DNA from: Malus domestica
Lineage: Eukaryota; Streptophyta; Magnoliopsida; Rosales; Rosaceae
Direction: 5' to 3'
DNA length: 64,000 nucleotides
Assembly: GCF_042453785.1 (NCBI RefSeq)
Contig: NC_091675.1
Span: 9,250,501-9,314,500 of the forward strand
Under the pieces are notes generated by a model. That model was not told the DNA's origin. It did no database searches and saw nothing but the letters and a program-made list of their open reading frames with translations. Below, piece by piece: positions 1 to 64,000 of the stretch; positions within the stretch are counted from its first letter, which is position 1, and each line of letters begins with the position of its first letter. A program made the position numbers and the translations under genes.

Positions 1-300
1 TTTGGTTGGATTTGTTTGCTCTCTGTGTGTCTGGAACAACGGAGAGAAGGATAAAAAGTTGAATTTAAATAGTGGATTGGAGTCAATGACGTGGAGGGCG
101 GGAAGCCGTCGATTATATCTGAGATCTGGGATCTAGATGGGAACCTGGGAGAGACTGGCGGTAGTGTCGGGCGGCGTGTCTGAAAGAATTATGACACGTG
201 TGAGCGTGTTTGTATGAATGGGTTCGGACGGGGTGGAGCACGACCTATTTTAGTAAAAGGAGGCGCGACTGAGCGTACGGGTTACGGAGATACCTACTTG
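1..300 (-). promoter_or_regulatory. Possible promoter/5' leader of a minus-strand gene beyond the left edge
   Basis: This stretch is richer in G+C than the next kilobase. Read on the minus strand it shows a TATA-like CTATTTAAAT near 67-76, followed about 30 bases on by a pyrimidine-rich stretch that could be a transcription start and leader. A CACGTG-type ACGT core also lies near 193-200. No coding exon is inside the window, so this is inference from composition and one TATA-like match. Confidence 0.25.
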
Positions 301-1372
301 ATAGAGACGTCCTAAAGTAAACTAATAAATATTTACCTTAAAAAATACGTAAAATTAGGAAAATAATTCTCTCCGGATCTCTTCACCAAATTCATTCAGT
401 CATCTAATTTGAATTTTTGAAATTTGATCTAACAGTTTATGTTATTATAATTTTTAAAGAGGTTCTTTATTTGTAGCATTTAGATCAAATTTTAAGGAAT
501 CAAATTCATTGATTGGGTGAATTTGATGGAGGGGATCCTGATCCCTTTCCGTAAACTTGTATTCCAGTCCAAAAAAATCGACTGTTTCAAATCAAGTCCA
601 GTTTTATTGAATTTGGTATTATACCCATTTTGTCCTTTAAAGTAAAAATAAAAATCGATTTAAATTTTTATAAGGCTTTATCTACCCACTTCCTAATAAC
701 AAATATTTTAAAAATTCATATACTACAAATATGATAAGTTTATCAAAAATTAAAAATTGTGGGAGGTAAGGAACCTGTGATATTGATATAATTAAGGATC
801 TATAATATAGGTATATTATAAAGAAGAAAAACATGTGAGGTAGATTATAAACAAAAACCTATTATATAGGTAAATAAATTAAAGTATTGTCTACCTTCAT
901 GTATACCTATGATGGAGGAAGGCAAATACTTTATAGCTAGAAAGTATATATACTCTACAAACTATGAGCAAAAACCTCTGGTACAAGTTAATAAACATTT
1001 AATTTGAGATAAATTATCATAAACATGTGATATAGGTAGATAAATTACTATTAATCTATAATACATAGAGTATATAATATGGTAGATTGATAAAAATAAA
1101 TAAATAAGTAAAGGAGGGGTTTTTAACTTTAGTCCTTCAAGAAGATTGAAATTTGATAAAAACCTGATGTTAGATTACATATTGATTATAGTCCATTGAT
1201 GTATCCTTAATTCAAAATAATTAATGTGTTTTTTATTCAATGTCTCCCATTAAATATTTAAATTCATTAATATACATATTTAAATTTATTTTTTGACCAA
1301 TTTATTTTTTAAATTTATTAGTTTTATTTTGCATTCTTCAAACTTGAAAGGCTCAATTAGGGTACCTAAATG
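301..1372. other. AT-rich spacer with one degenerate foldback MITE
   Basis: No gene is recognised. Bases about 360-545 form a degenerate foldback that resembles the foldback family also seen at 9348-9526, 37738-37942 and 46275-46500: a GGATC-containing end, a central tgatctaacag...attataattttaaag core, and a GGATC-containing opposite end. Bases 760-1130 are A+T-rich with loosely repeated ATATAGGTA-type words. Confidence 0.5.
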
Positions 1373-3984
1373 TTAATTGACACACCCCGTCCCGAAGGAG
1401 GGCATGCTGGCCGTCACGTGAGAGTGACGTGACCATTTGCACAGTACGTAAGCTTTAAGATACAATTTATAAGTTGATACACCCGAAGGTGAGTCCTAAT
1501 TTTGTCCAATCTGTCAGAACACCGTCGAATTCCTCGTAGTCACCACACCTTTGTGATTCCTGAACCTGGAGGGGCGCAAAACCAAAATTGAGTGGGTCAG
1601 TAAAACAATTCTTTTCCAAATCCAAACATTTCTCAAAACGTTGTAACCCCTCTCCGTAAAACCTGTATACTTTCCCAGAAATGTAAAATATAAATATACA
1701 TATATATTCTCAAACTTCATTTTTACTATCTCAACATTTTTCTTTATCAATCATGCCATGCCATGTCTAATTCAACAGTTAAGTATGGATGCATCAACAA
1801 TAATCATATCAGGTGCAAGAAAGTAATCAACCGGAGGCCCTCTAATAGCCATGTACGGTTGAACCTAGAGCTCAAAATCTATCACTCTCACTCTGCCGGA
1901 GTCACCTCTGTGACCTGTCCGGCCTTCTGCACACAAGTTACGCTCTAGTGCTTTCTCATCAATCATCTGTGCACATAATCTAAGGTCACCCACCAGTCGA
2001 AATCTCACTAACACTCTTCGACTGGCCCGTCGCACCCACTCCGCGTGGACTGTGTGACCAGCATCTACTTGGATCCAAGGCGAGCGTGCGATGCGGTGAA
2101 TACTATAAGCACTAAACCATGGTGCAGGATTTGAGCTCAATATACATTAACATCATCATATCAGTATTTAAATACTCACCTGATACTCACCTGTGCGTCC
2201 GCCGCACCATTCATTCATATGCATCATATCTCAATTTCATACTTTTCATATCATTTCATGCATGGCAATTCGATTCACATTTCTATATACTTTTCATATA
2301 CTTTTATGCATGGCATCTCAATTCACATTTCAATATACTTTTCATTCAATTTCAATTTCTGGGAAAACGTCAAGTATATATATATACGGAAAACAAAACT
2401 GCCCACTCTCACATTTCTATATACTTTTCATATACTTTTATGCATGGCATCTCAATTCACATTTCAATATACTTTTCATTCAATTTCAATTTCTGGGAAA
2501 ACGTCAAGTATATATATATACGGAAAACAAAACTGCCCACTCACCTGGAGTTCGCCCTACAACTCCCTAGCACAATACGCCAAGGCGTCATGACGATCGG
2601 CGCCTAAAACAATAATCAATTCCAACCTCAGAATTCATATCGATAGAATATATAACTTATATAAAATACGTCACTACGTAGTTCAATCCGGAAGATCCAC
2701 CACTCAGATTTTAAATCCATAACTTCCAGAGGTCCACAATATATCTCTAGGATAACATCCTAAAATTTCATTACCATCCAACGGTCGGATCTCCGTCAAT
2801 TTCCAAAACTAAGTGACGGTTAACATTTTATTTTATGAACTTACAACTCCAATTCCGGAAGATCCGTAACTCGGATTCCCAATCCGTAAGTTCCAATAAT
2901 CCTCAAACATTACGTATTGCAACGTATTAAAGTTTGGTAACGATCCAACGGTCGGATCATCAATTCACATTTTCACCTAATGCGAAAACTATAAAACGTT
3001 ATTCGAACACCTAACCAACAATCCTTAATAACTTTCTCATAAGGTGCTCAATTTGGGTATATGAATATACCACAGTGATCTACTCGACGTCACGGACGTC
3101 GACATATTTTTAAAATAATTTTTTACTGTAGCACGCGCCCCCACGCGCCAAGGAAGGCACGGGTCCACGCGCGCCCACGCGCACCTTCTTCCTCGCGGGT
3201 TCGCCGGACTGGTTTTTCCGGTGGCCGGAAAACTGGGGAATTTTCAAATGCTTCGTTCTCCTTCGTTTCTCAACCATTTTCTTCGTATAATATATCAATT
3301 TAAAGCCCTCAACATGTAGAATCACAATATACTACTTTTAAGCTTCAAAAACAACTAAATCTCACCGGAAAAATCCAAGCAAAACCGGCCAAACTTAACC
3401 CTCGTGATCCCGACGTCCAAATCCTTCCAACGAAGCACTCCGAGCTTCCTTGGGACCTCACTAAGCTCACTATGAGCTTGGATTGTCCTAAAAATCAACC
3501 AATTCAAAGCTCATGAACAGTACACATTCACGGCAACTTTAGAAACTAGGGTTTTCGAAGTGAAACTTACCTTAAACTGGTACCTACGTGATCGTGGAGT
3601 CCTCAGGAGTGCAATGGTGGTTTTAAATCCGGCGTTGGTAATAGTTTTAGGTGGTTTTGATGGTTGCCCGTGTGTTCGAGAGGGTGAGAGAGAGAGAGTG
3701 AGGTCTGAGGAAGAGAAAGAGAGTATGAAGGACAGTATACGGGAAATGGGGAGGGAAATAAGGAATGGGGATCCCACGTGGTCCTTTTCCAATCCCCAAC
3801 TCTAAACCACAAAATTTTAACCTAAAAATCTAAGTTCCATCCTTATTAAATTCCATTTTATTTTCAAAACTTAGGAACCTAGATAATTATCAACTTGAGC
3901 TTCACATACTTAGTATTTCTTAAGGGCAATTTCGTCCATTCACAGCCACGAATGTAATATTTTGGAACGGGCTGTGACATTAAT
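1373..3984. mobile_element. Solo LTR, about 2.6 kb, probably Ty3/gypsy (fossil)
   Basis: The element spans 1378-3979 and is bounded by an exact 5-bp target duplication, TTAAT, at 1373-1377 and 3980-3984. Its ends are TGACACACCCCGTCCC and GGAACGGGCTGTGACA, imperfect inverted repeats typical of long LTRs of plant Ty3/gypsy (Tekay/Retand-like) elements. No internal coding region or second LTR is present, so it reads as a solo LTR left by recombination between LTRs. It contains a 134-bp tandem duplication (2276-2543) and two degenerate copies of a roughly 130-bp module around 2690-2960. It sits inside a degenerate ACCAAAATGT-type repeat visible on both sides. Family assignment is by resemblance only. 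Confidence 0.8.
2276..2543. repeat. 134-bp tandem duplication inside the solo LTR
   Basis: Two nearly identical units (2276-2409 and 2410-2543) follow head to tail. Each contains a TATATATATA run and ends with GCCCACTC. The near identity suggests a recent unequal-crossover or slippage event within the LTR. Confidence 0.85.
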
Positions 3985-4644
3985 ATCGAAATGTTAGTAT
4001 CAAAATGTATTATATTGAATTAATGTACCAAAATTTAATACCGAAATGTATTATATTTAATTAATGTACCTAAATGTTTGTATTAAAATGTATGTACCAA
4101 AATGTGTGTAACTAAATGTGTGCACCTAAATGTATGCATCAAAATGTACTATTATGAATTTAATGTACCTAATGAAGAAGACAAAGTACATTGAAATATA
4201 TTGTATAACAAAATTTAGTTTATCTAATGTTTACAACAAAATATATTATGATAAATGAAATAAAAATTAGAATTATAATGAAATATAATTAATACATTAA
4301 AATTAGAAAGAAAAAAGATAAATAATTAAAACATCAAAATATAATTAATAAATGAGGTGATTAATGTGTTAATTGACTAAAATAAGATTTTGATCTTACT
4401 ATGTTTTTAGTCTATAGTCATCTTTGCTAAGAATTAAAATGAAGTTTCCTATATAAAAAAAAATCCTATAATGCAGGTAGATAAACACCAATGAAACCAA
4501 GTGTGGCATTCGGATCATTTTCTCATCCCTCATAATCACCCCAAAATCACCCAACCTATAATTCTTATGAAAGAGTTTTAAGTTATTAACGGATTAGTTC
4601 AAATACTATAATTAAGGAATCAGTCCAACTATTAATCCTAAAGT
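3985..4644. repeat. AT-rich degenerate short tandem repeat
   Basis: Up to about 4200 the sequence is a loose array of words such as ACCAAAATGTA and TAATGTACC. The same pattern appears just left of the solo LTR (about 1355-1377), so the LTR landed in a pre-existing array. The rest is plain AT-rich DNA with no gene seen. Confidence 0.55.
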
Positions 4645-4649
4645 TAAGT

Positions 4650-4998
4650 TGTTGATACACAAAACCGGAGGCATTGGAACAACGTAAATCCAACTGTGAA
4701 TCTGCATGAAAGTAAATGCACACAAGATGTATCGTTGTTCATCCCAAGGTTTGGGCTACGTCCACACTGATTATGTATTTATCTGAGGGAGAGAGAGCTC
4801 TGAGAGTGAGAGTTTTGAGAGGGGGTGAGAGGGCCTAGGAAATGGTCTCCTCTAATTGTGAGGGTGAGGGGTCATTTTATAGAATAAGGACTCATCATTT
4901 ATTACATATTTACCACTTCCTTTATCACATAATTACATTTAAGTCCCTCGAGTATTTGTACGAGATCTAAATACGAGGCCTTAAATATGGTATAAACA
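4650..4998 (-). repeat. Element A, 3' LTR (left copy)
   Basis: A 349-bp terminal repeat running TGTTGATACAC to TATAAACA, matched by 8210-8568. On the minus strand it has the CTATAAAA TATA-like core near 4876. The adjacent internal bases (4999 onward) are pyrimidine-rich on the plus strand, consistent with a polypurine tract on the minus strand. Confidence 0.85.
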
Positions 4999-5214
4999 GT
5001 AGTCCCCCAAATCTTCAGTCAAGAAAGTATTTTGGCTGAAGACTTGAAATTCAGTCCATGTGTGGGCCGAAGTAACTAGATGTTGTCTTGAACTGATGTT
5101 CGATGTAAGGCGGTGCTCAATCTGAAATGATGCTCGACTATCACATGTTGCGAGACTGCTCGGCTTGTGGCTTATGTTGCCTTGGTTGGCTCGGCTTGTG
5201 GCGTTGAAGGTGAG

Positions 5215-5690
5215 AGAGTCCCTTTTATATAATAAGGGTTTGCTCCTCAATACATAAATGATGGGCTAGAGTTGATGCTCACGGCGAGGCGGTTGCTCAG
5301 TAGGTGGCGATGCTCTCTAATGGTGGTGAGGGAGCCCCTTTTATAGAATAAGGGCTCGCTCCTCAATACATAAGTGATGGGTTATGAGTGATGCTCGCGG
5401 CGAGGCGGTTGCTCAGGCGGCGTTGCTCTCTAATGAAGATGAATGAGTCCCTTTTATAGAATAATGGCTCGCTCCTCAATACATAAATGATGGGCTAGAG
5501 TTGATGCTCGCGGATAGGCGTTGCTCAGTAAGCGGTGATGCTCTCTAATGGTAGTGAAGGAGTCCATTTTATATAATAAGGGCTCGCTCCTCAATACATA
5601 AGTGATGGGTGCTTTCTAATGAAAGTGAGGGAGTCCCTTTTATAGAATAATGGCTCGTTCCTCATTACATAAATAATGGGCTAAGTTCCC
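5215..5690 (-). repeat. Element A promoter-like tandem array (~115-bp units)
   Basis: About five head-to-tail units, the last truncated, each carry the minus-strand core TATTCTATAAAAGGG or a close variant; the cores lie near 5225, 5341, 5456, 5571 and 5641. The same core and its flanks (start of the CTCACC leader, ATTAGAGA word) occur once in each LTR, so the units look derived from the LTR promoter/R region. They lie immediately upstream of the 3' LTR in element sense. Confidence 0.75.
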
Positions 5691-5830
5691 CAAGTATTTT
5701 TCATGAGACCCAGTTGAGGCCCAATATATGGTGTATAGTGTAGTCCCCCAAGTTTTCGGTCAATAGAGTCTGTTGGCTGGAGACTTCAAATTGAATCCAT
5801 GTATGAGCCGAAGTGACGGTTGTTCCGAAG
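5690..5830 (-). repeat. Element A internal copy of LTR-edge sequence
   Basis: This block resembles 4935-5075, which covers the end of the left LTR plus adjacent internal sequence. Both contain the GTAGTCCCCCAA purine-tract region followed by TTGGCTG and GAGACTTCAAAT-type words. The internal region therefore contains a second, degenerate copy of an LTR/PPT junction. Confidence 0.65.
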
Positions 5831-5844
5831 AGGTATTTGTATAC

Positions 5845-6420
5845 CCTGCACTGAAGCTTTGTAGGTGAAGCTTTGCAGGTGAAACTTTGAAGCTAGAGCT
5901 TTGTAAATGAAGCTTTTGAAGCTAATTGATATGAGTGATGCTCATGAATGTTTATGTTGATTGACATGAGTAATGCTCATAGATGTTGTCATGAGTGATG
6001 CTCATGAATGTTAACATAAGTGATGCTCATGAATGTTGACATGAATGATGGTCATGAATGTTTATGTGTGATTGTCATGAGTGATGCTCATGAATGTTTA
6101 TGTATAAATGACATGAGTAATGCTCATATATAATTTGGAGTACTGGGCGTACTTTTGATCACCTGGTTGGTGGCATGAAGGAGAGTACGGGTTGTACATT
6201 TCATCACCTGGTCGGTGGCATGAATGGCTAGTTGCCAAATGATATTAGAGTACGGGTTGTACATTTCATCACCTGGTTGGTGGTAATAGCGGCAGGTTGC
6301 CGAATAATTTTGGAGTACTGGGCGTACTTTTGGTCACCTGGTTGATGATAATAGAGGGAGGTTGCCGAATAATTTTGGAGTACTGGGCGTACTTTTGGTC
6401 ACCTGGTTGGTGCTATTTTG
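5845..6420 (-). repeat. Element A short-period tandem arrays
   Basis: Three consecutive arrays are visible. The first has GAAGCTTTG-type units (about 5845-5925). The second has about 24-bp ATGAGTGATGCTCATGAATG units (about 5930-6135). The third has about 60-bp units with GTACTGGGCGTACTTTTG and TCACCTGGTTGGTG (about 6140-6410). The same three arrays occur in the same order in element B. No coding function is apparent. Confidence 0.8.
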
Positions 6421-6796
6421 GGCTTATAGGTCTTTGCCCTCCACACAATATTCCAGCCCATTTATTTTGGGCTTGCTGATTTTTTTTTACCATCTGATGG
6501 GGTTTATACATATTACCCTCTGATGGGGTTTATACAGATATCTCCGAAAGATAAAATAAATTACATCATTATGGTGGGGTGTTTATTCCTTGCTTTTGCT
6601 TTCTCTTTTCTCTAAAATGACAGCTGCTTTGGACAGCCTTTCTGACATCGCTCATTTGCTTTTCTCTGGATTTAAAAAAAAAAAAGGAAAATGCATCCGT
6701 CGACAAAAGCAAAAGTATAATCTTTCTCTTTTAGCTTTTGCTTTTACTTTACAGAGTGCAGATGGCACTCAAGTTCTCTATTTCCCCATGGCTTTC

Positions 6797-7042
6797 CTAG
6801 CCGTCGGTGTCGGTCTGAGCAATCATAACCTCAAGACCACTGCCAGCCAAGGCACTTATGATTGACTCCTCTGTATCTAAAAGCTTCACCTTCTGAATCT
6901 CACTGTCTCTTAGCATCTGAACCACCATCTCCGGCGGCAACTTGTGGGTTGCCATCGTTCCCCAATTCACACCAAGACCTTCCACACCATTGCAAACACA
7001 CAACATAGCCACCACAACCAAAACCCACATCATCATTTCCAT
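6797..7042 (-). pseudogene. Captured GH17 beta-1,3-glucanase 5' fragment in element A
   Basis: Read on the minus strand, this encodes a signal-peptide-like hydrophobic stretch ([14 protein letters not shown]) followed by [18 protein letters not shown] and [12 protein letters not shown]. These match the mature N-terminus of GPI-type glucan endo-1,3-beta-glucosidases (GH17), which cleave callose in cell walls. The fragment stops after about 80 residues, near [12 protein letters not shown], far short of the catalytic Glu residues of a roughly 450-residue enzyme. No intron is seen between signal peptide and mature region, which suggests capture from mRNA but needs comparison with the donor gene. 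It lies in the same sense as the element. It is a non-functional passenger. Confidence 0.75.
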
Positions 7043-7140
7043 ATTCCTAGCACCGGCAACGGAACCATAAAGCTGCTGGAAACTGACCGACAAGAACAAA
7101 ACGACCCCGTTTGGGCAAACGGACATTGCACTGCTTGAAA

Positions 7141-7299
7141 ATGGTGCAAAAAGGCTGTGGCGGAGGACATGCAGAGGTGGAGAGCTGCGACGGCCGCTCA
7201 GTTGTGGTGGGGGTGAAGCTGTACTCGAAGAGCAGAGAGCTGCTGACGTGGGCTTTGGTCAAGGTGGGTCAGTCTGGTGACGGTGGGTCAGCCTGCTGA
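7141..7299 (+). pseudogene. Captured universal-stress-protein/kinase N-terminal fragment in element A
   Basis: The plus strand starts at an ATG and reads about 52 residues including [20 protein letters not shown] and ALVKVG. This resembles the USP-type nucleotide-binding N-terminus of plant receptor-like cytoplasmic kinases (pattern GRTVVVGVKLD...[17 protein letters not shown]). The downstream USP and kinase parts are absent. It is opposite in orientation to the element and to the neighbouring captured pieces. Identification is by motif memory only. Confidence 0.6.
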
Positions 7300-7480
7300 C
7301 GTGGGCGTAGGCGTAGTCCGGGGGTGGAAGATTCCTTCGCTGCCACCATGGATAACGAAGGCGTTGCCTTTGGTGGTGGATCTCTGAGCGGCGTACTTGT
7401 GGACCGGTGCCTCTACGCTCAAAACGCAAGGAGAGCAGGAGCTGGAGAACATCGCATTATAAATTCAAATCCCTAATTCC
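7300..7480 (-). other. Element A cargo, unidentified coding-like piece
   Basis: This G+C-rich stretch lies between two recognisable captured fragments. Minus-strand reading gives a Ser/Thr-rich open stretch resembling an organelle-transit leader (MFSSSCSPCVLSVEAPVHKY, then STTKGNAFVIHGGSEG). I do not recognise the protein. Base composition matches the captured fragments rather than the AT-rich element chassis, so it is probably another passenger. Confidence 0.35.
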
Positions 7481-7489
7481 CAATTCCCC

Positions 7490-7656
7490 AAATCTCGAAT
7501 TTGAGATACCTCTCATCCGTGGTTCTTGAGCTTTCGCCCCAGGCGCTGGCCGACGAAATCCATTCCGGCGATGAATATCCGGTTCGGCTTTGGGTCCATT
7601 TTCACTTTGGCGAAAGCTCAAGAAATTCGTCCTGCAGCAGGCCAGCACCGCAGCCA
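7490..7656 (-). pseudogene. Captured Rossmann-fold protein N-terminal fragment in element A
   Basis: Minus-strand sequence encodes a leader-like MAAVLACCRTNFLSF, and in another frame MDPKPNRIFIAGMDFVGQRL followed by GRKLKNHG. The latter resembles the first beta-alpha unit of plant NAD(P)-binding Rossmann proteins (pattern RxxIxGMGFVGxxxAxxLKxxGW). Only the start of such a protein is present and it is broken. The donor family (possibly AT1G19690-like) is a guess from memory. Confidence 0.45.
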
Positions 7657-7694
7657 TCTCTGTCGCTCACTGGCTCGGTTGCTGGAGAGTGGAG

Positions 7695-8038
7695 ACCAAA
7701 ATTTGAAGATGTAGAGCTTGGTTCCAATTCCTTAATGTCCTCGTTGGAAATGCCATAATCAAGATTGGAGATGTAGAGCTTGGTTCTAGTTTCGATAGCC
7801 GAGGCTCTTCTAGCTGGAACCGCGTAAGCCGCCGCCCCAAGATTCTTATACATGTCGTGTTGCCACGCAGTCTCCGGCGCCTTGGGCGCAGCCACGTATA
7901 GCGCAGGGCGATTGGGCAAGCTGCGGGCGGGTCCGGGTCCAGAGGGCCCCGGCCGCCGCGACCTCGGGTGTTACCAGATCTGGATTTCTTGCTGGTCTTG
8001 ATGAGGTCGTCCAGGGACATGCTTAGAGGGTCCTGCAT
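7695..8038 (-). pseudogene. Captured ALY/REF (THO4-like) fragment in element A
   Basis: From an ATG at 8038 on the minus strand the reading includes LSMSLDDLIKTSKKSRSGN and RGRGGRG, then in other frames YVAAPKAPETAWQHDMY, SAIETRTKLYISNLDYG and NEDIKEL. This is the N-terminal arm and the first half of the RRM of plant ALY/REF mRNA-export adaptors, where TKLYISNLDYGVSNEDIKELF contains RNP2. The fragment is broken and contains a small internal duplication. It lies directly inside the primer-binding-site end of the element, in element sense, and cannot encode a functional RRM. Confidence 0.8.
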
Positions 8039-8209
8039 CTTTGTTTGACTAAAGCAAGAAACAAAATCCTAGGAGCGAGAAAGTGGAGAGAGAGAGAGGG
8101 GGTTCTGTGTCTGTGTCTCTGTGTGGGTTTTGTAGATTCATGGCAGAGGTGAAAAATTGAGAGAAAACCGACTTAACTTTTCATGTCAATTCCCACAGAC
8201 GGCGCCAAA

Positions 8210-8568
8210 TGTTGATGCACAAAACGGGAGGTCTTGGAACAATGTAAATCCGACTGTGAATGTGCATGAAAGTAAATGACACAAGATGTATCGTGGTTCA
8301 CCCCAAGTTTAGGCTACGTCCACACTGATTATGTATTTATATGAGGGAGAGAGAGCTCTGAGAGTGAGAGCTTTGAGAGGGGGTGAGAGGGCCTAGGAAT
8401 TGGCCTAGGAAATGGCCTCCCCTAATTGTGAGGGTGATGGGTCCTTTTATAGAATAAGGACTCTTCACTTATTACATATTTGCCAATTCCTTTATCACAT
8501 AATTACATTTAAGTCTCTCAAGTATTTGTAAAAAATCTAAATACGAGGTCCTAAATATAGTATAAACA
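8210..8568 (-). repeat. Element A, 5' LTR (right copy) and adjacent primer site
   Basis: A 359-bp terminal repeat running TGTTGATGCAC to TATAAACA. On the minus strand it carries CTATAAAAGGA (near 8446-8456), followed by a CTCTCAAAGCTCTCACTC leader. The bases just inside (8192-8209) are the tRNA-Asp-like primer-binding site in minus orientation. It is slightly longer than its partner because of a short CCTAGGAATTGG repetition. Confidence 0.85.
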
Positions 8569-8573
8569 TAAGT

Positions 8574-9347
8574 GATTATGTGCATTTACATATATAATAA
8601 TTTATAATCTTAAGGGTATGTTGGTGTGAAAATGTAACAATGCAAATGTGTAATCCTAGTCACCGGACCTATTTCACATAAGTGGATTGTTTCCAATTGT
8701 GGCCCACAAAATTGGATCTATATCAAGTTTCCTCTAAATATATTCCCTCATTTACCTTATATTTCCATTTTTTACTCACTAATCCAAATTAATATTTCGT
8801 TTACGATTTTGTTATGACTTAAGGTTTAAATTGCTTTTATATTCAAATTCGATTTTGGTGAAACTCGAATCTAAGACTTCTCATTTATAAGTAAAGAGAA
8901 TTATCACCCTCTATTCTTTTGTGTAAATAATATCATATGTTAAAAAAAAAAATGTTGCTTTTATGTTTCTTAAAAACAAAAGTTATGTTTATGTTTTGCT
9001 GATAATTAAAGTATTAAAATGAGAATTATAGGGTAATATTAAATATATTGAGTTAATCGCAAATGTGGCGTCTCGGTTAATTAATAAATAAAAGTTGATA
9101 TTGGTGGACAACTAACTTTCTTTTCTGGTTAGTTAAATGTTTTTTATTCTCGAAATCTTGATTGTGCTTTTGTTATAATAAGAAAAATAATAAAAGCAAA
9201 TTTAGTGGTCTTTCTTTTTCTTGAAAATTACTAGACGTCTAACAATTAGAGTTTTATTTTAAGTACTTTTTTATTTATTTTATAAAGCTATGACAAACGT
9301 CCAATTAAAGGTTCCATTCAAAAGGAAAGGCTTTAGCTTAAATACCA
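8574..9347. other. AT-rich spacer
   Basis: No gene is recognised. A worn fragment near 8850-8930 (TAAGTAAAGAGAATTATCACC) resembles pieces at 13150-13210 and 26180-26235, so a dispersed repeat is likely. Confidence 0.4.
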
Positions 9348-9526
9348 GATTTGGATCCTCTCATGAGTAGGGGTCTAAATCATCATAATCCAATACACAG
9401 GTTGTTGGATTTTGATATAACGACTACAATTATTATAAATTTTAAAAGAGCTTCTTGTTTGTAGTCATTAGATCAAAATACAATGATCCTCAAGAGGATT
9501 CGGACCCTGAGGAGAGGATCCAAATC
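9348..9526. mobile_element. Foldback MITE (GGATCCTCTC ends)
   Basis: The ends GATTTGGATCCTCTC and GAGAGGATCCAAATC are inverted repeats. The centre has the TACAATTATTATAAATTTTA core shared with the copy at 37738-37942. The flanking target duplication is not clear here. This is probably a Mutator-like MITE, judged from the 10-bp duplication of its relative. Confidence 0.65.
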
Positions 9527-9675
9527 CAAATATACCAACCAAAAGGTGGAAGAAAAGGAATATTATACAGGGATTTTATTTCTTAAACTCCAAAATCAAA
9601 ACGAGTTCTTTATTCAGCATTTTACTTTTGGTTGTTGTTTCTATATAAATACAGAAGTGGAACGATTGATAAGAA

Positions 9676-9748
9676 GGTCGCGTGGCCTAATGGATAAGGC
9701 GCTCGCCTCCGGAGCGGGAGATTGTGGGTTCGAGTCCCACCGTGATCG
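9676..9748 (+). tRNA. tRNA-Arg (anticodon CCG)
   Basis: The 73-nt sequence folds as a tRNA. The acceptor stem GGTCGCG pairs with CGTGATC through G-U pairs. The D arm is GCC...GGC, the anticodon stem CTCGC/GCGGG encloses loop CTCCGGA (anticodon CCG, reading CGG), and the T stem GTGGG/CCCAC encloses TTCGAGT. The internal A box (TGGCCTAATGG) and B box (GGTTCGAGTCC) are intact. A T run at 9753-9760 is a Pol III terminator. No intron is present, and CCA is not encoded, as expected for a nuclear tRNA. Confidence 0.95.
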
Positions 9749-9752
9749 TTTG

Positions 9753-9760
9753 TTTTTTTT
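9753..9760 (+). terminator. Pol III T-run terminator of tRNA-Arg
   Basis: Eight consecutive T residues follow the tRNA 3' end within five bases, the usual RNA polymerase III stop. Confidence 0.85.
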
Positions 9761-10119
9761 ATTTCTTCTTACTTTTTTGGATGTTTTTTATTGGTACAGA
9801 GTACAGACATTACGTAGTATCACTTCCGGATTTGAATGTTTGTTTTTACTATGCTCAAAACACTCGATTTATTTTTATTGTTACCGTGTAATAAATTCCT
9901 CATTTTTTTATTGTGCTTTGATATATGTTTTGAAATTATGGGGGAAAAAAATGAAAAACAAGAAGAAGATACATGCACAGAAAGCAAACATTTTTACCTT
10001 CTAAGTGATTTTCATACGCTCAATATCATTGTATGAGATTTACATACATCAAGAAAAACACACTCGATTTCATTTGTGTTCATCGCTTGTCTCTTATGAA
10101 CGGGTTCCCTTGACCGCAG
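9761..10119. other. T-rich spacer between tRNA and ATG8 remnant
   Basis: No further exon of an ATG8-type gene, nor any other gene, is seen in this AT-rich stretch. Confidence 0.4.
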
Positions 10120-10448
10120 ATACTTGTTCCATTTTGATAATTCTCTCGGAGAAATCGTTGATTATATGAGGCCAAGGATTAGGCTCGGCAGAAAAAGGCC
10201 AATATATGTCTTTTTCAAGAAAACTAAACCTTCCACTGGTGAGCCTCCCTCAGCTCATTTCTTTATTGTTGTAGGCCCTAATCTAATCATATGTTGCTCC
10301 CAAAGTTGTGGTTGTAATAATTCTTGAATTGTTTTTAGAAACCTTGATGTCTGCAATAGATGAGGAAAATAGGGACGAAGATGATTTTGTTCACATCCCA
10401 TACAGCGGATCGAGAAGAGAGGAAGGAGCCTGTGGATCCAATGAATAG
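10120..10448 (+). pseudogene. ATG8-family C-terminal remnant with preserved intron
   Basis: After a CAG acceptor at 10119 the frame reads YLFHFDNSLGEIVDYMRPRI, then LGRKRPIYVFFKKTKPST. This aligns with ATG8 [20 protein letters not shown] and LSAEKAIFIFVKNTLPPT. A GTGAGC donor at 10239 and a TTTTTAG acceptor ending at 10338 remove an intron. The next exon (10339-10448) reads TLMSAIDEENRDEDDFVHIP followed by YSG, against [23 protein letters not shown]. The ubiquitin-fold N-terminal half is missing upstream, and the tail after YSG lacks the ENTFG context that ATG4 cleaves, so autophagosome conjugation is not expected. Retaining an intron at an ATG8-like position argues for a decayed gene duplicate rather than a retrocopy. 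Residues are unusually divergent. It is not recognised as any functional gene. Confidence 0.7.
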
Positions 10449-11853
10449 CAAGAAAATGTAAGCTATCGGAGCTTCGACTCAACGATCTGACCTGCTTAGT
10501 CAATATAGTTTGTTCTGGTCTTGGTATCACATGTTGCTGTAAGTATTTTGTTTTGCGACACGTCTCGAGACTTTTATAATGCACGGAGTTGGACAATGTT
10601 ATGTATCATCACAGCAGCTGCACTTCCAAGTGAGATTCCCTCGATCATCCTAACACGCTTCCTGTTACGTTCCTCAGAGTAGCCAACACTGGAGACTTCA
10701 ACAATATGTTTAACAAAACAATGAACAGATTAAGCACAACTTGATAAATCTTTGCATGCAACGAGTATACAGAGTGCTCTTTTAATTTGAACGCGGGATC
10801 AGGAGTGTTGTGTAAAAAAGCCGTTGTATGTAAAACTTTTTCTGTTGTTGAAAATGCAGAAGATTATGAGAACCTTGATGATGATGGAATGCAGCAAGTG
10901 CCTTCCTCCTACAAGAAATGGATGTCCATGATTGTGTTCTACACGTTTGTCTTGAAAGGTTTAACCAATGCTCTCTTTTATCCGAGTGATGTTCTACTTA
11001 AACTAATCTAAATTGCAGGATGAGATATAAACTCATATGCATAAGAGTATCCGCTCTAGGTTCTAACCAATTTGATTACTTATGCGTCTACAATCTAAAA
11101 ATAAGTTAGAAGAGAGAATTGAATTTGTAATGTGAACGCAACTGCAAACTACCAATGTTTATTTGGTCTTTATCTTCACAAATTATATTTGATGATGTTG
11201 GAATGGTAAAATTAGTATTAGGAATTTAGGCTGATGACTTTGTAGACACTATAGTTGGTTAAGGACGTTTGTGTTGCTTGAGAAAATCTCCATGGAAGAA
11301 GCTTTCGCGTGGCTTTGGATTTGGAGATGGGCTTATTAATCATCAGTTGGTTCACGAGGGCTGTGATAACGGGCCACAACTTTATGAAATGGATTTTTGG
11401 TTGATGGGCTAGTCCCAAAAATCCAAACTTAATTTCCTTTTTTTTTTTCAAGGTTTAAACTTTGGCAATGATGAATTCGAACTTGAGACGTTTTTCAATA
11501 TTACAAAATCAACAAAACTTGTGTGTCTGTGCCATGGGTACATTGTATACCTCATTGTGAACCCATATTTGATTAACGTAATTATAATGTACAAATGTCA
11601 TGATTAAACAGCTAATTTTCTAAAATATTATTCAAGACATATTTACAAAATTTTAATCATATTACAGATCAATAGTAATTTTCATAAAAATATCATAAGT
11701 CATCTATAAACATCAAACATATCAAGTGATTAAAAAAGTGACTCGTAACATAAAAGATGACAGTAAAACATATGCGAGTTATGGCAATTCACCAAGCAAG
11801 TGAACCCTTTTGGGCACTCAAGTCCAACAGACGAACAAACATTGGCCAGTGGC
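10449..11853. other. Spacer with no recognised gene
   Basis: An open stretch at about 10787-11011 (+) contains SVVENAEDYENLDDDGMQQV. It is low-probability coding sequence with no family I recognise, and it could be a trace of the decayed neighbour. The rest is AT-rich. Confidence 0.3.
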
Positions 11854-11973
11854 AACTCTTTTTAAATAGTTCGCAAGTAGTCTTTTACCACAGTGGTGGA
11901 AATGAGTTGAATCATTATATGACGGCGTAGGTTCAAACCCCATTGGTGGCTAATCTAACCAAATCTACATTTG

Positions 11974-12007
<34 letters not shown>

Positions 12008-12027
12008 AAACTCTTTTTAAATAGTTC
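11854..12027 (+). mobile_element. tRNA-derived SINE with 19-bp target duplication
   Basis: The body at 11873-12008 is flanked by exact direct repeats AACTCTTTTTAAATAGTTC (11854-11872 and 12009-12027). It has an A-box-like CAGTGGTGG near 11890, a B box GGTTCAAACCC near 11931, and ends in a (CAA)n tail with terminal A residues. Size (about 136 bp), Pol III boxes, simple tail and long target duplication are all those of a plant SINE. The perfect duplication suggests a young insertion. Confidence 0.85.
11974..12006 (+). repeat. (CAA)n microsatellite
   Basis: About ten CAA units form the 3' tail of the SINE and are likely to vary in length. Confidence 0.9.
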
Positions 12028-14970
12028 ATGCACATGAGTTTAATTAGTTAATACTTTTTGATAACTTATACATATGCATGTCGGGAAAAAAACCATCAAA
12101 CACATGTTGATGCATGCGTGAATGATTCAAACAATCCCCTTGACCTTGTTAATCATTCAAATTATTTTATTAACTACTAAGTACAAAGATCCTCTAGCTG
12201 TATATAGCTTCATCTATTAAAAAAATAAGGATTCTCTTTGTCGGAGTTTTACATGTAAACCTTAAATATAAATGATATAATAATGTGGGAACTGAAAGAA
12301 TATTAATCGAGATCAACAGATTTTTGGTATATGTTGGCTCCAAAATCCAATAACACAAGTGAAATGTAGGGTTTTGCATTGCAGGAGGCAATGACGTACG
12401 TACGTGGTGGTAGTGGTTTGTTTGCTTGGAACTAAAGGTACATAGCCCTTATGAAGTTCACGCGAGGGGAAGCATGGGGCAGTGCAGGCCGGCATGGCTC
12501 GTGTGGTTCGTCGGTTCGACCCACACATTTTGAAGCCAACCTAAACGACGAGTCGTGTCGGTCTTGTCTGGATTGCGCCCATGTGCTCTTGGTGGAACGC
12601 AAATCATGTGAACTGAGCTGTTTAGTTCATGTTTCTTTTGCAGCTGCTGGCCAATGGATCAGTAGTAGTGATACTACTGCCTTTGCATGCAAATTCGACC
12701 TACTCAATTAGTGTGATCAATAGATGAATTTATATTACTGCATGATGAAGGTGATCAAAAGCGCATCCACTAGCTAACTGGATTGAACCTCTATGCATGG
12801 TCTCGTTTAATCTGTCTCCAAATAGTCAGTTATTCTGATTTTCTAAAGCGACGTTTTACTAAAAAGTGTTAATGGATTATAAAAGTCCATGATAATTTGT
12901 ATACGTTCTAATACAAATGGCGTTTGATAAACAAAGGTTTTTTTCAAGAACACTTCTTAACAAGACACGTCTTGTTAATTACAGGTTAACTTTTTATGCA
13001 AGTCCATCCTAACCTTTATTTAATTGGACCAAAATCTCATCTAAAAGAACCTAAGGCATATATATACGTAGAAGATATAGAAATCAGATAATGATTAATT
13101 CATTAATTAGATAACAAACTCACTATTCATAGTTTCATAAGAGTCGAATTTTAGATATTTCACTACTGCTTATAAGTAGTTAGAAATACCACTAAATTGT
13201 AGTATTAGTAATAGACTATATGTACAACATCCCAGAGAGCAATGCAAGTGTCGTGCTGCTAGGCGAAGCGGTGGAGTGCCACACCCCAGATGGCCGGACT
13301 TTGTTTCGTAATTACTAATTAGGCCAAAGTTTAATTAATTTGACCTAGATTTCCTACACCTAGACGGGGCCAACATACTCCACCAGAACAGGGGACCAAA
13401 AATTATGGATTTGAAGACCTAGATATTCAAATATTCACGAACCTTAGCTTACCCCGAAGAAGCCAAACGTGCTTTAGTATGCTAAACGTGAGTTTAGGGT
13501 TGCTTAATCAAACAACCAGAAAGCAGTCACTTACCTCGATCGCATGTTATTTGCAAAGTCTGTCTGGTTCAACCCTTACAAAAATAATGTTAAGAACCCA
13601 CATGCACATCACATTCATATATGCCTTTGAAGTTTGAACTTTGAAGGCAAGTAAAAGTGGGAGCAGTTTTCACTATTATTCATGTTCTTATCTTTTTTGG
13701 AGGTCCCCTCATATATAGGCACCAAAAACTATCGCACACAACAATATCACCTAATTAAGGGACATCCAAGGTGCTTCCATTGTGGACAAAAATGTCCTTG
13801 AAGTAGCAGAAGATTCAAAAAATTTAGGGACAGAGACTACTATTGAGTAAGAACGTGAAAGTTACTAAGTATGAAAGAATGAGAATGTGAAAGTCATCAT
13901 CGAGTTTTCTGATAGATTTATACGTAAAATAAATTTAGCCTAACGCAGTTTGATATTCTAAATATGTCCCCATAATTTGTTTTTCTTGCTAAGACAAGAT
14001 GCAAACACACATTACTCAACTAACAATTGCTTGTTTTGTGGAGAAAATTTAACGAACATTTTGCCCCCACCTTAGCATTTGGGAAGAACAATGGAACCAC
14101 AATTTGTTGAGTGGGGGCAGCCGCCCCCATATATTTCCTCTCTAAATCTGCCACTCTTCTCAATTATAGAGACCCATAACTCTCTGTTCAAAGTACTTAT
14201 ATTTTGATCATGTCCTTTTCATGACGTTCAATCTAACTAATCAAAGATCTATGTAGGATGAGGACATAAGGATCGCTACCACCAACTTGGTTTCCTCGAA
14301 GATTCGTGTAGTAGCAAACAAGCCAACTAACTCTGTTCATTTCAATCAAACTGTCAAGAGTCCAAGGTTCCTACTCCTATGATTCCTCAATGAATTATGT
14401 GTCAGATTGTATTGCCAGTGAATTTGGTCGCACATTTATATACAAAATTAATGTAATTAATGTTTACTATTGATAGTTGGATAAATAAACATTTCTCTTT
14501 TACTAGAACATAAAACCATGATAGCTGAACTCAAAATATGAAAATATCAACAAATTTTTTGTTACAGTTGCATAAAATTAATTTTCAAATAACGACATTA
14601 TCTGTTTATTAGAACTCAACACATAGAATCTATGAGATAATTGCTTGGAATTTTGTTTGATTTTTCTCTTTAACTTTAAGTTGAAGCCCATCGATTAATA
14701 ATTAGTTTTGTCGTTTGAACTTGTACTTTGTAATTAGATTCGTTTGCTAATGATCAAGTTTAATTATATCTTGCAAAGAGTCAAAAAAATGTCATTTCAA
14801 TGAGGGGAAGTTGGGGCACTAAGAAAAAAACCTTGTTTTTCTTTTAGACATCATTTGGGGTTAAGTAACTTACGCATAATCTTAGTTATCCTTACACTTA
14901 AAACTTTTCAAGACTTGTGAAAAGGGTTTAAACCTTATCTTTCTTTGAAGTATTGTGTTCAACAATACTA
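12028..14970. other. Long spacer without a recognised gene
   Basis: A G+C-richer island at 12450-12720 has an 86-codon open stretch with no recognisable motif. A short perfect hairpin, CAGTAGTA/TACTACTG, lies near 12659-12678. A worn fragment of a dispersed repeat (TAAGTAGTTAGAAATACCAC) is at 13170-13195. I see no exon structure or conserved protein motif elsewhere. Confidence 0.35.
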
Positions 14971-15982
14971 TTAGGGTGCGTTTGTTGTACCGGACTATCT
15001 CGGACTGGACTAGCTTTAGGGACGAAGCTGGATTGGCTTAGACTAGACTAAGTTGGACTAAATTAGTGAAGCGTTTGGTGCAGTATCGAACTAAAAGTAG
15101 GATAATGAAAAAAATATTATTCTCAATTTGGTGTTTGCTCTGAGAATGACTAAATTAATGTTTATTTTAATTTCTTTCTAATTAAAACTGTTATGAAGAT
15201 TAATATTATTGATTCCATATTTTTATGAAAATTAATCTTGTTGATTCCAAGTCTTTTAATATCAAACTAAAAAAATAAAAATAAAGAGTCTTTAATATCC
15301 ATCTTGAAAATATCCAGATCCTTCTCCATCTTGGAAATATCGAAAACAAAAATAAAAGGGCATAGCCCTTTTCTATACGAAATAGTGCTCTGCAATTAAA
15401 TCGTTTGCGGCAGGGCAAAATCGACGCGGCTTCCAGAGGGGCTGCGGTGCCATTTTTGTGTTGCTCAACCACACCGTGCTATTGTATGACTTCTATTTCT
15501 TCGTCGAAGAGGGCAGAGTAAGGTCTCCGTACAACCCACCTAGCATTTTGACGACTACCCACTTTCTATCTCTGCAATTACAGAGCTCTGAAAACCCTAG
15601 AGGGAAACTGAAGCTTATGGATTGATGTGAATTTGGGCGGGTTTGATGGGGATTCGGTGGAAAATAAGAAGATGATTTTTTGGGGGAAATCGGTGAAATC
15701 AAGGTTTTGGGGTTTGAATTTGTGGCGAGATTTACATACTGACTGGGATTATGAAGAGAATGAAGGAAACAAAGCTCAGTCAAGGAAGCGAAGAAGGAGG
15801 CGCTTAGTGAGGTCCTTAGAAATCCCATGGTTCAGCAGGGGACTAATTTGACAACCTAACGAAGCCCTGAGTCCAAGCGAGTGAAGGCTAGTCTCATTTA
15901 ACTTAGTCCCCAAACATAACAAACATGAGATAATAGTCCTAGCTAGTCCACTCTCACTTAAGGTGAAACAAACACACCCTTA
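14971..15982. mobile_element. PIF/Harbinger-like non-autonomous DNA transposon
   Basis: The element spans 14974-15979 (1006 bp) with target duplication TTA on both sides (14971-14973 and 15980-15982). Terminal inverted repeats begin GGGTGCGTTTGTT and, from the other end, GGGTGTGTTTGTTTCAC. Further inverted similarity runs inward (GGACTAG words). No transposase is seen. The central 300-500 bases are richer in G+C, with an open minus-strand stretch I cannot identify. The TTA duplication points to PIF/Harbinger. Confidence 0.75.
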
Positions 15983-16093
15983 GAGGTTTGAAGTTGCCCC
16001 TAAAGATGCTTAAACTTCATTGTTGTTTATATTGCAATTAGAGTTGCGTGACAGAGAATATGTCTAGCATGTAAGCCAATATCATAGTCAAGG

Positions 16094-16595
16094 TCTAAAA
16101 TATCGATGATATCGGAAATATCGGTAGTCCAAAAACACGGAAATTTCGATGGAAATATCGGGATATTATCAATATCGATAAAAATTGAATAAAAACCATG
16201 GAAATTATAAGAAAAACTTGGAAATTTTTATTGAAACTTTGCATGATGTTTATTTAGTCAATTATCTATTAGTTTATCACAAAAAATTGGAAGGAAATGC
16301 ATTGCATGATGGATTTAACTGATTTAAGTTGATTATATAGCGAGCAGGCAAACATTATGAGTATAGAAAATATGTAATAATTAATGAAAGAAGTTTAAAC
16401 ACACCATAATCATTTATATATAATGAATTAGTACAATATTTTATAGTTTATACATTGCATGGTAAGATACATGAGTGACTTAGTACCACATAGAGTTCCT
16501 ATCAAAGTCCAACATATCGATGATATCGGAAATATCGGTAGTCCAAAAACACGGAAATTTCGATGGAAATATAAGGATAATATCGATATTTTAGA
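16094..16595. mobile_element. Non-autonomous TIR element with ATATCGATGATATCGG ends
   Basis: TCTAAAATATCGATGATATC at 16094 is inverted at 16576-16595 (GATAATATCGATATTTTAGA). The first ~75 bases are also repeated directly near 16505-16575 (CGGTAGTCCAAAAACACGG). Flanks ATCATAGTCAA and ATCATAGTAAA may be a worn target duplication. Its ends and size suggest a Mutator-like MITE, but the family is uncertain. Confidence 0.55.
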
Positions 16596-17850
16596 TCATA
16601 GTAAATAGAATGTTTGGTTCACCCATACGTCTCGGGTTCATAATTCCTTTTCCTAGATTATTGTCATATTTTCGAACTCTCCCTCTCCTTAATAATAAAA
16701 AAAATTTGAAAAAAAAGTTATATACTAATTGTATTGCACAGCGAAAAAAATAAACACAAGTGAGTCACAATTGTGTATAGCTAAAAATTATTCATCACAA
16801 GAAAATTAAAATTTCAAAATCAACAATAATATAAGATATGAGCTAAGTCACACAATGAACCAGCATCATGAATTAATACTGTATTTACTCTCTGTGAAGT
16901 CGACTTTAAAAAATTGAACTTATAAATTAAAGAAAAAATTCACTAAATTATAGGTGCTCCTTTTTTTTTGTCGAAAAAATTATAGGTACTATGCCCATCC
17001 AAATTACTGAATATTGATTTTCCCAATGATATGAACATTTCACTAGGACGGCACCGTCGTAAGTCAGGTGACGACTTCAAGAAACTTCCCATGAAAATTG
17101 AATAGTAGCTGTTGTAGAAAGCAGCATTTGCCAGGTCAACCTTGTTGTTAGAAATTTTAATTAGGAATTTCATTATTTAACATTAGTTATTACAAAAGGG
17201 TTCTTCACTTTATAAGATGGGGTTGAGCTCTAATAATTAAATTATTTAATTAGTTATTTTCGGATTTAATTAATTATTTTTAATTAATTTTGAATTTAAT
17301 TAAGTAATTAATTTTTTCATCAACATACTCATCTTTTCATATGAAGTATGTTGAGATGAAAGAACACAAAGCAAAGCACCCCACTGTGAAAGATGACTTC
17401 CAACAGACGCACCCCATTTTTATACCTGTTGCGAACAGGTATAAACCAATTATATATACATTCATCTGCATGACATTTAGAATACAGAAACATCAAATTC
17501 TTCTTCTACAATCCTAAACCTTGTTACTTAGAGAACCACATAGAAATTCGCCAGAAGTCAGTTTTCTGGTGCTGGAATTCTAACTTAGATCGTTGAATTT
17601 TGGTGAGGCGGATGTCTGTAGAACTACAAGTACAAGTACAGAGTAGAGACAAAATATATGTTTTAAGGATATTGTGGTACACAAACATCGATCTTTAATT
17701 TTTCTGTTCAATATTATTTCACATTGTTAATACTCTGTTATTTATTTATTAGCATTTGTTATTTATTAATATATATAAAATTATCATTGATCGTTGATAT
17801 TTATCCGTTAGCAAAACTCCCTTGACCAAATAAATTAAAAAACGCTAAGC
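16596..17850. other. AT-rich upstream region of the transporter gene
   Basis: No gene is seen. TTAATTAA-type runs dominate 17220-17320. A perfect 12-bp inverted repeat, TTTATACCTGTT with a 3-base GCG loop, lies at 17419-17445. A TATA-like TATATATAAAATT lies at about 17768-17782, some 230 bases before the start codon. Confidence 0.4.
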
Positions 17851-18010
17851 CCAATTGACCCGCTGTGTAGGGACCAATTGACCTGCCCAATTCGAACCCG
17901 CCCCAGACGAGGCTCAACTCTCCCATTTGAATTGAATTCTTGTCCCATTCCTTTCCCTAACGTTGAACTCTCTCTGATCACAGACACAGACTCCGACAGG
18001 GAGATTAGAG

Positions 18011-21000
18011 ATGTCGGGTTCGGTCAAGAATTCGATATTGCCGGTGTCGGATCCTCCGAGGGACCAGGAGAGAGAGAGACTCATCGGAGCTGGCGACGAT
18101 GAGAAACTCTTCAGAGGATCCGCCATGACCAGACGTGGAGCCTACGCTGCAATCTCGTACATGGCTTGTGCAGGTAAATTATACGCCCCTTTAATCCTGT
18201 TATGCTGCAATTTTCAAAGCTTTTGATTCCCATAAATTAAAGTTTCAAACTTTCAAAGAAATTGAAATTGGATATCAAAATATTTGAAGGAGATTGGAAG
18301 CTTTAATGGGCGAGAATGTTTTGATATGAATTTGGGTTTTTTGCATTCCTAGTTGGGATTGGCTAAAAGCGTTCGGTAGAAAAACTTAAATAAATTTTTT
18401 TAAAGTGTTTATAATAAAAGCACTTCTAGCAGAAGCACTTATGGTTACAAGTTATTTGCAATCCCAAATGGTGTGAAATTTTTAAAGAATGTGAACTTAG
18501 TTAATTGTTCGCATTTTGTTTGTAGTGATGTTGGTGATGTTCAACAAGGCAGCTCTCTCGTCTTATAAATTTCCAAGTGCAAACGTTATCACACTTTTTC
18601 AGGTATTTTCCCAAACGTATCCTACATTAATCTTTCGTCTTTTGGTCGGAATTTAAGTATGCTGCCTGCTTTCTTGTGCTGTTCTTGTGTAAAGTTCATT
18701 TCTTTAATCAAAATTAAGACACAGTCTAACCTCATGGTGTTGTTGGCTTTGTTTTGAATGCTTTTCGTGCATAACTTCATGGTTTGCCCTGCATATTGAA
18801 TATCTAATGATAAAAAATAAGACATTTTCCTTTTTTATGGTTTCTACTGCAGATGATATGTTCATGTGGTTTTCTCTACACCTTGAGACGCTGGAAGATG
18901 ATTTCTTTCACAGTAGGTGAATCTTTGATTATTTCTGACGACAGCACCACAACACTTGTACCATTAAAAACATTGAAGAAAACCCTTCCTCTTGCAGGAG
19001 CTTATTTGCTGTACATGGTACGCATTTTGTAATCTAGTGTTGATCGGTAACTATTGATCAGTAGCTTTCTTGTATTTGTGATTAATGTTTGCGCATTCAT
19101 TTATTTCTCCTTGAAAGCTAGCCACCATGGAGTCTGTCCGTGGAGTAAATGTTCCCATGTACACCACCCTCAGAAGAACTACCGTGGTATTTACAATGGT
19201 TATGGAGTATGTTTTGGCTGGGCAGAGATATACAGCTCCCATTGTTCGAAGGTAAGTGACCCCTTGTATGTAACTTATTCTGTATATGCTGATGATAATA
19301 TGTATAGAATCTGCTCTTCTAAATATATGTAAAGAATTATATACATTTTGATTGGATGAAAGTTCTGAACGCAGACCTGTTGGCACTTTTGTTTGTGTTC
19401 ATGAATTGGTCAAGTGAGAGAGTTTTGTATTATCCCATGAGCGAATGTGATGAAGAATGGTTCTACATTATGTGTTTACTTTGTTGGCCATCTACCTGAT
19501 TTTCTCATTTAACTGAATATTTTAAGGTTGTTATCAGTGTCGGCCTGATTGTTCTTGGTGCATTTGTTGCTGGATCTCGGGATTTGTCATTTGATGCCTA
19601 TGGCTATGGTGTTGTTTTCTTATCCAACATCACAACAGCAGTATATCTTGCAACCATAGCCCGTATTGGTAATACTTTAACATTTTATCTTTGGAGAAAA
19701 CCAGTGGATTCCACTTTGCTGGTTGACAGGTTTCTAAGATATTGACGGTTGGTTTCTTTTTGTCAGGGAAATCCAGTGGCCTTAATAGTTTTGGCCTCAT
19801 GTGGTGTAACGGTATGCTAAAACATCCCGACTCAACTTGTGCCCTTTCGGGTTTTTTTAACTTGTGGAAAAAAAAATATTTTCATTTAATTGAATCAAGC
19901 TGTGACACATATGGTATTGTTTCTCTATGATAGGATTCACATGCGGACCGATTTTGCTGTTTTTGACTTTTATTAGTGGTGACTTGAAGGCAACAATCGA
20001 GTTTCCTTATCTTCTTTCACCTGGTTTTATGGTAAATTCTTTACCAATGCCACTCTTCTCTGCTAATGCATATACACACTTAATAGTCCAAAATATTTTT
20101 TTTGCATGGCTTTGTGTCTTGGTAGCTTATAAGCTATAAGTTATACTTATTTAAATATGTTATTGATTGGTACAGTTATTCCCTTTTATTGCATCGTTGT
20201 CGAAAGGTGGTTTAGTTTATTGATATTTTCCATTTTTCTTTAAAGTAATTTTACCTGCAGTTTGGTTCGTGGGTTTCATGATTATGATATTGTTCTAATG
20301 CGATTTTTGATTTCATGTTGTTATTTGATAACTCAAGACAAATCTTCCATGTTTCATGTAGAACTTCATTGATTTGTTTTCGCCACCAGCTGTCTGTGTG
20401 GCCTACATGAATTAGTGTTATATGGTTGATATATGGTGGAAGTGACGTGTTTGGACTTGCAATTGTTGCGTCATGTTAGTTTAAGTTTTGAGAACATCCG
20501 GAATGAGTTTCAAAGTTTTCTCCATGTAGCATTTTACATCTTCCCTATGGGTTTTTTGGCATTTCATAGAATTCAATTGACATCAATTACTCAAGTATAA
20601 TAAGCCTATTCTTCTTGCATTACTTAAATACAACTTCCAAGTAACTCCTGTGGTTTTGATTGAGATCCACTGTTGTTTCCTATTTTTCTTCCTCCTTTTG
20701 GCAGGCGGTCTTGCTTTGTTCCTGTATACTAGCCTTCTTCTTGAATTACAGCATATTCCTTAACACAACTCTGAATTCAGCTCTTACGCAGACAATTTGC
20801 GGTAACTTGAAGGTTTGTGTAGCCTATAGTTCTGTCTCTTAGATGTATTGACAACATAAGTTAGCAGCCTCTATGAATTTCTCCAGGTGGTGTGGCCATA
20901 CTTTTATGCGTGTGAATAATTTGAAATTTGAAAACGTAAAGCGATTGAGGTAGCTATGTTATGGCTCATTTGATTGAGCTTTCTTAATGTCGTAAATGGA

Positions 21001-21367
21001 TCAAATGGATATGAAAGTTACTTTAATTCAGAAAATAAATGAATAAAGGTACATTGTTTATATATGCGACTCTGATATTGAACAGATATCTTCATTAACA
21101 TAACATTTCACATCTCTTACATTTTCTGGTCACTAAACTGCTATAGGATTTTTTTACTGTTGGACTTGGCTGGATGCTATTCGGCGGCCTTCCATTTGAT
21201 ATTGTAAGTGCAAACTATTCTCTGCTCTAATAAAATCACTCTTTCACTATTTGATTTAGAAATTGACGCGTTTTAACTTTTTTATTTGGCAGTTGAATGT
21301 TATCGGTCAATCTCTCGGTTTCCTTGGCTCTGGGTTGTATGCCTACTATAAGCTCATAGGGAAGTAA
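18011..21367 (+). CDS. UGNT1: UDP-N-acetylglucosamine transporter (UGNT1-like), 350 aa, 10 exons
   Basis: Exons: 18011-18173, 18526-18602, 18853-19017, 19118-19251, 19538-19668, 19767-19811, 19934-20031, 20705-20812, 21147-21203, 21293-21367. All junctions are GT-AG, and the sum is 351 codons. The product is a drug/metabolite-transporter superfamily nucleotide-sugar antiporter with about ten membrane segments. Recognised motifs include MESVRGVNVPMYTTLRRTTV, GKSSGLNSFGLMWCNGF, NTTLNSALTQTICGNLKDFF and TVGLGWMLFGGLPFDI. This is the SLC35D-like plant clade; Arabidopsis UGNT1 (At4g32272) carries UDP-GlcNAc into the Golgi/ER for glycan and glycolipid synthesis. The start is the first ATG of an acidic N-terminal tail (MSGSVKNSIL) as in the family, and the C-terminus ends YYKLIGK. 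The exon 5 acceptor is the AG ending at 19537, not the nearer TTTTAAG, because only that choice restores RSVGLIVLG. Substrate is inferred from family. Confidence 0.93.
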
Positions 21368-21809
21368 CATATTCAACAAATGTCTAGTTCTCTCACCTGA
21401 AGACGATTAGTTGCTGCCCTTGTTTACACCACCACCAAATTTGAATTTGCGATTACGAGGCTCTTGGAGTGAGATGTGCAGTATTAAGACCGGAGACATC
21501 CGCTCAGTGGTGGATTTAACTGTTAACTGGAAACGGAGTGTACGTATTCTTCCATACCAACCAGCAGGTGTTGGAAACAACGCCTGCACAATTTGGCATT
21601 GGCAGCTGCTTGCTGATTTAGTTTGTTTGGGCTTTGTCATTGTATACCATGAATATTTTCCCTTCTTCCAATATTTCGGTCACATATGCTCAAATTTTGA
21701 AGCGACGGTAAACGCAAAATGTAGTTTCATATATACTGTTGATCGTAGGTTTTTTGTTGGAACTATATTAGTTGTGCGTGTATGCAAGCTCGTGTTTTTT
21801 TTTTTTAGT

Positions 21810-22187
21810 TGTTGATGCGCAAAACTTGAGGTTTTGGACAACGTAAATCCAACCGTGAATATGCAAGAAATGTAAATAACACAAGATATATCGTGGTTCA
21901 CCCCAATGTTTGGGCTACGTTTACACTGATATTGTATTTCTCTATTTGTGAGATGATTGAGAGGGTGAGAGCTTTGCTCTGAATATGAGAGGGGATGTGT
22001 GGCTTATGGCCTAGCAATTGGCCTAAGAATTGGCATCTCCTAATGAGGAGAGTGAGAGGTCTTTTTATAGAACAAGAGCTCCTCACTTATTACATATTTG
22101 CCCATTCATTTATTGTATAATTACATTTGAGTCATCCGAGTATTTATACGAGATCTAAATACGAAAGTCTTAAGTATGGTACAAACA
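21810..22187 (-). repeat. Element B, 3' LTR (left copy)
   Basis: A 378-bp terminal repeat running TGTTGATGCGC to GGTACAAACA, matched by 25693-26083. The minus-strand TATA core lies near 22060-22070. Adjacent internal sequence (22188-22202) is a purine tract on the minus strand (CTTGAGGGACCAC). Confidence 0.85.
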
Positions 22188-22384
22188 GTGGTCCCTCAAG
22201 TCTTCAGTCAAGAGTTTTTTGGCTGGAGACTTGAAATTCAGTCCATGTGTGGGCCGAAGTAATTAGATGTCGTCTTGAACTGATGCTCGATATGAGGCAG
22301 TGCCCAATCTGAAATGATGCTCAACTAGAAGTAGCACATGTTGCAAGGTTGCTCGGCTTGTGGCTTATGTTGCCTTGGTTGGCT

Positions 22385-22925
22385 CGACTTGTGGCATTGA
22401 AGGTGAGGAAGTCCCTTTTATAGAACAATGGCTCGCTCTTCAATACATAAGTGATGGGGTAAGAGTTGATGCTCGCGGCAAGGCGGTTGCTCAATAGGCG
22501 GCAATGCTCTCTAATGATTGTGAGGGAGTTCATTTTATAGAATAAGGGTTTGCTCCTCAATACATAAGTGATGGGCTAAGAGTTGATACTCGCGGCGAGG
22601 CGGTTGCTCAGCATGCGGTGATGCTCTCTAATGATGGTCAGGGAGTCCTTTTTATAGAATAAGGGCTTGCTCCTCAATACATAAGTGTTGGGCTAAAAGT
22701 TGATGCTCACGGCGAGGCGGTTGCTCAGTAGGCGGCGATGCTCTCTAATGATGGTGAGGGAGTCCCTTTTATAAAATAAAGGCTCGTTCCTCAATACATA
22801 AGTGATAGGCTAAGAGTTGATGCTCGCGGCGAGGCAATTGCTCAGCAGGCGGCGATGCTCTATAATAATGGTGAGGGAGTCCATTTTATAAAATAAGGGC
22901 TCGCTTCTCAATACAAAAAATAATG
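22385..22925 (-). repeat. Element B promoter-like tandem array (~118-bp units)
   Basis: Five units each contain a minus-strand TTCTATAAAA-type core or a variant (near 22419, 22536, 22652, 22769 and 22887) plus the GCTCGCGGCGAGGCGGTTGC word. They correspond to the ~115-bp array of element A in position, orientation and sequence, and to the TATA region of the LTRs. Confidence 0.75.
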
Positions 22926-23084
22926 GGCTAAGTCCCTCAAGTATTTTTTTATGAGGCCCAATATATGGTACATAGTGTAGTCCCCCAAGTCTTCAGTCAA
23001 TAGAGTCTATTGGCTGGAGACTTCAAATTGAATCCATGTATGGGCCGAAGTGGCGGTTGTTCGGAGGCGGTATTTGTATACTCT

Positions 23085-23670
23085 GCACTGAAGCTTTGTA
23101 GGTGAAGCTTTGCAAGTGAAACTTTGAAGCTAGAGCTCTGTAAATGAAGCTTTCGAAGCTGGAGTTTTTATAAATGAAGCTTTTGAAGCTAGAGCTTTTG
23201 TAAATGAAGCTTTTGAAGTTAAAGCTCTGTAAATGAAGTTTTTGACGCTAGAGCTCTGTAAATGAAGCTTTTGAAGCTGATTGACAAGAGGGATGCTCAT
23301 GGATGTTGACATGAGTGATGCTCATGAATGTTGACATGAATGATGCTCATGAATGTTTATGTATAATTTGAAAAGAGTGATGCTCATGAATGTTTATGTA
23401 CGATTGATATGAGTAATGCTCATGTATAATTTTGAAGTACTGGACGTACTTTTGATCACCTGGTTGGTGATAATAACGGCAGGCTGCCGAATAATTTTGG
23501 AGTACTGGGCGTACTTTTGATCACCTGGTTGGTGATAATAAGGGCAGGCTGCCGAATAATTTTTTAGTACTGGGCGTACTTTTGATCACCTGGTTGGTGA
23601 TAATAAAGGCAGGCTGCCGAATAATTTTTTGTAGTACTGAACGTACTTTTGATCACCTGATTAATGATAA
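23085..23670 (-). repeat. Element B short-period tandem arrays
   Basis: The order matches element A. About 30-bp AATGAAGCTTTTGAAGCT units (23085-23280) are expanded relative to A. ATGAGTGATGCTCATGAATG units (23285-23430) follow, then about 62-bp units with GTACTGGGCGTACTTTTG and CACCTGGTTGGTG (23440-23670). Confidence 0.8.
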
Positions 23671-24229
23671 TAGAGGGTCTGACTTTTTTGGGCATATGGG
23701 CCTTCGCCTTCCACATAACATTCCAGCCCATTATTTTGGGCTTGCCTTTTTTTAATTTTTTTTATTACCCTCTGATGGGGTTATACAGATATCTCCAAAA
23801 GATACAAAAAATAAATTACATCATTCAAAAATAAATCCGATCCTCTGCTCAATGGATCACGTCCATAATTCCCTTTTCTGCATGTCATCACCACTGCAAT
23901 TATGTCTGCTTCATTTTATCTTCTTTTGCTTTCTGCTTTTACTTTCTGCTTTTCTTTCTGCCTCTCCACCTGGCAGACAAAAGGAATCGTGATAGAATTA
24001 ATAGGAAGCTTATCTTTTGCTTTTCTTAATCTCCCCGCTCCTTGCTTTTGCTTTTTGTATTCCTTTTCTCTAAAGTGACAGCACTTGCTTTTCTTGATCT
24101 CCCCGCTTCAATAAAATTCACCCCTCTCTGACTCATCCCTCCTCCCTGGCCCTGCTCCATTTTTTGAGCATATATAATAAGCTATGACTCTTCCTCATTT
24201 TTCTTTTTTTTAGCAGGTGGCAGACATCT

Positions 24230-24395
24230 TTTTTTCTCTTTTCTCTTTTCTCTTTTCGTCTGGATAACCGTTTTTGAGCCTATACATGCTTCAGCAGGAA
24301 GTCCTTGCAGGCCACGCCCTACAACTTTGAAGTAAGAGCACTGTTCATGGTCCTTCCTATACTTGATGTAAAGAAGAATCACAGCAAGGCATTCG
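24230..24395 (-). pseudogene. Unidentified captured coding piece in element B
   Basis: A minus-strand open stretch reads VILLYIKYRKDHEQCSYFKV and then VGRGLQGLPAEACIGSKTVI. It follows directly on the end of the pectate-lyase piece (its IFRSSHIWV word), making a chimeric junction near 24395. The hydrophobic-then-basic pattern suggests a membrane protein segment, but I do not recognise the family. Confidence 0.35.
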
Positions 24396-25182
24396 AAAAC
24401 CCAAATATGGCTTGACCTGAAGATGGAGACAACATCTCAATCAGCCATTGTCCGCCACCCAAAGTGAATAGGCGAGCTCTTCACCAAAGCATTGCCAGTG
24501 GGCTTGCAATCATAGATGTGCAAGCCGTGGATGATAATATTTATAACAAATTGGATTGTGATGCATCCTCCATTAGCAATGTGAACATTGACTCCGCGAC
24601 CATCAATGGTCTTAAAGCTGTTCATGATGAGCTCATGCTTCAACTGTATCACCATGTCTTGCTTGAACACAATCCAGAGAGGCTTGGTCTGGATGACAGC
24701 ATGGCGAAGAGTACCAGGTTTGGGGTTAACAAGATCATCATCATTAGGGTCGGTGACAACATAGAAGCATATCCATCGCGGCCACTAATGGCATTTCTCC
24801 CAAAACGAATGCCACAGTCTGCAAGACGCTTGCGGTTTTTATGCCAGTTGGGATCACAGCGCCAACAGTCATCGATTGGATTGCCAGGTCCACATGAGAA
24901 GTAGCCCAGTTTCCTCTTCTCCGTGCTGTTACGGATACTCATGTCAACCATGGAAGCAATCTCTTCTAGGTCTTCAACTGCATGTTTATTGAATCCTTCA
25001 TCATCCTCAGCCACTATGGCCGCCATTGACGAGTTGCTCGAGCTCTGCAACTCCTTTGTTCCTTCATTGCTGTTGCGAAAGATCTCGGAGACCATGGAGA
25101 CCATGGCAGCTGCGAAGCAACACACGAGAAGCACCGTCACGAACGCACCGACCCATTTCTTCTTACTGTCAAACACTACCAT
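24396..25182 (-). pseudogene. Captured pectate lyase fragment in element B
   Basis: From an ATG at 25182 on the minus strand there is a hydrophobic leader. Typical plant pectate-lyase (PL1) words follow: [52 protein letters not shown], then in another frame [33 protein letters not shown] and [14 protein letters not shown]. These cover about the first 60 percent of the enzyme, up to the start of the calcium-binding/catalytic region, and the piece is broken. No intron-like gap is seen, which suggests origin from spliced RNA. Pectate lyases cut de-esterified pectin in the wall; this copy cannot. It lies in element sense. Confidence 0.85.
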
Positions 25183-25184
25183 TG

Positions 25185-25214
25185 CAATTCCTCTCTCTCT
25201 CTCTCTCTCTTTGA
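25185..25214. repeat. (CT)n microsatellite
   Basis: An uninterrupted CT run lies immediately upstream of the captured pectate-lyase ATG, probably taken along as part of the donor 5' leader. Confidence 0.8.
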
Positions 25215-25310
25215 CTCTCTCTGTAAGGATGAAGGAATGTGGGAGTAGAGAGAAATTAAAGACGCACACACAAATGAAGGTATAGAGAGAGAGAGGGGGG
25301 GGAGGGAGAG

Positions 25311-25530
25311 GTGGTTATGCGAGCTGGAGAGATCGGAATCAGCTTCATAATCCCGATGGTGGGTTTGGGCTTGGTCGAAACACCTACTTCCTTGGGCTTA
25401 GCCTTCGCATTTGCCTTTCTCTTTAGCTTCGGAACAGTACCGGTGGCGGGCTTCGAGGAAAAGAGAGAGATGGGTGGAGAGGGATATATGGGTTCTTGGG
25501 AGGTGAAGCAGAACCATATTTGAAGATTTT
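25311..25530 (-). pseudogene. Captured SWIB/MDM2-like N-terminal fragment in element B
   Basis: One minus-strand frame reads KPATGTVPKLKRKANAKAKP followed by STKPKPTIGIMKLIPISPAR. This Lys/Pro-rich leader running into GIMK-PISPA resembles the start of the SWIB domain in small plant SWIB/MDM2 proteins (pattern TGILKPxPVSPALGKFLG). The piece ends there and the domain itself is absent. It occupies the position next to the primer site that ALY/REF takes in element A. The assignment is tentative. Confidence 0.4.
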
Positions 25531-25692
25531 TGTTATTTTGATTTTTTGTCTATGATTTTGGAGCAGCTATGGGAACAGCCTGCTGAGATCTGCTGTGTTT
25601 TGGTGGGGGTTTTTGTAGATTCACGGTGGAGGTGAAAAAATGAAAGAGAACCGACACAACTTTTTGTATCGATTCCCACAAACGGCGTCAAA

Positions 25693-26083
25693 TGTTGATG
25701 CACAAAACCGGAGGTCTTGGAACAACGTAAATCTGACCGTAAATCTGCAAGAAATGTAAATAACACAAGATGTATTGTGGTTCACCCCAATGTTTGGGCT
25801 ATGTCCACACTGATATTGTATTTCTCTATTTGTGAGAGGATTGAGAGGGTGAGAGCTTTGCTCTGAATATGAGAGGGGATGTGAGGCTTATGGACTAGCA
25901 ATTGGCCTAGCAATTGGCCTAAAAATTGGCCTCCTCCAATAAGGAGAGTGATGGGTCATTTTATAGAACAAGGGCTCCTCACTTATTACATATTTACCCC
26001 TTCATTTATTGCATAATTACATTTGAGTTACCCGAGTATTTATACAAGATATAAATGCGGAGACCCTAAGTATGGTACAAACA
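25693..26083 (-). repeat. Element B, 5' LTR (right copy) and adjacent primer site
   Basis: A 391-bp terminal repeat running TGTTGATGCAC to GGTACAAACA. The minus-strand TATA core TTCTATAAAATGACC is near 25960, with a CTCTCAATCCTCTCAC-type leader beyond it. The primer-site-like sequence lies at 25673-25692. Confidence 0.85.
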
Positions 26084-26415
26084 TTAGTATATCGATATTG
26101 TTACACTAAGGGAGGGGGAGTTTGGCAAAGGCACACAATGGCCAGCCTAATTTGGTATCGAATTCAACATTCATAAAATTCGAACCTAACGTCTCTTACT
26201 TCTAAATGAAAAGAAATACCACCAGACCATAGTATTGAATGGCTGGAGCTCGTGTTTCTGTTAAGGCACAACACATAATACCAATTCTGAGAAAAAGTAT
26301 GGTTTTTTCCATGTAATTCTTACTCTTAACAAAAGTTGTTACGGAACCAAACTCGTGTACCTCAAATTCTAGTAGCAGAGAATGACCGTTGGATTATCTT
26401 TTGATCATTTAGGTA

Positions 26416-26712
26416 CCGTTTGGTACGCAGACGGGACGGAACGGGACGGGACGAGACATAACAGGATGGGACGGGACGGAACAGATGATGTAAATATTGA
26501 AAAAGATAAGGAGAAATTTTGTCATAAAATGTTATAAATTCGTGTTCCACGGATGTGGAACGAGTCGTTCCAGGGGGAAGAGGTGGAACGAAAAATCAGT
26601 CAAATTTCGTCCCATGGGACAACCCGTTCCACAGTTTTTAGGTGCACCAAATGTGGGACGGAACGGCTCGTCCCATTCCGTCCCGTCCCGTCCCGTCCCA
26701 CATACCAAACTG
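26416..26712. mobile_element. hAT-like MITE with GGGACGG-rich inverted ends
   Basis: The ends CCGTTTGGTACGCAGACGGG and, inverted, CAGTTTGGTATGTGGGACGG frame a sequence of GGGACGG/CCGTCCC repeats. TAGGTA occurs on both outer sides as a possible partial target duplication. It lies 330 bases upstream of the next gene's start and so may form part of its promoter region. Confidence 0.6.
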
Positions 26713-26893
26713 TAGGTATTGGTTGTCTAAGCTGTATTGGTTGTTACAAAAAAAAAGGGAAAACAAAAAGAAAAAATAAAGGGGGAAATATCTCCCTCTC
26801 CCTTTCCCTCTCGCTCACTTTCCCTCTCCTTCCTCTCTCTCTCTCTCTGTCTGGAATTGCCTCCGACAAAAGCTCCGAAACCCTAATCTTACA

Positions 26894-26914
26894 ATGCGTG
26901 TTCTTCTTCCCTAA
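26894..26914 (+). promoter_or_regulatory. Upstream ORF 1 in leader of the U11/U12-25K-like gene
   Basis: ATG CGT GTT CTT CTT CCC TAA lies in the likely leader, following a CT-rich promoter stretch and preceding the main start by about 130 bases. Whether it lies in the mature mRNA depends on the unmapped transcription start. Confidence 0.4.
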
Positions 26915-27000
26915 GAATCTAATCCCTCTTTATTTTTCTTATAACTTTTGAGTCATTTTTTGGTGAATTTGGAGCTCCTTTTTTTTGTGTGTATAAGGCG

Positions 27001-27060
27001 ATGGTTGAGGGGTTTGTCCGGGAGAAATTCGTAGAGCTATTATGTCGTATAGCACGCTGA
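27001..27060 (+). promoter_or_regulatory. Upstream ORF 2 overlapping the main start codon
   Basis: A 19-codon ORF (MVEGFVREKFVELLCRIAR) starts at 27001 and ends at 27060, past the main ATG at 27042, in a different frame. Ribosomes starting here could not reinitiate at the main ATG, so it would reduce translation unless skipped. Confidence 0.5.
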
Positions 27061-29059
27061 GAATTGACGATGATGATTTTATCCCAGTTGGGCGGTCGTC
27101 GATCGAACGGCCTCGCCGCTCCAATTCTCTGCCGTTTGTGCCGTTGCTACTCGTCGATGGCTTCTCCCGCAAGAGCTTGTCGTACTCCGCGCTTCCTCAG
27201 GAGCCTCTCCGGCTCTCCGTTCTCAAATTGGATGGCTCTTGCTTCGGTACTCTCTCTCTCTCTTCTCGTTTCTGAAAATCTATGGTGCATTGTTGGTGGC
27301 TTGTTCGGTTGCTGAGAAAGTTTTGGAAAACTGACTAATTTTTTTGTATTTTCTCTTATGAATTACAATTTGATTCTAATCCTGGGAAGGAATTTGAAAT
27401 TTTCCCGTTGCTGTTGTGCATTGCGCCTATTAATTTCTAATTTCATTTTCTAGGCACGTCTGTAATTCTCTGTCACGATGGTTAATCCCGTTGCTGCCTG
27501 CTTGGTTGCTGAGAAAATTTTAAGAATGTAGGAGGTCATTTTATGTACATTGTTCTTAAGGTTCCTTTGGTTTTGAAAGACAAATTTGCGCCCCACAAAA
27601 TTTCAGGGCCAATATATGATTGATTTCATTTGATTTGATTTGATTTCTTCATATCTAATTCATTATATGTACATTGTTCTTAAGGTTCCTTTATTTGTTT
27701 TTCTGGTTGAGAATTGCATGAATCGAGATGTTTTTCTTTCTTTCCTTGTTTTTTTTTTCCGGCGAGTTGCATGAACTAAGATCTTCCCTTTCACAGATAT
27801 TCAAGTTTCCATGACAGCCACTATTTTGGAATTAAAGCAGGCAGTCGAGGCCGTTTTCAGTCACATGCCACAGAAGGGACCAGGAAAAATTTCATGGTAT
27901 GTTCACTTTATCCATTTAAATATTTTGGATGAGAAGCAAAAGCTGCAAAACCATATAATCACAGAAATTTATCTTTGTTAGCATTCAGATGTGAAGCTTA
28001 GCAGTTTTTATACTTTTGAGTTGGTAATTTCATTACACAACCGTATTCGTATCATTAACGATGTTCCTTGTTTAAATATGGTTCATGGAGGCCACATGTG
28101 TGGGGTCATTTCTGCTTGTGCTACGATAATCAGAAGCTACTTGTTGAAACTGATCATATCAAACTTTATGGCATCAAAGACGGTGATCAGGTATGCGGCA
28201 GATCAAATTTATCGTTTATCCAGTTGGCTACTATTATGCTTGGTTTGGTGTCCTTGAAATTGATCGTTGGTAATTTGGGTTGTTTAATTGGATTTTGCCA
28301 CTCCAAGTTCACTTCCTCTATCCCGCGTCCTCCCCCATGTCTGCATGTCTTTTACTTAAGAGTCTGATAACATTGTGTTGTCTTCATGTATGTCAACTGG
28401 TGTTGTTTGGTATGTGCAGCTGCATTTTGTCCGGCATGTTTCAATCAACTACAGCATGACAAAGAGCCAATCGTCAAAGAAAGGGTTCCTTGCTTTAAAA
28501 CAAAACACAACGTGAGGCTCTCCCTATTGCCATTTCTCTTTTATAAGAATTTTTAGCACAAAAAAAAAAAGAAAATACCGCAGTTCCCTACACAGATAAT
28601 AGGAACCATCGTTGCCAGGCCCTGCTTCTTAACCGCGTTTCTCTGCTGGTCTTTTATTTTTCAATCGTGTTGTGTACTTGTCAATTCAATATGTGCAGGT
28701 CAATGTTGCGATCATTGAGCTTTCAAGAGGAAGACCCGACTGACATTGAGAAAGAAGAGAATGGCAAAGACGTAGAACAGAATGACGAGGTATGTTATGA
28801 TTCTGATCACATCAAGAATCCAAAGTACCCGCATTGCGATGACGAAGTTTCTATCGAACACAATGAGAGCAGGCTGCCCTTCTTATTGGGAGAATGGTTT
28901 CCATACTCCAAACTGTCAGCTGTAGGAACAACATCTAAAAGAACTTGGGCGCCAAGCATAGCCAGTGGGTTGTTGCTTGGGTTTAGGAAGATATTTGTGC
29001 TTTGTTTCGAGAAACGCGATAAACGGTCTAGTCGAAGGGATACTTGGAGAACAGATTAG
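27042..29059 (+). CDS. U11/U12 snRNP 25 kDa-like ubiquitin-fold protein, 285 aa, 5 exons
   Basis: Exons: 27042-27246, 27797-27896, 28091-28190, 28420-28511, 28699-29059 (858 bases, 286 codons with stop). All introns are GT-AG. The N-terminal 55 residues are polar. Residues about 56-145 form the ubiquitin-like domain of the U11/U12-25K family: LRLSVLKLDGSCFDIQVSMT, ATILELKQAVEAV, HVWGHFCLCYDNQKL and GIKDGDQLHFVRHV. The C-terminal exon adds an acidic stretch and an extended tail not found in the short human SNRNP25, as in the Arabidopsis ubiquitin-like paralog At4g32270. SNRNP25 is part of the minor-spliceosome U11/U12 di-snRNP; whether this longer paralog is spliceosomal is unproven. Two upstream ORFs precede the start. 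The main start was chosen because its frame is the only one continuing into the domain. Confidence 0.85.
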
Positions 29060-29739
29060 CGCTACAGTATGGTTTCTATCCCTACGGGCCTAAATTGATT
29101 AGATAGTATGATTAAAATTACATTAGGCCTTACACTCTACAGTCATTTGCCCGCTTATATAAATTTCATTTTCTACTGCTCCCATTCTCATCACCTGAAA
29201 AGTGTAGCTGTAAAGGTTTTGGAGCCAAGTCAATGTACATATAGGAGGGATTTTCTTTTCAAAGCTTCGTGACGAGAGAAACTTACCTGCACCAGGGATG
29301 CCGTAGTTACACAACTTAAAATCAATCACGCATTGCTATGTGTTTTTGCTTTCCCATATATAAGTGTGATTTGACTTACAATGACGCCACTGTTGAATTC
29401 CACACTGACTCCAATTTCTCCATACTTGGGATTCAAAACCTACTTGGGCCTGGACCAGGTTTGGATGATGGGCTATTTCATATTTGTGTCCAAGGTGCCA
29501 ACTTTTTGGGTCCTCATGTAGGACTGTCACAGTGCCACTCATCACTCACCACAAACTCCTTCCCCCTTTTGAATCCATAAAATCCTCGTAAATGTGTGGC
29601 AAGGAATTGAGATAGCCCTCCCCAAAGATTTACCCTCACAAATTCACAACCCCTCAAATCCCCAAATCCAAAAATCCCAAAGAATTCTCAAAATCCCAAA
29701 ATCCAGAGAACAGCACAGGAACCAGCAAAGTCCTCCGCC
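29060..29739. other. 3' flank of the U11/U12-25K-like gene and promoter/leader of the ATP synthase gene
   Basis: No gene is seen. The last 120 bases before the ATP synthase ATG are C-rich and purine-poor with repeated CCCAAAATCC words, as expected for a leader. No clear TATA box stands out. Confidence 0.4.
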
Positions 29740-30390
29740 ATGGCCAACATGATCATGGCTTCCTCCAAAGTCCCCATCTCCTCCTCCCCTTCTACCCCAA
29801 ACCCAAAACCCAGAATCCCACTCCAAATCTCCATCCCCAAAATGCCAGCAAACCTCCCAAAGCTCACAAAGCCCCAATTGGTATCCCTATCCTCCTCCCT
29901 CTCCGCCATCGCCGCCGCCTCGCTCGCATTGGCGCCACCTTCCCTGGCGGAGGAATTCGAGAAGGCGGCCCTGTTCGACTTCGACCTGACCCTCCCCATC
30001 CAGATGGTGCAGTTCCTGCTGCTGATGGTGGCGCTGGACAAGCTCTACTACAGCCCACTGGGGAACTTCATGGACGAGAGGGACGCGGCCATCAGGGAGA
30101 AGCTGGGGAGCGTGAAGGACACGTCGGAGGAGGTGAAGCAGCTTGAGGAGCAAGGCATCGCCATCATGAGGGCGGCGAGGGCGGAGATATCGGCGGCGCT
30201 GACGAAGATGAAGAAGGAGACGCAGGGGGAGGTGGAGCAGAAGTTGGCGGAGGGGAGGAAAAAGGTGGAGGCGGAGCTGCAGGAGGCGTTGGCGAAGTTG
30301 GAGGAGCAGAAGGAGGAGACCATGAAGGCGCTTGACTCACAGATTGCCAATCTCAGTGACCAGATTGTAAAGAAGGTCCTTCCTCTCTGA
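29740..30390 (+). CDS. atpG: Chloroplast ATP synthase subunit b' (CF0-II), nuclear-encoded, 216 aa, intronless
   Basis: A single exon of 217 codons. Residues 1-71 form a bipartite targeting peptide: a Ser/Pro-rich stromal part, then a hydrophobic lumen-type segment ending in an A-x-A-like PPSLA before [10 protein letters not shown]. One membrane helix follows ([20 protein letters not shown], about residues 85-104). A long charged amphipathic helix fills the rest ([20 protein letters not shown], ending [10 protein letters not shown]). This is the b/b' peripheral stalk of the thylakoid ATP synthase, with b' nuclear in plants (PDE334, At4g32260 in Arabidopsis). Length is as in the family. The gene body is very G+C-rich compared with its flanks, common for intronless plastid-targeted genes. 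The ATG context (GCCATGGCC) is strong. Confidence 0.96.
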
Positions 30391-31173
30391 GTTTCTTGGG
30401 TTTGTTTTTCGCGTAAGGTGTGAATTGGAATGGGGGCAAATGGGAAATCGGATTGCTGTGTCTATGATTATATAATTGTAATAATAATATTTGTATGTTA
30501 ATTGAATGAAATTACTGTGTTTTTTCTTGTTCTGGTTTAATATTTTGTGGATGTGTAATTTGAATAACCGAGGGAAGAAAGGATTCATGGGATTTGTACA
30601 GTGTTGGAGAGGATTTTCGGTGGCCGTGAACCCGATTCATGTAAGTAGATCGGGTTGGATGTGTTAGGTGAGCAGAATAGAGCGGTGAGTGATAGAACTG
30701 TCAGCTGTGTGTTCGAATCAAAGAGAAATTCTAGAGAATGTTTTGCTACCTGAAATTTTTTTTATCGGGCGGATTCCTCCTTTTGCTCCTCAGCCTGCCG
30801 GATATTAGTAGCCTGTTGTTTCCCTCCCAAGGGCATGTTCTTACACGTTACTCACCCGTCAGCTCTACTCCTTGCACCTTTCCCATTGTCCATTTCAAGA
30901 AAGGGGTGTGCTATCTACACACCCTAAATTATTTATCACACATCATTTGTTAATTTCTATCCGTTGATCTTCTTCAATTCATTCCGATATGACGGTCGAA
31001 AATTAGAAAGATATGTAAGAAGTAAAATGGGCTTTCAAGAAATTAGTGGTAGTTTTGTTTACCTATACGCTAATTGAAATTGTTTCAAAGTGATTTTTTA
31101 TGATGCTCTAGAAGACCGGGCACTTAGGGCATTTTATCATTAAACCATTGATAAAAACAAAAATTTAAGAATC
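30391..31173. other. Spacer downstream of the ATP synthase gene
   Basis: The mRNA 3' end probably lies within about 200 bases (AATTGAATGAAATT near 30500-30515). A worn repeat end, GGGGTGTGCTATCTACACACC, lies near 30903-30923. No gene is seen. Confidence 0.4.
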
Positions 31174-31777
31174 TAAGAGTCTGTTTGGTATTCTACTTAA
31201 ATTCAACTTTTTAAACTCAAAAACAATTTTCAAGTTTTAAGCATTAAAAACTTGTTTGGTAAGACTATTTTCAAAAACTGAACTCAAGACTAACTAAAAA
31301 ATATAGTTTATTATCTAAAAACACAAAAAATGAGTTTTTAAAGTTTTACTCACCCATTTCTTTTCTCTTTCTCCTCCCATCTCACTCCAAATATATCTCT
31401 CTTTTCTTCTTTCTCTCTCCCCCTTCTCTTTTTTTTTTTTTTTTGTTTTTTACATTTTTCGTCTCTCCTCTAATCCACTTTCTTCATTCTCTTGTTCTTT
31501 TTCTCACTCCTCTTCCTCTCTATCTCCTCCGATCTTCCCACTTCTTTCTCCTTCCTCCAATCATCTCTCACTTTCTTTCCTCCTCTCTCCTCTCTCTCTC
31601 TCTCAACCCCCTTTTTATGGATCTTTTTGTCCAATTTAAGTTGTAAGATTTAAAAATTTTAAATCGCATACCAAACAAGTTTTTGAGTTTTAAAGAAAAT
31701 TGTTTTCAAGAAAAATTCTTAAAAAATGTTTTAAGAAATTATAAAAAATTTCAAATAAGATACCAAACAAGCCCTAA
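31174..31777. mobile_element. PIF/Harbinger-like MITE, 598 bp
   Basis: The element spans 31177-31774 with target duplication TAA on both sides. The ends GAGTCTGTTTGGTATTC and, inverted, GGGCTTGTTTGGTATCT match, and subterminal tttaaa/ttttcaag words are also inverted. The centre (31360-31620) is strongly CT-rich. No transposase. Confidence 0.7.
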
Positions 31778-33450
31778 ATTTTTTTAAAAAGATTCGGAAT
31801 ATCCTTTACATTGGACCATCATAAAATTTTTGGTATCCCGATGCCTGTGAATACCATAGGTTTCAACATGAAAAAAATGTTATTCGTTCGGCCCAAAATA
31901 AAGCAAAGATGCATCACTGTAGGTTTCAACATTTTCTGGGCCCAAAGGAACAGGGCTTCGGTACAAGAGGAGATCTCGTACAAGAGCAATATGTACCTTT
32001 GGATTATATTGCTGCATGTGATTTGCAGACTTGCAGAATCAGCTTTCCCTTTATCTATTCACCAATGTGCGGCTGTGCACATGTCAAAATCTTATTTATT
32101 GAACATAAATAAGGCTCACAATGAGCCTAGAAATATATTTATTGCCATGACAAGCGATGAATTGCTCTGATAGATATAGTATTCTTCCTCAGGTCACTAG
32201 TCGTGATACAAATTTCATCTATTCCTTTAATGTAGACTTAGATTAAAGTAGTAATATTGAACCCGAGTTGCATCAAGTGACAAACATTAATTATTCCGCT
32301 GCTGGTGTGGAAGCCAGACTTGTGACCAGGAGAAGGCTGAAATACCTCTGTGAGTCTTCCCGACCCATGTAATAGGTGAATAACCTTGAATTGCTACCAA
32401 TTGTCTTCTTTTTAAAAAAATTAAAAAAAATAAATACCCTTGGAATCACGCATGTGTAATGTGACAGATTTACCCAACAACATCACACAGTTGTGTTCAA
32501 TCACAACACCAACAAGTTTTAACCATCTTGTTTTGCACGTAAACCCTAAACAATAATACAGTTACACGTATGCCACATGTATACATATGTATGGTTGCTA
32601 GTCAAATAGACAAATGGGTAAATTACATTTACAAAAATATAAAATATTTTCGTATTTATTTAATCAAATTATATTAAGGCATGGAAGAAGGAAATGAAAG
32701 TAACATTTTCACCATTATTGTCACTTCCAAAGGTTTTACCCTTGTCTCACAACTAACTTACCCATCAGTCATCACCACCGTTTATTAAAATACAAGCGGG
32801 ACAGGTGTGTCCAAACGAAACAATCCAACTAACAACAATTCTTCCTCGTTTTTTATATTTTGTATCTTTTATTTTCTTGCCGTCATCTTGTTTTTGAATT
32901 CAACATCCAATAATTGAACGTGATTAGTTGCTTCTTAAACTCCTCCTCAGCTTCTTTCCCGCAAGCTCAAGATTGATTGATTGAATAACAAGATTGGTCA
33001 AAACTTCTTTTGCGTGCAGCAAAAGGCACAATCGCAATTGTTAAAATTTAATTGTGAAAATATAGTTTTTTACTTACTTATCAATCTAATTCATATAAAT
33101 CAGGTTATATAATAGTTTGGATTATTAAAGACAAATCTTTGAGCAAAGTACTTACATGGAATTGGTTTCCTGCTACTTTATTATTTTAGTTTAATAATTT
33201 AGTTTTACGTGTAAATTTTTTTTACTCTAAATTAAAATATCATCTGACAATAAACTCGTTATATGTAAATTGATTTCGTGAGCAACGATGCATTGCTCTT
33301 TATATCGTTTGTTTGGAATATTACTTATAATCGAACGGGAAAAGAAAAAGGCAAAGAAAAAGGAAAAGGATAATGAAAGAGAATTAAGAGGGGGCCCAGC
33401 AGCTTCACCGATTCTAGCCCAACTAGGACTTGAACTAGTTCTCATTTCGT
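31778..33450. other. Spacer; one unidentified open stretch
   Basis: Around 31900-32110 (+) one frame reads GPKEQGFGTRGDLVQEQYVP followed by LDYIAACDLQTC, which looks protein-like but matches no family I know. A second frame is open across the same bases. The rest is AT-rich upstream DNA of the kinase gene, ending in a (TC)n tract at about 33473-33496. Confidence 0.3.
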
Positions 33451-33472
33451 TTGTTGTATATACTATTATTAC

Positions 33473-33637
33473 TCTCTCTCTCTCTCTCTCTCTCTCCTCC
33501 CTCTCTCTTTCATTCTCTCTGAAGCTCTCTCAGATTCCAGACCTCTCTCTCTCAGACTGAGTGGTGTGTTACGTATGTAAAGTTCACTCTAAATTCGTCG
33601 AAATATCAAACTCATCGGAGCTCATCACCAAGTTTCA
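33473..33637 (+). promoter_or_regulatory. Probable 5' non-coding exon of the kinase-like gene
   Basis: A pyrimidine-rich leader with a CT microsatellite ends at TTTCA followed by a GTGAGT donor at about 33638. The matching acceptor is TGTCTTCAG at 34459, nine bases before the first coding ATG. This intron in the leader explains why the in-frame ATGs at 34420-34434 should not be used. Confidence 0.55.
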
Positions 33638-34467
33638 GTGAGTATTTATTAATCTCCATTAATTCTTCTTTTTCTTTTTCCTTTTTTGGATTTATGGTAT
33701 TCTTTTTAGCTTTTAGTCTCTGTTTGTTCCGTTGAAATTTTTTCATTGTGCTATATGGCTCTTGTTTGATTAGTTTGTCATGGGAATGATCAAATCGGTG
33801 GAACCCAATTAACTTTTGCGTTAATGGGTTACCAAAAAATTGTGAAAGGTGAATCGGTGGAGTTAAATTTTCCCAGTAACCAAACAGAGTCGGTCTGGTT
33901 TCTGGGAAAATTGAAGAATCTGAAGGGAGATAAAGTTTGATGCTTTTTTGGGTCAAAAGAACAGATGAAGGAAGACAACTGATTAATGCTTAGTTATGAA
34001 GTGTGAGGATTTTAGCTCTCTGGGTTTTCTGGTTAAGAAAATCCTAAATACAACGTCTGTGATCATATTTTTTATGCATCCCATTTCCATTGATTTCTTC
34101 AGCGTTTGAATTGCTTTGTATGTGCAACTATTGCGTGTATTTTCGTTCGCAGTCGGTTCACTTGTAGTCCCTTTGAGCATGAGTCCTCTATCGATGTAGG
34201 CTAGATGAAGAAAGAAGGAAGGGGACCTGATATAGTCCCAAATAATTTGATTAACATACGCTTTTAGTTTGCAATATCTGAGTGTGCTACTTCGCCCTTG
34301 GTTCAGTGAATCAGTGGCATAGCTCTGTTTACAAAAACTATCTGCTGTCTTGCGATGAGAAGATCATAGGAGTTTTTGTGTATTTATGTATTTATATGAT
34401 TTTGTGTTAATTTTTTTTTGTGATGGTGGCGTCCATGCAATATTTTGCATTGTCTTCAGGTCGAGAA

Positions 34468-37348
34468 ATGGCTAAACAAGTTGTTGCTAACCAACCGTCA
34501 GCTTCATTTGAGTACGAGCTTTTAGATCGTGATTCTGATGGCCTGAGAACTATTGGAGCCTTTTCAGAACAGACAAGTCCTTGGATTGAACCTGTAAAAT
34601 TGAAACTTAGACACAGAATTGGGAGGGGACCCTTTGGTGATGTTTGGTTAGCAACCCATCATCAGTCAACAGAAGATTATGATGAGTATCATGAGGTGGC
34701 TATCAAGATGTTCCATTCAATCAAAGAAGACAACATGAGGGCTGTGTTGGATAAACTGGCTGATATTTTTCACAAATGTCAAGGAGTTGGCGGTGTTTGT
34801 TGGCTATATGGAACTTCAATCATCAGTGGAAAGGTGAGACACTTTTATGTATTTCATGCACTATAAGGAGATTTCGGTCCTGCCTGTATGATTTCTAGCT
34901 TGCTAAAAGCAATTTGGGTTTGTGCACTCAGATATGCATCATCATGAGATTATATGAGGGATCCGTTGGTGACAAAATGGCACAACTCAGAGGAGGGAAG
35001 CTCTCACTTCCTGATGTTTTGAGGTTAGTTGGGTCCTGATTAGACCATTAGCAATGCTTAAGTTTATTATTTCCCAAAGATTTTGGTGCTCGATTTTTAC
35101 TTGTGCTATTGGTTACAGGTATGGGATTGGTTTGGCTGCGGGGATTCTTGAACTACACTCCAAAGGCATCTTGGTTCTTAATCTTAAACCTTCTAATGTT
35201 CTTCTGAATGAAAAGGACCAAGCAATTCTTGGTGATTTTGGTATTCCTTATCTATTGCTTGGCGTACCATTGATAAGCTCAGATATGACTCGGAGGATTG
35301 GAACCCCAAACTACATGGCACCTGAACAATGGCAACCAGAAGTAAGAGGTCCAATATCTTTTGAGACCGACTCGTGGGGTTTTGGGTGCAGCATTGTGGA
35401 AATGTTGACCGGTGTCCGTCCTTGGGGCGGAAAATCTGTTGATGAAATATCTTATTTAGTTGTTGGAAAGCAAGAAAAACCAGACATACCAAGTGGCCTT
35501 CCTCCTGCAATAGAGAATATTCTTCTTGGTTGCTTTGAGTACGATTTGAGGAGTCGCCCTTTAATAACGAACATATTGACTTTATTCAAAAGGTATGGTT
35601 CCTCTACTATGTTTATAATTTTGTTCTGAGTCTTTGAGAAGAGGAGTTCTTTTCATATAATAATGTCATTCTTCTTACTAACCCAAATAAGAATTAATGC
35701 ATAGGAAGCAGGTCACTTCATTATGTCTAGTGTAGGATCAATACTTCTGTAAACTTAGACCCCTTTTCTCAGTATAAGCAATCTTTTAGGTCCACCATAA
35801 ACAGCATCGTCATCTAGAGAATACGCTTGCATTTTACAAAGTACAAACAAAATCTTGATGGTTCTTGTGGCAAGTCAGATTAAACTATGCAAGCTTTTTG
35901 ATATTGAAAACTTTATAAGCCCAGCATGGTCCACCACCAATATCACCGATATTGTCCCCACTTAATCATCTAGCGTCAGGTGTGGGGTTTTATCAAATGG
36001 CCTCGGTGATATTAGGGGTGAAATCTCCAATATATTAATTGCATTTTTTTTTTGGTCATATGCCTGATCTGGAATCCTATTCTCCGATAGATATTATTGC
36101 TTAATTTAAGTAATTATCATGTGATTATTACGTGGTTGTGGAAGCAATTTTACCTTATGAACTACTTACTGTAGTTGTATAGGAAGTAAAAATTGGATAG
36201 AAAATAAAAACATTTTACAATGATATTTTCCGACTGAAGTCAACATTTCATTTTCCATAATTGATATGAGAAGTTGCATGTCGGGTTATCTCTGCTTAGT
36301 TGTGTTTTGAAGAAACCATTGCATAAAGAAAAGTTCTGTTCGCCACTTTTACATATTTGATATTAACTGCTACCACACTAGCAGCTTGCAGAGTACAATC
36401 TCCAGTGATGGAGACTGGACGGGTCTTGGGATAAGAACAATCAAGGAAAAATCGAGTAGCATTGGCTACACTGAGTGGTTCCTTTCAAAGGATCAACTGC
36501 AAGTGGGTGACACGGTGCGTTCCAGAAAGCCACCAAACTGCTGCAAGCCTGAAAACATGCATATTCCAGAAGGCACAGTAGTGGGTGTCGAACATGATGC
36601 AGATCAACATGGGTTTGATTTGGTGAGAGTCCATGGCATCCATGACCCACTGAGGGTTCATGTTTCGACTCTGGAGCGGGTCACTTTTGGCTTGGCAGCT
36701 GGTGATTGGGTACGCTTGAAGAAAGAAGACAAGAAACACTCACCAGTAGGTATTCTTCATTCCATCAATCGTGATGGTAATGTAGCTGTTGGATTTATAG
36801 GGTTGGAAACTCTCTGGAAGGGAAATTCTTCAGAGTTTCAGATGGCAGAGTCCTACTGTGTGGGTCAGTTTGTCAAGCTGAAAGCTAATGTATTGAGCCC
36901 TCGATTTGAATGGCCCCGTAAGAGGAAAGGGACATGGGCCACCGGGAAAATAACGTGGATCCTACCAAATGGGTGCCTTGTTGTCAAGTTCCCGGGAATG
37001 CTGACCTTTGGGGAAGAGAACTCAACCTTTGTAGCTGATCCTGCTGAAGTGGAATTGGTTACGTTTGATACATGTCCAGGAATAGTGAAGAAGTACCAAC
37101 ATCTTGAGGATTTTCATTGGGCAGTGAGGCCACTTCTGGTTGCATTGGGCATATTTACAGCCATGAAGCTAGGCATTTTTGTTGGAACAAAGGCGGGGGG
37201 GTCCAGGGTGAAGAAGCAACAGAGCGGTGCTACTCCGAATGAGATTCAGCATACCGATGGTCAGAATTCTGGAAACCCGGCGTGGATTCCTCCTAATATG
37301 AAAAATATCCTTTTCAGAGAAGGTGTTACCACCGGTCCTGCTCGGTAG
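34468..37348 (+). CDS. Kinase-like protein with C-terminal MIB/HERC2-type repeats and membrane anchor, 631 aa
   Basis: Exons: 34468-34833, 34932-35023, 35119-35592, 36385-37348 (632 codons). The protein kinase fold covers about residues 45-285: glycine loop IGRGPFGDVW (51-60), lysine in EVAIKMF (Lys80), and DFG at 192-194. The HRD triplet is replaced by VLN in LVLNLKPSNVLL, so the catalytic Asp is Asn174. GTPNYMAPEQW is the APE-type region. Residues about 315-550 hold SH3-like repeats of the KEG/MIB-HERC2 kind (LQVGDTVRSRKPPNCCKPEN, GLAAGDWVRLKKEDKKHSPV). A hydrophobic segment at about 560-579 is followed by a basic tail, so it is tail-anchored. It corresponds to Arabidopsis At4g32250, a kinase-like protein reported with the chloroplast outer membrane. 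Loss of the catalytic Asp suggests weak or no kinase activity. The start is the first ATG after the leader intron. Confidence 0.9.
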
Positions 37349-37727
37349 TTTCATGCACAGTTCATCTGCCCAGAACTAATTTTAAGTTCAACCATACATA
37401 TATGCTGCAACTAGTTTGTTGGGTATCACTAGGGCATTTTACTGTTTAACTTAAGCTGGAGAACAGCGTTACAAACCGGACCACTGTCGAATTTAGGGGC
37501 AAACATATTCGCTCTCTATGTATATATAAATGTATATATGTTAAACTAATTTGTGTTGATCATCTCTACTGTATTTTAATATTATCTTGGAAGCTTATAT
37601 CCATAATTTTATGGAGATTATTTCCGGGAAACTGGTGAAGGACAACCTGACAATCGCGCCTGAGAGATTCTTTCTTGCAATTGGGACGTAGCTTTGGGTG
37701 GCTTTAGTGGCATCACCGTCTCAAGGT
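37349..37727. other. 3' flank of the kinase-like gene
   Basis: AT-rich sequence with TATATATAAATGTATATATG near 37520-37540. No gene. Confidence 0.4.
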
Positions 37728-37952
37728 GTTTGTTATGGGAATTGGATCCTCTCCTGAGCACAAGCTCAGGAACCTGCTGACTAGCGCACGTGGGTTATTG
37801 GAGTTTGATCTAACGGCTACAATTATTATAACTTTTAAAGGAACCTTCTGCTCCTGTTTGTAGCCGCTGTATCAAAATCCAACGGTCCACGTGCGCTGGG
37901 CATGAGGCTCCTGAGCTTGTGCTCAAGAGAGAATCCAATTCCGTTTGTTATG
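37728..37952. mobile_element. Foldback MITE with 10-bp target duplication
   Basis: The element spans 37738-37942 (205 bp). Nearly its whole length folds back: GGAATTGGATCCTCTCCTGA at the left is inverted at the right end (TCAAGAGAGAATCCAATTCC). Exact duplications GTTTGTTATG flank it (37728-37737 and 37943-37952). The length of the duplication suggests a Mutator-like origin. It is the best preserved of four related copies in the window. Confidence 0.85.
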
Positions 37953-38705
37953 TGTCCAAAAGTGCATTGCCTATCTAATAGATGCTTGGCATGTGGTTTT
38001 TGCTTGCAATGAGAGTTTTACTTTAACACGCATGTCACTCTTTGTTCTCTTCACTCATTAATTGAGAAACAAAACATAAAGCACATGTAACCATGAGACT
38101 TTCAATTATCTTAGGTCTCACTCTTTTAATGTTCTCCACGAAATTTCCATGTGAAACTAACTTCAAGTACAAGAAAATCAAGTTGTGGCACAACGGAATC
38201 GAATATAAACAAAGAAAATAGGAATATCTGTTGATCTTTTATCTTATAAGTACATTATTTTTATCCAAACTTAGTTACACCCTGGTCTAACGAGGAGAAA
38301 GGACTTACATGGCACATATATACCGCCACGATATCGTTCCTGCGACATTTGTAAGATTCTTTGCCATATATCCTTGTTTCTTTGGCATGGGACATAACGT
38401 GACAGTGTAGCCATGTTTTGTAGGTTGTTCTCCTGCATATGTCAAACTGCAGTTGAAAGAAGCCAAGCGGTGTCCAACGAAAGGATGTGAAAACAGATAA
38501 AAAGATTAAAGTACACAACATTAACGAACTAAAAACACCATTAATCATTTATGAATCACACATTGTACAACGTTTATATTGGTTTGGCATCTGCATATTA
38601 GATGCCTTATGGTGAGTGCTGCAGACGATTACTGCACCAAATCTAGGAAAATAGATCAGTGGCATATCTGTACACGATATAAGCTCACCAGCTCATAAAT
38701 TACCC
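37953..38705. other. Convergent spacer between the kinase-like gene and the PII1-like gene
   Basis: The right part must hold the 3' untranslated region of the minus-strand PII1-like gene. A minus-strand open stretch at 38261-38548 contains a CTGCAG acceptor-like site but no motif I recognise. Confidence 0.35.
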
Positions 38706-41450
38706 CTACTGACCTGCAGCAGGCCCTGCACTTACAACACCAGCCTCTTTCACAAGCTTATCAGTCAAAGCCGAAATCCGGGCAACTTCCGCTGTCACCT
38801 CAGTTAAACATTCATTGTTCTCCACCATGCTTATGCTAGGATCGTAACCATTTGGAAAGAATATACTTCCATCGGCCTCAATGCTCAGGCTGGCATTTCG
38901 TAAAAGTTCCCCACTCATTTCTGTAAGTTTGTGGAGTGCACCGGTCGCAGCTTCAACTTCTAGTTGGGCTGCCTCAAGTTGAAGCTTCTCGATTGCCAAG
39001 TCTCCAATGGTCTTCTCCCCCAGTCTCTCTTGCGCCAATGCATATAGCTTTCTCAGATCATTAGCGTCTTCTGCCTCTTCTTTCAATTGCTTTACTTCTT
39101 TTTCTTTTGTTTCGAGTCTCCCGATAACCATCTTAAGCTCCTCGTCTTTGAGCGTGAGGTCCCTCTGAGAAGCTAGAACTTCCATTTCTTTTATTCTTAA
39201 GCTGTCCCTTGCTGATTCAAGCTCAGTTTGAAGATGTTTTATTTGCAACCCGAAACCATCAGCTGGTTTCTCCCATAGTTGCGGCAGTAACTCGTGGCTC
39301 ATGTCATCAAGCGACTCATCATCCTTGATGGATATAACCAACTTGTTAGTGAGTTCCACAATCCGTTCTACCACAGTTTCAGCTTCTGAATATTTGAGCT
39401 TCGTATCGTTCAACTCATTTTGCATCATGTTTACATGTTCGTCTTTCTCCTTGAGCAGAGTAGTTGCTTGAATAAGCTGGTCCTCTTTACTGTTCAGTAG
39501 CATCTTGAGCTCTGCAACTTCATTATTTACTTCCTCAAGCTTATTCCTTGCATTCAAAAGTTCCGAATCCTTCTCATCCAAAATAACCTGTAAGGTATCC
39601 CGCTCAGATTTCAAATGCTGAATTGCGATCTTAGCCTGCACCATTTCCGACTCCTTATCCTGCAGAAGATTGCGCATTTTCCCAAATTCAGCGTTTTTCT
39701 TGTCTAGCTTATTTTGGAGAGAAGAAATCCCATTGATAGCCTGATGCAAAGAGTACCTCTCTTTCTTCAACAGCTCCTGTAAATCTTCCATAAGCTCCTT
39801 TTCCATGGATAAGTCACGTTCAAGTGCATTCTTTTGAGCCTCTGCAACCCTAAGCTTTGATCTTTCACTCTGTAATTCTATTTGGGCATCTTTCAGAGTT
39901 GTTAAGTAAGACGTAATGCTTCCCTTCTGTTCTTCAAGTTCTTCCCATTGGTTTTCCAAAAGCTTCCCTTGATCTTCCATTTTCTGTCTAGAAGATGCCA
40001 GAGATTTCTGAGATGAAACCAACTCTGACCTCACGTCAGCAAGAACCTTCTTCACTCTTCTGAAATCCTCTAAAGTTTCATTAGTTTCTCGTGCGTGTCT
40101 GGATGCTTCCTCTGATAATTTATTAAGTTCTTCCTGTGCCAATAACCACTCCATTGTCCGCTTCTCCAATTTGTCCTCCGCAACTTTTAGTTTCTCCGCT
40201 TCATTCTTCCTCTGCATTTGAAAAACTTCCAATTCTGCTTCTTTCTCCTGCAGAGATTTCCGGAGTCCTTGAATCTCAACTTCTTGTTTTTTGACAACTT
40301 CATTGGCTTCATTCAGCAGGTGAGCCTTGGATTCAAGTTCAGACTTGGACTTAGCAGCTTCTTCACTCTTTTTCAGCAATTCATTTCTCATTTGTTCCAA
40401 TTCCTCTTCTTTCAAAGAAAGTGCCGACTGTGCAGCCGCATTTTCCTGATCTCTCTCTCTAAGCCGAAGCTTTAGGTCCTCTATATGCCAGGCCTGAGAA
40501 GATAGGCGAAGATTAGCCTGCTTCAATTCCTCCCCTATTTTTTCATACCTGCAAGAAGCTGCAGCAATTTCTTTCTCCCGTTGCTCCAGCTCCTCCTTTG
40601 TGCGGTGCAATGCACAGTGCTCAAAGAAAACTTTTCTTTCGGCATCCTGCAAATCTTCTTCCTTCTTCTTCAGTGCTGCCAATGCAGCGTGAAGATCAGA
40701 CTCAAGGATTTCAAGGTTAAATCCTAGCTGGACATCCTGAGGATGACGAGAATTTCTGTTCATCTGCTCTTCCAGTTTCTGTGTCTGTGCAAACAACCTC
40801 TCGAGAAGAATCCTTGCAGGTTCAGAAGCTCCATTGTCACTAATGCTCGACTTCCTGTTATTCAAGACTGATCGAACAACCCTCAAGGAAGAGCCTTTCC
40901 CTTCCGTGGTAGCTCTAAAAGCTACTTTGTTCTGCTTTGTGCTAAATCTAAGCGAGCACAACTGCAGAAATGTTGTACCCATATATGTAAATACTTGTTC
41001 GATTAGAAACCAAAGCCAAAATTACAAGCATCATTTACAATCAAAATTCGTAAATGATTGTTATTATCGGTTGGACGAAAAATCATGTACAATGAAATGG
41101 CCAAAATCGAAATCAAACAGCATGGCAATGCAACAAATCCCAAAGCAAAATTAGACCCAAGCGACAAAATCACATAAAATCCTAAATAATTCGACTTTAT
41201 CCACATTAACATCAATCCCTGCAATCTTACAATTCTGCAAAATGCTACCAGATTTCAACATATTTCACCTCAATGCCCTAAAAATAATATCTGAAACACA
41301 ACTTATAAACCCTATATTATCACATTCATTGTATTTGTATCTAATTAACAGCATACGACTAGTCAGCTTACACAGTATTCTCCCCCTAATTTCCCTACCT
41401 TCTTCTATTTTCTCGGAAACCAAACACAAGATGCAGCAGTTATTCAAACC

Positions 41451-41491
<41 letters not shown>

Positions 41492-41560
41492 TACCTTGCA
41501 GTAGGGTTGAGAAGAGGAGGTCCGGAGATTGGAGCGAGCGGCGGCGGCAGAGAAGGCCAT
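38706..41560 (-). CDS. PII1: PII1/MRC-type plastid coiled-coil protein, 773 aa, 2 exons
   Basis: Minus-strand exon 1 is 41560-41495 (22 codons) and exon 2 is 40961-38706 (751 codons plus stop). The GTACTT donor follows AAG, and the acceptor is TTTCTGCAG ending at 40962. Exon 1 encodes MAFSAAAARSNLRTSSSQPY, a typical Ala/Ser-rich chloroplast transit start. Joined to LCSLRFSTKQNK it extends the plastid peptide. A start at the ATG at 40982 would begin inside the intron and lacks this leader. From about residue 75 to 710 the protein is almost continuous heptad coiled coil rich in Glu, Lys and Leu. Arabidopsis At4g32190 (PII1, also MRC) is a 780-residue-class chloroplast protein that interacts with starch synthase 4 and affects starch granule initiation; that role is inferred here from family, length and gene neighbourhood. 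Confidence 0.85.
41452..41489. repeat. (GA)n microsatellite at the PII1-like exon 1 donor
   Basis: An uninterrupted GA run (CT on the transcript) begins only a few bases inside the intron after the exon 1 GTACTT donor. It probably serves as, or competes with, a polypyrimidine tract and will vary in length. Confidence 0.9.
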
Positions 41561-42204
41561 GGATATTCAACTGCCGAGCACATCAGGGCTCCGCCATCAC
41601 CGTTGGAACCATTTCCGATCTCCTCAGAACTCGATAATTCAAAATTTCAGACAAAAAAATCGATCGGAGAATCTAAGAAGGAAGAAGAAGATGGGGGTGA
41701 AGCTTCTGCAGAGCGAAACAGAAGGCCATGGGCGCACGATAGCATATGAGACCAAGGTCACCATCCTTCTACTTTAGCATCGCCGACTCTTGGGGGGCTT
41801 TTGGATAGATAGAGTCAATCTTACGTGTAAGCGACGTCGTGTTGGACCCTGTGGTTGCCCGCCATTTGGCAATAGGAGCGGTAGTCCGTGTGTGGTCCCC
41901 CCAAATGGATAGGTCGTGGAAGCGCGACGGCGTGACGCGTGTGATGAATTGGAACCATGAGTGATGTGCACGAGTCGCATGACATATAAAGCGAAAAGGT
42001 TTTGGATGGAATACCGACTTAATTAAAAGATTGGATAAAGAGGCTTGAAGAGTCAAATCCCGGCCCAACCTTTAATCTAGGTCTAATCCATTGGGCCTGT
42101 TAGGTTGATGGGTAAGGCTTGAGTTAAGGTTCAAAGCCTCAGCCCGATTTGGCCCGGCTTGTCTAATGCTCCCCTAATCTATGCTATTGATTCAAGGGTC
42201 ACTA
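41561..42204 (-). promoter_or_regulatory. Promoter/leader region of the PII1-like gene
   Basis: Upstream of the exon 1 ATG on the minus strand. The region has no gene, is moderately G+C-rich to about 41960, then AT-rich. No unambiguous TATA box stands out. Confidence 0.4.
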
Positions 42205-43322
42205 AAAAGTTTAGGCCTAATCGGATAAATGGTCCATGTGGTCATAAGGTATTCGGATGATAGTTCCTGTGGTAAAAAAAATCTGATTTAAACCCCTATG
42301 GTCACAGTCTGTTAGGATTTAAACCCTTCTGTCATTCCTCCATTAGGTTTAGGTTGGCCAAATCGGATAAATGGTCCCCGTGGTCATAAAGAATTTGGAA
42401 GATAGCCCCTGTGGTAGAAAAAAATCGGATTTAAATAATTTTTAATTCATTTCTTCTTTTTTAAAAAAAATATGTAAATTAATTATTTAAATAAAAGATA
42501 TATATCTATATATATAAAGTTAGCACCCTAAAATGGTGAAACATTCAAAATACCATAAATTGTCCTTTAAGAATTTCATAAATTACAATTGAACCAAAAG
42601 AAGCTAAAGTATTTAACCATATTTTTATTTTGAATGAATTTAATATTTAAAATTATAAAAAAAAAAAAAACAAAACCTCCCACATTAGTGGGTGGTTTCA
42701 CGTTTTAAATTCATTTCTTCTTCTTCTTTTTTTAAATAATTTTTTTAAAATATGTAAATTAATTATTTAAATAAAAGATATATAAAAATGTCAATTGTCA
42801 CACGTGTATGCGTGTGGCAAGAGGCTAGTAAAGAATTAATTAATTTGTTGGATATTCGGAAATCAAAAACTCGTTAATTTTATAAAGGCATTTTGAATTA
42901 TTTGATTTATTAGATCTTGAATTTTAATGAATAATGTGATTTATTAGTTCCACCTCGTTCTGTCGCGTCTCCTCAGAGAAACTCTGCTCCACCTATAAGC
43001 TTAGCGGAGAAATGACAGAACTTCTAGTTTCGGGTATAAATCCTAACAAACTTAGACCACAAAGGTTTAAATCTAATTTTTTTTTTACCACAAAGACTAT
43101 CTTTCGAATACGTTATGACCACGTGGACCATTTATCCAATTTTGCCAACCTAAACCTAATGGAGGAATGACAGAAGGGCATAAATCCTAACAGACTTAGA
43201 CCACAATGGTTTAAATCCTAACAGACTGTGACCACATAGGTTTAAATCCAAATTTTTTTACCACAGGGGCTATCATCCGAATACCTTATGACCACGATGA
43301 CCATTTATCCGATTAGGCCAAA

Positions 43323-43328
<6 letters not shown>
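42205..43328. mobile_element. Mutator-like element with long TIRs and 9-bp target duplication
   Basis: The element spans 42214-43319 (1106 bp) with exact flanking AAAAGTTTA (42205-42213 and 43320-43328). Inverted ends begin GGCCTAATCGGATAAATGG and extend over 200 bases, with a second inner copy of the GGATAAATGGTCC block on each side. No transposase is present. A small Helitron (42505-42828) sits inside it. Confidence 0.85.
42505..42828 (+). mobile_element. Small non-autonomous Helitron nested in the Mutator-like element
   Basis: It starts TCTATATATATAAAGTTAGC and ends in a 6-bp hairpin CACACG/CGTGTG followed by GCAAGAGGCTAG, with A before and T after. These are the canonical Helitron features: 5' TC, 3' hairpin plus CTRR, insertion between A and T. 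Length is 324 bp, with no helicase. Its right half carries a near copy of the sequence lying just outside its left end. Confidence 0.75.

Positions 43329-43361
<33 letters not shown>
43327..43361. repeat. (TA)n microsatellite
   Basis: An uninterrupted TA run next to the right end of the Mutator-like element. Confidence 0.9.
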
Positions 43362-43365
<4 letters not shown>

Positions 43366-43672
43366 AGGACAGTTGGTGTCAAGTCATAATTATCCAATCT
43401 TCTGGCCCCAAAGAGGCTATGAGGAATTTCACCCTGCCACTGTCAAGCACACTCACTAGCTCGAAGCATCAAACCTGAGTCCCACATTTTTTTGTTTATT
43501 TGGGAGCCGCAGGCCACGCCCTTACCATTGGGCCATTTGCTGAAATCATTTTTTGTTTTAAACCTACCTATGTTATACTAGACTCTCTACATGCACTCAC
43601 TCATGTGTGTAAGATTTGTTCTTTATATATATATCAAATATGTATTTTATTTACGAGAATGTCTATGAAGGG
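43362..43672. other. Short spacer
   Basis: No gene seen. It lies between a microsatellite and a solo LTR. Confidence 0.4.
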
Positions 43673-44408
43673 ATAACTGTGAACACGAAAATTTCCTAAA
43701 ACGAAAGAGACAAGAACAACGTGTACAAAATAATATTTGTATTTGATGGTTTTGGGTTACAATCTCTCTCAAATTTGATCCTCTGATTCGATCTCCGTAA
43801 GGTGTTGATTTGTGGATATTTCATTGATCCAAGGGCCGTCGAAGCTTGATTTTGAATGAACTGTTGGAAGTTTCTTCAAGGGCCGTGGGCTTGATCTTTG
43901 AAGGTGGATTTGAGCGAATATTCAAGGAGCCGTTGGGGCTTGATCTTGAGGATGAGTGTTTCTTCAAGGGCCGTTGAGGCTTGATCTTAAATAACGGTTG
44001 GATGTGTGGATTTGTCGACGTTGTTGATCCAAAGGGCCGTTGGGGCTTGATCTTAAGATGAACGGATGATGAACGATGAACGAAGAACGAAGAGAGCTTT
44101 CTTGATTCTTCGGGAACCTGGATGCTTGAGAGCTTCAGAGCTTCAAGAATTTTGCCTAATGATTTTGGTCCCCTCAAATGAATGAAATTGACTTCTATTT
44201 ATAGAATTTTCCAAAGCCTAATTTTGAATATAATATCCTAGATGAAATAAGTCGTTTCTGCTAGGCGTTGACACGTGTCCTGTTTGATGATTTTTCCAAC
44301 TTATTTCGACTTTTTGTTTAGACACTAAAATTTATGTAATACATGAGCGTTGAAACTTTGATTTATCGGTCAACATTTATTTACCGAAATTTCGATGTCT
44401 ACAATAAC
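43673..44408 (-). mobile_element. Solo LTR, 726 bp (fossil)
   Basis: The element spans 43678-44403 with exact 5-bp target duplication ATAAC on both sides. On the minus strand it begins TGTAGACATCGAAATTTCGG and ends TTCGTGTTCACA. It has a CACGTGTC word, a TATA box CTATAAATAG near 44197-44206, and downstream of that a roughly 60-bp tandem repeat rich in the GGGCCGTTG/TTGATCTT words (43830-44070). No second LTR or internal region is present. The family is unassigned; the ends are of plant Ty3/gypsy type. Confidence 0.8.
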
Positions 44409-45745
44409 TTCGACAAATGTGGTGGCGGTTTGAACCCACATTTATATATGTATTTAATATGTTTTTGTTGTTCGGATAAAAAATATATTATAAACTCCTC
44501 AAAACTTTGAATATCTTGTAGGTGAGATAGTTAGAAAATCTCCAGTTATGCCCTCTATTTTATACATCAAAGTTTTAATTAATCTATCAAAAAGTTATTC
44601 TATGACCTCTGTAAGTTGTACTCCAACCATACCACCCTACTTTAGAGCCATAATGACCATGAGACAATAATTAGCCAATAGAAATTAATTAATTATTTAA
44701 AATAATATTGAAACAGTAAGCATCAGTTATAGAGAGCCACTAGAAGCTCATTTCTCACTCCCTGTATTTAGGATCTCTTAAGATGAATCTCTGTGGATAC
44801 AGAACATGACTGGAGTTTATTTATTTATTTTTAATCCTTTTCTTAATTTTAGTTAGGAGCTCATTAGTTTAAGGGCTATTTTTGCTTGAAACTAGAGATT
44901 TGTTTATCCAAAATCAAGTACAAAGAGGATAATAATTTACTATTAAAAATGAAAACCATCACCAATAATAAGTCTAGAATTACGTTGGACAATTCGTAGA
45001 CCCCAAAAATCTCTTGAAGAATAATATTAGAGCAAAGCATTAAAGACTCATTTAATTTGATAGGAGACTTGTCCAAACTTCATGTCCTCAACTTTTCCAA
45101 GGGCAAATGACTTTCTTAATCTCTCATTGTCGTAATCAAGATGGCTAATAATTTAGGAGGCAAGTAGAAGCTCCAAAACACACTTGATTGGTGAAGGGTG
45201 ATCACATGTATCAACAAACCCAAACCCACAAATCTTCCACTTCGTACATGGAGATCGAGCTAAATGGATAAATCACACTAATAATTAACAAATCCACGAG
45301 CTAATCTCCCTTTTTTGTCCTCAGTCCTCAATAGTTAATAAAGATTAAACTATTCCCTAATAAAATAGACACCTTTTCCTAAAACGTACTCAAAGATGTA
45401 GCGAAAAAAGTAAAAAAGAATATATTAAGATGCTGTGGACAAACCCATATATTTCGTTGCCGCAGAAGGAAAGGATAATTATAAACAAACGAAAAGGGAT
45501 TTGTTTGATGTGATATCTAAACAAGAAACGATCATTGTTTTTTGTTAGCTATGAGTCTAGGACTAGGTGTGTGATGTGACTTACTCAAGTAGCTGATTAT
45601 TAATTTTTGAATCTGCTTAGTGGATGATCATATAGGTCTCATTTCGTATCTAGGATTAAATTAGATTCGATAATTTATTGTGTTCGAGGATATACTCAAG
45701 TTAAAAGTGAATGCTTTTTGCATATTGAAGGAATTAGGAGGGGAC
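44409..45745. other. AT-rich spacer
   Basis: No gene, RNA or bounded element recognised. Confidence 0.4.
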
Positions 45746-45997
45746 GAAACACATGAATGGCAACAAGGGTTGGTTTAGTTGGTAAGGTTCCTATTTTGTG
45801 TGTCGGTCCTTTAAAGTTTGAGTCTCGTTGTCAGCAATCCTTATTAGTGCGCAATCTGTAAATTTTACGTAAATCCATATTAGTGGCAGATGTCAGTTAG
45901 ATGTTATGCGTAAGTTCATCCACCTCAATATTATGGGTATGGCCTAGAATAACTAATCTCCTCTAAACTTTCAAAAAGCCAAAAAGAAACACATGAA
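45746..45997 (+). mobile_element. tRNA-derived SINE with 12-bp target duplication
   Basis: The body at 45758-45985 is flanked by exact GAAACACATGAA (45746-45757 and 45986-45997). An A-box-like TTTAGTTGGTAAGG and a B-box-like GTTTGAGTCTC are spaced as in tRNA. The 3' end is A-rich (CCAAAAA). It differs in sequence and tail from the SINE at 11873, so a separate family is likely. Confidence 0.75.
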
Positions 45998-46864
45998 GGA
46001 ATACAGTTGGACACAAATTTTTCGTAAGTAATTCATCCTTTACCATATGTAGCTGGACACAATTTTTTTTATTTATCATTTTAACGTAGAGAGGTGTTTT
46101 TTTAACACACGCCTCTTGATTACTGACTATCAAATTAAATAAATCAAACGAAAATAATGGCTCAACACGAGTGTTTAATTATAATTTTCCTTTTAAGTAT
46201 TCATTCTAGTTCAATCATAAACACCAAAAGAGGCTTTAATTTCATACAAACAAACAAACAAACAAGTAATGTGTTTTATAGGAAAGAGATTTTCTCCGGA
46301 TCCCTTCCTCGTAATTCACTAAATCAGGAATCCGTGACGTTGAAAATTGATCAAGTGATTACAAACATGGGTCTACTTTAAAAATTATAATAACTTCAAC
46401 CGTTTGATCAATTTTTAATAGTACGGATTATGTGATTTGTTGAATTATTATATCCCTAGAAGTGAAACACGCAGCTGGTGAGGATCTTGATCTACTAGAT
46501 TATTTACTATAATTAAGGTTGAAGATTTGGTTGCGGTTAGGTATTCAGACGATGTGACGCCATGAGATAAGCTTCATCATTATAACCTCATGGTTCTTTG
46601 TCCACGAGTTGTTAATTAATTAATTATAAACTAAATCATGCGCAACGTTTGTAGGTCCCCAATCCAAAAAGGATCTCATTTAATGTGAAGATTCTCAGCC
46701 ACAAAATTTGGAATAGAGGTCCGAGAACTATGATTCTTGAAATCCAAAGAAAGATTTTGCTACTTACTCAATTCTTTGTTTTTTAAAGAAAAGATATGTA
46801 AATGATTATGTTGTGGTTTGTTAATAAGTACTCTTAAATGTGTTAGTTCTTACGGAGTGTGTAA
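45998..46864. other. Spacer with a degenerate foldback MITE
   Basis: About 46275-46500 resembles the GGATCC foldback family (TTCTCCGGATCCCTTCC start; AATTATAATAACTTCAACCG core). The rest is AT-rich. No gene. Confidence 0.45.
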
Positions 46865-48224
46865 CTATTTATAGGGTAAATTACACAGTAGCCCCTCAGG
46901 TATTGAGGTTATTACAACCTCATACAACAACTTTAAAACATTTCACTTTCATACTTCATGTACTATTTTATTTCAAAACAACACCTCCGTTAGATTTTCC
47001 ATCCAATGGACTGTTAAATGCTGACGTGGCTGCCACATTTGTATTGATGTGGCTGCCACATGGCCTAAATAATAATTTTTTATACATTAATAATATTATA
47101 ATATTAACCATATTTAAAAAAATAAAAAAATAAAAAAAAAGAAAAACCCGAACCCAATCCCCTTCATTTCCCCCACCTATCTGTAACTCCCCCAGAAGAA
47201 GAAGAAACCAAACCCCTCCCCCTCCCGCCGAAGACCCACTTGCCTTTCCCCCCTCGCGACGACCCACTTGCTATGAAAACCCCCCCCCCCCCGCGCGACG
47301 ACCCATCTGCCGTGACCCACCCCCCCCCCGGCGCAACGACCCACCTGCCGTGACCCCCCCCCACGATGACCCACCTGCTGTGACCCCCCCCCCCCACGAT
47401 GACCCACCTGCTGTGAACACCCCCCCCCCGCGACGACCCATCTAGGCACCTCTGCCCTTCCCGTCGATGATAAGCTCGCGACCCCCCCCCGGGCGACGGT
47501 TGCAGGTTGTGGGTTGTGGGTTGTGGTTTTGCAGGTAGTGGGTTGCGGGTTGTGGTTTTGCAGGTAGTGGGTTGCAGGTATTTGGGTTGCAGGGGTTTCT
47601 AAGAAAAATAGTGGAAAAAAAGCAGATAAGTGATTAAAGGTGGGGGCTTTGAGGCGGGAGAGGTGGAGGGGGATATGGATTTTGGGGGAAGGAGACGCAT
47701 GGAGGCAGAGGGTGGCGGGGGAAGAGGTGGGGAGATGGGTGGAATTCGAAGTTCAAACCCTAGAGAAGGAGAGGGAATGAAGGAATTGAAAAAAGGGTGT
47801 CAGGGAGTGTGTTGGGGTTGGTGTGGAGGAAGAAGAAGAGTGGGAGAGATGGGTAAGGGGGTGGGGACAGACTGACGGGAAGGAAGAGATGGGTAAGGGG
47901 GTGGGGGTGAGATGTGGGGTTGTGGGGAAGGGGATCTGGGTTCGGGTTTTCTGGTTTTTTTTTTTTTTTTTTTTTTTTAGGGTTAATATTATAATATTGT
48001 TAATGTATACAAATTTATTTTTTTGCCATGTGGCAGCCACATCAGCACAAATGTGGCAGCCACGTCAGCATTTAACAGTCAATTGGATGGAAAATCTAAC
48101 GGAGGTGTTGTTTTGAAATAAAATAGTACATGAGGTATGAAAGTGAAATGTTTTAAAGTTGTTGTATGAGGTTGTAATAACCTCAATACCTGAGGGGCTA
48201 CTGTGTAATTTACCCCTATTTATA
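46865..48224. mobile_element. Mutator-like element with long TIRs, 9-bp target duplication and a C-tract core
   Basis: The element spans 46874-48215 (1342 bp) with exact flanking CTATTTATA. Inverted ends begin GGGTAAATTACACAGTAGCC and continue for over 250 bases through GTGGCAGCCAC-type words. No transposase. The centre (47150-47950) is extremely strand-asymmetric: C-rich on the left half, G-rich on the right. Confidence 0.85.
47275..47490. repeat. C-tract minisatellite (GACCCACCTGCCGTGACC plus C runs)
   Basis: About eight imperfect ~25-30-bp units of GACGACCCACCTGCCGTGAC are separated by runs of 7 to 12 C. The minus strand has many G runs able to form G-quadruplexes. A GTGGGTTGCGGGTTGTGG-type repeat follows at 47500-47590. 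Confidence 0.8.
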
Positions 48225-48741
48225 TCACTAAAAAAGTAGTTGTGCATATCATTTCTAATTCAGTTATGATAATCGATTAGTTAATATGTTGATTAACCGT
48301 ATTCTAAAACACGTGAAAAATTTATCATTGACTTATTAAATTATCTATCTAGAAATTTAAAAGTTTAATATAGAGGATCTTTAATTCACATTTTTTTTCC
48401 ATCAATAACGTTTTATAAAACTCTTGGACTAAGGATTTTCGTAGCTTCAAGTGAGGACTATGTTGTTAACAATCATTATTACAGAGTGAGTAATTATGTA
48501 TATCACAAAAAAGTAGCCATGCATATCATTTATGATTCAATTTATCGTAATCGATTAATTAACATGTTGGTTAATCTTATTCTGAAATACAAAAAAAAAA
48601 AACAAAAATCCTTGGCTTATCAAATAATCCATCGAGCCATGAAAATGTTAAATTTAGTGAGATCTTTAATTCACATTTTTTTACATCAATAATGTTTTAA
48701 AAAACTCTTGGACTAAGGATTTTTGTAGCTTCAAATGAGGA
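48223..48741. repeat. Tandem segmental duplication (~240-bp copies)
   Basis: Copy 1 (about 48223-48457) and copy 2 (about 48501-48741) share AAAGTAG...GCATATCATTT, TTTAATTCACATTTTTTT and ACTCTTGGACTAAGGATTTT in order. Similarity continues left of copy 1 across the Mutator-like insertion (GAGTGTGTAACTATTTATATC against GAGTGAGTAATTATGTATATC), so copy 1 truly begins before 46865. Confidence 0.75.
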
Positions 48742-51323
48742 GGGGAGAATCGATCTTAATTTCTTTAAATCAGGAAAAACTCTCCAACAAGTGTGGTCTT
48801 CCTTTGTCAACTGGCAATTTAGAATTGTAAACCGCTCTCAAAATCGGTGGGTAGGTCCTTCCTCTAGTTCAAGAGTTAGAATTGAAACAAGTATACCTTG
48901 CAAAACCAACAAAGAAATATGGAACCAGATCAAACTCGTAGTTATTTGAAACGAAGAAAAAAAGCAGATACGATACGATGTTACATAACAACAGATTATA
49001 AAACTTCATTGGTAGACGATTTGCCAACAATATATATCAAAGTTGTATGCATCTGGAACTCACATTTAACATGATCCACGTCATGTTTGTGGAAGACCGG
49101 GTGCAATTGAACACCAAAACATAAACGATTGGTGCATGGGGAAATTAGAGTCGTCAAGTCCATAGGTTAGGAGTGTGTGGACCTTCTTCTTCACTTTACT
49201 CTTTTACCCTTGCATTTGACTTTACGTGTAAACCAGAAAAGCCTAAGATCTTGCATCATACCCTAGGCCGATATTTGATTTTGACGGCCATGATGTGATC
49301 TCAGACTACGGCGGTGGATCTCCACCATCCAAAAGCACCGTACGAGGAGACAACATAAAGATGTAATGAGGGAGGAAAACATGTGAAATTGGTCTGAAAT
49401 GGGAATGAACTTAAAAGTGTATCCATACCATTGTTATGTAATGTAATTATTCAATTCAATTATAATTTAAATCATATTATTACTAGTCCATTGTGAAGCT
49501 AAGTTCATCATCTTCTTTTTAGTGTAGATAATATCGTTTGTTTAAAAAAAAATTATAACATGTGTATTTATTTTCTCATTAAGAGAAATGCTAAGAAGAC
49601 TTCTCAAAGTGGAACTTTTTGTGGACTCTCTGCTATCTCACAATTTAACGTCAATTCTCGTGTCAACATTATAAAACATTGTGACAAAAACTTGAGATGA
49701 CAGAGAGTTCATGGAGAGTTTCCTTAGAGCATCTCTAAATGAGATGTTAAATTTTAAATATAAAATTTAAATTTGAACGCTTATATAGCACTTTTAAAAA
49801 TAAAAAAAAAAAATTTTGTCTTCACCCGATATGACAAATGTAAGCTATTATTTCAGAGATTGCACTAATTACTTTTCATAATAATAATAAGTATTTTTAA
49901 AACAAAAAAAAAATAATCACTTTAACTAGATTTAAAGTTGATGTCAAATTAGATAGCAACCGCTTTTGCTGTCAATCGCATTATGCCACTAATATTTAGG
50001 TTTAAAAACACTAATGTTGCCTTTTTTTTTTAACTATTATTGTTGGTGGAAACTTTTGTATTCCTTACTTGGAGATGTTCTTAACATTTATATTCTCAAT
50101 ACATCTTATAGGAGAGATATATTAAAAAAATGTCTAGTCATTATAAAATGTAAAATTATGAAGTCAATGCAAGGAAATTAAAAAAAAAAAAGAAAAAAAA
50201 GGAGAGATTTGAGTTTTGAGACACTTTGGGAGGGAGAGAGTTTGTGTAGGCTATATAGAGTGGTCCGTGGATGAAAATGGGAGATCTAAATGATCATGTT
50301 ATCATGTTGTATAGAAGGTACACTCGCGTGCACATGAACAGCGATCCTGTCCGTTGATTTGAATTCGTGGGGTCAATCTCCTTCCATGTGTTGCTCCCCA
50401 CTTGCGTCCCTAATGCGTTTCTTTCACAAGTTAGAACAACAGTCACATGTTAGAACAACAGTTTTTCACGGGAGTTTGTCTAGCACGCGCCCTATGGAGC
50501 GTTGGGCATGGTTTCCACTAGTTGAGAGCCGTGACCTCATCGTATCCACTACCAGGGCCCACGGAAATAAAGTAACAATATATGGTCAATAGAAGGAAAC
50601 GACAAACTAATGCGTCGCTGATCTAGTGTGTATCTCGGATGATCATGCCACGTGTAGGGCGGAATAAGATTGGGCCAAGCCAGGTAAGCATGTGTTAAAG
50701 GGGATGGGCGTGCAGGACCACCTAGGGACCACCTCCAAAATCTGCAAAATCTCCTGCGGCTGGATTCTCTGCCAATAGTTAGCCGTCAATTAATGTGGAA
50801 TGACGATGATGCCCTCTACCTCGTTATACACAAAAGTGCATGCAGGGAAAAACGGGGCAAAGTTACAGTGTGCGTTGCCGGTGGTGTTATTTTACTGTTA
50901 CGCTGGATTGATCGAGGAGGGTGGGATTTGAGGAGGATCGTGGCCGTCGGATTGGAGGGTGCATCGGTACAGCAAAAGGCGTGCAGCGTGCAGCGTGCAG
51001 TACACGTGCAATTAAACCGCGTCACCATCAAACTTCCCCTACGTATCTTCCAAAGTGCTGTGGTTTGGCCAGCATAATAAATGAAGAAAACAAAGAACCA
51101 CTAGCCAGCAATTACTCCAAACACGCACCGAGAGAGAGAGAGAGAGAGAGAGAAGAAAGAACAAAGATTTGAGCTTTGCTGTTCAGATTTTAGGAGGGAA
51201 AATCCCAAAACCCAAAAACCCAAAACCCATTTGACATATATTTCAACCCATAAATTTTCATAACCCAGAGAGCAGAATCCATTCCTTTCGAGTATTTGTA
51301 GAGAGAGAAAGAGAGAAAAACCA

Positions 51324-51359
<36 letters not shown>
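48742..51359. other. Spacer and upstream region of the phosphoribosyltransferase gene
   Basis: A MITE-like foldback lies at about 49585-49730 (AGAGAAATGCTAAGAAGAC end, inverted as GTTTCCTTAGAGCAT). Another with GAGCATCTCTAA/TTGGAGATGTTC ends is at about 49728-50085. 50340-51060 is G+C-richer with CACGTG-type words but no exon. (GA)n tracts near 51131-51153 and 51328-51358 lie in the probable leader. Confidence 0.4.
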
Positions 51360-51362
<3 letters not shown>

Positions 51363-51719
51363 TTTGCAGCAGAAAATGGACTGAAAGGAGACCCAAGGCT
51401 CCAAGCCATATCAGAAGCCATCAGGGTTGTGCCTCACTTTCCGAAACCAGGTTCCATTTTTTTAGTTGTTTATTTTGTTGGGTTATTTTTTTAATTTGTT
51501 GTTTTTTTTAATTAGATTGTCAGTGTTTTTTTGTGAAGTTTGATGATTTGTGTGGTTATTTGTTTATTATTTATTATGTATGTATGCAGGGATAATGTTT
51601 CAAGACATAACAACATTGTTGCTTGATCACAAGGCCTTCAAGCATGTTGTCGACATTTTTGTTGATCGCTACAGAGACATGGACATCTCTGTTGTCGCCG
51701 GTACTCTCCCCCTCTCACT

Positions 51720-51757
<38 letters not shown>

Positions 51758-54558
51758 ATATATATATAATACATCTGTATATATGTACAAATTTTTGAAG
51801 TATTTTTTAAGGTTTGTTAATGTTGTGAATATTAAAATGTGGGCTTAATTAGTTAATTTATGAGTTGCTGTCTGCAACTTTGTCTTTTGGCTCTTGGGTT
51901 TTACTGGTTTTTCCCCACTTCGATTGTTTTGAGAAATAAATTTCTGGATTTGCAATCCTTGCTGATGCCTTTGAAGATTTTCCATATCTTTGAGAGGCTT
52001 GTTTTTTGGTTTCATACATCATTAATCTTAGCCAAATTAGTTTATAATTTTTCCTATTTTGTTTTTATGCACTTTTACAGATTAATGATTTTCTAATTTG
52101 ACCACTTTTGTTAATGTGGAATGGTTTTCCGAATTTATTCCCCTCAATAATTATATCTACGGCTAATGCAGTGGGATCACAAGCTCAAAACAGAGCAGAT
52201 TTCTTCATTTTTCTGTATAATTTGCTTAAGCTGATTGCATTCTTCTACACGGCTGCATTTTTCGGGTTGCTTGGACACATAGAAGATTCATTGACCAATT
52301 CACGAACAATTTTGTCGATGCATTCTTTATGATTTTTAAGGATTTTTTTTTTTTTTTTTTTGTGAAATTCTACGATTTTGTTCGTATATTTTGATTAATA
52401 AAACTATTAACCTCAACTGCATTCTCAAACAATTGAGAAATTTCTGTTGCTGCTGATTGTGTGACCATCATGTTAATTACCAACCTGATACCATTACTAT
52501 TCCACAAAAAGTTAATCTTTCGGATATCATCATTTTGGTTTCGATTAATGCTACACTTACCACGTTCCTACCGCCTCTCCAATAGAGGTAGGTCCCACCT
52601 CTATTTGAGAGGCGGTCCAAATGTGGTAAGGATAGCATTCTTGTATCGGTCATTACTGCAAGAGAAAGTTTCCCGAGTTAAAGGATAAGCACTAATTTCT
52701 CACAGATCAATCTTTTTGCTCCTTGAGACCTTTGCTTTCCTGTCGGCACTTTACGTAAGTGAAGAAAGCTAGCTATTGATGTGGATGGTTAACTCCGAGT
52801 GGATGTTCATCAACATTTTGCTGTCCTCATGACAGATGAACAGTCATTGCTAAAAAGAAGGGTGTTTTGAACGTTGGACCGTCCCAATTATTGGCCTTAA
52901 TCAATCACTGTTTTCTTCAAGTTGGTGATATAGTTTACCAAATAGTAGCATGATAACGACAACCCTAATTATAAATTTTATTATATAATTAATTCTTACG
53001 TGGTCTGCTTTTCATACTTCTTGTCTTTATGACTAATCTGCAGGAGTGGAAGCCAGAGGGTTCATGTTTGGTCCTTCAGTTGCTCTAGCAATTGGTGCCA
53101 AGTTTGTCCCTTTACGTAAACCTAGAAAGTTGCCCGGTACGCTCAACTTTAATTAGCTCGATTTGCTTAGGTTTTTTTTTTTTTTTTTTTTTAATGTCCA
53201 GGAGCTAATTACCTTTTTAATCATGCACTCAGTCCTCCTTAATCAACTTTTGAAGTAGTTATAATATAAAGCTAGTGTCCCTTGAGCCTTTGAAAGGTCT
53301 ACTGGATTTGGCTGTTAAAGTATTGCCCCCCATCGTTTAAGCAGTCAGCGCGCTAATTTTTACAATTAGCCCTAGTTTTAATGTCTGGTAAAATGCTTTT
53401 TATCTATTGTTTAGTGCTTAGTTTCATTTAGGATAAGGCCTTTTTTACTAGGGCGACGTTGCTGTTGGCTCTTTTTCTTTTTTACCACAATATACAACCT
53501 GTCTCTCTCTCTCTCGTCACGTGATAGATAACCGGTTTTAGGCAAAATTTACTCCAACATTGGGATGTTTGGAAGTGAGGTCTTGGTTGTTGATGTAGCG
53601 TCTATTTTGTGCCTTGCATTTTTCATTTTCGCTGTACGCTAATCTTCACTTAACAATGCTGCTTATCCAGGAGAAGTAATTTCAGAAGCGTATGAGCTCG
53701 AGTATGGAACCGACTGCTTAGAAATGCACGTTGGTGCTGCTCAGCCCGGTGAACGTGCATTGGTAATTGATGATCTAATAGCTACCGGTGGGACCTTATC
53801 AGCAGCAATAAGACTTTTAGGTGAGTGGTTGCTGTTGAGGCGTTTGTTATTTCTTGTTCATCTTCTTCCTTATACTGCTTGAGTACCCTACTTGAAATTC
53901 ACATCATCCCAAAACAAATTTCTGTGTTTCTAGAACGTGTTGGGGCGGAAGTGGTCGAATGTGGATGCGTTATTGGGTTGCCTGAGGTTAAGGTAATGTT
54001 TAAGCATTTATTAACTTAAAAGTTGGGCTAAACTACGATTCTAGTCCGTGTAGTTTGGCGGAAGTTCCACTTTGGTACCTCTGGTTTCAATTTTCGCGAT
54101 TTTAGGCCAGTCATTTGTCATTGCTGCAATTTTTCAACGAGTGACCTACGTGAGTGGCTAATGTCAAGGTAGATTATCGTCCTTGGGTTGCAACCATTGA
54201 TAAATAGGGTACTAAAATTGCGAAAGACGAAACTACAGGTACCAAACTCTAGGGACCAACATCATAATTTGACCTAAAAATTCAGACTAAAATCTAAAAT
54301 TGCGAAAGATGAACCTACGGGTACCAAACTCTAGGGACGGGCATCATAATTTGACCTAAAACTTCAGGGATATTCAAATTCGAAAGCATTGTTGTGTATT
54401 GAGTGCATGCTACTCGTAAGTCTTTTGATATCTCAAGTGCAATGCAGTTGAGCTGCTCTTGATGAATGATGATTGTGACATTTCAGGGACAGTGCAGGCT
54501 TAATGGAAAGCCACTCTACATCCTTGTGGAGCCACGCCAGTTAGATAACTGCTGTTGA
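51360..54558 (+). CDS. APT: Adenine phosphoribosyltransferase, 191 aa, 6 exons
   Basis: Exons: 51360-51450, 51590-51700, 53044-53136, 53671-53820, 53934-53992, 54487-54558 (192 codons with stop). All introns are GT-AG. The enzyme condenses adenine with PRPP to AMP, the plant purine-salvage step that also converts cytokinin bases to nucleotides. Seen: [40 protein letters not shown], and the PRPP-binding motif [12 protein letters not shown] (residues 129-140). The protein lacks an organelle leader ([20 protein letters not shown]), so it is probably cytosolic, like Arabidopsis APT2-APT5; which paralog it matches I cannot say. The ATG directly follows a long (GA)n leader. The gene hosts a 93-bp hairpin MITE in intron 2 and a duplicated MITE end in intron 5. 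Confidence 0.95.
52547..52639. mobile_element. 93-bp hairpin MITE in phosphoribosyltransferase intron 2
   Basis: The ends AATGCTACACTTACCAC and, inverted, AATGCTATCCTTACCAC match. The centre is a near-perfect hairpin (CCGCCTCTCCAATAGAGGT with ACCTCTATTTGAGAGGCGG). On the sense transcript it would form a stable stem-loop. Confidence 0.7.
54024..54363. mobile_element. Degenerate Mutator-like MITE in phosphoribosyltransferase intron 5
   Basis: The left end GGGCTAAACTACGATTCTAG is inverted at the right (GGACCAACATCATAATTTGA, about 54268-54290). The right-end block of about 75-85 bases is repeated directly once more to 54363 (AAAATTGCGAAAGA, TACCAAACTCTAGGGAC). Imperfect 9-base flanks (TAAAAGTTG / TAAAAATTC) are a possible target duplication. 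Confidence 0.55.
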
Positions 54559-55943
54559 GGTAGTACTAATACTTCCCACCATTCTCCTTTATTTCGATTC
54601 AAATTTCGTTGTCCCTGTGTTTTCCCGTCTGTGGCATATAATGAGTCTCGCCTTCGATTGTGATCTGAAGCAAGCCCTTTTGACGTGGGAAATTTGACCG
54701 CAAAACACTGTCTGAACTGTTAGATCAAGAGCGATATGTTGGTCTAACGGTTCAGACAAGTATTCGCTAGGTCATCAAGTGTGCTGGTCTCCTACAAGTT
54801 CTCCCAAGTTAGATATTAAATTCTTTTCATTCATGCAGTTCTGTTGGAGTTCTGCTTGGGCTGACTGCAGAAACAATGACGCTTCACTTGGGCAAATGGC
54901 CGTGAATGTTTAGGGTGACCGAGTTCCGCTGCACAATGCTCGCCATTCCCTTGTCTCCGTCTCGTGTAGATTACTATGTAACATTAGCCATTTCGAACAA
55001 AATTCATGGACGAATGTTGTTTTCGAGAGATTGATTTATTCTTAAAATGGAAACTTCGTTGCTGCATTATGGCAAATTATTCAATTTAAATCTCTAATGC
55101 TCATTTATTTTGCCAAGCAAGAGGCTCCAAGACATATTTTGGTTTCTCTTGCTCGAATGCATGCCAACCAAAGAAATCGAAAGCAGCTTTGCTCATGTGG
55201 TTAAGAGCATTTATCCATGCACCTGAGCTTGTGTTCAAAATCCTCTTTCCGTTGTATTAGAAAAAGGAAAGCTCATTACTGCAGGCTGGTTGTACATGCT
55301 TGCACTTCATTTCCGCACTCCTCACGCTTGAGAGTGAGTGCGGGAAGTGATCTTTGGAGCGTCGAAATCATCTCCCTAATTCGTTCACTTGTGTCATGAA
55401 ATACCTAAAGTCGGATATTTAAACAAATCAATGAAGAATTTACGTCACAACCTAGAATGTCAATTTTTAACCAAGGAAAATGAAAGGAAAGCTGCAACTA
55501 CGATTGCAAAAGGCAGCAGTACCGAAGGACAAGCAGCAACATCGTAGGGTTAATGTTTATAGCTGAAACGGCCAGCAGACTGGCGTCCGAAAAGTTTGAC
55601 AAAATTATGATTCGCTTATACGTGCATACAATGGAAAAGAGCAGAGCTACTTTCAAATTTCTAAGCCAAAACAGAAGAGAAACACGTTTGTCACTAATAA
55701 TTTCCATTCATCTCTTTCGTTTATTGGTGCCATCGCAGAAAAAAATAATACAACATTCCTGTAAACCAGAGATTGCACAAACTTTCTTGAGACTCGTATA
55801 TGTGTAACCACAAGCTTGAATTGTCGTGTAACAAGAAATACATGAAACAACAGACGATGCGAGTGGCCAAATTATTCCTTCTTTTTTTTTCTTTTGAAGG
55901 ACAAAATTTACAATATTCATCCTTACACCTTCCTACTTACTCG
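54559..55943. other. Convergent spacer between phosphoribosyltransferase and EREX-like genes
   Basis: It holds the 3' ends of both genes. A short tRNA-like stretch at about 55195-55260 (TGTGGTTAAGAGCA, then TGTGTTCAAAATCC) could be a truncated SINE. No further gene seen. Confidence 0.4.
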
Positions 55944-58900
55944 TCAGTGAAGTTCGTCTTCAGGGACTTCGTCTTTCATAGATTGGACATCCGTTTTGTG
56001 AGCACGACGTATGAGACAGTTCACCTGTTTCCGTAATCTAGCATTTTCTGAAAAAATTTCTGCCAGAATCTTCCTTAACTCATTGTCTGTTGTCCTCGTA
56101 TCATCATCGAGGTTGTCAACTTCACTAGTAGCTACACTGTCTTGAGCTAAGAGTTGTGCCTGATCAATTATTGCAAAGTTACTTCAGACATGGTTTATGA
56201 GAATGGGAACAATGCTTAAGCCAAAAATCAGTATGCTTTAAAGTTACTTCAAACTCAAATGGAATTTCACTACGTCAAATATAGAACCATTTAGGAAAAG
56301 TATAATTTAACGGTTAATATGCTGCCATCCATACGTAACAAATGTTTACAACTGATCGTTGAAGCAAGAAACATATAAACGTGCAGCACATTATGTTTCT
56401 CATACAAACAAATTTAATTTTAATATTGAAGATGCGCCAAATTTGGAAGTGTTGTAATGTGACCATATGCCAGAAAATAAAAGTCGGCAAACAAAAGAAA
56501 CTTGGGAAATAAGTAGAAAGTACCTCTGAAAGTAAGAGACTGATACGGTTGTCTGAAGCATCCAACAATTCTGAAGCCTCTGGTAGAATTGAAGAATCAT
56601 CAACAGGAAAATTGATATTGCATTCTTGAAGCTGCTGATGAAGAACGTTGCATTCATGCAACAATTTTTTTCTAGCAGTCTCTGCAAGCTTGCTCATTTG
56701 TTTTTCCTGTTGGCGGAGCTTCTGAAAAATAGAAAAATAAATGAAAACAAGAAAAACATCAAACCTAACTAATAGATTACTCTCTGGCTCGTCAGCTACA
56801 TATCAATTCAATTTTTAATTTGTTTCTGAAAGCAAGATGAAAATGTGCCATATTGTTCTATCAATGCATCTGTCTTAGGACCAAAACATAAAGCTTCCAG
56901 GGTATTGCGGAATATAAGTGAAGTAATAATCAAAAGGACGGACGCCAATTATGTGGATCAATAACAGAAAGCAGAACCAATTTAACCCAACAACCTAAGA
57001 AGAACTAGTTTGAAAAAGTTAGAATGCAACAATACTATTGGACGAGTGACAAAATACCTCAGCTTCAGATTTCTCCGTCTGTGATTTACTAAGTTCATGC
57101 TTCAGTCCTGCTTGAGAATTGCGCAAGGATTTAACTTCTTTAACAAGAACTTTAATATCTGCTTTAGATTTTGCTTCTAGCTCTTCATATCGCTTTGATA
57201 AATTCTCAAGCTGCTCCTTGTAAGGATCCACCTCCTGCGGCAATATCTCTTTCTCTCGACCAGATGAATCTTTTGTTGACTCTGCACATGACTTCTTGTC
57301 CTGGTAGCATTTGAATATATCGTATAACTATCCAGATCATAAAAAAGATGGCCACAGACTGACCCCAAAAAAATGAAAAGACATAAAAGTAGAAAAGACA
57401 AACTTCCAGAACAATAACCTGTTCCGACTTCAACTTCAACTCCATCTCCAATGACTTCCGCCGGAGTTCCTCCATGTCCCACTGCATTTTGGTAAACCTT
57501 TCCCTCTCAGTTAAAATAGCTTGCTGCAGGTTCTCTTTACTCTTCTGTCTAGTAGTTTCAAGTTCAACTTCCAAATCCTTGACCTGTAGGACCCAATCAA
57601 TTAGTCTATGAACTCCCTCTGTGAAATCAAATGGTGTACCAATTCTTTCAGCCGACAGACTGTAACTGGATTTTATCAAAATCTATAACTTCGTAAGTGT
57701 CACAGCTATTGTGTTCATCCTTCTTCCATCGAAATCAATTGGATTTACAATGCATAATATATCCCAATTAATCTTCTCAAACTATTTGAGCAATAATTTT
57801 TTTTAACAGTTTATAATTGGGTCTTTGTAAAGTAGTTTTTATCAACAATTTATTTGTGCAGCAATTCATAATTAGGTCTATGTAAAGCAAGCATAAAAAC
57901 TAAGTATACAATTTAAATTTCATGGATTTTCTTTTTCATTGAGGGGGAAAACAAATATTTTTGTCAATTAAGCCTCGGAAATGCAACTGTAAGGGTTTGG
58001 CCCTGGAGGCGAGGTAATCTATATATGAAATATGTTAGACACTATGTCACTGCAAAATTACTGGATATTTATTTCATAGTGAAAAGTTTGGGACAAGAAT
58101 TTATGACAAGCTTCCAAGTGGTCTTGGCACGGGACAAACATTTCTTCCAGGTTATTTATAATGGCTTATTTCTCCTATTAGATATCCTTAAATTGAAAAT
58201 GTACTTATTTGTGTCCTTTAAAAATGTCATGTTACAAATAACCCAATTTGATACAATCAAGAAGTTCTCCATCCCAAACAAATATAATTCTAGCAATTGA
58301 AATCATGAAGAGCATGATCAACTTAATTTGACATACCTTTGTTGCAAGGTAATCTTTCACTGCTATTTCTTGATTGAGTCTAGATATAAGATCTTCCATG
58401 TCTGTTTTTGCTGTGACTAGTCTTCGCTGCATGGTCAAGAGAACCCTGTTCAATTTGTTTCGCGGATCTAATGGGAGAACTATTTGAGTGCCAACTGAAG
58501 GTTGTAACTCTGTGTTGCCCAGCATTTCCATAATGCTTGAAACCTCAGCACCTCCAAGATGGTCAAGAGATCCATCACCAGATGAGTTTGGAACACCAGA
58601 GTTGGACATTTCACTACCTCTTAGAGAACTGGCATCACTTCCCACACTTTCATTTGAGAGCTTGCGAGCATGGTTGAATACTTTACTACGCTCTGGCTCA
58701 GAGAAAAGTTCCATTCCATTACGAGCTAGAATTGAAGATTTAGAAGCATTTCCATTATATGTATCCTTCCCTACAACATTATTGACATGTCTAGCATTCA
58801 CTTTATGCTTAGGAAGGCCTTCCAACTCCTCTAGTATTGTGTGTCCCATGAATAGTCCCTCATCAATATTGGTCATGCCATACTTCACAAGCTTTTCTAT

Positions 58901-61326
58901 TGGGCTTGTTAAATCTTCATCCAATACCAGATCTTCGAGACCAATGTCAGAACTGTCATTCCTTCCTAGCCTTGGTGTTCCTAGCTCAGATGTCTCATAA
59001 GCAGTATCACTTCCGTAATCTGGTGTGATTGATGAACTCCCTACAATGGCAGGTAAGGTAGAATAGGAAGGTGATTGAAGCGAACTCGCGTCTGAAGTGT
59101 TTTGGCTTGCATCTTGGAACGCTGAAATGTATTATGACAAGGAACGAATACATTAAAACTCTATAAAAGGAATCTGTGTTAACACAGAATAAAAAAAAAA
59201 AGGGGATGTGTCACAGCACTCATGCACAAGATAGTCACATACAAGACCTAGCTGCAGACTCTAGTTCAAGAAAGGACGCCACTGCAACGCTTCTTGATAT
59301 ATCAATATCCGATAGCAGCTTTGTCATCCAAGCCTCCAACGAACACCTTCTCTGCAACAAAACTGAAACTTCTTAAGAATATTAATCACCCCTTTAGATG
59401 TGTACGAGTACACGCACATTTGAAGGTTGAAATTGTATATTACACTTTCCAGTTAAGAGTAATCCCCCCTTGTTAAGAATATGAACTACACTAGTGTGAG
59501 TTTGTTGTCCTCCATTGAACGACACTCATGTTACCTACCTCTTCCAACAGTTCCCGGCTCTTCATCCGCAAAAGTCCCTTGGGTGGAGTTGGTGGGAGAT
59601 TTTTCTTGGGAAATGCCTTTTTAAGCTACAAGTAACAGCCAATAAACAAATATTAAGAATGTCCTTTGATTAGTTTAACAAAGGGAAAATCAACAGTGCG
59701 TTTCCTAAAGTAGTGCTTAGAAAACAACCAGGTTGTCGTTTCATATGAATTACCATACTAACATAAAGTAAATACCTATTTTACAGACAATCCAAAGTCA
59801 GTACTTACATCACTAAATAACTTCAGAAAATCATTAAATCTTCTTAACACTCCATTTGTAGTTGTAATACCTTCTGGTGATTGTACACCAACCTCAACCC
59901 TGTAGAACTGTCCCTTAAAATGTTATAATAGAACCCATGCAAAAGACTGGTAGTGAACAAATGCGAAATACAATTGAGCTTGAAATAACCATTGCGCATG
60001 TAGGTAGTATAAATGTTTATTTCACCAAAAGCTATGATCAATCTATTATCTATATGTTACACAAATCCAACAGAAAAAAATGTTGGATTTATCCAAATAG
60101 AAATCTTAATCTTGACTGCCACACAGAATATCTATATTATAATCGAATGACATCAAGTTTGTCACAATCATAGATTACCACGTGATTAAATTGCATAGTC
60201 GGAAACATTTTACTGTAATATAAGGAAGACTTGCTATATCCCACAAGAAACGACAAGGCACCTACAGGATCACCTTTAACATTCTTTTCACCAAACTGAC
60301 CATAATAGCAACCAATAACATTGCAGAACCCTAAAGACCATAACGCTCCAATAACCTATTTGATAGGAGATACTGAAAGATTCACACATGAAAAGTTCAA
60401 CCATGGATACAGATTTCCTAATTGTACTTAGTCCTAAAAGATAATATAAAACGACATCTAACCCAGGGAATAGATAAACACTGGAGAGTCGTTCAATTTG
60501 AGTACCACTACGGGATCGGAATTTCTTGACTTTGGAAGGACAACCCACGAAGGAATAGTGACACAATAACTCCATCCTGTGCGAGGATCATGTGGCCAAA
60601 CTGTGTCCCGTCCATTCTGCAATAGGAATGTCAGCCTTTTGGATTAGACAGATACCCAGTGAGTATTTGTAACAATGATTGGCAATATATTTATATAAGC
60701 CACTGTGGCAGGAAAGAACAATGCAACGAGCTTATCCGCAAATGAGAACAAAAATGCAAATTGTTGATAAAAAAGGTCAAATTTGTTCATTTCATTGAAG
60801 AGGTTGCTAATACGAAAACGCATTTTCTTCTTTCGGTAACATGGTGATTGAAGAGTAGATCCGTCTCAACTTCTGTTTGCAGATTATATTGTTATCATTC
60901 CTAGTGGTTATACGATCATCTTAAGCCAATCGCGAAAAAAATGAAATTACTTGCTGACGAAGTAAAATCGTGATTTTATAAGGTACAAGTTGCAATTAAC
61001 AAGAGATAATTAAAGAGTAAAAACAGTTAATGTGAGTGCATGCTGAAACTGAGCTAAACCCTAGGAAGTGAATCTAAACTCCATAACTGATTATCTGATG
61101 GATTATACGAAAATCACAATCGAACTAATAATAAATACAAGCTTAAATGAGAAAGTAACGATCTTCAATTACACAATTTCCAAAGTTAGTAACTTGAAAT
61201 AATTGGAATTGAGAGAAAGAGCGGAAGCAGACGAACCCATTTCCGAGGAGCAGGACTCCAATCCATCCCAAGCGGCAGCGGCGAAGTCCCATCGTGTCTG
61301 TGCCTCGGAGGACTCCGTCTCTGCAT
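55944..61326 (-). CDS. PX-domain Rab effector of the EREX/EREL family, 700 aa, 10 exons
   Basis: Minus-strand exons: 61326-61237, 60616-60506, 59907-59809, 59625-59539, 59351-59243, 59121-58337, 57583-57419, 57300-57058, 56721-56524, 56159-55944 (701 codons with stop). All introns are GT-AG. The start [20 protein letters not shown] is that of the plant family. The PX domain spans about residues 45-165: [33 protein letters not shown], and the phosphoinositide-binding [17 protein letters not shown]. Residues 166-400 are Ser-rich and probably disordered. About 400-690 is coiled coil ([20 protein letters not shown]). Arabidopsis EREX, EREL1 (At4g32160) and EREL2 bind PI3P and RAB5 GTPases on endosomes and act in vacuolar protein transport; this copy fits EREL1 by neighbourhood. 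The exon 5 donor GTATGT (ending exon 5 at 59243) was chosen because it alone keeps frame with exon 6. Confidence 0.93.
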
Positions 61327-62020
61327 TTTCCGATCTTCCTATAATTCTCTCTCTCTAAAACTCCCTATCTGTTTCTCTCTCTAAGAATCGAAATCGATCA
61401 TCGCCCACTCTCCCTCAACAAATGGCGAACGGCCAGAGAGAGGAAGCTAGCGTTTTGGCTATCGGATCAGACGAACCAGCCGAGGAGAGTCAATACTCAT
61501 TCACAAAACACAACGGACAGGTGGCGTCCGCAGAGCCTCCATTGTTCTGCTTCGTCGTCACTCCAAAAGCGATGGCGCACGTTAGCAGGTGAATGGACTA
61601 TGTGGCTAACCAGAGCCGGCGGAGGGCGGCCGTTGCGTTGCGTGTCGCCTTTGCAGCTGTGTAGCAAAAATTCTCAATCGCCAAGTCTTCTCTCTCTTTT
61701 CTCCGAGTCTGTCAGTATTCGTTTCCACCGATCCCACGCACTCCTCCTTTTTTCTTTTAATTTAATTTAATTTTAATTATTTTCTGGAAAAAAAAAAATT
61801 AATTGCTTTTTTTGGGGTAATATTAACAGTCTTACCTAACTGTCTCCGTTTGCAGTTGCATTGAGCTTCACGGCGGGGACAGAGAAAGCATCGGATGCCT
61901 ATTTTGGACCATTTGCTTCGGCATAAAGGTTTGTCATCATGGGCCTCATGGCCCATAATTGCTAGTGGCCCATTTGGATCGTTACGCTAGAGTTGGCGAA
62001 ATTCTGCACACCTTGATAAC
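61327..62020 (-). promoter_or_regulatory. Leader/promoter region of the EREX-like gene
   Basis: Upstream on the minus strand there are GA-rich tracts near 61350-61385. The region is moderately G+C-rich to about 61680, then AT-rich. No clear TATA box. No opposing gene is recognised. Confidence 0.4.
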
Positions 62021-62029
62021 ACGAAACGA

Positions 62030-62402
62030 ATGGCTGGTTTGGTATTGCTGTGCTTTGAAAAAAAGCTGCTGTGAGAATAAGTGGCTGTGCTGTGAGAATA
62101 AGCGGCTGTGAAATAAATCAGCAGAGCGTTTGGTAAACTTTTTTGTAAAAGTGCTTTTGGAAAAAAAAAGCAGTCTGATAGTGGGTCTTTTCGTTAAAGG
62201 AGCACTGTAGCTCCGTGTGCTTTGAAAAAAAGCCATTTTTCCAAAGCTGCAAATAGTAGCTTCAGCTTTTTCCTTTGATTTCAGCTTATTCTCACAGCAG
62301 CTTCCAAAATAAGCCCTTTTTTTTTAGTTTACCAAACACCTAAAACCCTCACAGCTTTTTTTCATAGGTGCTTTTTTTTTAAGCACCTCACTCCCAAACT
62401 AG
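62030..62402. mobile_element. hAT-like MITE
   Basis: The ends GGCTGGTTTGGTATTGCTGT and, inverted, CCTAGTTTGGGAGTGAGGTG are similar, and GTGAGAATAAG/CTTATTCTCAC and AAAAAAAGC/GCTTTTTTT words are inverted inside. The target duplication is not resolved. Confidence 0.5.
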
Positions 62403-62733
62403 GTCGAACACATGCACAAAAAGTCTAGTGTTTGGGAATGAGCATTGATGATCGTGTTGATAACAAGTTCAACCCATTATTATTGCGTTTAAAAAGGAAG
62501 GAAACAAGTCGTGTTGTGTTAATAGTTAAAATTTGCGAGTCGTGTTGTTTCGTGTTTAAATTGAGCTAATTTTCACTTTGGACCAAAACGACAGAATATG
62601 CACCTGTAAAACCACGACCGCATTGCTAGGTCTAGCTAAAGCCTAGAGTTTTGCGGAGTATTATTTTGATTAAGGGGAGATTCTGAACTTGAAGCTTTCG
62701 GCATTAAGAATATTAATATTGCTAAAACCAACA

Positions 62734-63274
62734 AGCAGTTCTAGGGGTGGGCGCGAGTTGAGCCGGGTTCATTTTGGTTGGATACACACAAATTTTTTCT
62801 TTTTAAATGAGTCTGAGTCGGTTCGATTTTATGTACTTTTATTAGTGGAACATATCTGTTTTCAATCATATGTCGTATAACAAAACAAAGTATAAAATAA
62901 TCTCTAAATATTTTTGTTACGAAAAAATTACATCTAACAAAATCAATAGCACCAAATGTTCTTAAGGGACTCTTATGACTCTTTGTTTGAAGAAGTTTGA
63001 TCGTTGTTTTATTTCTTAGCGTTTGATAGATATGGAATTATGGATCATGGGTTTCATTGTGGACTACTAATAAAATAACAAGTGTCATGACAACCCTTAA
63101 CGATCTGGTCGGGTTGCCCACGCATAAAAAATATGGACTTGTTTTTAACAAGCCGGGTCCAACTTGGACCATTTTAAAAATCAAAAATAAAAACTGGATG
63201 CTTTTACATAAAGCCGATTAATAAGTTCTGGATCCACGGGCCCAAAGACCCGTATTTTCACCCCTAAGTAGTTG
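62734..63274. mobile_element. hAT-like non-autonomous element, 525 bp
   Basis: The element spans 62742-63266 and begins TAGGGGTGGGC, ending GTATTTTCACCCCTA. The TAGGGGTG end is typical of hAT elements. Flanking 8-mers AGCAGTTC and AGTAGTTG agree at six positions, a worn target duplication. Confidence 0.6.
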
Positions 63275-64000
63275 ATATTAGGGGTGACTTGTTTTAGATC
63301 ACGAAACTACGGTTTCTTATGTAGCAATTATCTTCTTATAAGCGTACATATTTGCAAATTGCTCTTTTGTGAATCGTTTAAGATTAAAACTAGTTTGGAC
63401 CTTTGGGTTGGAGTTCAACTCATCAACCCAACCGACCGGAGTTGATAGTGTTTCGAACCAACAAAATCCAATATACAGGTTTTTGGTTTTTGTGGTTTGG
63501 CTAGTTTTATATTGAAATGGGCTTAAATAGTTGCCATAGGCTTGTCCATTCTTGCGGTATAGTTTGGTGAAGAAAATGGCTCTATTAAACAACAAATTAG
63601 AAGTCCATGGTTTTCATTAGCAACAGATTAAAAGAAATTGACTTAACATGGAAGACATTACTTATGTAAAATAGGAGAAGCCGTGAATGAGAATCATACC
63701 TAATTGTTCATGTATCGATATCATTCTCAAACTTGAATATTATGTTCACTAAGAGGCTCGTTTATCTCATACTTGAACAATCAGGGATGACATTCTCATT
63801 ACTTATACAATAAGTAAGCACGTCCTCAAAGTATATGTGATAGAGATGAATGATTTTTTTTCTAGGAGATGAGAAGGGATTAGACATGAAGGAAACTTAG
63901 CTCTTATTACCATACCATTTTGTGGAGATTAGAAAGGATACGTTTTCTTAATGTGCTATCCGTCTTTTACCTTCAAGTTGAACAAAATTTCTTCATTTAT
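63275..64000. other. Spacer at the right edge
   Basis: Another TAGGGGTGA word at about 63279 may be the start of a second hAT-like fragment. No gene recognised to the end of the window. Confidence 0.35.

Follow-up and report, generated by a model that had tools for sequence, protein, structure and literature searches.

Host-Gene Capture in Plant LTR Elements

Single LTR elements that carry host genes are already known in plants, as exemplified by Bs1 of maize and the TRIMs of soybean. In the portions of the cited papers on which this account draws, three host genes, among them a beta-1,3-glucanase, have contributed pieces to the LTR element Bs1 (PMC13317346), and soybean and Medicago TRIMs such as GmaRetroS15 contain exon-only fragments of up to three genes per element and show 5-bp duplications (PMC4717578). 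Host genes captured inside LTR elements are also described for rice and sorghum (PMC3726574). Pack-MULEs in rice comprise thousands of elements with fragments of more than 1,000 host genes (PMC13317346), and these fragments contain both exons and introns (PMC4717578). Retand/Tat elements frequently, though not universally, have tandem arrays that separate their coding part from the 3′ LTR (PMC11963269), and the pear/apple LARD and AACA TRIM are Rosaceae LTR families without coding genes (PMC4668562; PMC5659011), the internal region of LARD being conserved, non-coding and usually longer than 4 kb (PMC4668562). Capture of host mRNA by plant LTR elements has so far been argued from comparatively few cases.

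Element B, located in the window (the whole 64,000-nucleotide stretch of apple DNA that was analysed), belongs to a large family of non-autonomous LTR retrotransposons built from a leader, a cargo slot and a chassis of tandem arrays; element A of the same window is another member. The family resembles Bs1 in holding intron-less host exons of several genes inside an LTR element, but Bs1, as the available review text presents it, is one element with three transductions, whereas nearly every sampled copy of the A/B family has its own set. Exon-only fragments, several genes per element and 5-bp duplications are shared with the soybean and Medicago TRIMs; the part of the TRIM report used here gives 30 elements in 7 subfamilies with lengths of 1.2–1.4 kb, compared to 1,860 leader matches and lengths of 3.9 kb (A) and 4.3 kb (B) in the present family, which is further distinguished by its tandem-array chassis with one slot. 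Pack-MULEs are DNA transposons whose hallmarks are terminal inverted repeats and a 9-bp duplication, whereas A and B have LTRs and 5-bp duplications instead. In rice and sorghum, the available part of PMC3726574 deals with annotated genes across many LTR elements and presents no single mosaic-making family.

The 3′ tandem arrays are also a feature of Retand/Tat elements in the text consulted; unlike in those elements, no pol, reverse transcriptase or TRP28 was found in the A/B family. LARD and AACA TRIM are likewise Rosaceae LTR elements without coding genes. However, AACA LTRs start with AA and have 6-bp duplications, and the AACA/TGTT type has LTR ends AA..CA or TG..TT in the part of the source used (PMC5659011), whereas the LTRs of the A/B family have TG..CA ends and 5-bp duplications. 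As in a LARD-like non-autonomous element, gag and pol were absent from the ORFs scanned, but A and B span 3.9 and 4.3 kb overall and about half of their internal region is variable cargo, in contrast to the conserved interior of LARD. The available main text of the pear paper (PMC4668562) does not mention gene fragments or capture, and no comparable family was found in the open-access literature searched.

Structure of Elements A and B

The span that the first-pass annotation had given to element B proved correct: window positions 21810–26083 on the minus strand, with TTAGT on both flanks, the ends being exact as read from the sequence. The element has a pair of LTRs, a putative PBS and, in its 3′ part, four repeat arrays. 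Its parts, and element A, are as follows.

4650..8568, minus strand: element A, with the chassis as in B and a cargo of ALY/THO4, several short segments and GH17
21805..21809, no strand: target-site duplication TTAGT, left copy, from the sequence
21810..22187, minus strand: 3′ LTR of B, 89.9% identical to the 5′ LTR (K2P 0.110)
22188..22202, minus strand: purine-rich stretch GACTTGAGGGACCAC adjoining the 3′ LTR, likely PPT
22398..22932, minus strand: 117-bp tandem array of the 3′ chassis
23123..23278, minus strand: 29-bp tandem array of the 3′ chassis
23281..23357, minus strand: 25-bp tandem array of the 3′ chassis
23426..23676, minus strand: 65-bp tandem array of the 3′ chassis
23884..23961, minus strand: A/G-rich tract, onset of similarity to other copies in 30 of 40 scored loci
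23943..24098, minus strand: extended 3′ chassis edge, common to a subgroup of copies (L025–L028, L033)
25616..25692, minus strand: conserved leader including the PBS, the upstream edge of the cargo slot
25673..25692, minus strand: putative primer-binding-site (PBS) region TTTGACGCCGTTTGTGGGAA
25693..26083, minus strand: 5′ LTR of B, from LTR comparison and relatives genome-wide
26084..26088, no strand: target-site duplication TTAGT, right copy, from the sequence

Both elements show the hallmarks of LTR retrotransposons, namely two LTRs with TG..CA ends (TGTT at the start and CAACA at the end) and a 5-bp target-site duplication, which is TAAGT on both flanks of A. Their internal region consists of a short leader (PBS plus about 60–90 bp), the cargo slot and the 3′ chassis. 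The primer site, orientation and order of the repeat arrays are the same in A and B, as had been claimed: the PBS region is TTTGGCGCCGTCTGTGGGAA in A and TTTGACGCCGTTTGTGGGAA in B, both elements lie on the minus strand, and the arrays follow one order. The LTRs, previously called the same, are kindred, but those of A are only 80–83% identical to those of B. The conserved putative PBS TTTGGCGCCGTCTGTGGGAA does not fit Arg-CCG tRNA, the sole tRNA in the window, and presumably fits tRNA-Asp in part. No gag or pol Pfam families were present in the scanned ORFs of A and B.

The chassis of A and B are 76.6% identical across the 3′ half and 85% across the last LTR bases and the leader, whereas their cargoes have nothing in common. 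The ALY piece of A was placed via PDB sequences, and its GH17 piece belongs to the family that we take to include beta-1,3-glucanases such as that of Bs1. Within each element, the LTRs are 91.9% (A) and 89.9% (B) identical. Because the corresponding divergence K is 0.086 and 0.110, both insertions would be millions of years old under any usual rate, and the earlier description of capture as ongoing is not borne out.

Cargo of Element B

The slot of B contains pieces of four genes in a row, from which four introns with GT-AG borders are missing.

25457..25615, minus strand: EngB-like GTPase gene, 5′ UTR and N-terminus (C8:10244216; paralog C15:6785542)
25321..25467, minus strand: SWIB-domain gene, N-terminal part (C2:28249195, 94%)
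24398..25310, minus strand: pectate lyase, 5′ UTR to exon 4 (parent C13:22447168-22449735)
24289..24400, minus strand: two-exon fragment of an unnamed host gene (C12:1464853-1465149, 188-bp GT-AG intron absent)

The first of these, upstream of the SWIB piece, had been overlooked; the ORF of its source gene matches Pfam MMR_HSR1 (1.2e-7). A SWIB-like piece had been recognized from the sequence, and this is borne out by its 94% identity to a gene whose ORF has a Pfam SWIB domain (E 2.8e-10), while the SWIB ORF of B by itself matched nothing among PDB sequences. The reported pectate lyase is real, with PDB sequence matches to Jun a 1 (E 2.5e-24 and 4.5e-9); it lacks three introns of 350, 576 and 741 bp, and its reading frame is broken, the piece lying in two frames. 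Part of what was listed as an unknown piece turned out to be the two-exon fragment of the gene on C12, and the ORF at 24182-24436 had no match among PDB sequences. A Pfam scan of B's own cargo ORFs gave weak, unrelated matches only. About 10 bases with no assigned source separate the SWIB and pectate lyase pieces.

At the upstream edge, the join between the leader and the EngB-like piece lies within CAAAAACCC, which is present on both sides. The motif CACAG at the end of the A and B leaders was rejected as the slot edge because the B cargo starts about 20 bases earlier. The splice-acceptor-like CTGCCAG next to the 3′ edge was likewise dropped, as most of the other copies inspected do not have it at their edge.

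Family Size and Cargo Diversity

Genome-wide searches covered the window's own genome (651 Mb). The leader pattern gave 1,860 matches with up to 3 mismatches, and the pattern of LTR end plus PBS gave 4302, another LTR family included; the controls gave 0 in both cases. LTR relatives amounted to 3615 first-look candidates, from which 40 loci were scored, and in 30 of these 40 the 3′ edge of the slot falls inside one nine-base span. Outside this genome, two pattern scans of viral contigs and one of genome contigs returned no relatives.

Cargoes were compared in 22 slots chosen without regard to cargo. Six of the 19 chassis-side loci (L025–L043) were excluded since no leader lay inside the stretch examined, a further 21 loci from the PBS sample were left out as another LTR family, and matches at slot edges were left out of the count of shared cargo. 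A shared internal piece was found in one of the 231 pairs (L043 and L071). Cargo common to most copies, which the first-pass annotation had named as the outcome that would speak against it, is therefore not what the sample contains, and its proposal that one chassis with one slot and differing passengers reflects repeated capture is supported well beyond A and B. No gag or pol families occurred in the ORFs of these slots that were scanned (96 of 116 sense and 86 of 96 antisense), and no helper supplying Gag-Pol was found in this analysis.

Host genes could be assigned for 17 of the 22 cargoes and not for the other five. All six cargoes mapped to the genome (A, B, L036, L041, L089 and L071) consist of at least three segments matching different places. 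Ten GT-AG-bordered introns are absent from five of the six: three from the pectate lyase and one from the fourth gene of B, one from THO4 of A, one from L036, and two each from L041 and L089, one of the latter leaving 15 bases. These ten give no fraction because, without gene annotation, missing introns can be recognized and kept introns cannot. A third gap in L089 was struck out as an intron since the corresponding part of the C3 gene resembles coding sequence: L089 lacks 92–99 bases, GT/AG-bordered and apparently coding, which are kept in its sibling at C8:18.6M and in that gene. A 1,515-bp gap at C6 relative to L071 was not counted, as splice borders are lacking. In L036, matches to successive segments overlap by 4–9 bases, whereas A and L041 have gaps between segments; micro-homology was directly seen at no more than one or two joins. 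Certain segments in L036, L089 and L071 are present at several loci, possibly as repeats or as cargo captured earlier.

The cargo is biased towards the sense orientation, the longest ORF being sense in 18 of the 22 slots (p 0.004; Wilcoxon p 0.0009). Host domains were identified in 11 cargoes, in sense ORFs that were each placed individually: OTCace_N, MVD, HGSNAT (just below the cut-off), 14-3-3, Alfin with adh_short, LOR with Na_sulph_symp, Arm, GINT1_N, RRM, Exo70_C and TPP_enzyme_N. Five of 12 sense domain matches begin well inside the profile. Antisense host domains occur in four of the 22 cargoes, namely pectate lyase in L027, THOC7 in L031, OSCP in L071 and biotin/lipoyl in L087. Pectate lyase, present in B, recurs in L027, in antisense.

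Identity between cargo and source ranges from 84 to 98% and is about 95% over the greater part of the pectate lyase in B. Set against the LTR divergence of B (K 0.110), these values make capture and amplification look close in time. Sibling groups with one common capture also exist, three relatives of B keeping the SWIB and pectate lyase order, so some copies are not new captures.

Probable Mechanism of Capture

The reading that we favor, at a probability of roughly 0.7, is that spliced host RNAs have been captured repeatedly through template switching, and that small sibling groups and reshuffling followed. The slot would be filled during minus-strand DNA synthesis, in which reverse transcriptase would first copy the 3′ chassis, quit the element RNA at the A/G-rich tract, copy at least one co-packaged host mRNA, often up to its 5′ end, and switch back to the element RNA within the leader. 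The resulting chimera would then integrate, might yield a few sibling copies, and could swap pieces with other copies or acquire new ones. Recurrent slot edges, spliced multi-gene cargo, cargo that differs between almost all copies sampled, sibling groups and the sense bias are observed and support this scheme; co-packaging, the switch as the capture step, splicing before capture and helper-supplied Gag-Pol are its presumed parts. The antisense host domains in four of 22 cargoes argue against it, as they are not expected from simple switching onto sense mRNAs, and the introns of sense cargo could alternatively have been lost later through splicing of the element's own RNA, as L089 may illustrate.

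Cargo in both orientations would be accommodated by capture at the DNA level, through Pack-MULE-like gap repair, gene conversion or nested DNA insertion, with sense introns later spliced from element RNA. Several genes per element are likewise a property of Pack-MULEs, and splicing of element RNA could explain the GT..AG-bordered stretch that L089 lacks and its sibling keeps. On the other hand, ten introns are missing across five of six mapped cargoes, the 5′ UTR starts of two B genes and of THO4 in A fit messages, and no kept introns were recognized, though the method could hardly see one; we regard this route as improbable. Similarly improbable is read-through transduction of adjacent genes, under which Bs1 is listed in the portion of the review used (PMC13317346), as the mapped cargoes join segments matching several chromosomes and sit between the leader and the 3′ chassis, not past an LTR. 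Separate LINE-made retrocopies, each inserted into the element by its own target-primed event, are very unlikely: spliced cargo in both orientations would be expected from them as well, but the pieces abut one another within recurrent slot edges, and the cargo often represents 5′ gene parts, whereas LINE retrocopies retain 3′ ends and poly(A). A single ancestral capture with subsequent decay or deletion, leaving different remnants in A and B, might draw on chassis diverged by roughly a quarter and on sibling groups with one common cargo, but it is refuted by the 22-slot sample with its one shared internal piece in 231 pairs, the mapped cargoes matching different genes for which an ancestral cargo of ~1.5 kb would be too small.

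Repeated template switching onto host messages might, more tentatively, be built into the element. It is possible, though we consider it rather doubtful, that the slot is a specialized capture device, with the A/G-rich tract as a programmed template exit, the leader as the re-entry site, and capture or exchange as a routine step of replication, e.g., for filling up to a packageable length. If true, active lineages would keep making new multi-gene exon mosaics, amounting to a retroviral-style exon-shuffling engine on the scale of Pack-MULEs.

Significance of the Family

The A/B family behaves like a natural gene-shuffling machine, in which pieces of spliced host messages occupy one slot and vary among almost all of the copies that were compared. 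A single genome seems to contain a very large number of capture events that share one chassis, have defined borders, can be dated and lead back to identifiable source genes. Several matters thereby become countable: the choice, joining and orientation of host RNAs by reverse transcriptase, the frequency with which captures create new reading frames, and the possible contribution of captured pieces to small RNAs directed at their parent genes. For annotation, many apparent gene fragments in the apple genome may belong to this family. The suggestion that cell-wall cargo reflects the tissue of transcription, such as pollen or fruit, finds no support: 14-3-3, carbamoyltransferase, mevalonate decarboxylase, Alfin, Exo70, THOC7, ATP-synthase OSCP, ALY/THO4 and EngB are also among the cargo.

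Shared Chassis and Different Cargo of Elements A and B

Two related LTR-retrotransposon copies are located in the window:

21810-26083, minus strand: element B, with TTAGT at both flanks; its LTRs, which start with TGTT and end with CAACA, are bordered on the inner side by the PBS region (5′ LTR) and a purine-rich stretch (3′ LTR)
4650-8568: element A, a relative of B

The tandem arrays of B (117, 29, 25, and 65 bp) are found in identical order in A, and the alignment between the two covers the LTR, the leader, and the 3′ half. LTR identity is 80-83% between A and B, 91.9% within A, and 89.9% within B; at an assumed substitution rate of 1.3e-8 per site and year, these elements would have been inserted ~3.3 (A) and ~4.2 (B) million years ago, and slower rates give older ages. 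Inside the window, A is the sole match to B besides a short CT-rich stretch. Other features of the window include a GACGG-rich, MITE-like inverted-repeat stretch just past the right flank of B (26430-26700), adjoining tandem arrays of 33-38 bp and 29 bp (47248-47593), and a tRNA-Arg (CCG) gene (9676-9748), of which the 3′ end does not match the PBS of the A/B family.

Between the conserved leader, which includes the PBS, and the 3′ chassis of tandem arrays lies a variable slot. The genome searched for the sources of its cargo comprises 651 Mb in 19 contigs, with the window at C15:9250501-9314500. The pieces assigned, those of B given in element order, are as follows:

B, 159 bp: 5′ UTR and N-terminus of the gene at C8:10244216, the leader ending at about element base 469
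B, 147 bp: SWIB-domain gene C2:28249195, 94% identical, joined to the preceding piece
B, 913 bp: pectate-lyase gene C13:22447168-22449735, from the 5′ UTR into exon 4
B, ~110 bp: gene C12:1464853-1465149, lacking its 188-bp GT-AG intron
A: ALY/THO4 fragment, gene C3:8445142-8445617 (PDB match, E 1e-7), lacking its 88-bp GT-AG intron
A: several short segments matching C15, C8, C9/C10, and C8
A: GH17 N-terminus, matching C14:304545 (Pfam E 8e-5, below the curated cut-off)

The ORF of the C8 gene contains an MMR_HSR1 GTPase domain, and by our own reading the gene is EngB-like. The pectate-lyase cargo of B is devoid of introns of 350, 576, and 741 bp, all three with GT-AG borders, and the C16 paralog fits it worse than the C13 gene. 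About 10 bases without assigned source separate the SWIB and pectate-lyase pieces, and ~190 bp, partly recurring elsewhere, lie between the C12-gene piece and the 3′ chassis. The C12-gene piece is also uninterrupted at three other genomic places.

The GTPase-SWIB join is present at five other loci (C6:221k, C12:695k, C6:7807k, C1:11175k, and C9:30771k), indicating that the cargo of B was amplified after capture. Pectate lyase follows the join at the first three, and similarity to the B cargo ends within SWIB at the last two; such variation after SWIB is what stepwise gain or exchange would produce. Smaller, spliced-looking pectate-lyase pieces are found at C17:9135k and C11:39888k. No piece of the A cargo matches that of B, and relatives holding parts of the A cargo are found at C4:26.40M and C6:31.96M. 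The A cargo also contains a perfect 16-bp inverted repeat (window 7523-7538 / 7609-7624), possibly from a fold-back switch during reverse transcription, and, where the ALY/THO4 part ends, a 27-bp near-duplicate (89%; window 7703-7729 / 7765-7791) that looks like a local polymerase jump-back.

Mosaic Cargo and Missing Introns

The cargo is mosaic in all six elements mapped, namely A, B, and the four loci L036, L041, L089, and L071. In L036, segments match C11, C2, and C3/C16, followed by a two-exon mevalonate-decarboxylase segment from C2/C7; successive matches overlap by 4-9 bases, and the C3/C16 segment is present at other leader-bearing places too. L041 consists of three exons of a C17 gene and segments matching C10 and C1, and L089 of two segments matching C15 (the second with matches at several other loci too), exons of a C3 gene, and a segment matching C12. 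The L071 segments match C2, C13, C10, and C9, the C13 segment coming with a recurring module of 230 bp. This module (cargo query 503-734), which is found at 88-91% identity in five further places, L043 included, could be either a frequently captured exon or a repeat.

Gap borders read in the matching genes showed that ten GT-AG introns are missing from the cargo, nine of them precisely, base changes aside, whereas 15 bases of the tenth are left in L089; this tally covers missing introns only, since kept introns are not scorable without annotation. Two further candidates were struck out: a 92-bp gap in L089, where the stretch looks coding in the C3 gene, and a 1,515-bp gap at C6 relative to L071, which has no splice borders. 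The stretch of 92-99 bp absent from L089 (query ~1009) is present in both the C3 gene and a sibling element (L094, C8:18599377-18599475). With GT at its start and AG at its end, it was maybe removed from L089 by splicing of the element RNA; the gap borders hold common bases, and a plain deletion between short repeats is therefore also possible.

Identity of cargo to its presumed source is 84-98%. Genome matches fall in paralogous pairs (e.g., C13/C16, C3/C11, C9/C17, C5/C10, and C8/C15), and the usually higher identity to one member means that the mapped captures probably postdate the duplication behind these pairs.

Family Size and Diversity of the Cargo

A 28-base pattern of LTR end and PBS gave 4302 genome matches at ≤2 mismatches (reversed control, 0), and a 35-base leader pattern gave 1860 at ≤3 mismatches (control, 0). 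The first 30 exact 28-base matches on C1 comprise nine A/B family members and 21 members of another LTR family, which has the 28-bp LTR end and PBS in common with A/B and differs in the remaining LTR and the leader. Loci of this second family (L064-L069, L072-L077, L079-L082, L084, L086, L088, L090, and L093), many with nearly identical leaders, may hold a helper or represent another non-autonomous family.

Twenty-two slots were sampled without regard to cargo: the nine C1 loci and 13 of the L025-L043 loci (19 in all), retrieved by similarity to the chassis rather than the cargo side of query 23826-24420; the remaining six were left out because the fetched stretch lacked the leader. In an all-against-all comparison not counting slot-edge matches, an internal piece (231 bp) is common to only one of 231 pairs, L043/L071. 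At face value, this result corresponds to ~230 cargo types of equal frequency (95% range, roughly 40-9,000). Outside the sample, L022 and L023, found through the B cargo, have 1.78 kb of cargo in common at 92% identity, including, in a different context, 60 bp from the SWIB piece.

Host Pfam families were obtained from single ORFs in 15 of the 22 slots:

Pfam families in sampled slots (sense unless marked)
L027: pectate lyase, antisense
L028: HGSNAT, just below cut-off
L030: 14-3-3
L031: THOC7, antisense
L034: RRM
L036: MVD
L037: Arm
L039: Exo70
L042: Alfin and adh_short
L071: OSCP, antisense
L083: TPP_enzyme_N
L085: LOR and Na_sulph_symp
L087: biotin/lipoyl, antisense
L091: GINT1_N
L092: OTCace_N

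L041 and L089 were tied to host genes through multi-exon genome matches, and no host gene was assigned to L033, L038, L043, L070, and L078. ORFs of ≥55 residues number 116 in sense and 96 in antisense across the slots; of these, the ten longest sense ORFs were scanned singly and 86 sense and 86 antisense ORFs as whole sets. The two sets yielded 15 and 6 families, respectively, some being overlapping models on one ORF. No gag/pol family was among the Pfam results for 96 of the 116 sense and 86 of the 96 antisense ORFs.

Slot Edges, Orientation, and Probable Capture Mechanism

In 30 of the 40 loci scored in a search with the chassis edge of B, matching starts inside one nine-base interval (query 460-468), at an A/G-rich tract. 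At the leader edge, eight of nine C1 copies cease to resemble B 53-67 bases beyond the 28-base pattern; L078 keeps 33 bases. Cargo that is spliced, abutting, and drawn from multiple genes, framed by two recurrent element edges, speaks for template switching of reverse transcriptase onto host RNAs, in which the enzyme would leave the element RNA, copy host RNAs, and then return. The A/G tract may be the exit site, and the leader/GTPase join in B lies within CAAAAACCC, present in both leader and gene.

A review of plant LTR gene capture names template switching as one route and describes Bs1 with three host genes (PMC13317346), and exon-only fragments are described for 30 TRIM elements in another paper (PMC4717578). 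According to a third, aORFs explained by transduction are found in a single copy or a few, and sense orientation is usual for transduced genes (PMC7264820). No report of a family like A/B was found in the open-access literature searched; gene capture by LTR elements is known, and we rate the scale and regularity seen here as unusual.

The antisense pieces do not follow from template switching onto sense messages and would need an extra step, such as antisense transcripts or DNA-strand switching. Three of the four slots with an antisense longest ORF (L027, L031, and L087) hold an antisense host domain, as does L071. The longest ORF is sense in 18 of the 22 slots (p 0.004; Wilcoxon p 0.0009). 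Of the 12 sense domain matches with informative profile positions, seven begin at position 1-2, a hint, though no decisive one, of 5′ parts of messages.
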